Shown: positions 1-64,000 of the stretch, piece after piece
Layout: every line of letters begins with the position of its first letter
Position numbering within the stretch: the stretch's first letter is position 1
Source of the DNA: Acidisoma cellulosilyticum
GTDB taxonomy: Bacteria; Pseudomonadota; Alphaproteobacteria; Acetobacterales; Acetobacteraceae
DNA: 64,000 bases
Reading direction: 5' to 3'
NCBI RefSeq assembly: GCF_020621385.1
Contig: NZ_JAESVA010000003.1
Location: 1 to 64,000 of the forward strand
Notes under the pieces: model-generated
What the model saw: the letters and a program-made list of their open reading frames with translations, nothing else
Database searches by the model: none
Told to the model about the DNA's origin: nothing
Translations under genes and position numbers: made by a program

Positions 1-149
1 ACTACCTCGTCACCCATGAATGGGTCCGATCCAGCCAGGACATCCTCTGGCGCCGATCCAAACTCGGCCTGCGTATCTCCCAGGCCGAAGCCGAGAGGAT
101 CGATCGGGCGATCGAAGCGCTGGCCGAACGGACGGTCGCGCTCGCCTGA
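1..149 (+). CDS. glpD: Aerobic glycerol-3-phosphate dehydrogenase, C-terminal end (partial)
   Basis: Only the last 48 codons are present; the reading frame enters from the left edge with its first full codon at base 3 and stops with TGA at 147-149. The residues HEW...DILWRRSKLGL are the hallmark of the C-terminal helical domain of FAD-dependent glycerol-3-phosphate dehydrogenase, which oxidises glycerol-3-phosphate to dihydroxyacetone phosphate at the inner membrane and feeds electrons to quinone. The catalytic FAD domain lies outside the window, so integrity cannot be judged. Confidence 0.8.
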   Translation, partial: YLVTHEWVRSSQDILWRRSKLGLRISQAEAERIDRAIEALAERTVALA

Positions 150-241
150 GATCACCTTGATCTGATCGGCGCCCGGTAAAAGCCAAATCGTCATCGCGCG
201 GGCTGGACGGCAAGCGAAACAAGGATGATAGAATCGCGCCC

Positions 242-706
242 ATGCGCATCATTCTGGCTGTCTTCTTCGGTCTTCTGTTGCTGGCCGCCGGACAAGGGCG
301 GGCCCTGGCCGCGCCGCCGGACCCCAGCGGCTATTGGGTGACCGGCAAGGGCGAGGGCGTGGTGCAGATCTATCCTTGCGGGGGGGATGCGCGCTGCGGG
401 GCGCTGGTCGGTTTCCAGATCGACCATCCGCAGGACCCGACGCCCCAGACCTGGGACCATCACTCCCAATGCCGCTTCGTCTTCATCGTCAACCTGCATC
501 CGCGGACAAGGGCTTGGATGGGGTCCATCATCGATCCGAAGAGCGGTCATCACTACAGCGCGAAAGTGCGCGTGATGTCTGCCAATCAGCTCAGGCTACG
601 AGGCTATTTCCTGCTGCCGATGCTGGGCGCGACGCGCTTCTGGACCCGCTATACCGGGCCGACGCCACCGGCCGATTGCCGGATGCCCCCGAACTCCCTG
701 GAATAA
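242..706 (+). CDS. DUF2147 family exported protein
   Basis: This 154-residue protein starts with a clear Sec signal peptide (hydrophobic residues 4-20, likely cleavage after ALA near residue 23). The mature part has the family look of DUF2147: GYWVTGKGEGVVQIYPC near the start, then CGALVGF, and a C-terminal WTRYTGP. Four cysteines (PCGGDARCG, QCRF, DCRM) could form periplasmic disulfides. Its biochemical function is not established. It ends 3 bp before the convergent stop of the DsbD-like gene. Confidence 0.75.
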   Translation: MRIILAVFFGLLLLAAGQGRALAAPPDPSGYWVTGKGEGVVQIYPCGGDARCGALVGFQIDHPQDPTPQTWDHHSQCRFVFIVNLHPRTRAWMGSIIDPKSGHHYSAKVRVMSANQLRLRGYFLLPMLGATRFWTRYTGPTPPADCRMPPNSLE

Positions 707-709
707 AAC

Positions 710-2839
710 TCAGCCGGCGGCGGCGCCGATCGCTGTCAGCACCAAGGTCGGCGTCAGTATCTGCGGCAGGACGACCGGCTGACGGTCCCCCGGCGGATAA
801 TAGACGTAAAGCGGCACGCCGCTGCGCCCATGCTCCTTCAGGAAGGCCGTGATCTGGGGATCGGCCCTTGTCCAGTCGCCGACCAGATAGGTGACGCCGG
901 CCTGCCGGAAGCCTTGCTGGACGTCCGCACGGCCGAGCGCCAGACGATCATTGACGAGGCAGGTAACGCACCAGGCCGCGGTCAGATTGACGAAAACCGG
1001 CTTGCCGGCGGCACGCAGCGCATTCAGCCTGCTGGTCGTGAAGGCTTCCGCGACCGAGGCTGACGGCGAGGCCGGGGCTGCCGAAGCGCTGCGCGCCTCC
1101 CACAACACCGGCAGCAGAATCGCCGCCGCGATGACCGCGAGCGCGGGTGCGACGCGCCCGCCCAGACGCCAGGCCCAGGCGGCGAAGGCAATCAGCAGCA
1201 GGCCGATGCCCGAATAGACCAGCAGCGACGATCCGCCCTCCTGGCTCGCGACCCAGATCAGCCAAAGCACACTCGCATAGATCGGAAAGGCGAGCGCCTG
1301 ATGCAGAACGATCATCCATTGGCCAGGGCGGGGAAACAACCGGCCGATGCCGGGAATGCAGCTCAGCACCACCATCGGCAAAGCGAGGCCGATGCCGAGC
1401 GCCGCGAAAATCAACAGGCCCGGTAAAGGCGGTCCGGCGAGAGCGGCCGCCATGGCAGCACCCATGAAGGGGGCCGTGCAGGGTGTCGCGACCACGGCCG
1501 CCAGCACGCCGCTGAAGAAACTGCCGCAGACGCCACCCGTTTGGGTCAGGCTTTGGCCGAGGCCCATCCAGCGGTTGCCGACCGTCAGCACGCCGGAAAA
1601 ACTGAGCCCGACCGCGAAGAGCAGCCAGGTGATGACGAGGACGAAATCCGGCGATTGGAACTGAAAGCCCCAGCCGACGACCGTGCCCCCTTCACGCAGG
1701 CCGAACAGAATGACGGCCAGAGCCAGGAAGCTGACCAGAATGCCGAGGCCATAGACCAGACCATCCCGCTGAGCCCGACCGCGCTGGCCATCCCCCAGAT
1801 GCGCGAGATGGGCCGCCTTCATTGCCAGAACCGGAAAGACGCAGGGCATGAGGTTGAGGATCAGACCGCCGAGCAACGCAGCGCCGATGAGGCTGAGGTA
1901 GCGGGCCGAAGCCAGCACATCCAAAGGCAGCATCCAGACGGCCTTGCCCGGCATTGCGACCGGCGGCATGCCGGGCGTGGCGGTGATCATCGCCGCCCGC
2001 TCGCTGCCATCGGCCGCCGTCAAGACCAGAAGCCCGGCGAGCGGCTTATCCGCCTTGTAGTCGGAGGCGAGTTTCAGGCCGAGCACGAGCCGCCCTTGGC
2101 GCATCTTCAGGGGCTGGAAATAATCCTGATTGATCGTGTCCTGGCCGGCAGGGAAGAAATAGGCGCTGGCGACCCGGTCGCGGGAGGCATCGGTGCCGTC
2201 AACCGTCAGCGTGCCGTCCGGTTCGATCCAGCCATGCCAATTCTTTTCGTGCGGCATATCGCGTTCCGCCTCGGCAAAGAGCGGTGCCTCATGCGATGGG
2301 CGCGCCTTGGCCTCCACCGGCAGGGCGAGAGAGAACGTCGCTTGGCCGGGCACGCAAATCTCGTTGCAGACGAGCCAGCTGGCCGCGACCTTCACGCTGT
2401 AATGCGCGCCAGCGATCTTGCCGGGTGGCGTGATCGTCAGCGGCAGCAGGACCGGCGCCAGCTTGCGGCTATAGCCATAGCTGGTCACCGGCCCATCATA
2501 GATGACCTTCGGGATCGGCCATTGGATTGGGCCGGCAGACCCGCCTTGCGGCAAGGTCAAGGCTGCAGCCGGCGCAACACCCGCATCGCCCGGATTGGTC
2601 CAATAGATGTGCCAGTGCTTGCCGAGGCCGAACAGGAGCCCGATGTGAAACGGCGTTCCCGGCGCCACGCTGTCGACGTCCGAGACGATACTTACCTCGT
2701 TATTCAGCGTCGAGGCGAACAGGCTTTGCGCTGCCCGCGCGGAAGAACCGGCCGTCAGCCAGAGACCGGCCGCGAGCGTGAGCAGTACCGCCACTGCGAT
2801 GCGCGGGGAGAACTTCAGCCTGCGGGCAGAATATGTCAT
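710..2839 (-). CDS. DsbD/ScsB-type membrane thiol:disulfide reductase
   Basis: This 709-residue protein has the DsbD architecture. There is a signal peptide (1-37), then a periplasmic immunoglobulin-like region with a CxxxC pair (C158/C162), then about eight membrane segments carrying the redox cysteines in LMPCVFP (C333) and ATPCTAP (C454). A C-terminal thioredoxin domain follows with AAWCVTC (C624/C627). Such proteins carry reducing power from cytoplasmic thioredoxin across the membrane to periplasmic disulfide isomerases, cytochrome c maturation or copper-resistance partners. The long N-terminal region with a CNEIC motif fits the ScsB/DUF255-like branch better than enterobacterial DsbD. 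All redox cysteines are intact. Confidence 0.85.
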   Translation of the reverse strand: MTYSARRLKFSPRIAVAVLLTLAAGLWLTAGSSARAAQSLFASTLNNEVSIVSDVDSVAPGTPFHIGLLFGLGKHWHIYWTNPGDAGVAPAAALTLPQGGSAGPIQWPIPKVIYDGPVTSYGYSRKLAPVLLPLTITPPGKIAGAHYSVKVAASWLVCNEICVPGQATFSLALPVEAKARPSHEAPLFAEAERDMPHEKNWHGWIEPDGTLTVDGTDASRDRVASAYFFPAGQDTINQDYFQPLKMRQGRLVLGLKLASDYKADKPLAGLLVLTAADGSERAAMITATPGMPPVAMPGKAVWMLPLDVLASARYLSLIGAALLGGLILNLMPCVFPVLAMKAAHLAHLGDGQRGRAQRDGLVYGLGILVSFLALAVILFGLREGGTVVGWGFQFQSPDFVLVITWLLFAVGLSFSGVLTVGNRWMGLGQSLTQTGGVCGSFFSGVLAAVVATPCTAPFMGAAMAAALAGPPLPGLLIFAALGIGLALPMVVLSCIPGIGRLFPRPGQWMIVLHQALAFPIYASVLWLIWVASQEGGSSLLVYSGIGLLLIAFAAWAWRLGGRVAPALAVIAAAILLPVLWEARSASAAPASPSASVAEAFTTSRLNALRAAGKPVFVNLTAAWCVTCLVNDRLALGRADVQQGFRQAGVTYLVGDWTRADPQITAFLKEHGRSGVPLYVYYPPGDRQPVVLPQILTPTLVLTAIGAAAG

Positions 2840-2918
2840 GGCGACCTTTTATAGACCGATGCGCTGCGGCTCTAGTGATGCTCATGTAACCTGACCGGCG
2901 AAATGCAGGACTTTCCTT

Positions 2919-5360
2919 GTGCTTGATGACTTTCTGACCGATCTGCCCGTCGCCGAAGCCCTGCCGGCGCTGCTGGCATCCTTGGCCGAACACCCCAATG
3001 CGGTCCTGGTCGCGCCGCCCGGCGCGGGCAAGACGACGACGGTGCCGCTGGCTTTGCTGCGCGACGCTGCCTGGGCGACCGGCCGCATCATCATGCTGGA
3101 GCCGCGCCGGCTGGCCGCCCGCGCGGCAGCCACGCGCATGGCGAGTCTGATCGGCGAAAGCGCGGGCCAGACCGTCGGCTTTCGCACGCGCATCGATAGC
3201 GCGGTCTCGGTTGCCACAAGGATCGAGGTGGTGACGACCGGGCTGCTGGTCCGCCGGCTGCTGTCCGACCCCGGACTGGACGGCATTTCCGCTGTTATTC
3301 TGGACGAAATCCACGAACGGTCGCTGGAAGCGGATCTGGCGCTGGCCCTTTGTCTGGACGCGCAGCGCATCCTTCGGCCCGACCTGCGGCTGATCGCGAT
3401 GTCCGCGACGCTCGACGGCGCGCGCCTATCCGCGCTGATGGGGGCGCCCGTCATCGAAAGTGCCGGGCGCATCTTCCCCGTCGATATCCGCTACAGCGCC
3501 CGCGACGTGACGGAGATGCGCGATCTGCCCGAGGCCATGGCGCGAAGCATTCGTGGCGCGCTGGCGGAGGCCCCCGGCGATATCCTCGCCTTCCTGCCCG
3601 GCATGGGGGAAATCCGCCGCACGGAAACGGCGCTGCAGGGATTGGACGCGCTGGTGCTGCCGCTGCATGGCGATCTGCCGCCCGCCGCCCAGGACCTGGC
3701 ATTGCGCCAGGCGGCGCAGCGGCGCGTTGTTCTGGCAACGTCTATCGCCGAGACATCCCTGACCGTGCCAGGCGTGCGCATCGTCATCGATGGCGGCTTC
3801 CGGCGCACGCCGCGCATGGACAGCAATAGCGGATTGACCCGGCTGATGACCGAGCGCGTCAGCCGCGCCGCCGCCGATCAGCGCGCCGGCCGCGCCGGGC
3901 GCGAGGGGCCGGGCATCGCCATCCGGCTTTGGACCAGCGCCATGCAGCGCGGATTGCGACCCTATGATCGGCCCGAGATTCTGGAAGCCGAACTTTCGGG
4001 CCTGCTGCTGGATTGCGCGCAATGGGGCACGCTGCCGGCTGATCTGCCCTTCCCCGACGCGCCGCCCGAGGGCGCCTTGGCCGCTGCTCTGGCGCTATTG
4101 GTCGATCTTGATGCGATGACCCCGGAAGGTGCTATCACGCCGCTCGGCCAGCGGATGAGCGCGGTCGGCGCGCATCCCCGGCTTGCCGCGATGATGCTGA
4201 CGGCGGAAACGCTGGGACAGAAGGCGCTGGCGGCCGATCTGGCGGCATTGCTGGAAGAACGCGACCCGCTGCGCGCCGGACCGGACGGGCCGGCCGACGT
4301 CACGCTGCGGCTGGACGCGCTGGCCGGCCATGGCAGCGCCCAGGCGGATCGCGGTGCGGTGCAGCGCATCAGGCAGGCGGCGAAAAGCTATCGCGGGCGG
4401 CTGGGCCTGCGCGGCGATGTGACAGCCGTGGGCGATCCGGCGCCTTTGATCGCGGCCGCCTTCCCGGACCGCTTGGCCCAGCGCCGGGGCGAGCCCGGCA
4501 GTTTTCGCCTGTCGGGCGGCGGTGGCGCGAAGGTGCCGGTCAGCGACCCGCTGGCGCGCGCATCCCTGCTTGCGGTCGCGGTGCTGGAAATGAAGACCTC
4601 CGCCCGCATCCGTATGGCAGCCCCCCTGGACCCGGCCGCCTTGCCGCCGAGCCTGGCCCGGCGCTTGACCGAAACGGTGGAGACGAGCCTGGACCCCACG
4701 ACCGGCAGCATCCTCGCCCGGCGGCGGCGGCGGCTGGGCGCGCTGATCCTGGAAGACCGCTCCGGCCCGCCGGATGCGGCGGAAGCGGCTGCCGCTTTGC
4801 TGGATGCCGTGCGGCGCGACCCGTCACGCCTGCCCTGGACCGAGGCTGCACGCAGCGTGCAGGCGCGGCTGATGCTCATGCATGGTTTGGAGGCAGAGCT
4901 TTGGCCGGCGAGCGACGATGTCAGCCTGACCGCGAGCCTTGAGGACTGGCTGGCGCCGCATCTGCATGGGCTGAACCGGCTGGGCGACCTCAGCCGTCTT
5001 GATATCGGCGCCTTGCTGCTCGACCGGCTGGACTGGTCGCGGCGGAGCCAGTTGGACCGCGATCTGCCGACGCATCTGCCTTTGCCCGGCGGACGCGCGG
5101 CCGTCGATTACAGCGAGCCGGTGCCGATGGCCGCCGCCCGCGCCCAGCATTTCTACGGATTGGCCGAGACGCCGAAGCTTGCCGGCGGGCGCATTCCGCT
5201 GCGCCTTGCCCTACTCTCCCCGGCCGGACGGCCGATCGCCATTACCGCCGATATCGCGAGCTTCTGGCGCGGTGCCTGGGCGGATGCCAGACGGGACATG
5301 CGCGGCCGCTACCCGCGGCATAACTGGCCCGAGAACCCGCTGGTGACGGAGACGCTTTGA
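2919..5360 (+). CDS. hrpB: ATP-dependent helicase HrpB
   Basis: The 813-residue product has the DEAH-box helicase motifs: Walker A GAGKTT (residues 35-40), DEIH (129-132), SAT in AMSATLDG, and QRAGRAGR in motif VI, followed by the long C-terminal HrpB-specific region. Length matches the family. The start is a GTG. HrpB is a putative RNA helicase whose cellular role is not firmly known in most bacteria. It is divergent from the DsbD-like gene, with a 79-bp gap for both promoters. Confidence 0.9.
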   Translation: MLDDFLTDLPVAEALPALLASLAEHPNAVLVAPPGAGKTTTVPLALLRDAAWATGRIIMLEPRRLAARAAATRMASLIGESAGQTVGFRTRIDSAVSVATRIEVVTTGLLVRRLLSDPGLDGISAVILDEIHERSLEADLALALCLDAQRILRPDLRLIAMSATLDGARLSALMGAPVIESAGRIFPVDIRYSARDVTEMRDLPEAMARSIRGALAEAPGDILAFLPGMGEIRRTETALQGLDALVLPLHGDLPPAAQDLALRQAAQRRVVLATSIAETSLTVPGVRIVIDGGFRRTPRMDSNSGLTRLMTERVSRAAADQRAGRAGREGPGIAIRLWTSAMQRGLRPYDRPEILEAELSGLLLDCAQWGTLPADLPFPDAPPEGALAAALALLVDLDAMTPEGAITPLGQRMSAVGAHPRLAAMMLTAETLGQKALAADLAALLEERDPLRAGPDGPADVTLRLDALAGHGSAQADRGAVQRIRQAAKSYRGRLGLRGDVTAVGDPAPLIAAAFPDRLAQRRGEPGSFRLSGGGGAKVPVSDPLARASLLAVAVLEMKTSARIRMAAPLDPAALPPSLARRLTETVETSLDPTTGSILARRRRRLGALILEDRSGPPDAAEAAAALLDAVRRDPSRLPWTEAARSVQARLMLMHGLEAELWPASDDVSLTASLEDWLAPHLHGLNRLGDLSRLDIGALLLDRLDWSRRSQLDRDLPTHLPLPGGRAAVDYSEPVPMAAARAQHFYGLAETPKLAGGRIPLRLALLSPAGRPIAITADIASFWRGAWADARRDMRGRYPRHNWPENPLVTETL

Positions 5361-5404
5361 GCTGCCAAGCTCCGCCTGACCTCCCTTTGCAGACAGGACC
5401 GATC

Positions 5405-5785
5405 ATGCGTCGCCTCATCTCCTCCGGATCGCAGTTCGAAACCGAAATCGGATATTCGCGCGCCGTGGTCGATGGCGACTGGGTGTTCGTCTCCGGCACC
5501 ACGGGTTTCGATTACGCGGCAAAAACGATCTCGGAGGATGTCGCCGAACAGGCGGAGCAGACGCTGAAGAATATCGGCTGGGCGCTGGAGGAAGCAGGCG
5601 CCAGTTTCGTCGATATCGTGCGCGCCAATTACGTGCTGCCGAAGGCTGAGGATTTCCCCGCCTGCTGGCCGGTGCTGCGCAAATATTTCGGTGAGGTGCG
5701 GCCGGCCTCGATGATGATCGTGGCCGGGCTCGCGGATCCGCGCATGAAGATCGAAATCGAGGTCACCGCGCGGAAGCGTGGCTAG
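5405..5785 (+). CDS. RidA/YjgF family protein
   Basis: A 126-residue Rid-family protein. Seen are SGTTGFDY, an alternating strand-helix pattern, an arginine in EVRPASMM at the position of the family's catalytic Arg, and the C-terminal KIEIEVTA. RidA-type enzymes hydrolyse reactive enamines/imines released by PLP enzymes; members of the other Rid subfamilies have varied substrates, so a specific reaction is not assigned. I chose the ATG at 5405; the frame is open upstream to 5357 and would overlap hrpB by 4 bp. The TAG stop lies at the border of a palindromic repeat element. Confidence 0.85.
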   Translation: MRRLISSGSQFETEIGYSRAVVDGDWVFVSGTTGFDYAAKTISEDVAEQAEQTLKNIGWALEEAGASFVDIVRANYVLPKAEDFPACWPVLRKYFGEVRPASMMIVAGLADPRMKIEIEVTARKRG

Positions 5786-5942
5786 AGTCCGTCAGGTTTA
5801 GGTGGAAACGACCCCTTGCCCCGTCATGGCCGGGCTTGACCCGGTCATCCAGTCCTTGGGCGCCCCAACGAATGGATGCCCGGCTCGGGGGCCGGGCATG
5901 ACGGTATTAGGGACAAGCTTCAGTTAAAAATCAGACAAACTC
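5785..5942. repeat. Palindromic repeat element B, copy 1 (TA-flanked)
   Basis: This 158-bp element begins GAGTCCGTCAGGTTTAGGTGG and ends with its imperfect inverse, CAGACAAACTC. It is flanked on both sides by TA (5783-5784 and 5943-5944), as expected of a duplicated TA target. A related element with the same ends lies at 57284-57449. The interior holds an 84-bp imperfect palindrome (5821-5904) beginning CCGTCATGGCCGGGC and ending GGGCATGACGG, a common type of intergenic palindrome in alphaproteobacteria. No coding capacity is seen. Confidence 0.7.
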
Positions 5943-5944
5943 TA

Positions 5945-6045
5945 GAGCGTTTCCTGTTCGCTTACGCTCACAGGTGCCGCTCTAAATTATTGTTTTTGCG
6001 AGCATCTTCACCCGGCAGATGATTCCATCTGACCGGGATCTGCTC
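5945..6045. repeat. Palindromic repeat element A, copy 1
   Basis: This 101-bp element runs from GAGCGTTTCCTG to ATCTGCTC and is flanked by TA on each side, the left TA being shared with element B. It is about 80-85% identical to the reverse complement of 48979-49080. It contains a stem formed by CCCGG-CAGATG and CATCTG-ACCGGG (about 6011-6036), whose outer bases differ from copy 2 in a compensated way. Confidence 0.75.
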
Positions 6046-6059
6046 TAGGCGGTTTGATG

Positions 6060-6104
6060 GGAACCGCCGCCCAATCCGTCTTGCGCGGATTTGGTGGCGG
6101 TTCC
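6060..6104. repeat. Strong inverted repeat in the ridA/rpiA convergent gap
   Basis: GGAACCGCC...CAATCCG pairs with CGGATTTGGTGGCGGTTCC around a short TCTTGCG loop, giving a 19-bp imperfect stem. It sits between convergent genes directly beside element A and may be a third, degenerate palindromic element or serve as a bidirectional terminator. No U-tract is seen. The stretch 5786-6121 holds only these three repeats. Confidence 0.6.
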
Positions 6105-6121
6105 GATTGAATCTGACGGGT

Positions 6122-6856
6122 TTAAACTCCAGCCGCCCGGCCAGGATAATCGATCGTCTTCAGCGTCCCGTCCGGCTCGCCGATGATGGCGGAACGGGCG
6201 ATATCGATGAAGAGCCCGTTCTCGACCACGCCCGGTATCCGGTTGAGCGCGATGGACAGCGCCTCGGGATGCGTAATCTGGCCCAGCGCGCAGTCCAGAA
6301 TGTAATGCCCGGAATCGGTGACGAAGGGTTTATCGAGACCGCCACGCATGGCGATTTTGGGCTCCAGATATCCGCTCTCGATCAGCAGATCGCGCATCAG
6401 CCGTTCGGTCGCGTGCCAGCCGAAGCGGATGACCTCGACCGGCAGCGGAAACTGGCCGAGCTGGTCCTTGGTCTTGCTGTCGTCGATGACGGCGACGAAG
6501 CGGCGACCCGCAGTCGCGACGATCTTCTCCCACAACAGATTGCCGCCGCCGCCCTTGATCATCTGCCCTTGGGGGTCGATCTCATCCGCGCCGTCGAACA
6601 CGATGTCGAGGGGGCCGACATCGTTGAGATCGGCCACCGGCACGCCGACCTCGATAGCCAGCGCCCGCGTCGTCTCCGACGTCGGCACGCCGGTGATCTT
6701 CAGCCCGGCCTGGCAACGAACCCCCAGGCTGCGGACAAACCGGCGGAGCGTAGTGCCCGAGCCCAGGCCCACCACCATGCCGTCCTCGATCATCGCAGCC
6801 GCTGCGTCGGCCGCCGCCTGTTTGGCAGCGTCCTGCGGGCTCAATTGCTCGGCCAT
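6122..6856 (-). CDS. rpiA: Ribose-5-phosphate isomerase A
   Basis: The 244-residue protein carries the RpiA signatures GLGSGTT (about 31-37), FDGADEID (about 88-95) and KGGGGNLLWEK (about 100-110), which hold the catalytic Asp, Glu and Lys residues. It interconverts ribose-5-phosphate and ribulose-5-phosphate in the pentose phosphate pathway. Full length, cytoplasmic. It starts 3 bp downstream of the stop of the NADP-dependent oxidoreductase gene, so the two are probably co-transcribed. Confidence 0.95.
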   Translation of the reverse strand: MAEQLSPQDAAKQAAADAAAAMIEDGMVVGLGSGTTLRRFVRSLGVRCQAGLKITGVPTSETTRALAIEVGVPVADLNDVGPLDIVFDGADEIDPQGQMIKGGGGNLLWEKIVATAGRRFVAVIDDSKTKDQLGQFPLPVEVIRFGWHATERLMRDLLIESGYLEPKIAMRGGLDKPFVTDSGHYILDCALGQITHPEALSIALNRIPGVVENGLFIDIARSAIIGEPDGTLKTIDYPGRAAGV

Positions 6857-6859
6857 GGT

Positions 6860-7879
6860 TCAGGCTCCTTTGGAAGGTTCAGCCACGCGGATCACGAGTT
6901 TGCCGAAGTTATGGCCCCGCAGAAGGTCTATGAACGCCTCCGGCGCATTCTCAAGCCCATCGACCACATGTTCACGGAAATGCAGGCTGCCATCGGCGAC
7001 CCAAGGGGCGGCCAGGGCCCGCCAATCGACGAAACGCTCAGGCTTATCCATGACGATGAAGCCTTCGATGCGCAGGCGCTTGCGCACGACATCCATCAGG
7101 TTGGGGCCGGGCCGCGTCTTGGTATCATTATATTCGGCGACCATGCCGCACATGATCATGCGACCGAAATTATTCATCAGCGGGTAGACGGCGTCCTGCA
7201 GATCGCCGCCGACATTCTCGAAATAGACGTCGATGCCGTTCGGGCAGGCGTCGCGCAGTGCCGCATCCAGGTCCATGACCGCGCGATGATCGATGCACTC
7301 GTCGAAGCCGAGCGTGTCCTGGATATAAAGGCATTTGTCCGGATTGCCGGCGACGCCCACGACACGCGCACCGGCCCGCTTGGCGAGCTGACCGGCAACG
7401 GCTCCGACCGCGCCCGACGCGGCCGAGATCACGACCGTTTCGCCCGGCTTCACCTGGCCGATTTCCGTCATGCCGGCATAGGCGGTGGCGCCCGGCATGC
7501 CGAGCACACCGAGATAGGCGGAATAGGGCGCGCCCTTGGGGATGGTCGTCAGACGATCGCCCGCCGAAATGATATGCGACTGCCAGCCGAAGGCGCCTGT
7601 CACGACGTCACCGGGCACAAACCGCGGATCGCGGGATTCGACCACTTCGCCCACCGTCTCGCCGGTCATCGGCGCGCCGATCGCGACCGGCGGCGCATAG
7701 GACGGCTTGTCGCTCATCCGGCCGCGCATATAGGGGTCCAGCGACAGCCAAAGCGTGCGCGTCAGAACCTCGCCCTCGGCCGGCTTCGGCATGACGCTTT
7801 CATCGAGCGCGAAATTATCGGCACTGGGCGCGCCTTTGGGGCGGCTGGCGAGGATGATGGAGCGGCGAAGGTTGCTCAT
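6860..7879 (-). CDS. NADP-dependent oxidoreductase (MDR family, CurA/prostaglandin-reductase-like)
   Basis: A 339-residue zinc-independent medium-chain dehydrogenase/reductase. SLDPYMRGRM near residues 47-56, the Rossmann motif SGAVGAVAGQLAK (about 155-167) and FENVGGD are typical of the YncB/CurA/leukotriene B4 dehydrogenase subgroup. These reduce alpha,beta-unsaturated ketones and aldehydes with NADPH; the physiological substrate is unknown here. No catalytic zinc ligands are seen, as expected. It lies immediately upstream of rpiA. Confidence 0.85.
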   Translation of the reverse strand: MSNLRRSIILASRPKGAPSADNFALDESVMPKPAEGEVLTRTLWLSLDPYMRGRMSDKPSYAPPVAIGAPMTGETVGEVVESRDPRFVPGDVVTGAFGWQSHIISAGDRLTTIPKGAPYSAYLGVLGMPGATAYAGMTEIGQVKPGETVVISAASGAVGAVAGQLAKRAGARVVGVAGNPDKCLYIQDTLGFDECIDHRAVMDLDAALRDACPNGIDVYFENVGGDLQDAVYPLMNNFGRMIMCGMVAEYNDTKTRPGPNLMDVVRKRLRIEGFIVMDKPERFVDWRALAAPWVADGSLHFREHVVDGLENAPEAFIDLLRGHNFGKLVIRVAEPSKGA

Positions 7880-7962
7880 GCGAGATCGTCCCTATCGTTT
7901 GCCGCCCGTGCCGCCGCACACGGTCAGGGCGCGGGCGGCGTGTTTATCCTATCCTTCGCGCC

Positions 7963-8835
7963 TTAGGCGGCGTTCGGCAAGCCGCCCTGCACATGCCTGG
8001 CAAAGGCCGCAAAAAGCCGCCGCGTGACCGGGCCGACCGCGCCGTCCTGCACGGATGCGCCGTCGATCCGGGTGATGGGCCGCACGAAACTGGTGGCACT
8101 CGTAATGAAGACTTCTTGAGCCCGGCGCAGCTCATCCAGGCTGAACGCGGTCTCGGACAAGGTCAGCCCTTCGGCCCCGAGCAGTTCGGACAGCGCCGCG
8201 CGGGTGCAGCCGGGCAGGATTTCATGACCGAGCGCGCGGGTGCGCAGCTGACCATGCTCATCCACGATCCAGATATTGGAGGAGGCGCATTCGGTGACCA
8301 TGCCCTGACCGTCGACCATCGCCATCTCGAAGGCACCAGCGTCCTTCGCCGCCTGCTTGGCGAGCACGTTGGGCAGCAGGTTGACGGTCTTGATGTCGCA
8401 GCGGTCCCAGCGCTGATCGGGACCGGTGATGATGCTGGTCGCCCAGGCATCGACATCGCGCGGGAAGGCCGGGATGGCCCGTGCCGTCACCACCAGCGTC
8501 GTCCGCGTGCCGGGCTTGGGGAAGACGTGCTCCCGCTTGGCCGCACCACGGGTGATCTGGATATAGACCAGCGCATTGTCATGCAGGCGATTGCGGGTGA
8601 CGACTTCGCGGATGATGGCTTCCAGCGCGCGGCGACCGACGGGCCAGGCGAGGCGAAGCTCCCCCAGCGAGCGGGTCAGCCGATTGAGATGCTTCTCCTC
8701 ATCGACGAAGCGGCCGCGATAGACCTGCACCACCTCATAAACGCCATCGCCGAACAGAAAACCGCGATCCTCGACCCGGACCTGAGCCGCCGCCACAGGA
8801 AGATAGCGGCCATTCACATAGGCAATACGGCTCAT
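7963..8835 (-). CDS. D-amino-acid-transaminase-like PLP class IV aminotransferase
   Basis: This 290-residue fold-type IV aminotransferase has the N-terminal NGRYLP and RGFLFGDGVYEV motifs and the PLP-binding lysine in CDIKTVNLLPNV (about residue 146). The C-terminal SNIWIV and FITSATSFVRPI also fit. The arrangement is closest to D-alanine aminotransferase, which makes D-glutamate and D-alanine for the cell wall, rather than IlvE or PabC; I infer this from motif style. It is complete and precedes neighbours on the same strand by about 80 bp. Confidence 0.8.
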   Translation of the reverse strand: MSRIAYVNGRYLPVAAAQVRVEDRGFLFGDGVYEVVQVYRGRFVDEEKHLNRLTRSLGELRLAWPVGRRALEAIIREVVTRNRLHDNALVYIQITRGAAKREHVFPKPGTRTTLVVTARAIPAFPRDVDAWATSIITGPDQRWDRCDIKTVNLLPNVLAKQAAKDAGAFEMAMVDGQGMVTECASSNIWIVDEHGQLRTRALGHEILPGCTRAALSELLGAEGLTLSETAFSLDELRRAQEVFITSATSFVRPITRIDGASVQDGAVGPVTRRLFAAFARHVQGGLPNAA

Positions 8836-8879
8836 CAGTCTCAGCCTCTCCGGGCAGTCTCGTCAGTTGCTAGGCAGTG

Positions 8880-9785
8880 TCAGTCGTCCAGGCCCAGCGC
8901 GCGGATATGCTGGGTCTTCTCGTCCCAGTTGGCGCGTTCCTTGACGGTGAGAAACAGGTGGACCTTGCGGTCGAACAGCTTCGTCAGCTCAAGCCGGGCG
9001 CGGGCGCCGATTTCCTTGATGCGGGCGCCCCCGGCACCGATCAGGATGGCCTTATGGCCGGACCGCGAGACGGTGATATTGGCGTCGATCCGCACCGAAC
9101 CGTCGCGCCGTTCCTTGAAGCTTTCGGTCTCGACCGTCGTTTCATGCGGGACTTCCTGATGCGTCTGCAGCAGGATCTGTTCGCGCACGATTTCAGCCGC
9201 CAGCAGCCGGTCCGGCAGATCCGTCAATTCCTCATCCGGATAAAGATGCGGACCTTCCGGCACGGCGCCCGCCAAAGCGTCACGCAACTCGGCCACGCCC
9301 TCGCCGGTTACGGCGCTGACCATGAAGGTCGCTTTGCAGGTGACGCGCGCGTTGATCCCGGCGATCAGCGGCAGCAGCTTCTGCGGCTCGACCAGATCGA
9401 CCTTGTTCAGCACCAGCCAGATTTCGCGGTCCGTGCCTTCAAGACGCTTCAGGATACCATCCGTCAGATCCGAGATGCCGGCCTTCGCGTCGACCATGAG
9501 GACCGTGAGGTCAGCGTCGTGCATGCCGGTCCAGGCGGCATTGACCATGGCACGGTCCAGGCGGCGGCGCGGCTGGAAGATGCCCGGCGTGTCGATGAGC
9601 AGAATCTGCGACGCCTCTTGCATCAGAATGCCCATGATGCGGAAACGGGTGGTCTGCGCCTTGGGGCTGACGATGGAGAGCTTCGCTCCGGCAATCCGGT
9701 TGAGCAAGGTGGACTTGCCCGCATTCGGTGCGCCGATGATGGCGACGAAGCCGCAGCGCGTCGGCGCGGTTCGCTGGTCGGTCAT
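8880..9785 (-). CDS. era: GTPase Era
   Basis: 301 residues. The G1 motif GAPNAGKST is near residues 18-26, DTPGIF (G3) and NKVD (G4) follow, and a C-terminal KH domain contains ILIGAGGARIKEIG. Era binds the 3' end of 16S rRNA and is needed for 30S maturation. Its ATG overlaps the TGA stop of rnc (ATGA at 9782-9785), suggesting translational coupling in the lepB-rnc-era order typical of this class. Confidence 0.96.
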   Translation of the reverse strand: MTDQRTAPTRCGFVAIIGAPNAGKSTLLNRIAGAKLSIVSPKAQTTRFRIMGILMQEASQILLIDTPGIFQPRRRLDRAMVNAAWTGMHDADLTVLMVDAKAGISDLTDGILKRLEGTDREIWLVLNKVDLVEPQKLLPLIAGINARVTCKATFMVSAVTGEGVAELRDALAGAVPEGPHLYPDEELTDLPDRLLAAEIVREQILLQTHQEVPHETTVETESFKERRDGSVRIDANITVSRSGHKAILIGAGGARIKEIGARARLELTKLFDRKVHLFLTVKERANWDEKTQHIRALGLDD

Positions 9786-10546
9786 TTACTTTTGGGTCCT
9801 GGCTTGGCTTGCCTGTCCGTAGCGCGCTTGAGCTGGTCCAGCAATGCTTGAGCGGCCACCTGCTCGGCAGCCCTGCGTGAACCGGCCGCCCCACGCGCCT
9901 CGGACTCACCCAGGCGAACGCTGATCACAAAATGCGGTTCGTGCGAGGGACCGTCGCGGGAGACGATGTCATACAGCGGCAGGCCGAAGCCCCGCGCCTG
10001 CCCCCATTCCTGCAACCCGGTCTTGGCGTCCTTCGGCGGCTCAGCCTCCGCAACCATGGCGGCGGCGAAATTGGCGCGCACGAAGCGCTGCACGGGGTCG
10101 AGCCCGCCATCCAGGAAAACGGCTCCGAGAAGCGCCTCGACCGCATCGGCCAGAACGGAAGCCCGGCGACGGACGCCGGCCCGCGCCTCCCCCGGTGCGA
10201 CCGAGAGCAGCGCCGGCAGGCCCAGGGTTTCCGCGACCTCAGCCAGAACGGGCTGGGAAACCAGATGCGCCAGACGGCGGCCGAGCGCCCCTTCCTGTTC
10301 GCGCGGATAGTGTTCGGTCAGCCAGACGGAAATGGCCAGGCCCAGCACGCGGTCGCCGAGGAATTCCAGACGTTCGTTGGAGCCCTGGCCGGCCCCGGCG
10401 GCGGAGCGATGGGTCAGCGCTTCCTGCAGCAACCGGGCATTGGCAAAGCGATAGCCGAGGATCTGTTCCACGGCCGCGCGGGCTTCTTCCGCCAAAGCCT
10501 CGGACGAGACCGCAGACTTAGTTTTGGGCGAACGCTTGTCGGTCAA
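9782..10546 (-). CDS. rnc: Ribonuclease III
   Basis: It carries the RNase III signature NERLEFLGD with catalytic acidic residues, a second acidic cluster at VLADAVEALLGAVFLDGG, and a C-terminal double-stranded RNA-binding domain. It processes rRNA precursors and degrades structured RNAs. I place the start at a TTG (10546) that overlaps the TGA of lepB, giving 254 residues. An ATG at 10606 gives 20 more residues but would lie 64 bases inside lepB. Neither start has a strong Shine-Dalgarno sequence, so the start is uncertain; the stop is firm. Confidence 0.92.
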   Translation of the reverse strand: MTDKRSPKTKSAVSSEALAEEARAAVEQILGYRFANARLLQEALTHRSAAGAGQGSNERLEFLGDRVLGLAISVWLTEHYPREQEGALGRRLAHLVSQPVLAEVAETLGLPALLSVAPGEARAGVRRRASVLADAVEALLGAVFLDGGLDPVQRFVRANFAAAMVAEAEPPKDAKTGLQEWGQARGFGLPLYDIVSRDGPSHEPHFVISVRLGESEARGAAGSRRAAEQVAAQALLDQLKRATDRQAKPGPKSK

Positions 10547-11286
10547 TGAATGGAGCTGAGGATGCGGTTCCAGCGGATTTCGAGAGGCCACTGCCAGATT
10601 TCCCACCAGGGATAGCGCGCGTCGATCGAGAAGAAGATGATATCGGCCTTTCCGACAAGATTGGCGACGGGAATATAGCCGACGGCGTCAAGAACGCGGC
10701 TGTCCAGGCTGTCATCGCGGTTGTCGCCCATGCCGAAAACATAGCCCGGCGGCACGTGATAGACGTCGGTATTGTCCAGCGGGCCGTCATCGGACGCCTT
10801 CAGGATGGGATGCTTCAGCCCGTCCGGCATGGTCTCGATATACTTCTTCAGCGCCATCGGCGGACCGTCGCTGTCGCCCTCGGTCGTATAGCCGCCGTCC
10901 GGATCGCGCGGCAGTTCGGTGCCGTTGATATAAAGATGGCCCTGCTTCATCTGGATGCTGTCGCCCGGCAGGCCGACGATGCGCTTGATGTAGTCGATGC
11001 TCGGGTCACGCGGCAGGCGGAACACGGCGACATCGCCCCGCTGCGGCAGGCTGCCGAAAATGCGGCCCTGGAACATATTCGGGGACAAGGGGAACGAATA
11101 ATTGGAATAGCCGTAGCTGAACTTCGAGACGAAAAGATAGTCGCCCACCAGAAGCGTCGGGATCATGCTGCCGGAGGGGATGTTGAACGGCTCGTAAAGG
11201 AACGTTCGAATGAAAATCGCGATCAAGGCGGCATAGATGATGGTCTTGAGGCTGTCGCCCCAGCCGCCTGGTTTACGCTGAGACAT
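10543..11286 (-). CDS. lepB: Signal peptidase I
   Basis: A 247-residue type I signal peptidase. One N-terminal membrane segment (TIIYAALIAIFIRTFL) is followed by the catalytic serine in IPSGSM and the catalytic lysine in DYIKRIVGLPGD, then the box-E motif GDNRDDSLDSR. It removes Sec and Tat signal peptides on the periplasmic face. I chose the ATG at 11286, which has an AGGA 6-8 bases upstream; the frame is open 20 codons further. First gene of lepB-rnc-era. Confidence 0.95.
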   Translation of the reverse strand: MSQRKPGGWGDSLKTIIYAALIAIFIRTFLYEPFNIPSGSMIPTLLVGDYLFVSKFSYGYSNYSFPLSPNMFQGRIFGSLPQRGDVAVFRLPRDPSIDYIKRIVGLPGDSIQMKQGHLYINGTELPRDPDGGYTTEGDSDGPPMALKKYIETMPDGLKHPILKASDDGPLDNTDVYHVPPGYVFGMGDNRDDSLDSRVLDAVGYIPVANLVGKADIIFFSIDARYPWWEIWQWPLEIRWNRILSSIH

Positions 11287-11475
11287 AGGAGTCCTTGACC
11301 TCTGAACACGCTCAGCGCATGTCGCGGAAAGGCGTAGGCCTGTCAAGCAACGGGCAGGCTATCTTAAGCAAGCGTCATTTTTGCGTCAGACCCGCCAGGC
11401 GACGGACGCGAGGTCTTGGCTGCGGTGCCTCGCCCACGCTTGCGCGGCAGGGTCGGGATCGGCGACAAGCCGCCC

Positions 11476-13281
<1,806 letters not shown>

Positions 13282-13285
13282 TCGG

Positions 13286-14773
13286 TCAAACCGCAATGCC
13301 CTGGTAGCGGAACTCCATCATCATGCCGGTCATCATGTGATAGAGGTTGTGGCAGTGAAATGCCCAGCGGCCGGGGTTAACGGCGTCGAAGGCGATGCGC
13401 ACACTGCCGCCAAGGGGCGGGACCATCACGGTATCGCGCACCGCGCCTTGCACAGGCTTGCCACCGAGCGCCACGACTTGAAAGGCATGGCCGTGCAGAT
13501 GCATCGGATGCGCCATGGTGGAGGCATTGATCAGATCGATCTCCACCCGCTGCCCCGCCGTCAGCATCAGCGGCGGAACATTGGGCCAGGCAGCCTGGTC
13601 CAAGGACCAGGCATAGGGCTGCATGGCGCCTGACAGCAGGATTGTCTGGCTGATATCGGCCTTGCGCGCGGCCAAGGGTGTGACGGCCGATAGCTTTTGT
13701 TCCAGCGACAGATCAAGCGGCGAGGTCGAGGCACCAGCCTTGTCCGGCTGCTTCTTCACGGCCGCGCCGGCTGTCGCGAGAACAAGACCCGTCTGCCGGT
13801 CGGACCCTTCCAATCGTGCCAGAACCGGAAAGGCGCCGGCGGTCGGCAGATCCACTAGAATGTCGAGCCGCTGCGCGATGGCGAGGGGAAAACGCGCGCC
13901 GCTGACGGGATGCACCGCATGCCCGTCGACCGCCACGACCTGACCCGTCAATGCGCCGAGATCGAGCCAGAACTGGCTTGACGACGCAGCGTTGATGACG
14001 CGCAGGCGCAGGCGGCCGCTTTTTTCTACCGACACGACCTCAGGGTCCGTCAACGTGCGGTCATTGGCGAGAAAAGCGTCGTAGTCGATGTCGTTGAGAT
14101 CGACGTCGTCGGACGGCATGCCATTCATCGGCATGGTCGGCATGGAGCCCGATTTCATTTGCCCCGCCGTCATCTGCCCCGCTGTCATTTGCATGGAACC
14201 CGTCGCACCCGCCGACATGCCGCCCATCGCGCCGGGCTTGGAGAGACCGGCGAGCAGGTCCTCGGGCGACCGAAAACTGAAGTCGTGCAGCATCAGCACG
14301 ACTTCCTGCCGATCTTCGGTGGCGGTTGCGTTGTCCCGCACGATCAGCGGTGCGGTCATCAGGCCTTGTTCCTGCATGCCCTGATGCGAATGCATCCAGA
14401 AGGTGCCGGCGATCGGCGCGAAATCGTAGGTCTTGGACGCACCGGCCGGAAGCGGCGGCGTTTCCGGCCAGGGAAAGCCGTCCTGTTTCCAATCCGGCAA
14501 TTGGCCGTGCCAATGGATGATCGTCTGTTCGGCAAGTGTGTTGTGCAGCGTGACATTGAAGCGCTCGCCGGGATTGAGGGCGAGGCCCGGCTGTCCGGTC
14601 TCATTCACCAGCCGATAGACGCGGGCAGCGCGACCGTTCACGTCCAGCATCCGCGTGCCGGCGACCAGTTGGTGGGCAACCGGCGCGGATGCTTCGGCAC
14701 GCCTTGCGAGCGGCAGCGCCAAGGTCGCGCCCGCGGCACCCAGAAGCCGTCGCCGCGTGAGATGGTCGGTCAT
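13286..14773 (-). CDS. Multicopper oxidase with Met-rich insert (CueO-like)
   Basis: A 495-residue exported oxidase with a twin-arginine signal (TRRRLLGAAG). All four copper-binding segments are present: IIHWHG, WMHSHQG, HPMHLHGHAF and HCHNLYHMMTGM. Between the first two cupredoxin domains lies an insert of about 37 residues with ten methionines, including tandem TAGQM repeats. This recalls the Met-rich copper-sensing helix of CueO, which oxidises Cu(I) in the periplasm. Copper detoxification is an inference; laccase-type activity is also possible. Start at 14773 leaves the Tat motif near the N terminus. It ends 4 bp from the convergent uup stop. Confidence 0.85.
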   Translation of the reverse strand: MTDHLTRRRLLGAAGATLALPLARRAEASAPVAHQLVAGTRMLDVNGRAARVYRLVNETGQPGLALNPGERFNVTLHNTLAEQTIIHWHGQLPDWKQDGFPWPETPPLPAGASKTYDFAPIAGTFWMHSHQGMQEQGLMTAPLIVRDNATATEDRQEVVLMLHDFSFRSPEDLLAGLSKPGAMGGMSAGATGSMQMTAGQMTAGQMKSGSMPTMPMNGMPSDDVDLNDIDYDAFLANDRTLTDPEVVSVEKSGRLRLRVINAASSSQFWLDLGALTGQVVAVDGHAVHPVSGARFPLAIAQRLDILVDLPTAGAFPVLARLEGSDRQTGLVLATAGAAVKKQPDKAGASTSPLDLSLEQKLSAVTPLAARKADISQTILLSGAMQPYAWSLDQAAWPNVPPLMLTAGQRVEIDLINASTMAHPMHLHGHAFQVVALGGKPVQGAVRDTVMVPPLGGSVRIAFDAVNPGRWAFHCHNLYHMMTGMMMEFRYQGIAV

Positions 14774-14880
14774 GGGGTCAAGTTCCTGCAAAGCGATAAG
14801 CCGATCCTAATCCTTGCCTGCTACAGGCTTCCCCCTTGGCAAGGTCAAATCGCGCGATGGGGCGTGGCGGCGCCGACGGC

Positions 14881-16872
14881 CTAAGCGGGGTCGAGGAAAA
14901 CCCGCACGGCCTGCACCACACTCGCGATCTCGCGGGCAATATCGTCGCTGCCCGCATCGGCAAGCGGCTTATCGGGCAGCGTGCTGGTCGCGCCGAATGC
15001 CTGGACGAGAAGGAGAGATTGCTGGCGGATGGTCGCGGCATCGGCTTCATCGGCCTCACGCAGCGCGAGCGCATGAGCGGTCGCAGCACCCGCCACACCC
15101 CGCAGCGCATGCAGAACCGCCTGCATTTCCATCAGATGCGCGCGGCGGCGCTGCCCTTCCAAACTCATCCGATGCTGAAGCGTTTCCGCCGCACTGCTCG
15201 CGATACCGGCCGTGCGGCGCGTGACTTCCAATGCGGGCGAGATGCCGGTGCTGGCGACGACGGCGGCCGCATAGCCGAGATTGGCATCAATGGCCGCAGC
15301 CAGAACCGCGCGTGGCGTGGGTCCCTGGCGGGGCCAAAGCAGCAGGGTCGCCGCAAACGCGATCAGACTGCCCAGAATATTGTTCACGATCCGCGCCCAG
15401 GGGATGGATTCGGCCGGCAGCAGCAACGCCGTGATCAGCACGACGAGCGCCGTGAGGAAGACGACGAAAATCGTGTAATTGACGAAGCGAAAGGCGATCG
15501 CCGCCGCCGCGATCAGCAGAACCGCCAGCAAAAGCGCAAGCTTCATCGGCAATAGCAGCAGGACCGCCGCGGCCAGGACGCCGCCCGCGATGCTGCCCAG
15601 AACGCGTTCCAATGTCCTGGGCCAAGTGGTCGCGGCCAAGGGCTGCAGTACCACGACGACCGCGACCGTCGCCCAATAGGAGAAAGTCAGGTTCAGCCAG
15701 ATGGCCAGGCCATAAGCCAGGACGACAGCCAGGGCCAGGCGCACAGCATGATGCAGCACCGGCATTGGCACCGGGCGTCGCAGACCCAGGCCGCCGGTCC
15801 TGACGGAGGCGGGCAGGATCTCCGCCTCCACCTTGCCCTGCCGCCAAAGCTCGGCGAGATCGGCCAAGGCCTGCGCCATGGCGCCGATCGCGCGCGCCAT
15901 GGCGGTATCGACCGCCCGGCAATCGCGCAGCACGGCATCGGCCGCCGCGGCCAGGGAGGCCGAGGCAGGGTCACGCCGCGCCACCTGACGATGCGCCTCC
16001 GCCAGAAGAAGCGGCAGGCGAGACAGCAGGTTACGCTCCGCCCCTTCCGCCAGCGACGTGCCGAGGTCGGCGATATGATGACCGCCCGCGATGAGGCCGG
16101 CGAAGATGCGATCGGCCGCGTCTATTTGGGCCGCATAGAAAGCGCTGCCGCTTTCGATACCCAGCGCGAGCCCGCGGGCGCGTTCGATGGCTGTCCGGAT
16201 AGCGCGGCGATGGTCGGCATTCATCGCGTCCCATGCGGCACGGCCGGATCGGTGCTGGCGCTCGCCGCTCAACAGTTCCGTCGCCATATCGGTCAGCCGC
16301 GCGAAGACGGAGGCGATCGCGCGCCGGGCCGGGGCCTGACGATGAATGCGCCAGACGAAGACACTGAGACCCATGGCCCAAAGGCAGCCGAACAGAAAGA
16401 TAGCGGCGAGCGTCAGCGCCCCTGCCGGTGGGCTTGGAAAATCGACGGCGACCACGGCCGTGACCGCGACAAGGCTGCCGGCCTGGCTGATGGCCGGACC
16501 ATAGGTGCCACCGAGACTCGGCAGGAAAACGAGAGGCAGAAGCGCCATGCCCGCGAGAACCGGACCGATATCGGCGGCGGCCGATGCGCAGAAGGCCACG
16601 ACCGTGCCGCCCAGCGCAAAGACGCCCATCGCGCGCAGACGCAAACCGTCACGCCCGCCGGGATCCGCCAGACAGGCCCAAAAGGCGCCGAAGGCCGCCC
16701 AGGAGAGTTGGGGCTTCCCCAGCAACAGCGCGAGCGCGACCAGGCTTGCGACCGCGAGTGCGGCTCTCGCCCCTTCCAATAGGCCGATCTGCTCGGGCGC
16801 GGCGGCAAAGGAATAGGATTCCAGCTTACGCGCCAGGCGATAGGTCAGGCTTGTATGTTGAATATCGCTCAT
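14881..16872 (-). CDS. FUSC-family membrane transporter (AaeB-like)
   Basis: A 663-residue protein with the FUSC layout: a first block of about six hydrophobic segments (roughly residues 30-175), a cytoplasmic helical region, a second block of about six segments (roughly 380-520) and a C-terminal cytoplasmic tail. This two-block pattern matches aromatic-acid exporters (AaeB) and the YccS/fusaric acid resistance group. The substrate is unknown. The frame stays open far upstream into the LysR gene; I start at the ATG at 16872, where the protein-like sequence begins. A divergent LysR regulator lies 159 bp away. Confidence 0.85.
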   Translation of the reverse strand: MSDIQHTSLTYRLARKLESYSFAAAPEQIGLLEGARAALAVASLVALALLLGKPQLSWAAFGAFWACLADPGGRDGLRLRAMGVFALGGTVVAFCASAAADIGPVLAGMALLPLVFLPSLGGTYGPAISQAGSLVAVTAVVAVDFPSPPAGALTLAAIFLFGCLWAMGLSVFVWRIHRQAPARRAIASVFARLTDMATELLSGERQHRSGRAAWDAMNADHRRAIRTAIERARGLALGIESGSAFYAAQIDAADRIFAGLIAGGHHIADLGTSLAEGAERNLLSRLPLLLAEAHRQVARRDPASASLAAAADAVLRDCRAVDTAMARAIGAMAQALADLAELWRQGKVEAEILPASVRTGGLGLRRPVPMPVLHHAVRLALAVVLAYGLAIWLNLTFSYWATVAVVVVLQPLAATTWPRTLERVLGSIAGGVLAAAVLLLLPMKLALLLAVLLIAAAAIAFRFVNYTIFVVFLTALVVLITALLLPAESIPWARIVNNILGSLIAFAATLLLWPRQGPTPRAVLAAAIDANLGYAAAVVASTGISPALEVTRRTAGIASSAAETLQHRMSLEGQRRRAHLMEMQAVLHALRGVAGAATAHALALREADEADAATIRQQSLLLVQAFGATSTLPDKPLADAGSDDIAREIASVVQAVRVFLDPA

Positions 16873-17033
16873 GGCTGACCCGGTACGAAGCTGCCCTACA
16901 ACTCCCAAACTTCGCTGGAAAACGCCAGTCATCCCACGCTCCGCCCCTGCGCCGGTCAAGGGTGTATGGTGCGATGCAATATGATAAAAACGAATAATTC
17001 GACTTAAAATCAGTCTTGATCGGAATATCCGAT
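16873..17033. promoter_or_regulatory. Divergent control region between FUSC transporter and LysR gene
   Basis: The gap is AT-rich near the LysR side and holds two exact inverted repeats. CGAAT-A-ATTCG lies at 16991-17001, and ATCGGA-ATA-TCCGAT at 17019-17033 overlaps the LysR start codon (ATG at 17032). LysR proteins commonly bind such dyads (T-N11-A type) in divergent promoters and repress their own gene. That these are the operators is an inference. Confidence 0.45.
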
Positions 17034-17952
17034 GGAATTGCGCAATCTGCGGGCCTTTGTCGAAGTGGTCCGCCGTGGCGGCTTCACCGAGGCGTCGAAA
17101 ATCGTTCTGACGACGCAATCGGCAGTCAGCAAATCGGTCAAGCTGCTGGAGGAGGAACTGGACCTCAAGCTGCTGGACAGGATCGGCACCAAGTCGGCGC
17201 TGACGGCCGCCGGGGAGATCGTGTTTCGCCGGGCCGTCAAAATGCTGGCCGAGCGCGACGATCTGATGGCGGAGCTGGACGCGCTGCGCGGCCTGCGGCG
17301 CGGCTCGCTTCGCGTCGGCCTGCCCGCAGTCGGCAGCGACGCGCTGTTCGCGCCCATCTTCTCGGCCTTTCGCGGCCGCTATCCGGGGATCGATATCCAA
17401 CTCATCGAAGGCGGCAGCCGCCATCTGGAGGATGCGTTGCGGGCCGGCGAGGTAGAGATAGCCGGGCTGATCCAGCCTATCTCGCCGGATTTCGACAGCG
17501 CCCTGGTGCGGCATGATCCGATCCTGGCGATCTGCGCCGCCGACCATCCTTTGGCCGGACAGACGGAGGTCGCATTGGAAGACCTGGCGGAGGAACCTTT
17601 CATCCTGTTTGATGCCGGTTTCACGATGCATGGGCTTCTGATCGAGGCCTGCAAGCGCCACGGCTTCACGCCGAAGGTGATCGCCTCATCCAGTCAGATC
17701 AGCTTCATGCTGAAGCTCGCGGCCGGGGGCCTCGGCATCACCTTCATGCCGCAGCTGATCGCGGAGATGAACGCCCATGAGAGTATCGGGCGCATCGGCC
17801 TCGCTGACCGCGATATCGCCTGGGGCATGACGCTGGCCTGGCGGCGCGGCGCCTTTCTGTCGCGCGCGGCCGAGGCCTGGCTGCAACTGGCCGCCAGCAT
17901 GGGCGTCTGCGCGGCGCCCGCGGATGGCGCGGTTAAGCCGCCACCACGATGA
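17032..17952 (+). CDS. LysR-family transcriptional regulator
   Basis: 306 residues with an N-terminal winged helix-turn-helix (MELRNLRAFVEVVRRGGFT through LTTQSAVSKSVKLLEEEL) and a periplasmic-binding-protein-like effector domain from about residue 92. It is divergent from the FUSC transporter, the standard layout for a LysR activator of an exporter induced by aromatic acids or similar compounds. The effector is not predictable. Its 3' end overlaps the methyltransferase remnant by 20 bp. Confidence 0.9.
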   Translation: MELRNLRAFVEVVRRGGFTEASKIVLTTQSAVSKSVKLLEEELDLKLLDRIGTKSALTAAGEIVFRRAVKMLAERDDLMAELDALRGLRRGSLRVGLPAVGSDALFAPIFSAFRGRYPGIDIQLIEGGSRHLEDALRAGEVEIAGLIQPISPDFDSALVRHDPILAICAADHPLAGQTEVALEDLAEEPFILFDAGFTMHGLLIEACKRHGFTPKVIASSSQISFMLKLAAGGLGITFMPQLIAEMNAHESIGRIGLADRDIAWGMTLAWRRGAFLSRAAEAWLQLAASMGVCAAPADGAVKPPPR

Positions 17953-18213
17953 TCTCGGGGCTTGTCGCCGTCATCGGGCTGCCGTCCCAATCGCCGAGGA
18001 TCGCGATATCCGTGAAGCCGGCCCGCAGAAGATGGGCCTGGATCGCGTCCCGCGACAGGAAAAGCAGTGTCGAATCGCTGGTCTTCTCACCGTCGGGAAA
18101 GACGAAGTGATCATGCCGCGCGCCGGATCGACGGCCATGACAGAATGACCAAGCCGGATCAGACGGCGCGCCACAAGCCGCCGCTCCCGATACTGCGCGT
18201 CCTGCGTTATCAT
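17933..18213 (-). pseudogene. Remnant of a class I SAM-dependent methyltransferase (internal deletion and frameshift)
   Basis: On the minus strand one frame reads ARRLIRLGHSVMAVDPARGM, which resembles the end of SAM-binding motif I and the acidic motif of small methyltransferases (RGHxVxxVDPSxxM). A second frame directly after it reads FVFPDGEKTSDSTLLF and then GDWDGSPMTATSPEIIVVA, the usual C-terminal end of the same family. The two pieces normally lie about 80-100 residues apart, so the middle has been lost and the frame changed near 18103-18120. The motif-I glycines are also missing. A 98-residue frame spans 17933-18229 but is not expected to fold as an enzyme. Confidence 0.55.
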
Positions 18214-18225
18214 CCCGTGCCGAGG

Positions 18226-18705
18226 TCACCCGATGCAGGCGGACCGCATCGCATCATAGGCGGCCGAAAAGCCGCGCAGGCTGAACAATTCCTTTGGCCG
18301 GCCTTGAGGCGCGGGCAGCGTCGCCTTCATCTCGCGCCGGAAGGCCGCAACCGTGGCCGGGCCTGCCGCAGCATAGGCGTATTTGCCGCTCGGATGAAAA
18401 GCGAAATGCCTGGTGCCGGCCGTCATCGTCAAAGCCGCCTGATGCGGCGCGTAAGGATGGCAGGGGCTGACGACGACGCGGTCCTGCCGCGGCGGCGCGT
18501 GGGTGACGACCAGCACGGCCGTATTGCAGCCGCCACGCCGCTTGCGGCCGAGGATCGCCTGCGTGAAGCTGTAGCAGATGCGATGGCCGTTCTGCCTGTA
18601 GCTGGACGCCGCCCAATCCTTGAAGCGCGTGACCGGCTGCGCGGCATAGGCGGGTACGGCCACCGTCAGCATGACGGCCGCGACAACACCGATGACAGGC
18701 TTCAT
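18226..18705 (-). CDS. IalB-like exported protein (invasion-associated locus B family)
   Basis: A 159-residue protein with a signal peptide (VIGVVAAVMLTVAVPAYA). RFKDWAASSY, the cysteine in ICYSF and a C-terminal FSLRGFSAAYDAM...C match the IalB family, which occurs widely in alphaproteobacteria as small periplasmic proteins of unknown mechanism. The name comes from Bartonella and does not imply virulence here. Start chosen at 18705 so that the signal peptide is N-terminal; the frame is open to 18765. Confidence 0.7.
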   Translation of the reverse strand: MKPVIGVVAAVMLTVAVPAYAAQPVTRFKDWAASSYRQNGHRICYSFTQAILGRKRRGGCNTAVLVVTHAPPRQDRVVVSPCHPYAPHQAALTMTAGTRHFAFHPSGKYAYAAAGPATVAAFRREMKATLPAPQGRPKELFSLRGFSAAYDAMRSACIG

Positions 18706-18761
18706 GCCACGGTTCCGCTTATTTTGTTGCCAATTCAACAAAATATCGTCGGCGCCCTGTG

Positions 18762-19580
18762 TCAACGCAGGTTGCGGTCAGGCGCGGACTCGGCGATGGC
18801 CGGACCGTTGCCATAGCTCGGGGCCGACGCCAATTGCACCGTCTGCGCCCAGCCGGCCGAGATACCAGCGCGCGCCTTCGATGATTTCGTTGGCACCTCA
18901 TCCGCCATCAGACTGTCCGCCGTCGAATGGCCATAGATGAAACCGTTGGTCGGATAGACCGAACCATAGCTGCCGGAATGCCCGCGCTCGACACGGACAG
19001 AGGTCCAGTCATTGTCGGGCGAAACGTCGATGACGGAAATGGCCTTGGAGATATTGCCGTGACGCTGACCCGGCATCGGCCAATTGGCCTGGCTGATCAG
19101 AACTTCACGCGGATTGACGGTCTCTGTCACGACCGCGACATGGCCGAGTTCCATATGGCGATTGGATTGAAAGCTGAGCACAGCGCCTTCCTGCGGCGTC
19201 TGGCCACGGTCATAGCGGCCATTGGCCTCTCGCCACCAGGTATTGGCATTGCCGCGCAATTCGATGCCCGAGACACGGCGGGCATAAGGCACGCATTGCA
19301 GCCAGCTGCCGCTATGGCGTCCGTGCCAGACGACATGATGCAAGGAGGGGGCATGGGCAATGTGGCGACGGCTGTGCCAGGCAGCGTGATGCACCGAACT
19401 TTTGTGACTGGAGCTGGATTGGTGCCGATTATAGGCGACGTGATGCGTGGTTCGGCCGCTGCTTTTATGGCTCGCATGTCGCGTCGCCGCCTCAGCATGA
19501 ATGCTCAGCCCAAACAGACCCACACAAAATGCAGATGCCGCAAAAAGCTTGAGCCTTAATCCGCCTGTCACTCGAATCAT
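18762..19580 (-). CDS. Exported CHAP-domain protein (putative peptidoglycan amidase/peptidase)
   Basis: 272 residues: a signal peptide (1-31), a His/Ser-rich low-complexity stretch (about 32-90), then a CHAP domain with the catalytic cysteine in LQCVPYARRVSGI and the histidine in LGHVAVV. CHAP enzymes cleave peptidoglycan amide bonds. The N-terminal histidine-rich segment is unusual and may bind metal or stay disordered. Related SH3-less CHAP proteins are common single-copy genes in Acetobacteraceae-like genomes. It precedes the IalB-like gene on the same strand. Confidence 0.75.
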   Translation of the reverse strand: MIRVTGGLRLKLFAASAFCVGLFGLSIHAEAATRHASHKSSGRTTHHVAYNRHQSSSSHKSSVHHAAWHSRRHIAHAPSLHHVVWHGRHSGSWLQCVPYARRVSGIELRGNANTWWREANGRYDRGQTPQEGAVLSFQSNRHMELGHVAVVTETVNPREVLISQANWPMPGQRHGNISKAISVIDVSPDNDWTSVRVERGHSGSYGSVYPTNGFIYGHSTADSLMADEVPTKSSKARAGISAGWAQTVQLASAPSYGNGPAIAESAPDRNLR

Positions 19581-19861
19581 GAAGCCCGCAGTCTTTATCT
19601 AATCATTGCCGCACCAAGCCATCACGTCATGATAAGACAACAAATCAGATGCATGATCGTTCTGCATCATATTTGGCGCCGAAAAGCTCATCGCGTGATC
19701 GCGAGGGCATCGGTAATGCAAAGGCGCGGTGCCGTGCAACACCGCTTCGCTTTATCGTCGTGTCAATAGAGGTAATCGTTTAAAACCAGCGGATAGGCGT
19801 CAAAGTTTTAGGAATTATATCCTAAAATTTGTCGATTCCGATGCTGGACATCCGGGAGCGC
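19581..19861. other. Intergenic stretch with an AT-rich dyad
   Basis: No gene is seen in these 281 bp. An exact 22-bp dyad TTTTAGGA-ATTATA-TCCTAAAA occupies 19806-19827, about 35 bp beyond the stop of the GGDEF gene. It is too AT-rich for a classical terminator stem and could be an operator or weak terminator. The rest, upstream of the CHAP gene, is AT-richer than its surroundings and presumably holds the CHAP promoter. Confidence 0.4.
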
Positions 19862-20791
19862 TCAGCTTTCCGCGAAACAGACCTGATCCCGCCCAGCGCG
19901 CTTGGCGGCATAGAGGGCACGATCCGCGCGCAGCAACAGAGCGTCGAGGCCGCCCGATTGCTGCCGGTCGCAGGCGCCACCGATGCTGATCGTGATATGT
20001 AAGGGCTCGACCGCGAGCGGGATGGGCTCCTCCGCGACCGCACGCCTGAGGCGCTCGGCAATGGCCTGCGCCTGCCGCTTATCATAACCCGGCAGCAGAA
20101 TACCGAACTCCTCCCCGCCCAGCCGGGCCAAGGTCTGCCCCTCCGCCAATATCCTCCGGCAGCAGGCTGCGACAGCGACCAGAACCTGATCACCGGCAGC
20201 ATGGCCGTGGCCGTCATTGACCGCCTTGAAATGATCGATGTCGAAGGTCAGGAGCGAGAGCGGCAGCCGATCCCCGCGCATAAGCGCGGAGCCGATTTCG
20301 AAGAAGCAGCGGCTATTGGCGAGGCCGGTCAGCTCATCCGTATGCGCGAGCCGCTGAAGCTCCCCTGCCAGCGCATGCCGCGACGACACGTCGATATAGA
20401 GATAGACGAAATAATCGCCGACGCGGCGGATATGAAACTCCACCACTTTGTCGCTGCCATCCTTGCAGCGGACGGTTCGCTCATAGCCGTCGCTGGAGGT
20501 ATCGAACTCCGCCGCCGTCAGAACGCGTTCTTCCCAAATGGCTCTGACCTTGGCCCGATAGACCGGGTCCGGATAGACGACCTCAAACCAAAGATCGTTG
20601 TATTCGATATCCTTGAGCCCATAGCCGAAGAGCGCCGTGAAACTCCGGTTCACGTAAAGCGTGTGGTGTTCAAGATTATCGATCTGCAGACCGATCGGCA
20701 GAAGATCGAGGATTTTTGGCGCGAAGCCCGAGAGATCGCGCAAAAGGCCGAGCTGCGTGAAACTATCGAAAGCATCGCCCGCCAAAGGCAT
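19862..20791 (-). CDS. PAS-GGDEF diguanylate cyclase
   Basis: 309 residues: an N-terminal PAS-like sensor (about 20-135; ILDLLPIGLQIDN and FHIRRVGDYFVYLYIDVS) and a GGDEF domain (about 145-305) with an intact GGEEF active site and FDIDHFKAVNDGHGH. It should make c-di-GMP from two GTP. The RxxD inhibitory site is absent: the residues at that position are EGQT. No membrane segment, so it is cytoplasmic. It is one of two c-di-GMP proteins in the window. Confidence 0.85.
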   Translation of the reverse strand: MPLAGDAFDSFTQLGLLRDLSGFAPKILDLLPIGLQIDNLEHHTLYVNRSFTALFGYGLKDIEYNDLWFEVVYPDPVYRAKVRAIWEERVLTAAEFDTSSDGYERTVRCKDGSDKVVEFHIRRVGDYFVYLYIDVSSRHALAGELQRLAHTDELTGLANSRCFFEIGSALMRGDRLPLSLLTFDIDHFKAVNDGHGHAAGDQVLVAVAACCRRILAEGQTLARLGGEEFGILLPGYDKRQAQAIAERLRRAVAEEPIPLAVEPLHITISIGGACDRQQSGGLDALLLRADRALYAAKRAGRDQVCFAES

Positions 20792-20933
20792 AGGACAGCC
20801 TCAAATCCTTAACGCTTACGGCACAAGACCGGATCGGTCGGTACCCCTTCGACACGATGCCGGGAAAATCGGCATCCCGTCCAGCATTAACGAACCGGGC
20901 GGACCCCGGCGGCACAGATCCCCGACTATCCAC

Positions 20934-20970
20934 AAAAAAGCCCCGCCGAACCCGGCGGGGCTTTTTTTAT
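20934..20970 (-). terminator. Rho-independent terminator of purF
   Basis: A run of A, then GCCCCGCCG-aac-CGGCGGGGC and a run of seven T form a near-perfect GC stem flanked by A and T tracts, so it can work in both directions. It sits 26 bp past the purF stop (minus strand) and also faces the divergent GGDEF promoter region. Confidence 0.85.
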
Positions 20971-20995
20971 GGGACTTGGTCTGTGGGACTTGGCC

Positions 20996-22474
20996 TTAGC
21001 CGACCTTGGTCAGGAGCGTCAGCGGCGGATCGGCCAGATCATGCAGCGGAATCGGATAATCGCCCGTAAAACAGGCGTCGCAGAAATGCGGGTTCACCGC
21101 ATTGCGCTGGGCGACACCGAGCGCCTGATAAAGGCCGTCGATCGAGACGAAGGCCAGGCTGTCGGCACCGATCAGCTCGGCCATTTCCTGCACATCATGA
21201 CGGGCGGCAAGCAGCTTGCCGCGCTCCGGCGTATCGATGCCGTAGAAGCAGGAATGGGTCGTCGGTGGCGAGGAGATGCGCATATGCACTTCCGTCGCCC
21301 CGGCGGCACGGACCATTTCGACGATTTTGCGGCTGGTCGTGCCGCGCACGATCGAATCATCCACCAGGATGACGCGCTTGCCTTGCAGAACCGCCCGATT
21401 GCCGGAATGCTTCAGCCGGACACCGAGATTGCGGATCTGGTCCGTCGGCTCGATGAAGGTGCGGCCGACATAATGGTTGCGGATGATGCCAAGCTCATAG
21501 GGAATGCCGCTCTCCGCCGCATAGCCCATGGCCGAGGGCACGCCGGAATCAGGCACCGGCACGATGACATCGGCATCGACGCCGGATTCCCGCGCCAGCA
21601 TGGCGCCGATTTCCTTGCGCGCCATATAGACCGGCTTGCCTTCCATGACGGAATCGGGCCGCGCGAAATAGACGTATTCGAAGATGCAGAAGCGCGAGGT
21701 GGTGCGGTGGAACGGCTTCACGCTGCGCACGCCCTGGTCGTTGATGACGACGATCTCACCCGGCTCGATGTCGCGGACGAATTCGGCGCCGACAATCTCC
21801 AGCGCGCAGGTCTCGCTCGCCAGAACCCAACCGTCCTTGCCGTCGGGATGCGGCAGACGGCCGAGGATGAGCGGACGCACGCCCTGCGGGTCGCGCACGC
21901 CGATCAACCCGTCCTGGGACAAGGCAACCAGCGAATAGGCGCCAACAACCTGTTTCAAGGCGTCGATCAGACGATCGAGAACGGTCGAATAGAGGCTGAT
22001 CGCGATCAGATGGATGAAAACTTCCGAATCCATGCTGGACTGGAACAGGCAACCCCGGCGCACCAGTTCGCGGCGGATCGCGGCGGCATTGGTGAGATTG
22101 CCGTTATGGCCGACGGCGAAGCCGCCGAAGGCGAAATCGGCATAAAGCGGCTGGACATTGCGCAGGACCGTCTCGCCCGTCGTGGCATAGCGGTTATGGC
22201 CGATGGCGTGAGCCCCGGGCAGGCCCGCCATTGTCTTGGCATCGCTGTAATTGTCACCGACGAGGCCGAGGCCCTTATGGATGTGGAAGCGCTCGCCGTC
22301 ATAAGTCGCGATGCCGGTCGCTTCCTGACCGCGATGCTGAAGCGCATGCAGGCCGAGTGCGGTGATGGCCGCCGCATCCTGTGCATACCAGACGCCGAAG
22401 ACGCCGCATTCCTCATGCATCTTGTCGTCATCACCGGGCTCTTCAGCCCGGACAGCACCGTAAACGTCCATCAT
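20996..22474 (-). CDS. purF: Amidophosphoribosyltransferase
   Basis: The first committed enzyme of purine synthesis, making phosphoribosylamine from PRPP and glutamine. The sequence shows the N-terminal nucleophile cysteine in HEECGVFG (exposed by removing a propeptide of about 22 residues), glutaminase motifs GHNRYATTG and GHNGNLTN, and the PRPP-binding loop VILVDDSIVRGTTS. Start at 22474 has AAAGGA 10 bp upstream; the frame is open 13 codons more. It follows cvpA closely, as in many proteobacteria. Confidence 0.95.
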   Translation of the reverse strand: MMDVYGAVRAEEPGDDDKMHEECGVFGVWYAQDAAAITALGLHALQHRGQEATGIATYDGERFHIHKGLGLVGDNYSDAKTMAGLPGAHAIGHNRYATTGETVLRNVQPLYADFAFGGFAVGHNGNLTNAAAIRRELVRRGCLFQSSMDSEVFIHLIAISLYSTVLDRLIDALKQVVGAYSLVALSQDGLIGVRDPQGVRPLILGRLPHPDGKDGWVLASETCALEIVGAEFVRDIEPGEIVVINDQGVRSVKPFHRTTSRFCIFEYVYFARPDSVMEGKPVYMARKEIGAMLARESGVDADVIVPVPDSGVPSAMGYAAESGIPYELGIIRNHYVGRTFIEPTDQIRNLGVRLKHSGNRAVLQGKRVILVDDSIVRGTTSRKIVEMVRAAGATEVHMRISSPPTTHSCFYGIDTPERGKLLAARHDVQEMAELIGADSLAFVSIDGLYQALGVAQRNAVNPHFCDACFTGDYPIPLHDLADPPLTLLTKVG

Positions 22475-22519
22475 CGACTCATGTTCCTTTAAGCCGCGAT
22501 TCCGCGCCGTCATGCGGTC

Positions 22520-23113
22520 TCATTGGGCCTGCCCGGTCTGCCCCTGAGCCGGAGACAATGCCGAACCCTTGGGAGCAGGCTGCAGCAAGTCATTCAAGGT
22601 GGGCGGCTGCGTGACCGGAGGCGCCATCAGATGAGGATGGTAACCGTCCGGCAACATTGCGACCGCCTGTTGCGCCCCCTCATACACATAGGGAAGGAGT
22701 CGTGCATCACGTATCGGCTCGGGCCAGTCCTGCGGAGATGTCACCAGTCCCGCTAGGATATAGCAGATGACGAGCAGAGCGCCGCCTCGGGCCAGGCCGA
22801 AGACGATGCCGAGCGTGCGATCAACCCCGCCCAGCGCCGATCCGCGGACCAAGGCGCCGACCCAGCCGCTGACGACCGAGAAGACGATCAGCGCGACGAT
22901 GAACACCGCAGCGATCGCCGCGGGCTCCACAAACTCCTTGGCCTTGATCCACTGCGCGACATGCGGCGCCACGAAGGGCTCGAACCAGAAGGCGACCGCG
23001 ATGGCACCGACCCAGGCGCCGACGCCCATCACCTCCCGCACGAAGCCTCTGTAGAAGGCGAGCAGCGCCGAAATCGCGAGCACCGCCAGCATGGCGAGGT
23101 CGAACCACGTCAT
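22520..23113 (-). CDS. cvpA: CvpA family membrane protein
   Basis: 197 residues with four hydrophobic segments and the family pattern FDLAMLAVLAISALLAFYRGFVREV at the start. CvpA is an inner-membrane protein linked to colicin V export and envelope stress; its mechanism is not known. The gene overlaps the radA stop by 4 bases (ATGA) and lies 45 bp before purF, the usual cvpA-purF neighbourhood. The C-terminal 35 residues are Pro/Gln-rich and look disordered. Confidence 0.88.
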   Translation of the reverse strand: MTWFDLAMLAVLAISALLAFYRGFVREVMGVGAWVGAIAVAFWFEPFVAPHVAQWIKAKEFVEPAAIAAVFIVALIVFSVVSGWVGALVRGSALGGVDRTLGIVFGLARGGALLVICYILAGLVTSPQDWPEPIRDARLLPYVYEGAQQAVAMLPDGYHPHLMAPPVTQPPTLNDLLQPAPKGSALSPAQGQTGQAQ

Positions 23114-24570
23114 TCAGAATCTTCCAAGGCAGGCTCCGGGGCAGGAGTCTTATCGGCAGGCGGCATTGCAGAACCGGTTGGCGGCTTATCACGAAAACGG
23201 CCGAGAAGATCGCTCACATGTCCGATTTCGATCAGCCCCAGCCCGGACGGGGCCGCAATCGGCCGGCGCGTGCCACCACCCAGACGCCGCGGCATGGCGG
23301 CCGAGGTAAAGCCGAGCTTGGCCATTTCCTTCAGCCGCGCTTCCGCCTGGGCGACCTGGCGGACCTCCCCCGAAAGCCCGATTTCGCCGAAAAAGGCGAG
23401 GCTGGGGTCGGTCGGCTGACCGGCGGCGGCCGAGGCAATGGCAGCCGCGACGGCAAGATCGGCCGCCGGTTCGGTGATCCGCAACCCGCCGGCGACATTC
23501 AGATAGACATCCTGCTGGGCAAGCCTGAGACCGCCGCGACTTTCCAGAACCGCGAGCAGCATGCCGAGCCGCCCGCTATCCCAGCCGACGACCGAGCGCC
23601 GGGGCGATCCGCCGGGATTGGGGGAGAGCAGCGCCTGAATTTCCATCAAAACCGGTCGCGTGCCTTCCAATCCGGCGAAGACCGCGGAGCCCGCGATATT
23701 GCCGCGCCGCTCCGCCAGGAACAGGGCGGAAGGATTGGTGACCTCACCCAACCCCGCCTCCGTCATCTCGAAGACGCCGATTTCGTCCGTCGCGCCGAAG
23801 CGGTTCTTGACGCCGCGCAGGATGCGGAACTGATGCCCGCGCTCCCCTTCGAAATAGAGCACGGCATCGACCATATGCTCCATGACGCGCGGACCGGCGA
23901 GCGCGCCGTCCTTCGTCACATGGCCGACGAGGACGAGGGCAAACCCTTCCTGCTTGGCGAGGCGAATGAGTTCCAGCGCCGAGGCGCGGACCTGGGAGAC
24001 GGTGCCGGGCGCGGAATCCAGCGCCTCATGCGCCATGGTCTGGATCGAATCGATGACGAGGAGAGAAACCGGCTTTTCCCCGCCCCGCCCCGCCCCGCTC
24101 AAGGTCGCCGCGATATCCTGAACCCCCGTCGCGGAGGCAAGCTCCACCGGGGCGTTGGACAGGCCAAGCCGCCGGGCGCGCATGCGCAGCTGATCGACCG
24201 ATTCCTCGCCCGAGATATAGACGACGCGGCGGCCGGCGCGCGCCAGACTGGCGGCCGCCTGCAGCATCAACGTGGACTTGCCGATACCAGGGTCGCCACC
24301 GACGAGGATGGCGGAAGCCGGCACCAGCCCGCCGCCGAGCACACGATCGAGCTCCGCGACCCCGCATTCCATCCGGGGCGGGGGCGCTGCCTCACCTTCC
24401 AGACCGACCAGGGTAATGCGCCGGCCGGAGGCTGCGGCTTTCGCCTGCCCCGCCGGCTGGACCTCTTCCGTGATCGTATTCCACGCACCGCAGGCCTCGC
24501 AGCGGCCGCCCCATTTGGGGGAAACGGCGCCGCAGCTTTGGCAGATATAGCGGGCAGTCGATTTCGCCAT
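23110..24570 (-). CDS. radA: DNA repair protein RadA
   Basis: 486 residues. A zinc finger CQSCG...CEACG at the N terminus is followed by a RecA-like ATPase with Walker A GGDPGIGKST, the RadA-specific KNRFGATDEIG motif, and a C-terminal Lon-protease-like domain (the serine/lysine dyad is not needed in RadA). RadA promotes branch migration in recombination. Start chosen at 24570, directly before the zinc finger; the upstream frame is open nine codons more. Confidence 0.95.
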   Translation of the reverse strand: MAKSTARYICQSCGAVSPKWGGRCEACGAWNTITEEVQPAGQAKAAASGRRITLVGLEGEAAPPPRMECGVAELDRVLGGGLVPASAILVGGDPGIGKSTLMLQAAASLARAGRRVVYISGEESVDQLRMRARRLGLSNAPVELASATGVQDIAATLSGAGRGGEKPVSLLVIDSIQTMAHEALDSAPGTVSQVRASALELIRLAKQEGFALVLVGHVTKDGALAGPRVMEHMVDAVLYFEGERGHQFRILRGVKNRFGATDEIGVFEMTEAGLGEVTNPSALFLAERRGNIAGSAVFAGLEGTRPVLMEIQALLSPNPGGSPRRSVVGWDSGRLGMLLAVLESRGGLRLAQQDVYLNVAGGLRITEPAADLAVAAAIASAAAGQPTDPSLAFFGEIGLSGEVRQVAQAEARLKEMAKLGFTSAAMPRRLGGGTRRPIAAPSGLGLIEIGHVSDLLGRFRDKPPTGSAMPPADKTPAPEPALEDSE

Positions 24571-24642
24571 CAGCGACACATGCCCGAGGACCGGCACCCG
24601 ACGAAAGCGAAAATCGCTCTCGCCCTGCGCATAAGGCCCTGA

Positions 24643-24897
24643 TTAATGGACGAGGGTCGGCACCATCTCATGCTCAAGAATGGCTTCCCAGGCGAGTTCC
24701 TGGTTCGGCGCCACGGCCATCGGCGTGCCATCCGCGCCGTGAATGGCGAAGACAGCCTCCCCGGCGACACTGACCGGTTTGATATAGGCCAGCCGCGAGA
24801 CGCCGAGCTGAGCGAGCTGGGCCGTGGTGATCTGACGGATGTCGAGGACCTGACCGACAACCTGATCGCTGGTATCGACGCTGTTCTGAATGCGCAT
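24643..24897 (-). CDS. DUF1150 family protein
   Basis: An 84-residue acidic protein with LAYIKPV and AVFAIHGADGTPMAVA, the core of the DUF1150 family. A Shine-Dalgarno AAGGA lies 8 bp before the ATG. DUF1150 genes are found next to Hsp20 genes in many alphaproteobacteria, as here (55 bp downstream of hsp20), which suggests a link to heat-shock chaperone function. No biochemical role is known to me. Confidence 0.75.
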   Translation of the reverse strand: MRIQNSVDTSDQVVGQVLDIRQITTAQLAQLGVSRLAYIKPVSVAGEAVFAIHGADGTPMAVAPNQELAWEAILEHEMVPTLVH

Positions 24898-24952
24898 CGG
24901 TTCATTCCTTTTCGACGGATGGCGCTAAGGCCCATCCTGTAACGCGCAACGC

Positions 24953-25474
24953 TTAATCTTCCCCGACGATGCGGGAGACCCCGATCTGGGACCCAATCTC
25001 ATTACGCAGCTCGGTCACCTCTCGGATGTCACGACGCGCACGAGACGGTACGGGTGCCGACTTGGACATCGTATCGATCGGGATCGTCCGCACCCGCGTT
25101 TCCGGCTGCGGCCGGATCAGATCGACATGCAGCAATCCGTTATGCAGCCATGCGCCCTTGATCTCGATCCCTTCGGCCAGCACGAAGGCGCGCTGGAACT
25201 GACGGGACGCGATACCACGGTAGACGAAGACGCGATTCTGACTGTCCTCGGTTTGGCGGCCCCGGATCACCAGTTGATTGTCCTCCTGGGTGATCTGGAG
25301 TTCTTCCATGCTAAAGCCCGCAACCGCCAGGGTAATACGGAGGCCGGACGGACCGGTTTGCTCGATATTATACGGCGGATAGCCTTCAGATTGGGTTTTG
25401 GATGCCCGTTCCAGCATCTGCTCCAAATGGTCGAAGCCGAGAAAAAGCGGCGAGGTGAAGACACGGGTAGTCAT
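24953..25474 (-). CDS. Hsp20/alpha-crystallin family small heat-shock protein
   Basis: A 173-residue small heat-shock protein with an alpha-crystallin domain (about 35-135): YNIEQTGPSGLRITLAVAGF, QLVIRGRQ, and the GxL motif in WLHNGLLHVDL. The C-terminal tail carries VSRIVGED, which may contain the IxI-type anchor in degenerate form. It holds unfolded proteins under stress. Start at 25474 is set by GAGGAGG 9 bp upstream. Its leader has three hairpins (see the next entry). Likely co-transcribed with the DUF1150 gene. Confidence 0.88.
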   Translation of the reverse strand: MTTRVFTSPLFLGFDHLEQMLERASKTQSEGYPPYNIEQTGPSGLRITLAVAGFSMEELQITQEDNQLVIRGRQTEDSQNRVFVYRGIASRQFQRAFVLAEGIEIKGAWLHNGLLHVDLIRPQPETRVRTIPIDTMSKSAPVPSRARRDIREVTELRNEIGSQIGVSRIVGED

Positions 25475-25590
25475 CGGCGTGAGCCTCCTCTTCGTAGAGC
25501 GAAGCACTGACGAGCCCAAAATCGGCGCTCGTGCTCAAGATATAGTGGGTAGATCCGCGCATCCTTGCAAGACCCGGAATGCAAGGCTCT
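25475..25590 (-). promoter_or_regulatory. Structured 5' leader of hsp20 (possible RNA thermometer)
   Basis: Reading toward hsp20, three stems follow one another: CCTTGCA/TGCAAGG (25586-25563), CGAGC/GCTCG (25531-25511) and CTTCG/CGAAG (25504-25490), the last touching the Shine-Dalgarno GAGGAGG. Several stems ending at the ribosome-binding site recall ROSE-type thermometers of alphaproteobacterial Hsp20 genes. The typical ROSE anti-Shine-Dalgarno sequence is not clear, so this is a weak call. Confidence 0.35.
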
Positions 25591-25628
25591 CCGTTGATCC
25601 ATGCGGCCCTGACAGGTAAATCCCCGCA

Positions 25629-26171
25629 ATGACCTCCGACAAACCCGATACCGCCGACCTTCTGCCGATCGTCATGGCCCCAGACCCCAGGCTGAAGGCC
25701 AAAACGCGCCTGGTGACCGAGGCGGACCGTGAGACCTTGCGCCGCGTCGTACCGCGCATGTTTGCGACCATGTATGCGGCCCCCGGTATCGGACTGGCCG
25801 CCCCGCAGGTGGGGCTCGACCTGCGGCTGGCGGTAATCGACCTGCAGCCGGACGACAAGCCGGCGCCGATCACGCTGATCAACCCGAAGATCGAAAAGGT
25901 GAGCGAGGACCATGCGATCCGCGAGGAAGGCTGCCTCTCCATCCCCGGACAATATGCCAATGTCACCCGACCGGCGGGCGTCACCGTTTCCTATGAGGAT
26001 ATGGACGGCAACCGGCAGGTGATCGAAGCCGATGGCTTGCTGGCCACCTGCCTGCAGCATGAAATCGACCATCTGGACGGGGTGCTTTTCGTCGATCACC
26101 TCTCGGCGCTGAAGCGCAATATGATCCTGCGCAAGATGGTCAAGGAAAAGCGGCTGAAGAAGAGCAGCTAA
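25629..26171 (+). CDS. def: Peptide deformylase
   Basis: 180 residues with all three metal motifs: GIGLAAPQVG, EGCLSIPG (metal-binding Cys) and QHEIDHLDG (two His and the catalytic Glu). It removes the formyl group from nascent proteins in the cytoplasm. It starts the def-fmt-truA cluster, with fmt 13 bp downstream; fmt makes formyl-Met-tRNA, so the two enzymes work at opposite ends of the same cycle. Confidence 0.96.
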   Translation: MTSDKPDTADLLPIVMAPDPRLKAKTRLVTEADRETLRRVVPRMFATMYAAPGIGLAAPQVGLDLRLAVIDLQPDDKPAPITLINPKIEKVSEDHAIREEGCLSIPGQYANVTRPAGVTVSYEDMDGNRQVIEADGLLATCLQHEIDHLDGVLFVDHLSALKRNMILRKMVKEKRLKKSS

Positions 26172-26184
26172 GGGATAGCCCGTC

Positions 26185-27093
26185 ATGCGCCTTGTCTTCA
26201 TGGGATCGCCGGATTTTGCCGTGCCCGCTTTGCGCTCGCTGGTGAATGCCGGCCAAGAGATTGTCGCCGTCTATTGCCAGCCGCCGCGCCCGGCCGGGCG
26301 CGGGCAGAGCCTGCAGCCCTGCCCGGTCCAGCGCGTGGCGGAAGAGCTCGGCCTGCCGGTGCACTATCCGGCCAGGCTGCGCGGCAATGCCGAAGCCCTG
26401 GCCGCATTCCAAGCTTTGGACGCCGACGCGGCCGTGGTCGCAGCCTACGGCCTCATCCTGCCGCGCGCCTGGCTGGAAGCGCCGAAGCGCGGCTGCATCA
26501 ATATCCATGCCAGCCTGCTGCCGCGCTGGCGCGGTGCCGCGCCGATCCATGCGGCGATCCTGGCAGGCGACGCTGAGACGGGCGTCACCATCATGCAGAT
26601 GGATGAAGGGCTGGATACCGGGCCGATGCTGATGGAAGGCCGCGTCGCCATCGGCCCCCGCACCCGGCTGCCCGAGGTGCATGACGCGCTGGCGGCGATC
26701 GGCGCCGATCTCATCCTGAAGGTTCTGGAGACAAACCCGGCCCCGGTGCCGCAGCCCGACTCGGGGTCGACCTATGCCCCCCGGCTGTCGCGCGGCGACG
26801 CGAAAATCGACTGGAGCAAACCCGCCGCCGCGATCGAGCGGCAGATCCGCGCCTTCGACCCCTGGCCCGGGACCTTCACCACCATGGGTGCGGACCAATT
26901 GAAGGTGTTGGACGCTGAACTGGCCGACGGCCAGGGCGAGCCCGGTACCGTCTTGGACGGCGCGCTGACCATCGCTTGCGGTGAGGGGGCACTGCGCATC
27001 ACCAGGCTGCAGCGGGCGGGCCGAGCGCCGGCCGCCGCCGCCGATTTCCTGCGCGGTTTCGCGGTTCCGCCCGGCACCAAGCTCAGCGCATGA
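26185..27093 (+). CDS. fmt: Methionyl-tRNA formyltransferase
   Basis: 302 residues with MGSPDFAVPAL at the start, the tetrahydrofolate-binding HASLLPRWRGAAPI (Asn/His/Asp catalytic region: INIHAS) and the C-terminal OB-like domain. It formylates initiator Met-tRNA. Its stop overlaps the start of truA (ATGA at 27090-27093). Confidence 0.96.
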   Translation: MRLVFMGSPDFAVPALRSLVNAGQEIVAVYCQPPRPAGRGQSLQPCPVQRVAEELGLPVHYPARLRGNAEALAAFQALDADAAVVAAYGLILPRAWLEAPKRGCINIHASLLPRWRGAAPIHAAILAGDAETGVTIMQMDEGLDTGPMLMEGRVAIGPRTRLPEVHDALAAIGADLILKVLETNPAPVPQPDSGSTYAPRLSRGDAKIDWSKPAAAIERQIRAFDPWPGTFTTMGADQLKVLDAELADGQGEPGTVLDGALTIACGEGALRITRLQRAGRAPAAAADFLRGFAVPPGTKLSA

Positions 27094-27848
27094 CAACCAC
27101 CTACGCCCTGCTGCTGGAATATGACGGGCGCGGCTTCGTGGGCTGGCAGATGCAGCCCAACGGCCTCTCCATCCAGCAGGTGCTGGAGGAAGCGGCCAGC
27201 CGGCTGGCCGGTGGCGCACCCGTGGCCGCCGCGATCGCCGGCCGCACGGATGCCGGCGTGCATGCCGAGGGGCAGGTCGCAATGATCACGCTGGACCGCG
27301 ATCTGCCGCCCCAGCGCCTGCGGGACGCCCTCAATTTTTACATGAAACCCCATGCCGTCGTCGTGCAGGATGTCCGAGTGGCGCCAGAAGGCTGGCACCC
27401 GCGCTTCAACGCTCTGCGGCGTCGCTACCGCTACGTCATTCTCAATCGCCGCGCCCGCCCGGCGTTGGAGGCCGGCCATGTTTGGCATATGCCGCATCCG
27501 CTAGAGGCCGGCGCCATGGCGGAAGGCGCCCGTTTCCTGCTCGGCCGGCACGATTTCACGTCGTTCCGGGCCGCGAGCTGTCAGGCGAAATCGCCGCTGC
27601 GCACGCTCGACCGACTGGATGTCCGCCGCGACGGATTTCACATTATTATCGAGACCGAGGCGCGGAGCTTTTTGCACCACCAGGTGCGCAACATGGTGGG
27701 CACGCTGAAACTTGTGGGCGCCGGTGTGTGGGAGCCAGCCCAAATGGCCGAGGCGCTGGCCGCACGCGACCGCGCGGCCGCCGGCCCCACTGCCCCGCCC
27801 GACGGATTGACCTTCATGAGCGTCGATTACGAGCCGGCGATCTTCTGA
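27090..27848 (+). CDS. truA: tRNA pseudouridine(38-40) synthase
   Basis: 252 residues with the catalytic aspartate in GRTDAGVHA and LEYDGRGFVGWQ at the N terminus. It converts U38, U39 and U40 of the tRNA anticodon arm to pseudouridine. Last gene of def-fmt-truA; a short TGGGCAT-TGC-ATGCCCA stem (27857-27873) follows, facing a convergent small gene. Confidence 0.95.
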   Translation: MTTTYALLLEYDGRGFVGWQMQPNGLSIQQVLEEAASRLAGGAPVAAAIAGRTDAGVHAEGQVAMITLDRDLPPQRLRDALNFYMKPHAVVVQDVRVAPEGWHPRFNALRRRYRYVILNRRARPALEAGHVWHMPHPLEAGAMAEGARFLLGRHDFTSFRAASCQAKSPLRTLDRLDVRRDGFHIIIETEARSFLHHQVRNMVGTLKLVGAGVWEPAQMAEALAARDRAAAGPTAPPDGLTFMSVDYEPAIF

Positions 27849-27905
27849 CCGGCGCCTGGGCATTGCATGCCCATCGGCATCGCCTGACCCCGAACCTGGG
27901 CGATA

Positions 27906-28181
27906 TTATTCCGGATCGGGCAAGGTCGAGACCGAGTAGGGGAACCATTCCTCCCGCGTCACCGGCAGCGTGCCGGTCGACACCGGCTCCTGCCGCGGAT
28001 CGGTGCGGCCGTCCGGCTGCAACTGATCCGCTTCGGTCGTCTCGGCAAGGTTGTAGCCGGAACCCTCGACGATATCGGTCAGCACGGCGACCAGGACCTC
28101 ACGGTCCATGCCGTTCTTCACGCCTTCCGCGACCAGCGCATCCAGTCGCGGCTTCACCCAGTCATGAACAGGCGTCGACAT
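27906..28181 (-). CDS. Small hypothetical protein downstream of serB
   Basis: A 91-residue cytoplasmic protein I do not recognise: MSTPVHDWVKPRLDALVAEG, then a helical region and an acidic, proline-containing tail. The ATG at 28181 has AAGGAG 8 bp upstream, and the gene lies 25 bp after the serB stop on the same strand. The good ribosome-binding site supports it being real. No signal peptide, no membrane segment. Confidence 0.6.
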   Translation of the reverse strand: MSTPVHDWVKPRLDALVAEGVKNGMDREVLVAVLTDIVEGSGYNLAETTEADQLQPDGRTDPRQEPVSTGTLPVTREEWFPYSVSTLPDPE

Positions 28182-28206
28182 GGGCGAAGCTCCTTCGGCG
28201 GGAAAT

Positions 28207-29079
28207 TCAGGTAACGAAAGCGGAAGCCGGATAGCCTTGCGCGAAGAGTAGCGCACGAAGATTGCCGTGGTCGACGCGGGCGCGCGCCTCCCGCGCCACG
28301 ATCGGCTTCGCGTGATAGGCGACGCCCAATCCTGCGACAGCCAGCATGGCGAGATCATTGGCACCGTCGCCGACCGCCAAGGTGGCGGCGAGCTTGAGCC
28401 CCCGCTCCTCCGCCATCCGCACCAGGGCCGCCTTCTTGGCATCGCGGTCAAGAATGGGCTCCGCGACCTCGCCCGTCAGGGTCTTTCCGTCATCGATCAG
28501 CACATTGGCATGGTGACGGTCGAAACCGACCACCTCCGCGACGCGGCCCGTAAAGAAGGTAAAGCCACCGGAGACGAGCGCGGTCAGCGCATTATGCTTG
28601 CGCATCGTCGCGATGAGTTCTTTTGCGCCCGGCATCAGCTCGGTCTTTTCCCAGGTCTTCTGCAGCGCATCCAGCGACAGGCCGCGCAACATGGCGACCC
28701 GCTTGCGCAGCGCTTCGGAAAAATCGATCTCGCCATTCATGCTGAGGCGCGTGATCGCCTCGATTTCCGCCTGCACGCCGGCATAGGCTGCCAATTCGTC
28801 GAGCGTTTCACTGGTGACGATGGTGCTGTCCATATCGGCGACCAGAAGCCCCTTACGGCGACCGCGCGACTTGGTGACGATCCAATCGATCGGCGCGTTA
28901 TCGAGCACTTCCTGCATCGCGATCGCGTCCGGCAGGTCGTCGACCGGAATATCGGCGGCCTCCCCATCCGACAGGATCGTGGGCTCGGCACCTTTCACGG
29001 CTTCCCCTGCCCGCCGGATCATGGCAGCAGTGAGGCTTGTCGATTGGCGATCAGCAATGAGCGTGAGGATATGGCGCAT
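28207..29079 (-). CDS. serB: Phosphoserine phosphatase
   Basis: 290 residues. HAD motif I VADMDSTIV (DxDST) is near residue 98, motif II SGGFTFF, and GDGANDLAML (motif III) near the C terminus. A small N-terminal domain (about 1-85) resembles the ACT-like region of SerB. It removes phosphate from phosphoserine, the last step of serine synthesis. Complete. It is divergent from miaA with a 92-bp gap. Confidence 0.93.
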   Translation of the reverse strand: MRHILTLIADRQSTSLTAAMIRRAGEAVKGAEPTILSDGEAADIPVDDLPDAIAMQEVLDNAPIDWIVTKSRGRRKGLLVADMDSTIVTSETLDELAAYAGVQAEIEAITRLSMNGEIDFSEALRKRVAMLRGLSLDALQKTWEKTELMPGAKELIATMRKHNALTALVSGGFTFFTGRVAEVVGFDRHHANVLIDDGKTLTGEVAEPILDRDAKKAALVRMAEERGLKLAATLAVGDGANDLAMLAVAGLGVAYHAKPIVAREARARVDHGNLRALLFAQGYPASAFVT

Positions 29080-29171
29080 AACGGGCGCAAACTGACCGGC
29101 CGCCGGAGATCACGCAAGCTCTGTTGCGGGAATGGGAGAGTTCTTTTCGCTCTCCCGGCCAAGAACCGGTG

Positions 29172-30167
29172 ATGGCGCAAGATATCTCGGGTCTGGACGG
29201 CCTGCGGTCGCGACTTCCCCTCGCGCTTTTCGTGGCGGGCCCGACCTGCAGCGGTAAATCCGCCCTTGCCATGATGCTGGCCGAGCGTTTGGGTGGCGTC
29301 GTCATCAACGCTGATTCAATGCAGATCTATCGCGATCTGCGAATTCTGACCGCACGCCCGAGCGTCGCAGATGAAGCGCGCGTGCCCCATGCGCTTTATG
29401 GGGTGCGTCCTGCCGCCGAACCCGGCCATGTCGCCTGGTGGCGGGAGGCGGCGCTGGGCGAAATGGCCGAAGCCCATGCGCGCGGCCTATTACCTATTCT
29501 ATGCGGCGGCACCGGGCTTTACTTCTCGGCGCTGCGCCACGGCCTGTCCGAAATTCCGCCGATCGAACCGGATGCCCGCGCCGAAGCCCGCGCGGCTTTG
29601 GCGACGCTCGGGCCGCATGCCCTTCATGCCGAGCTGACAGCGCGCGACCCGGAAACGGCTGCCCAGCTTCACCCCAGCGACAGCCAGCGCATCACCCGCG
29701 CCTATGAAGTGCTGCTCAGTACGGGCCGCGGCCTGGCCTCATGGCGCAAGCACGTCACCTTGCCGCCGCCGCCCTGGCGCTTCCGCGCCATTCAGTTGGC
29801 CCCGCCGCGGGCCGAGTTGCAGGCGATCGCGGCCCTCCGCTTCGACAGCATGCTGGCAGCCGGCGCCGAGGAGGAGGTGCGTCTGCTCGCCGATCAGGCG
29901 CTGGATCCGGCTTTGCCGGCCATGCGCGCCCATGGCGTGCCGGAGCTTGCCGCCCATCTGCGCGGCGAGATGACGCGAGACGCCGCCCGCAACCAGGCCG
30001 TGACCAATACCCATCACTATATCAAGCGTCAGGCGACTTGGTTCCGGCACCATGAATTAGCCGATGACGGCCACTTGCATACGATCCATGCGCAAATCGC
30101 CGATCCCGCGCAACTTTCGGAAAGCGGAATAGCTGATCTGACTCGTTTTATTCGCGAAGTCGGTTGA
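29172..30167 (+). CDS. miaA: tRNA dimethylallyltransferase
   Basis: 331 residues with the P-loop GPTCSGKS, the INADSMQIYRDL and GGTGLYFSAL motifs, and VTNTHHYIKRQATWFR near the C terminus. MiaA adds a dimethylallyl group to A37 of tRNAs reading U-initial codons. Start chosen at 29172, about ten residues before the P-loop region; the frame is open 16 codons upstream. Confidence 0.95.
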   Translation: MAQDISGLDGLRSRLPLALFVAGPTCSGKSALAMMLAERLGGVVINADSMQIYRDLRILTARPSVADEARVPHALYGVRPAAEPGHVAWWREAALGEMAEAHARGLLPILCGGTGLYFSALRHGLSEIPPIEPDARAEARAALATLGPHALHAELTARDPETAAQLHPSDSQRITRAYEVLLSTGRGLASWRKHVTLPPPPWRFRAIQLAPPRAELQAIAALRFDSMLAAGAEEEVRLLADQALDPALPAMRAHGVPELAAHLRGEMTRDAARNQAVTNTHHYIKRQATWFRHHELADDGHLHTIHAQIADPAQLSESGIADLTRFIREVG

Positions 30168-30230
30168 CGCCGCGCAGCTACGAGGTTCATTACCGGCTCC
30201 CAGCAATCAGGCTGCAGACGGGGAACCGCC

Positions 30231-32027
30231 ATGAATGCCGAAATGAACCACGCCGAAACTCCTGCCGCGGGCGCCCAGGTGCTTCTTCGCGCGCTTAAGG
30301 AGCAGGGCGTAGAGGTTATTTTCGGCTATCCCGGCGGCGCAGTATTGCCGATTTACGATGCCCTGTTCCAGCAGAATGCCATTCGTCACATCCTGGTCCG
30401 CCATGAGCAGGCGGCAGTGCATGCGGCTGAAGGCTATGCCCGCAGCACCGGCAAAGTGGGCTGCGTGCTGGTGACGAGCGGTCCGGGTGCGACCAATGCC
30501 GTGACCGGTCTGGTCGACGCGCTGATGGATTCCATCCCCCTCGTCTGCCTGACCGGCCAGGTGCCGACGCATCTGATCGGCAATGACGCGTTTCAGGAGG
30601 CCGATACCGTCGGCATCACGCGGCCGGCGACCAAGCACAATTACCTGGTGAAGCGCTCGGAAGACCTCGCCCGCGTCGTGCATGAAGCCTTCTATGTCGC
30701 CCGCAGCGGCCGTCCGGGCCCGGTGGTGATCGATCTGCCGAAGGATATCCTGATCAAGCCGGCCCCTTATGTTGAGGCGACGCGCGAGCCGCATCGCAGC
30801 TATCGTCCGCAGACCGAGCCCGACGCCGCGCAGATCGATCGCGCCGTGGCGCTGATCCAGCATTCGCGCCGCCCGATCCTTTATACCGGCGGCGGCATCA
30901 TCAATGCCGGGCCGGAAGCCTCGGCCCTGCTGCGCGAGTTGGTGGCGGAGACCGGCATTCCTTGCACGAATACGCTGATGGGCCTGGGCGCGCTGCCGGC
31001 CAGCGATCCGCATTTCCTCGGTATGCTGGGCATGCACGGCACGTACGAAGCCAACATGGCGATGCACGGCTGCGACGTGATGATCAATATCGGCGCGCGT
31101 TTCGATGACCGCGTGACGGGACGGCTGAATGCCTTCAGCCCGCATTCCAAGAAGATCCACGCCGATATCGACGCCTCCAACATCAACAAGGTGGTGACGG
31201 TCGATGTCCCTATCCTGGGTGACGCCGGCCTTATTCTGCGCGCCCTGCTGGAGCGTATCCGCAGCCTGAACGCGCAGCCGGATCGCGCCAGCATCACGGC
31301 CTGGTGGCGCCAGATCGACAGCTGGCGCGAAAAGCGCAGCCTCGCCTTCGTGCAGCCGGATGCGCCGGGTTCCATCATCAAGCCGCAGCATGCCGTCCGC
31401 CGGTTGTTCGAACTGACGCGCCAGAGCGGCCGTGAGACCTTCATCACGACCGAAGTCGGCCAGCATCAGATGTGGGCGGCCCAGCATTTCGGTTTCGAGC
31501 GCCCGAACCACTGGATGACGAGCGGCGGCCTGGGCACCATGGGCTATGGCCTGCCGGCCGCCATGGGCGTGCAGGTGGCGAAGCCCGACGCGCTGGTGAT
31601 CGATATCGCGGGCGAAGCCTCGATCCTGATGAATATTCAGGAAATGGGCACGCTGGCGCAGTATCGCCTGCCGGTGAAGGTCTTCATCCTGAACAACCAG
31701 TATATGGGCATGGTCCGGCAGTGGCAGGAATTGCTGCACGGCAGCCGCTATTCCGAAAGCTACAGCGAGGCCCTGCCCGATTTCGTCAAGCTCGCCGAGA
31801 GCTTCCACGGCGTCGGCATGCGCGCGACCTCGGTGGACGATCTCGACCGCGTCATCCTGGAAATGCTGAAATGCGACCGCGCGGTGATCGCCGATATCGC
31901 GGTCGACCAGGGCGAGAACGTCTATCCGATGATCCCCTCGGGCGCTGCCCATAACGAAATGCTGCTGGGGCCCGACCGCCACCACAACAATACGGAAGTG
32001 ACGAACGCCGGCATGGTGCTTGTGTAA
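30231..32027 (+). CDS. ilvB: Acetolactate synthase large subunit
   Basis: 598 residues with the three domains of TPP-dependent acetolactate synthase. The catalytic Glu is in VRHEQAAVHAAEG; the FAD region includes IGARFDDRVTG; the TPP-Mg site appears as IAGEASILMN followed by NNQYMGM. It condenses pyruvate to acetolactate for valine, leucine and isoleucine. Its stop overlaps the start of ilvH (TAATG), so the two subunits are coupled. Confidence 0.95.
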   Translation: MNAEMNHAETPAAGAQVLLRALKEQGVEVIFGYPGGAVLPIYDALFQQNAIRHILVRHEQAAVHAAEGYARSTGKVGCVLVTSGPGATNAVTGLVDALMDSIPLVCLTGQVPTHLIGNDAFQEADTVGITRPATKHNYLVKRSEDLARVVHEAFYVARSGRPGPVVIDLPKDILIKPAPYVEATREPHRSYRPQTEPDAAQIDRAVALIQHSRRPILYTGGGIINAGPEASALLRELVAETGIPCTNTLMGLGALPASDPHFLGMLGMHGTYEANMAMHGCDVMINIGARFDDRVTGRLNAFSPHSKKIHADIDASNINKVVTVDVPILGDAGLILRALLERIRSLNAQPDRASITAWWRQIDSWREKRSLAFVQPDAPGSIIKPQHAVRRLFELTRQSGRETFITTEVGQHQMWAAQHFGFERPNHWMTSGGLGTMGYGLPAAMGVQVAKPDALVIDIAGEASILMNIQEMGTLAQYRLPVKVFILNNQYMGMVRQWQELLHGSRYSESYSEALPDFVKLAESFHGVGMRATSVDDLDRVILEMLKCDRAVIADIAVDQGENVYPMIPSGAAHNEMLLGPDRHHNNTEVTNAGMVLV

Positions 32028-32545
32028 TGAGCGATACGACGAACGGTCAGCGCACAGCGACCATTTCCGTGCTGGTGGATAATGAGGCGGGCGTGCTCGC
32101 CCGCGTCATCGGCCTGTTTTCGGGCCGCGGCTATAATATCGACAGCCTGACGGTGGCGCCGGTCGACGCCGATCTGTCGCGCAGCCGCATTACGGTGGTG
32201 ACGCGCGGCACCGATCTGGTCATCGAGCAGATCAAAGCCCAACTCGGCCGTCTGGTGCCGATCCACAAGATCGCCGATCTCAGCGCGGATGGGCCGCATG
32301 TCGCCCGCGAGCTAGGGCTCATCAAGGTCATCGCGCGCGGCGAACCGCGCGTGGAGGCGCTGCGGATTGCCGACGCATTCCGGGCGAAGATCGTCGATAC
32401 GACGATCGAAAGCTTCGTCTTCGAGCTGACCGGGGCCAGTGAAAAGATCGATGCCTTCATCGATCTCATGCGGCCGCTCGGGACGACCGAGATTTCCCGC
32501 AGCGGTGTCGCTGCGATCGCACGCGGGACGCGGACGATTATCTAA
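32027..32545 (+). CDS. ilvH: Acetolactate synthase small (regulatory) subunit
   Basis: 172 residues: an N-terminal ACT domain (ISVLVDNEAGVLARVIGLFSG) and a C-terminal regulatory domain (residues 90-172). It raises large-subunit activity and confers valine feedback inhibition. It overlaps ilvB and precedes ilvC by 60 bp. Confidence 0.95.
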   Translation: MSDTTNGQRTATISVLVDNEAGVLARVIGLFSGRGYNIDSLTVAPVDADLSRSRITVVTRGTDLVIEQIKAQLGRLVPIHKIADLSADGPHVARELGLIKVIARGEPRVEALRIADAFRAKIVDTTIESFVFELTGASEKIDAFIDLMRPLGTTEISRSGVAAIARGTRTII

Positions 32546-33625
<1,080 letters not shown>

Positions 33626-33656
33626 ATTCTACGCCCCTTCAAACGGGTTGATACCA

Positions 33657-33692
33657 ACGGCCATCCGCCCTTCCGGGCGGTTGGCCGTTTTC
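33657..33692 (+). terminator. Rho-independent terminator after ilvC
   Basis: ACGGCCA-t-CCGCCC, loop TTCC, GGGCGG-t-TGGCCGT and a T run form a 13-bp stem with one mismatch, 32 bp past the ilvC stop. It closes the ilvBHC operon. Confidence 0.85.
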
Positions 33693-33788
33693 ATTTGCCG
33701 CCTGATCGTCATTATTCACCGCTCCATCCTGCATTTATGCTGTGGTGCGTCCCATGCCGGGACAGAGACGGGATAGGGTGACAGCGCG

Positions 33789-34712
33789 ATGAGCATTGAC
33801 GAAGCCGACCACAAGGCCCTGTTGGAGAGCGTCCGCGCCGAATTCATGGACAGCTTCGACGAAGAGCTGGAGATGGAACTTGATGACGGCCGTCTGCATC
33901 GGCTGGTCAAGGACGGTGGCGACGAGACCGCAGACGGCGGCATCGACCGTCACTTCTATTTTCACGAGCTGTTCCGCCTGCAGGGCGAGTTGGTGAAGCT
34001 GCAGAGCTGGGTCCAGCAGCAAAAGCTGAAAGTCGTCGTGCTGTTCGAGGGGCGTGATTCGGCCGGCAAGGGCGGCGCCATCAAGCGCATCACCCAGCGC
34101 CTCAACCCGCGCGTCTGCCGCGTCGCGGCCCTGCCCGCGCCGAATGAGCGCGAGCGGACGCAATGGTATTTCCAGCGCTACGTCTCCCACCTGCCGGCGG
34201 CCGGCGAGATCGTGCTGTTCGACCGCAGCTGGTACAACCGCGCCGGCGTCGAGCGCGTCATGGGTTTCTGCACGGACGCCGATGTCGATGCCTTTTTCCG
34301 CGACGTTCCGGAATTCGAGCGGATGCTGGTCCGCTCCGGTATCATCCTGATCAAATACTGGTTTTCGATCACCGATGACGAGCAGCATATGCGCTTCCAG
34401 ATGCGCATCAACGATCCGTTGAAACAGTGGAAGCTGAGCCCGATGGATCTGGAATCCCGCAGCCGCTGGGAACAATATACCAAGGCCAAGGAAGCGATGC
34501 TGGAGCATACGCATATCCCCGAGGCGCCCTGGTGGGTGGTGGAAGGCGTGGACAAGAAGCGCGCCCGCCTGAACTGCATCCATCATCTGCTGAGCCAGAT
34601 CCCCTATGGCGAGGTCGAGCATCAGCCGGTCATTCTGCCCGAGCGCGTCCGCAACCCGGATTACATCCGTGGTCCGGTGCCGTCCGACATGTATGTGCCC
34701 GGCATCTACTGA
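33789..34712 (+). CDS. ppk2: Polyphosphate kinase 2
   Basis: 307 residues with Walker A FEGRDSAGKGGAI, Walker B FDRSWYNRAGVERVMGF and the lid-region RFQMRINDPLKQWKLSPMD typical of PPK2. It uses polyphosphate to phosphorylate nucleoside mono- or diphosphates; which of the three PPK2 classes it belongs to cannot be set from reading alone. It has one PPK2 domain and about 70 extra N-terminal residues. Confidence 0.92.
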   Translation: MSIDEADHKALLESVRAEFMDSFDEELEMELDDGRLHRLVKDGGDETADGGIDRHFYFHELFRLQGELVKLQSWVQQQKLKVVVLFEGRDSAGKGGAIKRITQRLNPRVCRVAALPAPNERERTQWYFQRYVSHLPAAGEIVLFDRSWYNRAGVERVMGFCTDADVDAFFRDVPEFERMLVRSGIILIKYWFSITDDEQHMRFQMRINDPLKQWKLSPMDLESRSRWEQYTKAKEAMLEHTHIPEAPWWVVEGVDKKRARLNCIHHLLSQIPYGEVEHQPVILPERVRNPDYIRGPVPSDMYVPGIY

Positions 34713-34784
34713 CGGGGTAGAAAGTCCCCACCAACGCCCGGACTTTGACTGGCGCGCCACCATACATTCCGATATCGTATTTAA

Positions 34785-36185
34785 ATGGATGGTGGCGCGG
34801 CTTTCCTCACGAAGCGTGAAGCATCCGGCCCGCGCCGCTTGTCGGCCGGTGCCGCGGATAGGGTGTCACTTATCCTCATCGCGGCACTTGCCCTGCTGTT
34901 CCTCACCCAAATCTGGGCTGGGCTGGCGCTGCGCGGTCTTTTTGCCGATGGCGCTTTCTACGCCGCCCATCTTTGGCTGGCGCGAGGCTTCGTCATCATC
35001 GAACCCTCGCGCCTGACGGCGCAAATCCTGGTGCAGGCCCCGGTTGTGCTCGGCATGCGGTTGGGGGCGACAAGGCCGCAGGCCGTGGCTCTGTTGTTCA
35101 GCCTGTCCAGCACGCTGATGCCGCTGCTGCTGACAGGAAGCGCTGTCCTGATCCTGCCCCGATCGCAGCGCCACCTCGCCCTCATTCCCTTATTCGTTTT
35201 TCTGGCCGGCAGCATGAGTTCTGCCTTTGCCAGCGTCGCTGACGGGCCTTTTGCGGCCGCCTATTGTTGTCTGCTCCTCCTGATGGTTGCGGTCGCCCCC
35301 TTGTCCCCGGCCCGATTGGGTCTGATTCTGCTGCTGTCCATCGGCTGTCTCAGACTATATGAGTCGACCGCCTTCCTCGGCCCGCTGCTTGCCTGCGCAA
35401 GCTGGCAAAGGGCACGTCAGACGCGTGGGTAAGGGCGGGCGATCTTGATGATCGCGGCACTCCTGTTGATTGCCGGAAGCATCCAGGCGGTCAATGACAT
35501 CCTGCATCCCCGCGTGCCCACCAATCGCGCCAGTTTTGTGCAGGGCCTGGTCGGTCTGGATTGGCTCTGGATGCCGGACGGCGGCGCCAATATCCCAGCC
35601 TTAGCCGGCCTGCTGGCCTTTCTGCTTCTGCCCTTCGGGCTTTTGCCGGCACACCGACGGTTCTGGGCCGGCGTCATGGCGACCGTTCTGTTCGCGGGAT
35701 TGGCGATTGCGGCCGCGATACTGCCCGCGACCCCGGCCAGCGCTTTTGCCGCGCGCGGCAATGCCTGCCTGATCGCGGCAGTCGTCTTCGCCTGGTTTCT
35801 GATCACGCAACACTTGCCGCGAAAGAATAGAGCAATGCCGCGCTACGTCAGCTGGATCGCTGTCCTGCTGACCCTGACCGTCATGATCGGCAATGCGCGG
35901 GCGGATCTGGACTGGGCGCGCTATCGCGCTGCTTTGCATGCCGAATTGCGGCGCGCGACCGGGCTCATCCCGTTTCCGCCCAAAACCGAGGTCGCAATCC
36001 TGTCGCGCGACACTTGGCCCTGGGCGTCACCGCTGATGAGCGTCTGGTTCGCGCCGCAGCGACAGGTTCGCAGTCTATTGCTCAATCAACCAGGCAGCGG
36101 CGTGCAGCCCTTCGACCCAGCATCGCTCGCGCCACATTTGCCCTTGCCGCTGGACGCCGCTCTCGCCGCCGCTTTCCGGCGCTGA
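34785..36185 (+). pseudogene. Multi-pass membrane protein split by an in-frame TAA
   Basis: Two open frames, 34785-35432 (215 residues, about six hydrophobic segments) and 35445-36185 (246 residues, about four segments plus a soluble tail), lie in the same reading frame and are separated only by one TAA at 35430-35432. Reading through gives one protein of about 466 residues with membrane segments running on both sides of the stop. The simplest reading is one gene broken by a recent nonsense change. Alternatively the second part is translated from the ATG at 35445, which has AAGGGCGGG upstream. I do not recognise the family; the layout is like bacterial membrane glycosyltransferases. Confidence 0.55.
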
Positions 36186-36198
36186 GGCGCCGGGCCTT

Positions 36199-36396
36199 TT
36201 ACGGATAGACCGGCCGGGGTGGCGGTGGCGGCGGGCGATAGCCCGGAGGCGGGGGCGGCCGATAAGCCGGCGGCGGGGGCCGGTAGGCAACCGGCGGAGG
36301 CGGCCGATGGTAATAACCACCCGGCGGCGGATAATAGCAGGCGGACAGACTGGCCATCACACCAAGCCCGGCCAGGATCGCGAGCCAATTGCGCAT
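36199..36396 (-). CDS. Small proline-rich lipoprotein
   Basis: 65 residues: a lipoprotein signal ending in the lipobox LSAC (Cys20), then repeats of YRPPPP/PPPPGY with about half of all residues proline. It is probably anchored to a membrane as a short extended polyproline rod. Proteins of this kind are widespread in alphaproteobacteria and of unknown role. It converges on the split membrane protein gene. Confidence 0.65.
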   Translation of the reverse strand: MRNWLAILAGLGVMASLSACYYPPPGGYYHRPPPPVAYRPPPPAYRPPPPPGYRPPPPPPRPVYP

Positions 36397-36477
36397 CTCT
36401 CATCTCCGGAATGATCAGGTTTACCTAGGCACGCGCGGAGGCCCGTAAAGGTTTCGGTAACGAGTGAAAGAGCCCGC

Positions 36478-37338
36478 TCACGCAAAAATGGGCAGGATCG
36501 CATCGGGCTGCGTCTGCCATCGCGTCATTTCGTCCGCGATATCCGCGGGCGTGCTGCCACCGAGAATGCCGGTGGTGACGAGGATGGAGCGGCAGCCAAG
36601 GGCGGCTGCGCCGGCAATATCGTGTTCCAGACTGTCGCCGACCGCCCAGATCCGGTCAGGCGCAAAATTGCGCCCCAGAATCGCCCGCAATTCCGCGAAA
36701 GCAGCCTCGTACAGGGCAGCATGCGGCTTGCCGACCCAGACCACGGAGCCGCCCATCTCAGCATAGATTTCGGCAATCTGGCCGGGTGCGGGCGCCAGGG
36801 ACCCGTCGCCCAGGACCATCAGACGATCGGGATTGCCGCAGAGGCAAGGAACACCCCGCCGCGCCGGCTCTGCCAACCGGGCGCGATAGGCAGCGAGACC
36901 GATACGATCAGCCTCGCTGCCGAGCAGAATGACAAGATCGGCTCGCTGAGGGTCCTCGGTCCGTTCGAGATCGAGCCCCGCCAAGGCGGCCTTATCCTCG
37001 CCACGGGAGAGGACGAGCACGCGACGGACGCGCTGCAAGGCCGGCAGGCGTCGGGCCGCCAGCATCTGCCAGACGACCTCGCCCGAGGTCAGAAAGCCGT
37101 CATAGCTCTCCGCCGGGAAGCCGAGCTGTGCCAGCCTTGCTTTATTGGGTGCAGCCCGCTTGCCGGAATTCGACAGGATGAGAATGCGCTTACCCGCCGC
37201 CCGCGCGCGCAGCATGGCCGCCACAGCGCCGGGATAAGGCCGCTCCCCATCATGGATGGTGCCGAACTGGTCGAGCAGGAAGGCATCGGCGTCAGCGAAA
37301 ACGGCGTCGAAGGCAGGAAGCAAAGGCGGCTGGATCAT
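36478..37338 (-). CDS. HAD-superfamily class IIA hydrolase (TIGR01459 type)
   Basis: 286 residues. The N-terminal LLDQFGTIHDG carries the nucleophile Asp but has Phe-Gly where most HAD enzymes have a second Asp two residues on; this DQFG form is typical of the TIGR01459 group. Motif II ILILSNSG, the class IIA cap (about 85-195) and motif III WAVGDSLEHDIAGA are present. It probably removes phosphate from a sugar- or glycerol-phosphate. Start at 37338; the frame is open 12 codons further upstream. Confidence 0.85.
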   Translation of the reverse strand: MIQPPLLPAFDAVFADADAFLLDQFGTIHDGERPYPGAVAAMLRARAAGKRILILSNSGKRAAPNKARLAQLGFPAESYDGFLTSGEVVWQMLAARRLPALQRVRRVLVLSRGEDKAALAGLDLERTEDPQRADLVILLGSEADRIGLAAYRARLAEPARRGVPCLCGNPDRLMVLGDGSLAPAPGQIAEIYAEMGGSVVWVGKPHAALYEAAFAELRAILGRNFAPDRIWAVGDSLEHDIAGAAALGCRSILVTTGILGGSTPADIADEMTRWQTQPDAILPIFA

Positions 37339-37476
37339 GACACCGCTTGTCCGACGACCGAGAAACGGTGGCAAGTCTTCGGCACCGCAGCGTCACGTGA
37401 ACGTGGCCGAGCCCGATGTTGAACCCGAGACGGTTCACCCTCACCTGCCGACCTTCGAATAACCGATGGAGAGGCA

Positions 37477-37704
37477 ATGATGGTCAGAAAATTATTCCTG
37501 GTTCTGCCGGTCGCGGGCGCACTGGTCGGGTTGGCCGGCTGTGCCGACATGGGCACGACGGCAAAGGAACCGGCACCCACCTCCCCGGTTGCTTCGCCCG
37601 CCACATCGGCGCCGATCAATCCGGTGACGGGCACCGTTCCGGGGACGAATAGCACCGGCGCCTCCCCCACCGCGCCGGGCGGCGGCGGTGGCAACAGCGG
37701 CTAA
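37477..37704 (+). CDS. Small Ser/Thr/Pro-rich lipoprotein
   Basis: 75 residues with a lipobox LAGC (Cys22) after a signal peptide, then a low-complexity tail rich in Pro, Thr, Ser, Ala and Gly ending GGGGGNSG. GGAGAGGCA precedes the start. Probably an anchored, unstructured envelope protein of unknown function. Confidence 0.6.
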   Translation: MMVRKLFLVLPVAGALVGLAGCADMGTTAKEPAPTSPVASPATSAPINPVTGTVPGTNSTGASPTAPGGGGGNSG

Positions 37705-37713
37705 AAATGCCGT

Positions 37714-39270
37714 TCAGAATTCGAAGCGCGCGGCGGGATCATTCCGCGCCGCCGCTTCGGATCTGAACGCGTTCAATATCCAGGACAGCACCAAACTGAT
37801 CGCCAGATTGGCGATCAGCGCATAGAGCGCGGCATAGCCGGGTGCCAAAAAACCACCGGGCAGATGCAGCGGAAAGATCGCCGATTTGAAGGCGGTCGAT
37901 GCCGCCATCGCCGTGCCGATGACCATGCCGGCCGCCCAGCCCGTCAGCAGCGCGGCCGGTCGCAGGCGAAGCTTTGACAGGCCGAGCATGACCGCCGGCA
38001 GGGTTTGAATGATCCAGATTCCGCCGAGCAGCTGAAACTGAATCGCCGTCGTCGCCGGCAGAATGACGATGAAGGCGAGCGCGCCGAGTTTTACGATCAG
38101 CGATACCAACTTGGCCATGCCGGATTCCTGGGCGTCCGTGGCATGCGGCTTGATGAAAGCCTTGTAGATGTCGCGCGTGAAGATATTGGCGGTCGCGATG
38201 GACATGATCGAGGCCGGCACCAGAGCGCCGATGGCGATGGCCGCGAAAGCGATGCCCGCGAACCAGGACGGAAAGGCTGACAGGATCAGCGCCGGCACCG
38301 CGAAATTGCCCTTGTACTGCGCGAAGCCGGCAGCATAGGCTGGGTTCTTCGCGACGCCATAGGCGATCGCCATGAAGCCGAGCAGTGCCAGCAGGCCGAG
38401 CACGAGGGAATAGGCCGGCAGCAAGGCGGCATTACGTTTGATCACGCGCCCGCTGCTGGCCGCCAGGATGCCCGTCATGGAATGCGGATACAGAAACAGC
38501 GCGAGCGCCGAGCCCAAGGCGAGCGTGGCATAGGCGCCGTAGCTGCCAAGGCTATGCGGCCCCGGCACTGGCAGGGTCAGCTTCGCCGCCGGCACGGCTG
38601 CGAAGATCTTGCTCCAACCGCCGAGATGCATCGGGATGACGATCGCGGCGGCAATCACGGTCGCATAGATCAGCAGATCCTTGACCACCGCGATGATCGC
38701 TGGCGCCCGCAGACCGCTGGTATAGGTGAAAGCCGCCAGCACCACGAAGGCGATGAAAAGCGGCATATCGGCCCAGATGCCGCTGCCCTGAAGGCCGAGT
38801 GCGGCGAGCACCACCTGCATGCCGACCAATTGCAGCGCGATATAGGGCATGGTTGCCAGAATGCCGGTAAGTGCGAGCGCGACCGACAGCGAGCGGCTTT
38901 CGAACCGGCCGCGAACGAATTCCGGCGCCGTCAGATAACCGTGGCGTTTGCAGACCCGCCACAGGCGCGGAAAAAAGGCGAACAGGATCGGATAGATGAT
39001 GATCGTATAGGGCACGGCGAAGAACCCAACCGCACCCGCGCCGAAGACCAGTGCCGGCACGGCCACGAATGTATAGGCCGTATAGAGATCGCCGCCGAGC
39101 AGGAACCAGGAAATCCAGGTGCCGAAGCGCCGGCCGCCCAGACCCCATTCATGCAGCGTATCCAGATCGCCACGCCGCCATCGCGCCGCCAGGAAGCCGA
39201 GCACGGTGACAAAGACGAAAAGGGCCAGGAAAACCGCGAGTGCGACAGGTTGCAGAGCAAGGGGCGTCAT
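37714..39270 (-). CDS. Sodium:solute symporter family protein, MctP-like monocarboxylate permease
   Basis: 518 residues with about 13 hydrophobic segments and the sodium/solute symporter signature regions (GGRRFGTWISWFLLGGDLYTAYTF near residues 45-68; GALVPASIMSIATANIFTRDIY). The nearest described relative by style is MctP of Rhizobium, which takes up lactate, pyruvate and alanine; that substrate is inferred. Its ATG overlaps the stop of the small DUF3311 gene, and this pair is commonly found together. Confidence 0.85.
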   Translation of the reverse strand: MTPLALQPVALAVFLALFVFVTVLGFLAARWRRGDLDTLHEWGLGGRRFGTWISWFLLGGDLYTAYTFVAVPALVFGAGAVGFFAVPYTIIIYPILFAFFPRLWRVCKRHGYLTAPEFVRGRFESRSLSVALALTGILATMPYIALQLVGMQVVLAALGLQGSGIWADMPLFIAFVVLAAFTYTSGLRAPAIIAVVKDLLIYATVIAAAIVIPMHLGGWSKIFAAVPAAKLTLPVPGPHSLGSYGAYATLALGSALALFLYPHSMTGILAASSGRVIKRNAALLPAYSLVLGLLALLGFMAIAYGVAKNPAYAAGFAQYKGNFAVPALILSAFPSWFAGIAFAAIAIGALVPASIMSIATANIFTRDIYKAFIKPHATDAQESGMAKLVSLIVKLGALAFIVILPATTAIQFQLLGGIWIIQTLPAVMLGLSKLRLRPAALLTGWAAGMVIGTAMAASTAFKSAIFPLHLPGGFLAPGYAALYALIANLAISLVLSWILNAFRSEAAARNDPAARFEF

Positions 39271-39494
39271 TACGCGTCATCTCCCGCATCGGCCGCTTTT
39301 CCCTCAATGAGGAAGACAAAACCGACGATGACCGAGCACAGGATGACCCACAGCATCTGGTACCAGTAGAAGAACGGAAATCCCCACAGGCTGGGGCCAG
39401 CGCGGTTGAAACAGCCGACCGCCACCACGGCGAGGATGGGCAGGATCAGAAGGACGCGCCAAAGACTGGCGCGTCGGCGGGCGGGTTGGGGCAT
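39270..39494 (-). CDS. DUF3311 small membrane protein
   Basis: 74 residues with two membrane segments (about 13-27 and 46-63) separated by NRAGPSLWGFPFFYWYQMLW. This is the DUF3311 family, small partners encoded directly upstream of SSS-family permeases, as here (1-base overlap, TAATG). A role as an accessory subunit of the symporter is likely but unproven. Confidence 0.8.
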   Translation of the reverse strand: MPQPARRRASLWRVLLILPILAVVAVGCFNRAGPSLWGFPFFYWYQMLWVILCSVIVGFVFLIEGKAADAGDDA

Positions 39495-39579
39495 GACGTC
39501 CTCCGGTTACACCCCGTTTCGGGCGCTGTCCTTCCCTACCAATCCGTCATCTCTCGGGCAATTGCTTGAATACCAAGCG

Positions 39580-40938
39580 TTACTTGGTTGGCGGCACCCC
39601 GGCCGCCGCCAGGGCCGCTGCCTGACGCTCGGCGAGCGCGTCGATATCGAACCCCGCCGTGACCTCCTTATAAAGGTGGCTCCAGTTCAGCTCCGCCTTC
39701 AGACGCAGGAAGACGCTGCCCAGGCCCACGGCCGAGCGGTCCATCAACACGAATTCGCGCGGCGGACGTACCCCGCCGATGCTCTTGAGACCCGAATGGA
39801 CCTCCTCCGCGACGGAGCGACCGAACTGACCGTCCGGCGTGTCCTGAATCCGGCGAACCCGGTCATCCAGCAGTGGCTCATACAGAAAACGAGCCCAACC
39901 GTTGAGAACGGAGGCCATTTCCGGCGTGACATCCGCGAAGCCCCAATTGCGATAGGCCTCGGCCGCTCTGCCGTCATCGCCGTCGCGCACGGCTTCGAAG
40001 AGATCGATCACGCCCCGCACGAAGCTCGGCGGAAAGACACGGATGGCGCCGAAATCGAGCAGATTGACGCCGCCGTCCGGCCGCATCTGGTAATTGCCGA
40101 GATGCGGGTCGCCGTGGATCACGCCGTAGCGGTAGAAAGGCACATACCAGGCCCGGAACAAGGCCTCCGCCACACGATTGCGCGCTTCCAGCGGCGGCTC
40201 CGTATCCAGCCAACGCTGCAGGGCACTGCCGTCCAGCCAGGTCATGGTGAGGAGGCGGTCCGTGGTCAGCGCGGCAATCGGCGTCGGCACATGCACGTCC
40301 GGAACATTGGCCAGCATCGCCTGATAGAGCCGCATCTGGGCGGCTTCACGCTCATAGTCCAGCTCTTCCCGCAGCCGCTCGGACAATTCCTTGTAGATCT
40401 CATCATGCTGGATGGCGTTGTCCATGCGATGATAGATCGCCATGGCGATCTTGAGCTGGCGCAGGTCGGCTTCCACCGTGCTCGGCATATCCGGATATTG
40501 CAGCTTGCAGGCGACCGTCTGCCCGTCAGGCAGCACGGCCTTGTGGACCTGTCCCAGACTGGCCGCGGCCGCCGCCTCCTGGCTGAAGCTTTGGAAACGG
40601 GATTGCCACTCGGGCCCGAGTTCGCCCGCCATGCGGCGGCGAACGAAGGGCCAGCCCATCGACGGCGCATTCGCCTGCAATTCCGACAGTTCTGCCGCAT
40701 ATTCCGGCGGCAGAGCGTCAGGGATCGTGGTCAAAATCTGCGCCACCTTCATGAGCGGGCCTTTCAGCCCGCCCAGAACCTGACGCAGATCCTCGGCATG
40801 GGCGGCGCGGTCCGTCTTGAAGCCAAAGACACGCTCCCCCGCGACCCGGGCGGCGATGCCGCCGACCGCCCCGGAGGTGCGGGCAAAGCGCCGCACGCTG
40901 CCGAAAAAACTGGCTTCGTCGCGCCCTTTATCCGCCAT
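39580..40938 (-). CDS. ABC1/UbiB-family atypical kinase-like protein
   Basis: 452 residues of the ABC1 (ADCK/UbiB) family: a KxAQ-type motif (GPLMKVAQ), the Ala-rich loop AAAASLGQVHKA, the lysine in ACKLQYP, and HGDPHLGN plus LLDFGAIR in the catalytic loops. Relatives (UbiB, Coq8) support ubiquinone synthesis as ATPases rather than protein kinases. No C-terminal membrane segments are seen, so it is a soluble relative and not UbiB itself. It follows the M3 peptidase by 5 bp. Confidence 0.85.
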   Translation of the reverse strand: MADKGRDEASFFGSVRRFARTSGAVGGIAARVAGERVFGFKTDRAAHAEDLRQVLGGLKGPLMKVAQILTTIPDALPPEYAAELSELQANAPSMGWPFVRRRMAGELGPEWQSRFQSFSQEAAAAASLGQVHKAVLPDGQTVACKLQYPDMPSTVEADLRQLKIAMAIYHRMDNAIQHDEIYKELSERLREELDYEREAAQMRLYQAMLANVPDVHVPTPIAALTTDRLLTMTWLDGSALQRWLDTEPPLEARNRVAEALFRAWYVPFYRYGVIHGDPHLGNYQMRPDGGVNLLDFGAIRVFPPSFVRGVIDLFEAVRDGDDGRAAEAYRNWGFADVTPEMASVLNGWARFLYEPLLDDRVRRIQDTPDGQFGRSVAEEVHSGLKSIGGVRPPREFVLMDRSAVGLGSVFLRLKAELNWSHLYKEVTAGFDIDALAERQAAALAAAGVPPTK

Positions 40939-40943
40939 GCGTC

Positions 40944-42797
40944 TTAGGCCCCCTGGCCGGAAGCGGCGGGTGTTCCGGCCGCTTCCAGCTCATCGATAAA
41001 GCCGGCCAGCACGTCGAGTCCCCTTGTCCAGAAGGCCGGGTCAGCCGCATTCAGCCCGAAGGGTGCCAGCAATTCCTTGTGCCGCTTGGTGCCGCCGGCC
41101 CGCAGCATATCCAGGTATTTTTCCTGAAAGCGCGGATGGCCGGCCGCGAATTCCGCATAAAGCGCATTCACCAGACAATCGCCGAAAGCATAGGCATAGA
41201 CATAGAAGGGCGAATGAATGAAGTGCGGAATGTAAGCCCAGTAGGCGGCATAATCGGGTGTGAACTCAAATGCCGGACCAAGGCTGGCGGTCTGCACATC
41301 CATCCAGATTTCGCCCAGCCGCTCCGGCAGCAATTCGCCGCCGCGACGCTCGGCATGGACCTTCGTCTCGAACTGATAGAAGGCGATCTGGCGTACCACC
41401 GTGTTGAGCATGTCCTCAACCTTGGAGGCCAGCATGATGCGGCGGCGGGCGGGATCGGTCTCGGCGTCCAGAATGGCGCGGAAGGTCAGCATCTCACCGA
41501 ACACACTTGCCGTCTCAGCCAGCGTCAGCGGCGTGCCGGAGCGAAGATAGCCCTGCGCCTCGCCGGCCAGGACCTGATGCACGCCATGGCCGAGTTCATG
41601 GGCGAGCGTCATCACGTCGCGCGTGCGGCCGTGGTAGTTCATCAAGATATAAGGATGAGCGGAGGGCACGGTCGGATGCGCGAAGGCGCCGCCGGACTTG
41701 CCCGGACGCAGCCCGGCATCGATCCAGGGCCGGTCGAAGAAACGCTGGCCGACTTCGGCCAAGACCGGACTGAAGGCGCCATAGGCCGAGAGAACGCGGC
41801 TCTGCGCATCGGCCCAGGTGATTTTCTGGTCGCTGTCCGCCGGCAGGGGCGCATTGCGGTCCCAATGCTGCAACTTGGGCAGCCCCAGCCAATCGGCTTT
41901 CAGGCTGTAATAACGGTGCGAGAGGGGGCCGTAATTGGCGGTCACCGCCGAGACCAGCGCGTCGACGACCTCGTCTTCCACCATATTGGAGCGATTGCGG
42001 TAGCTCGCCGGCGTCGGATAATGGCGCCAACGGTCGATCGTCTCCTTATCCTTGGCCAAGGTATTGGTGATGAGCGAAAAGAGCCGGATATTCTCGGCAA
42101 AGGTCTCGCTGATCCCGCCGGCGGCAGCCTTGCGCGTCTCCCGATCACGGTCGGAGAGCCGGTTCAGCGCATCGCTGACGGTCAGGCTCTCATCCGCGAC
42201 AGAGACGCGCAGACCGGCCATGGTCTCATCGAACAGGCGGCTCCAGGCGCTGGCGCCCGTCACCTCCTTTTCGTGCAATAGCTGCTCGATGTCGTCGGAC
42301 AGCTGGTGCGGCTTGAAGATGCGCAGATCATCAAGCCAGGATTTCCACGCGCCCAGCGCAGGCTCCGCCATTTTGGCGGTCAGCGCCTGCTCATCCAGGC
42401 AGTTGAGTTCGAGGGTAAAGAAGAGGAGATCGGTCGAGATCTCCGTCACCTTTTCGCTCATCGACTGGTAGAAACGGCTGATCTTGGCGTCCGAGCTGTC
42501 GCTGCTGAACAGAAGCTGGGCATAGGACATGATCCGGCCCAGCACCTCCTCGATCGCCTCATATTGCTGCAGCACGCCCGCCAGAGCCACCGCTGAAAGC
42601 CCGTCGAGCTTGCCCGCATGGGCAGCCCGAAAAGCAGCGGCGCGGCTTTTGCTCTCCTCCAAATCGCGAAGCAGAGCGGGGCTGTCCACACCATCATAGA
42701 GGTCCGCCAGGTCCCAGGCCGGCAGAAGCGGCCCCTGAACCGGAGCACCGCCAGAGGCGGGGCCGTCCGGCATGCAGACCATCTCACGTCGAACCAT
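40944..42797 (-). CDS. pepF: M3-family oligoendopeptidase F-like peptidase
   Basis: 617 residues. The zinc site HELGH lies in LAHELGHGVHQ, with the third ligand Glu in LAETASVFGEM; PepF-type N-terminal helical domains precede it. It cleaves short peptides in the cytoplasm. Start at 42797 has GGGAG 10 bp upstream; the frame is open 26 codons more. It lies 108 bp downstream of the rpfF-like gene on the same strand, possibly in the same transcript. Confidence 0.9.
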   Translation of the reverse strand: MVRREMVCMPDGPASGGAPVQGPLLPAWDLADLYDGVDSPALLRDLEESKSRAAAFRAAHAGKLDGLSAVALAGVLQQYEAIEEVLGRIMSYAQLLFSSDSSDAKISRFYQSMSEKVTEISTDLLFFTLELNCLDEQALTAKMAEPALGAWKSWLDDLRIFKPHQLSDDIEQLLHEKEVTGASAWSRLFDETMAGLRVSVADESLTVSDALNRLSDRDRETRKAAAGGISETFAENIRLFSLITNTLAKDKETIDRWRHYPTPASYRNRSNMVEDEVVDALVSAVTANYGPLSHRYYSLKADWLGLPKLQHWDRNAPLPADSDQKITWADAQSRVLSAYGAFSPVLAEVGQRFFDRPWIDAGLRPGKSGGAFAHPTVPSAHPYILMNYHGRTRDVMTLAHELGHGVHQVLAGEAQGYLRSGTPLTLAETASVFGEMLTFRAILDAETDPARRRIMLASKVEDMLNTVVRQIAFYQFETKVHAERRGGELLPERLGEIWMDVQTASLGPAFEFTPDYAAYWAYIPHFIHSPFYVYAYAFGDCLVNALYAEFAAGHPRFQEKYLDMLRAGGTKRHKELLAPFGLNAADPAFWTRGLDVLAGFIDELEAAGTPAASGQGA

Positions 42798-42905
42798 AGC
42801 GATTGATCTCCCGTCTATCCCATAGCAGTCTAGGGCAAGGCTCGGGCGGCTCAAAATCCGATGCCCAGACCTCACCCACCCCGACGCCCCTATGGTCCCG
42901 CCCTT

Positions 42906-43841
42906 TCATTCGGCGGCAAGACGTGTCTCTGCGCCGCTGCCATGCCGGCGGGTCTGTGCGCGCACCAGCCGTCCCATCCGACGCAGGTCGGCGTCATCGA
43001 GCTTCATCGCCGCGTCGACCCAGACATCGACGACGTCGATCAGTTCCTCGCGCGTCAGGGCATGGACGCGGTGGCGCGCCTGCAGCACGGCCTGATGGGC
43101 GTTGAAGCGACGGTCCAGCCTGGCGAGGTATTCGCGCACCGCGACCTCTCCCTCGCCGTCCTCCACCAGCATATCGACCAGACCCATCTCGTAGAGTTCG
43201 GCCGCCGAATAGACCTTGCCGCTCAGGATGATCCGCTCGGCGCGGACCGCATCCAGCCGGCGGGACAGCAAAGAATAGGCGCCCATCCCCGGGAAGAGGT
43301 TAAAGAGCACTTCGGGCAGACCAAAGGTCGCGCTGCGTTCGGCGACGATATGGTGGCAGGACAAAGCCGCCTCGAACCCGCCACCCAGAGCCGCACCTTG
43401 GACCAGAGCGACGGTCGTCACGCGCTGCCCATAGCCGATGGCATTATGATAGACGACGTCGACGCAAGCATGCGCATAGGCACGAAGCGCCGCTTTGTCT
43501 CCGGCGCGGATCTTGGCACCGAAGAGATCGAGATCACCGCCAAGATTGAACGTGCCGGCGACGCGCGATCCCACGACGAAATAGCGAAAGGGTTCGCCAA
43601 CAGCCGTGGCTAGAGCAATATCATTCTGCATACGACCCAAGTCGCGCAACAATTCCGGCGTATAGCTCGGACGTCCTTCGGGGCGCATATAGCAAAAAAG
43701 CGCCTTCGCTGCGGAATCAAGTTCCAGCTGAATGGTGGGATAGTAGCTTGCGGTCAAAGCGGACAAGGCCTCGGCCGCGACGGACGCCGACATTTCAGCA
43801 GGCGACGTGACAAGACCGAGTGATGGATTGACAAAGGTCAT
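42906..43841 (-). CDS. rpfF: RpfF-like DSF synthase (crotonase superfamily)
   Basis: 311 residues with AGGAG 6 bp before the ATG at 43841. The match to RpfF runs through the enzyme core: FNLGGDLDLF, AYAHACVDVVYH, ALVQGAALGGGFEAALS, and GLPEVLFNLFPGMGAYSLLSRR. The catalytic pair Glu157 (GGGFEAAL) and Glu177 (LPEVLF) are 20 residues apart, the spacing of Glu141/Glu161 in Xanthomonas RpfF. RpfF turns acyl-carrier-protein-bound 3-hydroxy acids into cis-2-enoic fatty-acid signals (DSF family). It is divergent from a receiver-EAL protein and an RpfC-like kinase, which strongly supports a signalling role over fatty-acid degradation. The exact acyl chain is not predictable. Confidence 0.85.
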   Translation of the reverse strand: MTFVNPSLGLVTSPAEMSASVAAEALSALTASYYPTIQLELDSAAKALFCYMRPEGRPSYTPELLRDLGRMQNDIALATAVGEPFRYFVVGSRVAGTFNLGGDLDLFGAKIRAGDKAALRAYAHACVDVVYHNAIGYGQRVTTVALVQGAALGGGFEAALSCHHIVAERSATFGLPEVLFNLFPGMGAYSLLSRRLDAVRAERIILSGKVYSAAELYEMGLVDMLVEDGEGEVAVREYLARLDRRFNAHQAVLQARHRVHALTREELIDVVDVWVDAAMKLDDADLRRMGRLVRAQTRRHGSGAETRLAAE

Positions 43842-44107
43842 AGTGAACTCCTGTGAGCGCGCGAGCAGGCCGCGCCGCCCGATCGATCGGGACCATCCCA
43901 ATTCTCGTCGGACGCTCTATTTTTCACAGGTTTTACGGAAGGAGCAGTAAGTTTCCTGCACTCATGGAAAATTGTTCGACCCGAACGGGCTGCCCGCGCC
44001 CGGATCATTCAGGCTGCTTGGAAAAATGACGCTTCCACTATAGGTTTGTGACCGTTTTTGAGATTCGGCTATCCCGGCCGAGACAAGTCGCGTCTATCGA
44101 GGATTAT
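43842..44107. promoter_or_regulatory. Divergent control region between rpfF-like and REC-EAL genes
   Basis: This 266-bp gap holds the promoters for both arms. A perfect 14-bp palindrome CCCGATCGATCGGG (43878-43891) sits 37 bp upstream of the rpfF-like start, and 43920-43970 is markedly richer in A and T than the surroundings. On the plus strand the REC-EAL gene has GAGG 5 bp before its start. No clear sigma-70 boxes could be fixed by eye. Confidence 0.4.
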
Positions 44108-46231
44108 ATGGCATTTGTCGTCATCGTCGATGATCGCGCTACGAACCGCAGCATCTTTTCGCGGCTCGCCAGCTTTTTGGACGATAACATCGAAGTCGAA
44201 GCCTTCGCGACGCCTGACCCGGCGCTGAAGGCGATCAGCAGCAAGATGCCGGACCTTGTCATTACCGACTACAAGATGCCGCAAATGACAGGGGCCGCCT
44301 TCACTCAGCAAATCCGATCCCTGCCGAACGGCGTCGATGTCCCCATTATTGTTATCACAGCCTATGATGATCGCGCATTTCGCCTTGAAGCTTTGGAAGC
44401 CGGCGCGACCGACTTCGTGCAGACGCCCATCGATCATCAGGAGTTTATTACCCGCGCCCGCAACCTGCTGAAAATCGGATCGCGCCAGAAGCAAATTCGT
44501 ATTCGGGCCAATGCTTTGGCCGAGGAATTGGCCGGCATAGAACAAGAGCGGCAGGAGTTGCTGCGCAATAGCCGCGATCGGCTGGCGCAAGTGATCGACA
44601 CCGTGCCGGCCATGGTCAGCGCCTATGATCGACGCGGCGATTGTATTTTTGCCAATGCCGAACACATTACAATTTTTGGGGATGACGACGGCAATCACAC
44701 CGCCTCGATGCGGTCGCGTCAATTGGACGCGCGGGTTTTTGCAAACGGCCTGCCGCTGCCCGCTTTCGAAGAAGAGATCATCGACCCGACGGGCATCCGA
44801 CGGGTATTTCTGACCAGCAAAGCGCCGCTCAAATCCGTCGAGAACGATGTCACCGGCGTGTTGACGACGTCGCTGGACATCACCGAACGCAAGCGCGCCG
44901 AAGACCATCTGCATTACGTGGCGCATCATGATGCCCTCACGCAATTGCCGAACCGGCATGCCCTGACGCTACGTCTGGAGGAAGCCATCGCCCGGAGCAG
45001 CGATCGGCTTGTCTTCGCCTTGCATTTTTTAAATCTCGACCGGTTTAAAAGCGTCAGTCATGCTTTCGGCTATGATAACGGAGACCATTTGCTGAGTGCG
45101 GTCGCCAAAAGGATGCAGACCTTCCTCACCAACGGCGAGATTCTGGCAAGGATTGGCGCCGATGAGTTTGGCATTCTGCAAATCGGCCTTGCGGTGGATA
45201 ATGCATCCGACGTCGCGTTTACCGTTGCTGAATCGATACGAAAAAGCTTTGAGATGCCCTTTCCCATTGCCGGGCAGAGCATTCATACCAGCGTCAGCAT
45301 CGGCACGGCTCTTTTTCCGCAAGATGGATCCACGCCGAGCGCATTGATGCAGCACGCGGACCTTGCCATGTATCGCGCCAAGTCGCTGGGGCGGAACCGC
45401 ATCTATCGTTTCGAGCCGACCTTGCAATCCGCTGTGCGGAAATCCGCCCAGCTTGAGATAGACCTTCGGGCGGGGCTGAGGCGCAACGAACTCGTGATGC
45501 ACTACCAGCCGCAAATCGATGCGCGCAGCCAGCGCATGGTGGGCGTGGAAGCCCTTCTACGCTGGGGCCCGGATGCCCATACGCTGATCTACCCCGATCA
45601 TTTCCTGCCTGTCGCCGAAGAGGCCGGGCTGATGACCGAAATTAATTTATGGGTTCTCGACGCGGCCTGCCGGCAGGCCGCCGAATGGGAAAAGAAAGGC
45701 CTCGCCATTCGCGTTGGCATTAATCTTTCGGCCTCATTGTTCCGCAGCAATGACGTGGCCGAACTGGTCAGGGCCGCCATCGCGCGCTCCGGCGTCTCGC
45801 CTCGGCTGATCGATCTTGAGCTGACCGAAACCACCCTGCTGGAAGATCACGAGGCTGCCCGCCGGCAGATTATGACCTTGCAGCAGCAAGGCGTCACGTT
45901 CTGCGTCGATGACTTCGGAACCGGCTATGCTTCCTTCGACTATATCGAGCGCCTGCGCGTCGACGGCCTCAAGATCGACCAGGGATTTGTCCATAGCATT
46001 CCGTCCCGCCCCGAGGGGATCGCCATCGCCCGTGCCATTATCGGTCTCGGCCGGGGCCTCGGTCTCAGGATCATCGCGGAGGGCGTGGAAACGCCCCAAC
46101 AAATGGCAGTCCTGCGCGACGAGGGTTGCGACGAACTCCAAGGCTATCTTTTCAGCCGGGCTTTGCCCCCATCCGAGCTTGAGACGTTTTATGCGTCTCA
46201 TTTTGTTGGCAGGATGGCCGGCTCCGGCTAG
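44108..46231 (+). CDS. RpfG-like receiver fused to PAS-GADEF-EAL (c-di-GMP phosphodiesterase)
   Basis: 707 residues. A receiver (1-125) has acidic residues DD and phospho-site Asp54 (VITDYKMP). Its sequence ITAYDDRAFRLEALEAGATDF resembles the receiver of RpfG, but the conserved Lys of receivers is Thr106 (VQTPID). A linker helix and PAS domain (about 155-260) follow, then a GGDEF domain whose site reads GADEF (350-354) and whose LNLDRFK lacks the usual first Asp, so cyclase activity is doubtful. The EAL domain (about 450-700) is intact: EALLR, NLS, ELTET, DDFGTGY, KID, EGVET, QGYLFS. It should degrade c-di-GMP. The gene lies 92 bp before the RpfC-like kinase and is its likely phosphorelay target. 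Confidence 0.85.
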   Translation: MAFVVIVDDRATNRSIFSRLASFLDDNIEVEAFATPDPALKAISSKMPDLVITDYKMPQMTGAAFTQQIRSLPNGVDVPIIVITAYDDRAFRLEALEAGATDFVQTPIDHQEFITRARNLLKIGSRQKQIRIRANALAEELAGIEQERQELLRNSRDRLAQVIDTVPAMVSAYDRRGDCIFANAEHITIFGDDDGNHTASMRSRQLDARVFANGLPLPAFEEEIIDPTGIRRVFLTSKAPLKSVENDVTGVLTTSLDITERKRAEDHLHYVAHHDALTQLPNRHALTLRLEEAIARSSDRLVFALHFLNLDRFKSVSHAFGYDNGDHLLSAVAKRMQTFLTNGEILARIGADEFGILQIGLAVDNASDVAFTVAESIRKSFEMPFPIAGQSIHTSVSIGTALFPQDGSTPSALMQHADLAMYRAKSLGRNRIYRFEPTLQSAVRKSAQLEIDLRAGLRRNELVMHYQPQIDARSQRMVGVEALLRWGPDAHTLIYPDHFLPVAEEAGLMTEINLWVLDAACRQAAEWEKKGLAIRVGINLSASLFRSNDVAELVRAAIARSGVSPRLIDLELTETTLLEDHEAARRQIMTLQQQGVTFCVDDFGTGYASFDYIERLRVDGLKIDQGFVHSIPSRPEGIAIARAIIGLGRGLGLRIIAEGVETPQQMAVLRDEGCDELQGYLFSRALPPSELETFYASHFVGRMAGSG

Positions 46232-46323
46232 TTTGCCTGGTCTCGGCAAGATCGGCCTAAGAAAACCATTCAAGACCGGGCGGGAAGATGCTGTAACGCG
46301 CGCCCAGTCTGAGTGCCAGAGCC

Positions 46324-48924
46324 ATGCCCAAACGTTTGAGGCCGAGTTTCAGAAGCAACCGATCCCCTGAGCCGAGCGCAGAATCGGAGCCGAACCACAA
46401 GCCGCGCCCTGCGGCCGTGAGCCTTGGCGGTTTGTCGATCCGGGCAAAAATCCGAACGGGTGCCGCCACGATCGGGCGCCGCCTCAGGCAAGGGACCGGA
46501 ACCGAGCACCAGATCGTCATCAATCGTCTGGTTATCGGTTTTGGCGTCTTCTTCTACCTCGCCGGGGTGCGGCTCAGCGGAAACTCCGGCGAGGACGAAA
46601 TCGTTCTGCTGAGCAGCGCTTTCTACGCTTTGCTCGGTGTCGTCTTTTTCTGCGATCTCGTGATTCGCGCCTGCCCGTCGCGGGTGAGAATCATCCTGCA
46701 GCTGATCGCCGATACCGGCATGCTGTCTTTCGGATTGCATATCGGCGGGCGCGTGACAGCCCCCCTTTACCCGATCTATCTCTGGGCCGTCCTGGGCTAT
46801 GGCTTTCGGTTCGGCCTGACCTATTTGCGGGCAGCCATGGGCTGCGCCACGGTCGGTTTCGCGGTCTGCATCCTGTCCACAACCTATTGGCGGATGGACC
46901 CCTATCTTTCCGGGGGGCTTCTGGCCGGGCTCGTCGCGATCCCGCTTTATGCCGGATCCCTCATCCGCAGCCTGTCGGTCGCCAAATCGCAAGCCGAACA
47001 GGCAAGCCAGGCCAAGAGCCAGTTTCTGGCCAGTGTCAGCCATGAACTGCGCACGCCGCTGAATGCCGTCATCGGCATGAGCGACCTGCTATCGGAAACG
47101 CGGCTGGATCGTGAACAGCGGGAGATGGTGGGAACGACCGGTGCGGCCGCACGATCCCTGCTCGGCCTGATCGACGGTATCCTCGACTTTTCGCGCATTG
47201 AGGCCGGCCAGTTCCCCGGCCAGAATCAAACCTTTGACCTTCCCGAACTTCTCTATGAGATCGAGCGACTGGTCGCGGTTCCGGCAGCCAGCAAGGCGAT
47301 TGCCCTATCGACCTATATCGACCCGATGACCCCGGCCTGCCTGATCGGCGATCCGCGGCAGATCATGGATATCCTCCGCAATCTGGCGAGCAATGCGGTC
47401 AAGTTCACCGAATGCGGCGGGGTGCTGATCGCGGTCGATGTTCTGACCCGCAGCGACGCGGAGATCACTTTGGTCTTCGAGGTCATCGATACCGGCATCG
47501 GCATAGCGGCCGAGGCGCAGGGCCGGATTTTCGACAGTTTTGCCCAGGCGGACGCCACTATCCTGGACCGTTTCGGCGGCAGCGGGCTGGGCCTTGCGAT
47601 CGCGCGCAGCCTCGCCCGGCTGCATGGCGGCGAAATCACCTTGGAGAGCAGGCTTGGTGAGGGCAGTCGTTTTCGCCTGGAATTGCCGCTGGGCATCGCC
47701 AATGGTCCAGCGCCGCCCCTGCCCCCACTGCGTCTTGCCTTGCTGAGCGCTGATCCGCAGGCGACGGACGCTCTGTCGCAGCGGTTCAGGACGCAGGGCG
47801 TGGAATTGACCGCCATGCATGTGCCCCCCGATGACGAGGCGGCTTTGGCCGCCGTCATGATGCAGACCCAAGGGCTTCATGCGGTGCTGCTGGATACGGC
47901 GAGCCTGCCCGGCGTCAGCAGCTTTATCCGGGACATGCGGCCGGAGCTTGCTGACTTTGTGCCACCCGTCATTCTGCTGAATACGGATAGGCCTGTCCCC
48001 AGCCAATTTACGCGCGATCTGCGCCGCTTCTGCCTGTCCTACCTGCCACCGGAGCCCAGCGACGCCGAGATCGAGACGGTGCTGCGCGCGGCCGCCGCGC
48101 GACTGGACCCCGACACGGCCAAGCCGCTGGCCGGGCGGTCCCAAGGGCGCTCGCTCCATATCCTCATCGCAGACGACAACCGCATCAATCAGTCGGTGGT
48201 CGCCAAAATCCTTGAACGCGGCGGCCATAGCTTCAAGATCGTCAGCAATGGCGAACAGGCGCTGGACGCGATGGAGCGGGAGGAGTTTGCCCTGGTTCTG
48301 ATGGATGTGAACATGCCGGTGATGAACGGGTTGGAGGCGACGAAGCTCTACCGCTTTGCCACGGCGGGAGAACGGCATCTGCCGATCCTGGCGCTCACGG
48401 CCGATGCCACACCCGAGATGGCGGCGCGTTGCATCGAGTCGGGCATGGATCTTTGCATCGTCAAGCCGATCGAGGCCGGCCGCCTGTTGGATATCGTCGC
48501 CAATTTCAGCGATGCGGCAGGACTGCCAGCGCGCGCCGCCGGCCTTCCCGCCCCCGTCGCCGCCCAGGAACGCCCGGCCCAAACGTTAAGCCCGCGCATG
48601 CTGCGAGAGCTTGAGCTGCTGGGCGGCGCTGTCTTTGCGACCGAACTCGCTCATGAATTCATCGCCGATGCGGAAGCGCTGATGCTCTCGCTGCGGGTTG
48701 CGGCCCGCGCAGGCGACGGCGTTCTTTTTCAGGCGGAAGCCCATGCCTTGAGCAGTGCCGCCGCCAATATCGGCGCCGAAGCGGTCCACGCGCTCTGCCG
48801 CCAGTTCCGTCGGCTGAACCTCGCCGATCAGGCGGAATGTCAGCGCGCGTTATTGAACCTGGCCCAGGAGGTCGACCGGGTCGCGGAGGCCTTGCGGGCG
48901 AAATACGACGCTCCCAAAGTCTGA
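46324..48924 (+). CDS. rpfC: RpfC-like hybrid sensor kinase (TM-HisKA-HATPase-pseudoREC-REC-Hpt)
   Basis: 866 residues. About five membrane segments (65-215) resemble the DSF-sensing region of RpfC ([18 protein letters not shown]-like [18 protein letters not shown]). The kinase core has His240 in [18 protein letters not shown] (N box), DTGIGI and GSGLGLAI. Residues about 468-595 form a degenerate receiver that keeps one Asp (LLDTAS); a true receiver follows with Asp661 (LMDVNMP) and its Lys (VKPIE). The C-terminal Hpt has His807 in [13 protein letters not shown]. Xanthomonas RpfC has the same order but one receiver, so the extra pseudo-receiver is distinctive. It likely phosphorylates the preceding REC-EAL protein. 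Confidence 0.85.
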
Positions 48925-48978
48925 CCACACGCCGCGATCTCAGATCTTCACCCGGCCAAGGTCATGGCATCGCAGCTA

Positions 48979-49080
48979 GAGCAGATCACAGTCAGATGAC
49001 ATCATCTGACTGTGTGAAGATGCTCGCAAAAACAATAATCTAGAGCGGTATCTGTGAGCATAAGCGAGCAGGAAACGCTC
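48979..49080. repeat. Palindromic repeat element A, copy 2 (inverse orientation)
   Basis: Its reverse complement matches 5945-6045 over the full length, including the GAGCG...GCTC ends flanked by TA and the central TTATTGTTTTTGCGAGCATC. The inner stem reads CACAGTCAGATG/CATCTGACTGTG, whereas copy 1 has CCCGGCAGATG/CATCTGACCGGG, so paired bases changed together. It lies in the 269-bp gap (48925-49193) after the RpfC-like gene; the remainder of that gap is featureless. Confidence 0.75.
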
Positions 49081-49193
49081 TAGACAGCAGGTCCAAAACG
49101 CCGCCTAACATCTTGGTGATAGAGGAAAATATGTTTGCGGTTGAAAGCACGCCGGTTCGGCCGCACACCGGGCGGCCAGGGAAGCTCTGACGG

Positions 49194-50189
49194 ATGGTGA
49201 CAGAAAAGCTACAGCGGGAAATCCAGGAGAAAATGCGGACCCCGCCGGGTCGCGTGCTCCGTGCGACGACGCTTGCCATGGTTTCCGACTATATGTCCCT
49301 GAACGCGGCCGGCTGCGCCTTCTATGCGACGCTTGCCTTGTTTCCGGCCATGACCATGCTGATTTCCATCTATGGCATGGTCTTCGACCCCGTAACGGTG
49401 GAACCGCAGCTTGCCTATCTGCGGCAGATCATGCCGAGCGCCGCCTATCAGCTGCTGTCCGACCGGGTGCATGAACTGGTCAGCAACCACAGCGGGACGC
49501 TGACCATCAGCCTCGCCGTCAGCCTCATGATCGCCTTCTGGTCGGCTGCATCCGGCACCAAATCCCTGATCTGGGCGCTGAATTTCGCCTATCGCCGGAA
49601 AGAGACGCGGAGCGTCCTACAGTTCCAGGCGCTCGCGATGATGATGACCTTCGGCGCCATCCTGGCCGCCGTGCTTGGCATCGGCGTACTGGTCGGCCTG
49701 CCCACGGCATTTTCCGCGCTCGGCCTGTCCCGCTATACGGCGCAGCTGGCGCATCTATCGGGCATTGCCGGGCTATTCGCCTTCGTCCTCGGCATGCTGT
49801 CACTCTTCTACAAGATCGGGCCGGCACCGCATCCGGATGGGGTCGGGCCCGTGTTGCCCGGCGCATTGACCGCCGCCATTCTCTGGCTGCTGGTCTCAGG
49901 CATCTTCTCCTTTTACGTCAGCAATATCGCGAGCTACAGCGCCGCCTACGGCGCGCTGGGGGCGGCCGTCGGTGTCATGATGTGGTTCTGGGTGAGCGCC
50001 TATGCCGTGCTGTTCGGTGCCGAGCTGAACGCCCAGATCGACCGTGTGCGCAAACCGAACCGCCCCCGTGACGGCGGCTTGCGCACCCCTGCCGCGCACG
50101 AGCTTTTTGCGCCGGAAAACATCAGCCCCCCCGCGGACGAGGGCGCGGCGCCAGCCTCAATCGGCCGCGGCACCGATCCGCGCGACTGA
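49194..50189 (+). CDS. YihY/BrkB-family inner-membrane protein
   Basis: 331 residues with six hydrophobic segments and the family motifs YMSLNAAGCAFYATLALFPA near residue 32 and SAYAVLFGAELNAQIDR near the end of the last segment. YihY proteins are conserved inner-membrane proteins of uncertain function (formerly mislabelled RNase BN). The C-terminal 60 residues are charged and disordered. Its last 33 bases overlap, on the opposite strand, the 3' end of the large glycosyltransferase gene. Confidence 0.88.
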   Translation: MVTEKLQREIQEKMRTPPGRVLRATTLAMVSDYMSLNAAGCAFYATLALFPAMTMLISIYGMVFDPVTVEPQLAYLRQIMPSAAYQLLSDRVHELVSNHSGTLTISLAVSLMIAFWSAASGTKSLIWALNFAYRRKETRSVLQFQALAMMMTFGAILAAVLGIGVLVGLPTAFSALGLSRYTAQLAHLSGIAGLFAFVLGMLSLFYKIGPAPHPDGVGPVLPGALTAAILWLLVSGIFSFYVSNIASYSAAYGALGAAVGVMMWFWVSAYAVLFGAELNAQIDRVRKPNRPRDGGLRTPAAHELFAPENISPPADEGAAPASIGRGTDPRD

Positions 50190-53183
50190 GACAGGCTTAG
50201 CCGAACGGCTTTTCCTGCCCGGTTGCGCACGGGGTGCGACCTTGCCCGGACGCGGGCGCCCCAGACTGACCGGCACGACACGCGGCGCCAAGGATGGGCA
50301 TTCCGCCAGGCGCAGCTTGTGGTCCGCCCCATAGAGTTCCAGCAGCGGGCTGTAATAAGGGTCGCCGCCGGTCAACAAACCCTGCCAATCCCGCCGAAAA
50401 TTGGAATCATCCTGCGGATGTTTCAACTGCGCCTTGGCGATGCGGGTCACCGATTCGTGGTGAAAGAGCAAGGTCCGGCCGTCATAGATGAGTTTGTAGC
50501 CGGCTTGGCCGATGCGGAGGCAAAGATCGGTGTCGTTGAAGCCGACGGCATAGGCCTCATTGAAGCCGCCGATCTCGTCGAAGACCGACCGGCGCATCAT
50601 CATGCAGGCAGCCGTCACGGCCGAGAAATCCCGCACGGCGGTCAGGGAGGCATTATAGCCGAGATTGCGGCTGCCATCCTGGTTCCAGACGGGTTCGAAC
50701 CGCAGCGCATGATCGGCCAGACCATTGATGCCGACGATGACACCGGCATGCTGCATGCGCTTGTCGCTATACATCAACGCAGTACCCGTCGCCCCGATAT
50801 CGGGACGGGCTGCCAGCGACCGCATCCGCTCAAACCACCCGGCCTCTACCGCCTCGATGTCATTGTTCATGAAAAGAACGAAAGGCTCGTTCTGACCATG
50901 CGTGCGAATGGCGAGATTATTCATCCGCGCATAGTTGAACTTGCCCTGATACGGCATGACGGTGTGACGCTTCGCCAGCTGCGCCAGATATTTCTTGGAT
51001 TGCGCTTCCCGCGATTCATGGTCGATGACGACAAGCCTGTATTCGCTGGCCGGCACCGTCGCCTCGATCGACGAGATGCATTGGCGCAGCACGTCGATCC
51101 CATCCTTGGTGGGGATGACAATGAGCACGCGCCCGCCAGGGTCAGGCCAGGCGATCTCGAACTGGTTAAATTCATCCGCGGGCCTGGCCAAGGCCCCCGT
51201 TTTCAACCGATCGAGATGGCGCTGGATAGCGGCGGTCGTCGCCGCCATCACCTGGCCCTGCTTCTCGTGCCCTGTGCTAGTGGCGTGCGTTCGCCAGCGA
51301 TAGAGCACCCGCGGAATATGCGCGACGCGCTGACTTTCTTCGATGACACGCAGGATAAAATCGACATCGGCGGAAATAGCCAAGCTTGCGTCGAACCCGC
51401 CGATCCGTTGAGCAATCTCCGTCCGCACCGCGATCATATGCACGAGATAAGGATGGGACAAATAATAGTCATGAGAGAAGGCGGGTCTTGCCCGCACGTC
51501 CAACACGACGGAACTATCCTCGGCCGTCAAAGCCTCGTCGCTATAGATGAAATCGGCGCCGGTCTTGCGCGCGGCGGTTATGAGATGATGGACGGCATCC
51601 GGTTCCAACACATCATCATGATCCATCAGCGCGACATAGGGATAGCGCGCGGCCTGGATGCCGCGCGTCGTGGCGCCCGCGATCCCCTCGTTGCGCGGCG
51701 CGCGAAGAACGCGAATGCGCGGCTCGGTCTGCGCGAACCAGGCCAGCATGGCCGCGACATGCGGTTCCGTCGATGCATCATCAACACAGATGAGTTCCCA
51801 GGCGCCACACCATTGTTGACAGACGGACCGCAGCGCCTCCGTCAACCAATCCCGCCTTGTATTGTAGACCGGCATGATCAGCGAAATACCTGTGCCGTCC
51901 GCCTGTCGGTTCATCCGCTGACGCAGGCGCCCCAATACGCGCGGCGGAATGCCCCGATCCGGCGTCAGGTAGGTCAGGATATTGGGATTGATCCTGGGCT
52001 GCCTTGGACCGCCGTTCAGAATGACGCCACTATCCTTGATGCGCACCGTGATATCGCGGCCGAACAAGGTATGGAGCGGCTCCTCCAGAACAATCCTGTA
52101 GCCACAACGATCCGTGTAATAGCCGGCTTCCAGGACATCGCGGCGCAACCCGTTGGCAAGCGCGGTGCCGATCACCCGACCTTCGCATAACGCCTCCACG
52201 GTACAGGGCTTACCCGGCTTGCTGAGATCGATCACCCAACCGCAGGCCTGATTGCCGTCGATATTGTCGAAGATGCCGCGAATGGTCTCGGCCGCCTGAA
52301 CAACTTGCGGGCTGTGCACAAGGTGGGTTTTGGTACCAGCCAAGACGACAGAGACAATGTCGCCACGCACAAGCTTGCCGAGAATCGCCTTCTCGACGGT
52401 GAAGGCGCTGGAAAACTTCCCTTTGTGCGATTTCAGGTCCGGTCGCGATTCCCGCGCAAGGATGGTCGCGACCAGACGGTCGCCGACCAGAATATCGAGG
52501 CTGACCGGATGCTTTGGCCTTGCCAGGTCTATCGCCCAGCCGCGTATCTGATCCCCCGCGGCCTGGTCGACATAGCCGACGAAACCGACAGCCTCGGCTG
52601 ACACCGGAACGGGCTCGGCCATGCGGCGCCCGCCGACATAAAGCGTCAGTGGGTTTGCTTGATCATTAGGCAACAGCCGAAGCAGCGGCAATGATGCCGC
52701 ATAGCGCGTGCGGCTGCTTTCGCTGCGTTTGGCCGCTTCCAGCATGCCGCCCGCGACGGCCATGCCATGATCATCGACCAGAATAACGGCCAGTGCCGTG
52801 ACGGGACGCCCGGCCATGCTCACGGTCATGAGACATTCCCCGCGCCCGATCTCCGCCCGTTCGATCGACGGCGACAATATCTGCTCAAGCGACAAGGGCG
52901 CCGCGAGCACGCTTCTGTTTGTAGCCTGATCAACCAAGTCAATCGCAAGCGGCAAAAGACGGGGCGGAAGCGTGAAATGCAGCTCGGCCGATGGGCGACT
53001 GACCGATATCTGCGTCACGGCCTTGCCGTCCAGAAGCACAGTCAGAACGCCGGGGCCGAACAGGTCAGGCCCTTTTTTCTGCAGTTGAACGGTCTGGCGA
53101 TCGATGGTGATCGTGACCGAGCCGGATTGCGGCAGCGGCCCGCTTACACGAGTGGAACGAGACGGTCCTGTCTTCTGCACCAT
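50157..53183 (-). CDS. Large glycosyltransferase with two GT2 domains and duplicated N-terminal modules
   Basis: 1008 residues. Two GT-A fold family 2 domains are seen. The first begins ISLIMPVYNTRRDWLTEALRSV and has VDDAS and DHDDVLEPDAV. The second begins VLIVIPTKDGIDVL and has FMNNDIEAVEAGW and an acidic FNDTDLCLRI. The N-terminal half (about 1-420) contains at least two copies of a roughly 100-residue module: GYVDQAAGDQIRGWAIDL and NIDGNQACGWVIDLSKPGKP, each with a V.R.DL-type end. It probably builds a cell-surface polysaccharide. Start at 53183; the frame is open 18 codons further. Confidence 0.82.
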   Translation of the reverse strand: MVQKTGPSRSTRVSGPLPQSGSVTITIDRQTVQLQKKGPDLFGPGVLTVLLDGKAVTQISVSRPSAELHFTLPPRLLPLAIDLVDQATNRSVLAAPLSLEQILSPSIERAEIGRGECLMTVSMAGRPVTALAVILVDDHGMAVAGGMLEAAKRSESSRTRYAASLPLLRLLPNDQANPLTLYVGGRRMAEPVPVSAEAVGFVGYVDQAAGDQIRGWAIDLARPKHPVSLDILVGDRLVATILARESRPDLKSHKGKFSSAFTVEKAILGKLVRGDIVSVVLAGTKTHLVHSPQVVQAAETIRGIFDNIDGNQACGWVIDLSKPGKPCTVEALCEGRVIGTALANGLRRDVLEAGYYTDRCGYRIVLEEPLHTLFGRDITVRIKDSGVILNGGPRQPRINPNILTYLTPDRGIPPRVLGRLRQRMNRQADGTGISLIMPVYNTRRDWLTEALRSVCQQWCGAWELICVDDASTEPHVAAMLAWFAQTEPRIRVLRAPRNEGIAGATTRGIQAARYPYVALMDHDDVLEPDAVHHLITAARKTGADFIYSDEALTAEDSSVVLDVRARPAFSHDYYLSHPYLVHMIAVRTEIAQRIGGFDASLAISADVDFILRVIEESQRVAHIPRVLYRWRTHATSTGHEKQGQVMAATTAAIQRHLDRLKTGALARPADEFNQFEIAWPDPGGRVLIVIPTKDGIDVLRQCISSIEATVPASEYRLVVIDHESREAQSKKYLAQLAKRHTVMPYQGKFNYARMNNLAIRTHGQNEPFVLFMNNDIEAVEAGWFERMRSLAARPDIGATGTALMYSDKRMQHAGVIVGINGLADHALRFEPVWNQDGSRNLGYNASLTAVRDFSAVTAACMMMRRSVFDEIGGFNEAYAVGFNDTDLCLRIGQAGYKLIYDGRTLLFHHESVTRIAKAQLKHPQDDSNFRRDWQGLLTGGDPYYSPLLELYGADHKLRLAECPSLAPRVVPVSLGRPRPGKVAPRAQPGRKSRSAKPVSVARIGAAAD

Positions 53184-53350
53184 TGTGTCGCCCCTGCTCT
53201 CCCTCCCTGTATCGCTGGTCGGGCGGTCGCGGATCAACCCTTACCAGGACTTGTCCGGCAGGTTTTGATCATCCGCGTTCGGGGACCGGTGCAGACCCTG
53301 CGCATTCGCAAAGGGTCCGCACCTCAGGCTAAGCCTTGAGATCAGCCGGC

Positions 53351-53908
53351 TTAGCCGATACGGGTCAAGCGCCCGGTGTGACGGTCCATCGAGAAGCGGG
53401 CGATGACCGCGCCATCCGTCGTCGTATAGGCGAAGGTCACGGACCCATCGGCCGCGTCGGCGACATTCGCCACCTTCCAGCTATGGTTGCCATGGATCAG
53501 CAGAACGGCCGCCGCCAGGGTCTGGACATCGCTGTCGCTCAAATTCTTGTCCTTCTGATTGAAGAACAGCCCCCAGGTCTGGGCCATATGCCGCATGCGG
53601 TCCCAAGGACCATGCATGCCGGGATGCGGCCCCCAACCCATCATCGGGCCCGGCGGACGCATCCGGTCACCCGGACCACCCGGCGGGAAGCCACCCGGCG
53701 GCGGCGGCATGGGCTGATCGGCGCCCGGCATCATGGATGGCATGGGCGGTGCCGACGGTGCGGCATCGGCCAGAAGCGCGTCCACAGGCAAGGATGCCTG
53801 CGCAGTGACGCCCGCCTTGTCGTCAGACGGCAAGCCGCCAGCAAAACTCTGAACCGTGGCGCCGGCCAAAGCGATGGTAATGATTGCAGCCGTTGCGATG
53901 CGTCCCAT
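53351..53908 (-). CDS. Exported Pro/Met/Gly-rich protein divergent from a two-component system
   Basis: 185 residues: signal peptide (RIATAAIITIALAGATVQSFA), a Pro/Met/Gly-rich stretch (about 55-105) with MPSMMPG and MRPPGPMMGWGPHPGMHGPW, then a folded C-terminal domain ending in TFAYTTTDGAVIARFSMDRHTGRLTRIG. The Met/His-rich segment could bind copper or another metal, which is an inference. It is divergent from an OmpR-type regulator, whose likely target it is. Start at 53908; upstream the frame is open 27 codons. I do not recognise a named family. Confidence 0.65.
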   Translation of the reverse strand: MGRIATAAIITIALAGATVQSFAGGLPSDDKAGVTAQASLPVDALLADAAPSAPPMPSMMPGADQPMPPPPGGFPPGGPGDRMRPPGPMMGWGPHPGMHGPWDRMRHMAQTWGLFFNQKDKNLSDSDVQTLAAAVLLIHGNHSWKVANVADAADGSVTFAYTTTDGAVIARFSMDRHTGRLTRIG

Positions 53909-54041
53909 GGAACGATCCCTTTCCTGTCGAGAAGGCCAGCATCGCCGCCTTCTGTGACGGGCTTCCGACCGAAACGCGACAAAATGCAACAGAGCCAGGA
54001 AGTATCTGCACCTTCCGCCCAGACTCTCTTATGTTTTGATT

Positions 54042-54767
54042 ATGGATATACGCCCTCACCTTCTCGTCATCGACGACGATCACGAGATCCGTGACCTGCT
54101 GACGCGGTTCATGGAGAAGAACGGCTTTCGGATCACCGCCGTGCGCGACGCGCGCGAAGCACGGCGCGCCTGGACCCGAGGCGCCTTTCAGCTAGTCATC
54201 CTCGACCTCATGCTGCCCGGCGAAAGCGGTCTGGATCTGGCGCGCTGGCTGCGCGACCAGGAAGACGTCCCGATCGTCATGCTGAGCGCCATGGGCGAGG
54301 ATACGGACCGGATCATCGGGTTGGAACTCGGCGCCGACGACTACATTGCGAAGCCCTTCAACCCGCGCGAGCTTCTGGCCCGCATCCGTGCTATCATGCG
54401 TCGGGCCAGCGATACCCAGGAGACGGCCGGCAATAGCGACCGGACAGCGCGTCCCCTGCGTTTTGCCGGCTGGACTTTGGAACCGGCAAGGCGGCGGCTT
54501 CTCAATCCCGAAGGGGTTGAAGTGCCGCTGACCGGCGGTGAATACGATCTCCTCTTCGCGCTCCTGGAGCGTGCCAACCGGGTTTTGACACGAGACATGC
54601 TGCTCGATCTTCTTCGCGGCCGTCAGGCCGGACCTTTCGATCGCGCGATCGATGTCGCGGTCAGCCGGTTGCGGCGCAAGCTGGATGACCAGGGTCGCGG
54701 TGCTCAGTTGATCAAAACCGTCCGTGGCGGCGGCTATGTGCTGGCCGCGACCGTCGAACGCGCGTGA
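54042..54767 (+). CDS. OmpR/PhoB-family response regulator
   Basis: 241 residues: receiver with phospho-site Asp55 (VILDLMLPG), Lys in YIAKPF, and a winged-helix C-terminal domain (LTGGEYDLLFALLER, VLTRDMLLDLL, DRAIDVAVSRLRRKL, IKTVRGGGYVL). It is close in style to OmpR. Start at 54042 (a TTG two codons upstream is possible). Its TGA overlaps the GTG start of the kinase (GTGA at 54764-54767). Confidence 0.93.
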   Translation: MDIRPHLLVIDDDHEIRDLLTRFMEKNGFRITAVRDAREARRAWTRGAFQLVILDLMLPGESGLDLARWLRDQEDVPIVMLSAMGEDTDRIIGLELGADDYIAKPFNPRELLARIRAIMRRASDTQETAGNSDRTARPLRFAGWTLEPARRRLLNPEGVEVPLTGGEYDLLFALLERANRVLTRDMLLDLLRGRQAGPFDRAIDVAVSRLRRKLDDQGRGAQLIKTVRGGGYVLAATVERA

Positions 54768-56167
54768 GCGCATTCGGCCGAGTAGCGACCGAGGAACAGC
54801 CGGCGCAGCCTAAACGGTTCCGCATCCGGCTCTGGCCGCGCAGCCTCGCGGCCCGCACGGCCTTCGTGCTGATCGTGGGTCTGGTCGTCGTGCAGACCCT
54901 CGGCCTCGGCATCCACACGCTGGACCGCAACGACCTCGTGCGGCTGGCCGGGCTGCGCGTCTACAGCTTCCGCGTCATGAGCATGTATCGCGATCTGGTG
55001 GAGGTGCCGCCCGCGAAGCAGGACAGCCGTCTCAAGACCATTCCCCTGTCAAAAAATTTCTCAGCGCGGCTGACGGACAATGTCGACTCCGATTTCAGCA
55101 ATCTGCTGCCCACGCCACCGCCAGTGCGCCATGCGATTCTGCTCAATATGGATGGCTTCCCCATCCCGCCCGAACTGCGGCCGCAGCATTTTCGATTCGG
55201 CTTCGACCCCAGTTCGCGCCACGAATACACGGCCCTGCAAATGCCGAGCGGCCGTTGGCTGATCGTGACAAGCCGGCTGCCCCGGCCCGACTCGTTCCAG
55301 GGCACCGAATTTCTGTTCGCCTTCATCCTGATGACGGCGCTGGCCGCGGCAATGACCATCTGGGCCGTGCGGCGCCTGACCGCGCCGGTGCGGACCTTGG
55401 CTGCAGCCGCTGAAGCGCTGGGCCGGGACGTCAATGCCCCACCGCTGCCCGAAGACGGCCCGTCTGAGACGGCGGCGGCGGCGAAAGCCTTCAACACCAT
55501 GGCCGGGCGTATCCGGCGCTTCGTCGACGACCGCACCCTGCTACTGACGGCCATCGGCCATGATCTGCGCACGCCGATCACGCGCATGCGCCTGCGCGCC
55601 GAATTCATGGAAGATGACGAGCAGCGCGGCAAAATGCTGCAGGATCTGGATGAGATGGAGGCCATGGTCTCCGCCACCATCGCCTTCGGCCGCATCGCCA
55701 GCCCGAACGAGCCGGTCTCTCCCATCGACCTCGCCGAGTTGCTGCGCACGGTCCTGGATGAGGCCGGCGATGCCGCGCCGGATATCGCCGACCAGCTCCG
55801 CTACGAAGGCCCCGGCCATCTGACGGCCCGCGTGCGACCGCAGGCCTTCAAGCGGGCGCTGACGAATATCATCGGCAATGCCGTCAAATATGGCGGCTCG
55901 GCCTATGTGAAGCTGATCCCGCCGGCCCGCGAGGTGCGGCACCTCAAGATCGAAGTTCTGGATAAAGGCCCCGGCATCCCGCCCGAACATATGGAGCGCG
56001 TGATGCAGCCTTTCCAGCGGCTGGAGACCAGCCGGAATCGGGAGACCGGCGGCGTCGGCCTCGGCCTGCCCATCGCGCGCGATATCACCCGCGCCCATGG
56101 CGGTGACCTTACCCTTGCGAACAGGCCCGAAGGTGGCGCGCGCATTACCCTGACGCTGCCGGTCTGA
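54764..56167 (+). CDS. EnvZ-like sensor histidine kinase
   Basis: 467 residues starting at GTG. Two membrane segments (about 31-50 and 183-201) enclose a periplasmic sensor of about 130 residues; then HAMP (about 202-253), His266 in IGHDLRTPITRMRLR, and ATPase boxes NIIGNAVKYG, DKGPGIP and GVGLGLPIA. Paired with the OmpR-type regulator. The signal is unknown; the divergent Met/Pro-rich protein suggests an envelope or metal stress. The downstream GT4 gene begins 4 bp after its stop. Confidence 0.92.
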   Translation: MSAFGRVATEEQPAQPKRFRIRLWPRSLAARTAFVLIVGLVVVQTLGLGIHTLDRNDLVRLAGLRVYSFRVMSMYRDLVEVPPAKQDSRLKTIPLSKNFSARLTDNVDSDFSNLLPTPPPVRHAILLNMDGFPIPPELRPQHFRFGFDPSSRHEYTALQMPSGRWLIVTSRLPRPDSFQGTEFLFAFILMTALAAAMTIWAVRRLTAPVRTLAAAAEALGRDVNAPPLPEDGPSETAAAAKAFNTMAGRIRRFVDDRTLLLTAIGHDLRTPITRMRLRAEFMEDDEQRGKMLQDLDEMEAMVSATIAFGRIASPNEPVSPIDLAELLRTVLDEAGDAAPDIADQLRYEGPGHLTARVRPQAFKRALTNIIGNAVKYGGSAYVKLIPPAREVRHLKIEVLDKGPGIPPEHMERVMQPFQRLETSRNRETGGVGLGLPIARDITRAHGGDLTLANRPEGGARITLTLPV

Positions 56168-56171
56168 CGTC

Positions 56172-57284
56172 ATGGCTCGCACCGCTTTGATCTACCGGGA
56201 CGTCATCCTCCCGCCGTCCGAAGCATCCTTCATGCGGCGGCAATATTCCGGATTCTCGCAGCTGGATCCGCTTTGGATCGGCCGGCGCATCACGCCCGTG
56301 GCGGCCGAAAGCGCATTGGCCGTCCGCCGCCTGGGCGGCGACGGCTGGTTGGGCGATATCCAGCGTGAGGTGTTCAAGGATTTCGGCCTGGTCCCCGATC
56401 TGTCCAAGCTTCAGGCCATGAACCCGGCTGTCATTCACGCCCAGTTCGGACGCGGCGGCGCTCTGGCCTTGCCCATCGCGCGCCGGCTCGGCCTGCCGCT
56501 AGCCGTCACCTTCCATGGCGGCGACGCGCATAAGGACAAGCATTATCGCGGCGGCATCACCAAAAGCCTTTATGCGCGCCGTCTGCCGGCCTTGCTGAGA
56601 GAGGCGAAGCTGTTCATCTGCGTCTCGGAAAGCGTCCGCCAGAAACTGCTGCAGCGCGGCTTCCCGGCAGGCAAATTGATCGTGCATCCCATCGGCACGG
56701 ATATTCCGGCCGATTCGCCGGCCCCGCGCGCTGAGGGTCCGATCCTGTTCGTGGGCCGCTTCGTGCCCAAGAAAGGCCTGCCCGTGCTGATCGAGGCTTT
56801 GCAGATCCTGCGCCGCCAAGGCCAGGAGCCGGCGGTCAGGATCATCGGTGACGGGCCGCTTGCGTCCGGCGTGCGGCTTCAGGCTGAGGGACTGGCCAGG
56901 GTGGATTTCCTCGGCTGGCAGAGACCGGATGAGGTCGCGCTCGCGATGCGTCAGGCCTCCATGCTTATCGTGCCGAGCGAACGCGCGCAGGACGGCGATG
57001 CCGAGGGGCTGCCGAGCGTCGCGACCGAGGCCATGGCGCTGTCGCTGCCCGTCATCGGCACCGATCAGGCCGGCTTGGAGGGTGTGGTCCTGCCTGGACG
57101 CACCGGCTTGATCGTCCCGGCCCGCGATCCCGAAGCCCTGGCGCGCGGCATCGCCAGCCTGATCGCTTCACCGGAGATGCGCATGGGCATGGGCACGGCC
57201 GGGCGCGGTCTGGTGCAGGGCGAGTTCAATGCCCGCCGGCAATCCCAAAGGCTGGAATCCCTGCTTCTGTCGCTGACAAGCTAG
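56172..57284 (+). CDS. GT4-family glycosyltransferase
   Basis: 370 residues of the GT-B fold: N-terminal domain with VTFHGGDAHKDK and CVSESVRQKL, C-terminal nucleotide-sugar domain with GRFVPKKGLPVLIEAL, IIGDGPL and the EGLPSVATEAMA box holding the catalytic Glu-x7-Glu. Probably transfers a sugar for lipopolysaccharide or exopolysaccharide. It is 4 bp downstream of the kinase and so probably in that operon. Its TAG stop is the left border of repeat element B copy 2. Confidence 0.88.
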   Translation: MARTALIYRDVILPPSEASFMRRQYSGFSQLDPLWIGRRITPVAAESALAVRRLGGDGWLGDIQREVFKDFGLVPDLSKLQAMNPAVIHAQFGRGGALALPIARRLGLPLAVTFHGGDAHKDKHYRGGITKSLYARRLPALLREAKLFICVSESVRQKLLQRGFPAGKLIVHPIGTDIPADSPAPRAEGPILFVGRFVPKKGLPVLIEALQILRRQGQEPAVRIIGDGPLASGVRLQAEGLARVDFLGWQRPDEVALAMRQASMLIVPSERAQDGDAEGLPSVATEAMALSLPVIGTDQAGLEGVVLPGRTGLIVPARDPEALARGIASLIASPEMRMGMGTAGRGLVQGEFNARRQSQRLESLLLSLTS

Positions 57285-57449
57285 AGTCCGTCAGGTTTAG
57301 TTGGAAACGCCACTAAATCTGTCGTGCGCGGGCCCCGACCCGCGCATCTACCCGGCGGAGCAAGCGATCGGCCGGCTGGGCGCTGCGGCGGGTAGGTCCG
57401 CGCAACAAGTGCGCGGATGACAAATTATCTATTAAAACCTGACAGACTC
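57284..57449. repeat. Palindromic repeat element B, copy 2 (TA-flanked)
   Basis: 166 bp beginning GAGTCCGTCAGGTTTAGTTGG and ending AAACCTGACAGACTC, flanked by TA at 57282-57283 and 57450-57451. Ends match copy 1 at 5785-5942 but the interior differs, here carrying GCGCGGG...CCCGCGC and GCGCGGATGAC palindromic parts. It lies between the convergent GT4 gene and atpC. Confidence 0.7.
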
Positions 57450-57463
57450 TAATCTCCGACATG

Positions 57464-57495
57464 AAAAAGGCCGCCCGGTTGCCCGGACGGCCTTT
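57464..57495 (-). terminator. Rho-independent terminator of the atp operon
   Basis: AAAAAGGCCGCCCGG, loop TTG, CCCGGACGGCCTTTTT form a 10-bp GC-rich stem with one mismatch and A/T tracts on both sides, 20 bp past the atpC stop. It can act for both converging genes. Confidence 0.85.
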
Positions 57496-57514
57496 TTAAA
57501 GCAATAGGCCGAAT

Positions 57515-57928
57515 TCAGTGCGCCGTGGCGGTCACGTCGACGATCGCCTGCGCGACCTGAACCTTTTCCATCAGCGCCACCAGACGGTCGGTCTGGCCTG
57601 CCTTCTCGGCGTCCGACAATTCCTTCGTCGCTTCCTGCAACTGGCGTTCGCCGGCCGCATGGTTCAGCGCGGAAGAGGGCTCGGCCGTATCGGCCAGAAC
57701 GGTCACCCGCTCGCCAGTGATCTCAGCGAAACCGCCGGTCACGAAGTAACGGGCCGTCGCGCGCTCACCTTCATAGAGGATGACCTCACCGCCACGCAGC
57801 AGGGTGATCATCGGGCTATGTTCGGGCAGAACGCCGAGGTCGCCTTCCGAGCCCGGGATCACAACCATATCCACGGACTGGGAGACGAGCAGCTTTTCGG
57901 GGCTCACGATCTCAATAGAGATAGGCAC
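57515..57928 (-). CDS. atpC: ATP synthase F1 epsilon subunit
   Basis: 137 residues, the usual length: ISIEIVSPEKLLVSQ, then GDLGVLPEHSPMIT and a C-terminal helical pair. It starts at GTG (57928) with AAGGA 8 bp upstream; the same frame is open much further because it runs through atpD in another register. Epsilon couples rotation and restrains ATP hydrolysis. Confidence 0.93.
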   Translation of the reverse strand: MPISIEIVSPEKLLVSQSVDMVVIPGSEGDLGVLPEHSPMITLLRGGEVILYEGERATARYFVTGGFAEITGERVTVLADTAEPSSALNHAAGERQLQEATKELSDAEKAGQTDRLVALMEKVQVAQAIVDVTATAH

Positions 57929-57953
57929 CAGCTTATCCTTACCTGATTGCCGC

Positions 57954-60291
<2,338 letters not shown>

Positions 60292-60312
60292 GGTTTCTGT
60301 TTTCCGCCGACC

Positions 60313-61848
60313 TTAGGCCACGAATTCGTCAACGAGCTTCTTGATGAAAGCCGTCAGCTTATCGTCGACGTCCTTCTTGATCTCGCGGTTTTCGCGGATC
60401 GAGTCGAGGATGCCAGGCTCACGGGTTTTCAGATCGGTCACGTAGTGGCGCTCGAATTCGACGATCTTATTGACCGGAACGCGGTCCAGAAGGCCGCGCA
60501 CGCCGGCGAAGATCACGACCGCCTGCTCTTCCACCGCAAGCGGGTGGAACTGCGGCTGCTTCAGAAGCTCGGTCAGACGCGCGCCACGGGCGAGCAGCTG
60601 CTGGGTCGTGGGGTCGAGGTCGGAAGCGAACTGGCTGAAAGCCTGCATTTCGCGATACTGCGCGAGATCCAGCTTAATCTTGCCCGCAACCTGCTTCATC
60701 GCCTTGATCTGCGCGGCGGAACCGACGCGGGAGACGCTGATGCCGACGTTCACGGCCGGACGGATGCCTTTGAAGAAAAGCTCCGTCTCCAGGAAGATCT
60801 GACCGTCAGTAATGGAGATGACGTTCGTCGGGATATAGGCCGAAACGTCACCCGCCTGGGTTTCAATGACCGGCAGCGCCGTCAGGCTACCCGCGCCCAT
60901 GGCGTCGGACATTTTGGCGGCACGTTCGAGCAGGCGGGAATGCAGATAGAAGACGTCGCCCGGGAAAGCTTCGCGGCCCGGCGGGCGGCGCAGCAGCAGG
61001 GACATCTGGCGATAGGCAACCGCCTGCTTGGACAGATCGTCATAGGCGATCAGCGCATGCATGCCGTTGTCGCGGAAATACTCGCCCATCGCGCAAGCGG
61101 TATAGGGCGCCAGGAACTGCATCGGCGCCGGATCGGACGCGGAAGCCACCACGACGATGGAATATTCCATCGCGCCGTATTCTTCGAGCGTGCGCACGAG
61201 CTGGGCGACGGTGGAGCGCTTCTGACCGACGGCCACGTAGATGCAGTAGAGCTTGCGGCTCTCGTCATCACCGGCGTTGACCGTCTTCTGGTTCAGGAAG
61301 GTGTCGACGATGACCGCGGTCTTGCCGGTCTGACGATCACCGATGATCAGCTCGCGCTGGCCACGGCCGATCGGGATCAGTGCGTCGATCGCCTTGATGC
61401 CGGTCTGCATCGGCTCATGCACGGACTTGCGCGGAATGATGCCGGGGGCCTTCACTTCGGCGAGACGACGCTCGGTGGTGCTGAGCGGACCCTTGCCATC
61501 GATCGGATTGCCGAGGCCATCGACCACGCGGCCGAGAAGGCCCTTGCCGACGGGCACATTCACGATGTCGCCGGTGCGGACAACGGTATCGCCTTCGCGA
61601 ATGCCGCTGTCGTCACCGAAGATCACCACACCGACGCTGTCGGCGGCGAGGTTCAGCGCCATGCCCTTAAGGCCGGCGCCAGGAAATTCGACCAGTTCAC
61701 CAGCCATGACGTTCTGCAGCCCAAAAACCTGGGCGATGCCGTCACCGACGCTCAGAACCTGACCCGTCTCGGTCACGTTGGCATCGGAGTCGAAGCTGGC
61801 GATCTGCTTCTTCAGGATCTCCGAGATCTCTGCCGGGCGGATCTCCAT
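60313..61848 (-). CDS. atpA: ATP synthase F1 alpha subunit
   Basis: 511 residues with Walker [11 protein letters not shown] and the alpha-subunit arginine finger region [10 protein letters not shown]. Regulatory nucleotide-binding subunit of F1. It begins 1 bp after the stop of atpH. Confidence 0.98.
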
Positions 61849-61849
61849 A

Positions 61850-62419
61850 TCAGGCTGCTCCCTTCATGGCGTATTGCAGTCGCTGGAGGCGCGACTTGAG
61901 GCTGGTGTCATAGAGGCGAGCGCCGAGTTTCACGACAAGGCCGCCGAGGATCGACGGGTCCACTGTCTGCTCGATATTAACGCGGCCGTAGCCGAGTTCG
62001 GTCAGGCGCGCACGCAGCTGGGTGGATTGCAGGTCGGTCAGCGGATGGGCGGACACGACTTCGGCGCGAACCAGGCCGCGCTTCTTGTCGACCAAAGCCG
62101 CGAAGGCTGTGACGATCGGGCGCAGGAAGAACAGGCGGCGGTTGCTGGAAACCACGCCCACGAAATCCTGAACGATGCTGCCGAAGCCCTGGGCTTGCAG
62201 CACAGCGCGAACGGCTTTCGTGCCCTCATGCACGTCGATCAGCGGATTGGAGAGAAACGCGCGAAAATCAGCGCTTTCGTCGATCAGCCGGCCCAGCGCG
62301 TCCATCTCTTCGATGACGCGATCAAGCCAACCCATCTCCCCTGCATAATCGTACAGCGCGGTCGCATAGCGTCCCGCGAGGATCTGGTTCGAAGATTGAG
62401 TGCCGGCGCCCGAGGCCAC
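61850..62419 (-). CDS. atpH: ATP synthase F1 delta subunit
   Basis: 189 residues: a helical N-terminal domain ([18 protein letters not shown]) and a C-terminal stretch with [25 protein letters not shown], the delta/OSCP signature. It is the stator link. First gene of atpHAGDC; the Fo genes are not in the window, as is usual in alphaproteobacteria. Confidence 0.95.
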
Positions 62420-62550
62420 TTGTCCTACCCGTCATCTGTTGTCGAGACGCTCTCGCGACGTTTGTCCGAGAAACGGTTCCCGAGACGCCTACGCATAATG
62501 TCGTCGATGGGGCGGAACTATCATAGGGGTTTCAGCGAAGCAACGGAGGT

Positions 62551-62595
62551 AAGGCGCCTTTCCGACAGGGATTGCATCGGAGCGCCTTTATTTTT
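62551..62595 (+). terminator. Hairpin with T-rich tail between priA and atpH
   Basis: AAGGCGC-cttt-CCGA, loop, TCGG-a-GCGCCTT then TTTATTTTT form a 7+4-bp stem. No plus-strand gene ends here, so it is more likely a structure shielding the atp promoter from priA transcription; the A-rich side faces the minus strand. The rest of 62420-62615 probably holds the atp promoter. Confidence 0.4.
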
Positions 62596-62615
62596 CGTCC
62601 GGCCAGAGCACAGTT

Positions 62616-64000
62616 TCAAAGGAAGCTGACTGGATCGACATCGATATCAACACGAACATTTCGAGAAATAGAAACTTCCGACAACCAATTTTTCAGAATG
62701 GGCTGGACCGCGATATCCTTTCGCGTGCGGAGCAGCAGGCGCCGCCGGTGTCGGCCGCGCAGCATCGCGAGCGGCGCCGGTGCCGGCCCCAGTACCTCGA
62801 CCCCCGGCGCGTGCGGTGCGCGCCGTCCGAGCTCGGCCGAAACGCGATCTGTCTCCACCATATCCTCGCCCGAGACGATCAGGGCGGCCAGCCGTCCGAA
62901 GGGCGGCCAATGGCCGGGGCGCCGGCCCTCGGCCTCGGCCTCCATGAAAGCCGCGATATCGCCGCTGATCAGCGCCTGGATGACGGGATGTTCGGGCGCG
63001 TAGCTTTGCAGCAGCACCCGGCCCGGCGCTTCCGCGCGCCCGGCGCGGCCCGCGACCTGATGCAGAAGCTGCAAAGTCCGCTCGCCCGCCCGCAGATCCC
63101 CGCCGGCGAGGCCGAGATCGGCATCGATGACGCCAACCAGCGTCAGATGCGGAAAATGCCAGCCCTTGGCGACGATTTGCGTGCCGATGATGAGGTCGAC
63201 CGCCCGATCCGTAATCTGCCGGGCGGCGCGGGCCGCCCCTTCCGGGCCGCCGATCGTGTCGCTGGCCATGACCAGCCGGCGCGCGTCGGGGAACAGAAGC
63301 TCGATTTCCTCCGTCACCCGCTCGACCCCCGGCCCGACCGGTGTCAGGCTGTCCGTCGCGTCACAGGCCGGGCAGGCCTCGGGCATCCCTTCAGAATGAC
63401 CGCAATGGTGGCATTGCAGAATGCGGCGCTGGCGATGCTCGACAAGCCAGGCCGTGCAATGCGGGCAGGCGAAGCGATGGCCGCAATGGCGGCAGAGGGT
63501 CAGCGGCGCATAGCCCCGGCGATTGAGGAACAGCATCGCCTGCTCCCCCCGCTCCAACGTGTCCGTAATCGCCTGGATCATCGGCGGCGCGATGAAGCGC
63601 CCGCGCTCGGGCGGGGTCGATCGCAGGTCGATCGCCGTGACCTCGGGCAGGCTGGCCCCGCCGTGCCGGGAGGCGAGCGACAGGCGCCGGTAACGCCCGG
63701 CTTCGACATTGGCCAAAGTCTCCAGGCTCGGCGTGGCGGACACGAGCGCGATCGGCAAGGCTTCGATCCGCGCCCGCACCACGGCCATGTCACGGGCGTG
63801 GTAGATGACGCCTTCCTCCTGCTTGAAGGCCGATTCGTGCTCCTCATCGACGATGATGAGGCCGAGATCGGCGAAGGGCAGGAACAAAGCCGACCGCGCG
63901 CCGACGACGACCATTGCCGTGCCGTCCGCGACCGCCCGCCAGGTGCGGCGCCGCGTGGCCGGCGACAGGTCGGAATGCCAGACCGCCGGCGGCACGCCGA
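62616..64000 (-). CDS. priA: Primosomal protein N' (replication restart helicase), C-terminal part
   Basis: About 460 residues in view; the N terminus lies beyond the right edge. Seen are the DEAH-like box [10 protein letters not shown], the zinc-binding cysteines [13 protein letters not shown] and CHHCGHSEG...CPAC, and [18 protein letters not shown] (motif V region). PriA reloads the replisome at stalled forks. It is adjacent to the F1 operon, with a 196-bp gap before atpH. Confidence 0.95.

Follow-up and report, generated by a model that had tools for sequence, protein, structure and literature searches.

The closest described counterparts of the locus analyzed here are the rpf systems. In Xanthomonas and other gammaproteobacteria, an RpfF-family synthase is encoded next to RpfC, a HisKA-HATPase-REC-Hpt kinase, and RpfG, in which a REC domain is followed by HD-GYP and whose output is c-di-GMP hydrolysis; in Xanthomonas, rpfF is convergent with the regulator genes (PMC4504480). 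In Burkholderia and Cronobacter, an RpfF-family enzyme adjoins RpfR, a PAS-GGDEF-EAL protein. Outside the xanthomonads, a complete rpf cluster, RpfFCG with an HD-GYP-containing RpfG, has been described in Leptospirillum (PMC8357829). The locus described here resembles the first type in its synthase, kinase, REC domain and adjoining genes, but differs in the output, which is PAS-GGDEF-EAL; no description of such a swap for HD-GYP was found in the literature searched.

The window analyzed comprises the first 64,000 nucleotides of contig NZ_JAESVA010000003.1 of Acidisoma cellulosilyticum, a member of the Acetobacteraceae (in the GTDB sense), which bears out the alphaproteobacterial host proposed in the initial annotation. 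The three genes and their divergent arrangement proved correct as well: an rpfF-like gene on the reverse strand (42906..43841, 311 amino acids from ATG), and, on the forward strand, a receiver protein (44108..46231, 707 amino acids) and an RpfC-like membrane hybrid histidine kinase (46324..48924). Inspection of the sequence favored ATG 43841, preceded by AGGAG, over TTG 43901 as the rpfF start, and ATG 44108, preceded by GAGG, over GTG 44048 for the receiver. Both promoters presumably lie in the intergenic region between these genes (43842..44107); Rfam gave no match at gathering thresholds. The divergent orientation is found in the genus as well, in contrast to Gluconacetobacter, where rpfF is convergent with the regulator genes. 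A LuxI search of the host genome returned no match, but its control likewise matched nowhere.

When the window RpfF was searched against solved structures by sequence, four RpfF-type chains came first, led by a score of 209.5 bits for RpfF 3m6m (47% identity), and all later proteins scored at or below the 57.6 bits of the best ordinary crotonase-type protein. The score against the NCBIfam RpfF equivalog NF053515 was 238.6 bits, below the cut-off of 550, and that against the wider family NF006452 was 371 bits, above the cut-off of 177. In a tree built without duplicate loci (L129, L130, L186, L189, L191) and short loci (L085-L114), five ordinary crotonases stand apart on a long branch (100/99), with the window protein outside them, among RpfFs of Acetobacteraceae. 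The Xanthomonas type and the RpfF of RpfR systems (100/100) form separate clades, and a recent transfer of rpfF from xanthomonads, which we also considered, is unsupported by this placement. Two outgroup rows are unreliable: L127_generic2 is a stray long row, and L003_generic, the longest open frame of its locus (without a BLAST match; branch length about 10), is possibly not a crotonase. A single RpfF-type row, L127_F, groups with the ordinary crotonases (83/76), and the branches there are long. The catalytic glutamates E177 and E197 (numbered from TTG; codons 43371-43373 and 43311-43313) do lie 20 residues apart, as first noticed, and are present in 109 of 109 RpfF rows; since 4 of 7 non-RpfF rows of the same alignment have the pair too, the spacing is not diagnostic of RpfF. 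Taken by its sequence, the window protein belongs to the RpfF family, outside the ordinary crotonases tested, in agreement with the original assignment of the gene to this family rather than to the degradative enoyl-CoA hydratases.

The kinase consists of a multi-helix membrane sensor, with about five helices by hydropathy, followed by HisKA, HATPase, REC and Hpt domains. Its sensor region aligns over its full length with gammaproteobacterial RpfC, including a match to the DSF-binding segment (46477..46512, forward strand) that ends in GTGTEHQ. In an alignment from which 4 of 82 kinases, lacking the motif searched for, were left out, E61 aligns with E19 of Xanthomonas RpfC; this column is E in 78 of 79 rows, and 77 of the 79 have R where RpfC has R26. 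According to PMC5391125, residues R15, D17, S18, E19 and Q22 of RpfC are needed for DSF sensing, and S18T is a natural, active variant. The window kinase has G, G, T, E and I at these positions, so that two of the five are kept or allowed and three are changed. The initial description of an RpfC-like kinase with a Xanthomonas-like sensor therefore stands for the sensor type but not for most of the sensing residues. As to the predicted branching with RpfC, the sensor is of RpfC type, while the kinase-core tree alone gives an RpfC group no more than 84/54; that tree used 24 of 83 kinases, and its rows L249_midHK3 and L236_midHK6, labelled midHK, are RpfC kinases by position. No second RpfC sensor was found in the host genome (best other match, E 0.77).

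The receiver protein comprises a REC domain (44117..44458), a PAS_4 region (44498..44923), a GGDEF domain with a degenerate GADEF signature (44921..45400) and an EAL c-di-GMP phosphodiesterase domain (45461..46159), all on the forward strand, whereas the comparison RpfG proteins (L067, L115, L132, L133) have HD_5. Its REC domain falls in a clade with 7 RpfG RECs (100/99), outside of which lie 26 other REC rows from the host genome. The clade persisted at 94/95 once 11 genomes lacking rpfF had contributed their nearest RECs; five of these genomes were checked for the gene afterwards (0 of 5 have it). The REC trees included 31 receiver proteins out of 81 plus the window, to which the harder-control tree added eight more, with seven long-branch host RECs dropped. 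The EAL catalytic residues of the window protein are intact; across 60 GGDEF-EAL receiver proteins, these positions are intact in all 60, and the GGDEF motif is exact in 51. The name RpfG-like, given to the protein at the outset with no mention of its output domains, is valid for the REC domain alone, PAS-GGDEF-EAL standing in place of HD-GYP. Elsewhere in the host genome, a search for a REC-HD-GYP RpfG found a single HD_5 match (C5:31533), with no REC match listed nearby. Despite the shared PAS-GGDEF-EAL order, identification of the receiver protein as RpfR was rejected: it has a REC domain, which the RpfR-type proteins scanned lack, its PAS region matches that of RpfR weakly (E 0.0017), and it lies outside the RpfR GGDEF-EAL clade (97/97; trio group at 88/80 in the same tree, which used 19 of the 60 proteins).

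Among the 80 loci nearest by RpfF, selected from 585 relatives, the same trio is present at 54, a GGDEF-EAL share that is biased to window-like loci because they were chosen by similarity to the window RpfF. An RpfC-type gene is nearby at 65; of the 15 genomes left, 12 encode one beyond the locus stretch examined, which brings the cases with both synthase and sensor to 77 of 80. The loci come from Gluconacetobacter, Roseomonas, Microvirga, Pseudovibrio, Rhizobium and others. In a sample of the class (24 + 5 genomes, the top by receiver E-value of 194 with a match), 16 of the 18 genomes whose receiver match is strong have rpfF, 13 of them within about 6 kb of the receiver gene, whereas none of the 11 that rank next has it; the output is GGDEF-EAL in 2 of the 18 and a histidine kinase in 16. 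Some Roseomonas have a receiver protein with no recognized output. Within the genus, rpfF and the trio are present in 5 of 5 genomes examined, window genome included; in the family, rpfF was found in 10 of 36 genomes (own genus included) and in 0 of 5 further ones. The system is widespread, though patchy, in alphaproteobacteria and not restricted to a single lineage; an RpfC-RpfG pair had already been reported in the class, by KEGG orthology (PMC8895600).

We consider it likely that the trio is a DSF-type cell-cell signaling module, given its gene content, family placement, domain architecture, conserved catalytic residues and co-occurrence; in line with the original proposal, synthesis, sensing and c-di-GMP output are predicted to be encoded together. 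Besides the changed sensing residues, the points that weigh against this reading are the NF053515 score below its cut-off, the 84/54 of the kinase-core tree, the position of row L127_F and the limited spread of rpfF in the family. By analogy with its family, RpfF would form, from 3-hydroxyacyl-ACP, a free cis-2-enoic fatty acid, which the kinase would sense via its N-terminal segment and membrane helices. Phosphate would then pass, as the domain order suggests, through the kinase's own REC and Hpt domains to the REC domain of the receiver protein, whose EAL domain is expected to be switched on. As this would lower c-di-GMP, the chemical outcome would be the same as with RpfG, reached via a different enzyme. 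If correct, DSF-type fatty-acid signaling would be widespread, if patchy, in alphaproteobacteria rather than mainly a matter of xanthomonads and Burkholderia, and unrelated enzymes would have come to provide the link to c-di-GMP, with sensor and receiver retained.

The changes at R15 (to G), D17 (to G) and Q22 (to I) count against a plain DSF reading, and it is conceivable, though clearly less probable, that a working module uses a ligand other than DSF or BDSF, with RpfF making or RpfC sensing another medium- or long-chain or membrane-derived free fatty acid; the trio would then sense lipid status instead of quorum. The presence of M at the Q22 position in 43 of 79 kinases and the 47% identity of the window RpfF to 3m6m point the same way, against which stand the activity of the S18T variant (PMC5391125) and the joint occurrence of synthase and sensor, as expected for a signal and its receptor. 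Improbable, in our estimate, is a response protein that across the family at large acts mainly as a diguanylate cyclase and raises c-di-GMP: the frequent exact GGDEF motif would allow this, but the EAL positions are invariably intact, and the window motif is GADEF. That an ordinary enoyl-CoA hydratase happens by chance to lie next to a hybrid kinase here is hardly credible. The crotonase fold and a glutamate pair common to ordinary crotonases would fit, but this identity is rejected on the score gap and the RpfF tree, and RpfC-type genes recur nearby at most of the 80 loci.

The PAS region recurs in receiver proteins whether they carry GGDEF-EAL, a kinase or no output; in the favored reading, a DSF-type module, this region, retained while outputs vary, probably adds a second, intracellular input. 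Among solved structures, it matches a variety of PAS domains best by sequence. The predicted structure shows a PAS fold between two long helices (mean pLDDT of the PAS model, 86.5), and the first Foldseek match of this model is the PAS domain of Rv1364c (3k3c, E 3.3e-06), which binds a fatty acid; scores nearly as good are reached by dozens of further PAS and LOV domains, and the best 50 matches listed include no RpfR chain. We tentatively raise the idea, which we regard as rather doubtful, that the alphaproteobacterial RpfG receiver became a REC-PAS core with varied outputs and that its PAS domain is itself the binding site for either the product of RpfF or the acyl precursor of that product. 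A single protein would then join an outside signal, via RpfC phosphorylation, with an inside pool, via PAS, and DSF perception would have a third architecture in addition to RpfC/RpfG and RpfR. The trio is also present in named strains of Gluconacetobacter, which makes it directly testable.

All three genes that the initial annotation had proposed as a DSF-type quorum-sensing module are intact within 42906..48924. The rpfF gene, on the minus strand, spans 42906-43841 if translation begins at an ATG, which has AGGAG upstream, or reaches 43901 if it begins at a TTG; with the ATG start, a gap of 266 bases separates it from the divergent gene for the receiver protein (44108-46231, plus strand; Pfam domains REC, PAS_4, GGDEF and EAL). 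The hybrid kinase gene lies 3' of the latter on the same strand (46324-48924; HisKA, HATPase, REC and Hpt), and the two presumably constitute a single operon. Genes for an M3 oligopeptidase and an ABC1 kinase adjoin the trio in the host genome (6.0 Mb, 59 contigs), and both are retained together with the trio in four of four genus relatives. We conclude that the module is real, conserved and of DSF type, and that it is a new variant in which sensor and receiver have been retained and the output exchanged. Presence in the class is not in itself new, since a KEGG-based survey, in its available text, states the RpfC-RpfG pair for alphaproteobacteria (PMC8895600); the available part of a survey of acidophiles including Acidiphilium (PMC9040811) reports that Acidithiobacillus and Leptospirillum have complete DSF systems.

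In a PDB search, the window RpfF retrieved four RpfF-type chains at 195.9-212.2 bits, the next protein scoring 57.6; 3m6m and 6dgn are named RpfF, and 7zq7 and 5fus crotonase or enoyl-CoA hydratase. We take 3m6m to be the Xanthomonas protein, consistent with the RpfC partner chain in that entry. Three genomes whose rpfF-rpfC-REC cluster is complete encode an RpfF with 98-100% identity to 7zq7 over 250 residues. The window protein passes the wide NCBIfam RpfF family (371 versus a cut-off of 177) and falls below the cut-off of the narrow model (238.6 versus 550). The catalytic glutamates, whose spacing had been offered as a mark of RpfF, are indeed so spaced, and in the alignment the pair occurs in 109 of 109 RpfF rows, yet also in four of seven other rows; the spacing therefore has no diagnostic value and is insufficient by itself for the claim. 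In a 116-row tree, the window protein stands apart from five ordinary crotonases, which are united by a single branch of length 4.46 (branch supports 100/99; two further outgroup rows are unreliable), and belongs to a 12-row clade (100/99) with proteins of its genus, of Gluconacetobacter and of one Acetobacter. The Xanthomonas type (100/97) and the RpfR-partnered type (100/100) form clades of their own, and one RpfF-type row, L127_F, sides with the ordinary crotonases on long branches (83/76).

The kinase had been described as RpfC-like, which holds for its sensor region: the N-terminal part can be aligned over its full length with gammaproteobacterial RpfC, including the DSF-binding segment of Xanthomonas (PMC5391125, available text). 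In a tree of the kinase core alone, support for an RpfC group is 84/54. The REC domain of the kinase matches an RpfC receiver of known structure (3m6m chain D) at 93.4 bits. Across 79 sensor rows, gammaproteobacterial ones counted in, with Xanthomonas residue numbers placed via a xanthomonad-like row (L115) and not via Xanthomonas RpfC itself, a glutamate equivalent to E19 is present in 78; the R15 position is R in 50 rows and the D17 position D in 58; at the Q22 position, M (43 rows) is the most frequent residue, followed by I and Q (15 rows each). The window kinase has Thr at the S18 position and lacks R15, D17 and Q22. According to the available text of PMC5391125, Thr at S18 is a natural, active variant, and the response remaining in Xanthomonas RpfC is 22.9-32.9% for D17A, S18A and Q22A and 39.0-66.1% for R15A and E19A. 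We read the window kinase, from its residues, as an RpfC-family receptor with an altered ligand preference, a reading that falls short of proving DSF sensing. At Inquilinus-type loci there are one or two additional short genes, encoding nothing beyond the RpfC sensor and a portion of HisKA (L022:13746-15493, L024:13695-15804, L033:4145-5068), reminiscent of Xanthomonas rpfH, given in the accessible part of PMC4504480 as an input-domain protein of unknown function.

The receiver protein is RpfG-like, as first annotated, in its REC domain, which forms a clade with seven RpfG RECs (100/99) against 26 other host REC rows, and still does so (94/95) after addition of the closest RECs of 11 genomes without rpfF; its output, however, is GGDEF-EAL in place of HD-GYP. 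Four of the seven RpfG comparison proteins were scanned, all having an HD_5 (HD-GYP) output, and HD-GYP was assigned to the remaining three from HD and GYP motifs in their sequences. All 60 proteins compared are identical at the catalytic acid, Asn and Lys positions examined in EAL. An exact GGDEF motif is present in 51 of them; the window protein has GADEF. The core DSF perception paths described are two, RpfC/RpfG and RpfR (PMC4504480, available text). In a tree, the GGDEF-EAL part falls outside the RpfR clade (RpfR clade 97/97, trio group 88/80). Among the papers listed in literature searches, with subscription journals mostly outside the set, no title or opening abstract lines describe an RpfG relative with a GGDEF-EAL output.

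The PAS region is common to receiver versions whether it is followed by GGDEF-EAL, by a histidine kinase or by no other recognised domain, and its best match outside these versions, among RpfR and the host proteins compared, scores 31 bits; the match to the RpfR PAS is weak in sequence. An AlphaFold model (mean pLDDT 86.5) has a PAS fold flanked by two long helices, for which the top Foldseek match, barely above many other PAS and LOV domains, is the PAS of Rv1364c, presumably a fatty-acid binder. Sequence and predicted fold suggest no specific link. The domain may supply an additional input to the protein. RpfR and RpfS, both of them DSF sensors, likewise rely on PAS domains (PMC4504480, available text).

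From the gene content, families, residues and linkage observed, a path can be proposed in which RpfF would make a cis-2-enoic acid, the RpfC-like kinase would sense it, and phosphate would pass from the kinase REC via Hpt to the receiver protein, whose EAL domain would lower c-di-GMP. RpfG likewise removes c-di-GMP, so that the receiver protein would act in the same direction via an unrelated enzyme. Near the module, a long glycosyltransferase with two family-2 stretches (50157-53237, minus strand) could be a polysaccharide target under c-di-GMP control.

Among the best 80 of 585 RpfF relatives, 54 loci combine an RpfC-type kinase with REC-PAS-GGDEF-EAL (at L058 both lie 7-9 kb off), and the others have REC-PAS only (5), REC-PAS-kinase (4), REC-HD-GYP (1, Thioalkalivibrio), the kinase alone (1) or neither (15); 12 of these last 15 genomes have an RpfC-type sensor elsewhere, beyond the compared stretch. 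With the receiver protein as query against 289 genomes of the class, 18 besides the host gave a match of at least 120 bits; rpfF is present in 16, within about 6 kb of the match in 13, and the two genomes without it are 82% and 85% complete. None of the next 11 class genomes tested, by receiver match (about 66-106 bits), has rpfF. The gene occurs in 62 of 398 genomes of a phylum sample, host included, in five of five of the host genus and in 10 of 36 examined of the host family, own genus counted; five further host-family genomes of the phylum sample had none.

The class sample is dominated (16 of the 18 genomes, GGDEF-EAL accounting for two) by an RpfG-type REC, mostly with PAS, fused to a histidine-kinase-like output (L066, L076, L080, L082, L193, L194, L196, L236-L243, L246, L247, L249-L251). 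Roseomonas-type loci encode a REC-PAS protein without a recognised output domain adjoining rpfC and rpfF (L037, L039, L044, L051, L053, L195; Pfam on L037, L039, L051 and L053). In two class genomes, rpfF adjoins a gene for a PAS-GGDEF-EAL protein of ~800 residues without REC and with a membrane-helix-like N-terminus (L127:7737-11052, L131:5012-8425), possibly another sensor arrangement, and at L134:8670-10622 the protein encoded beside rpfF joins PAS-GGDEF-EAL to a DNA-binding domain of MerR type.
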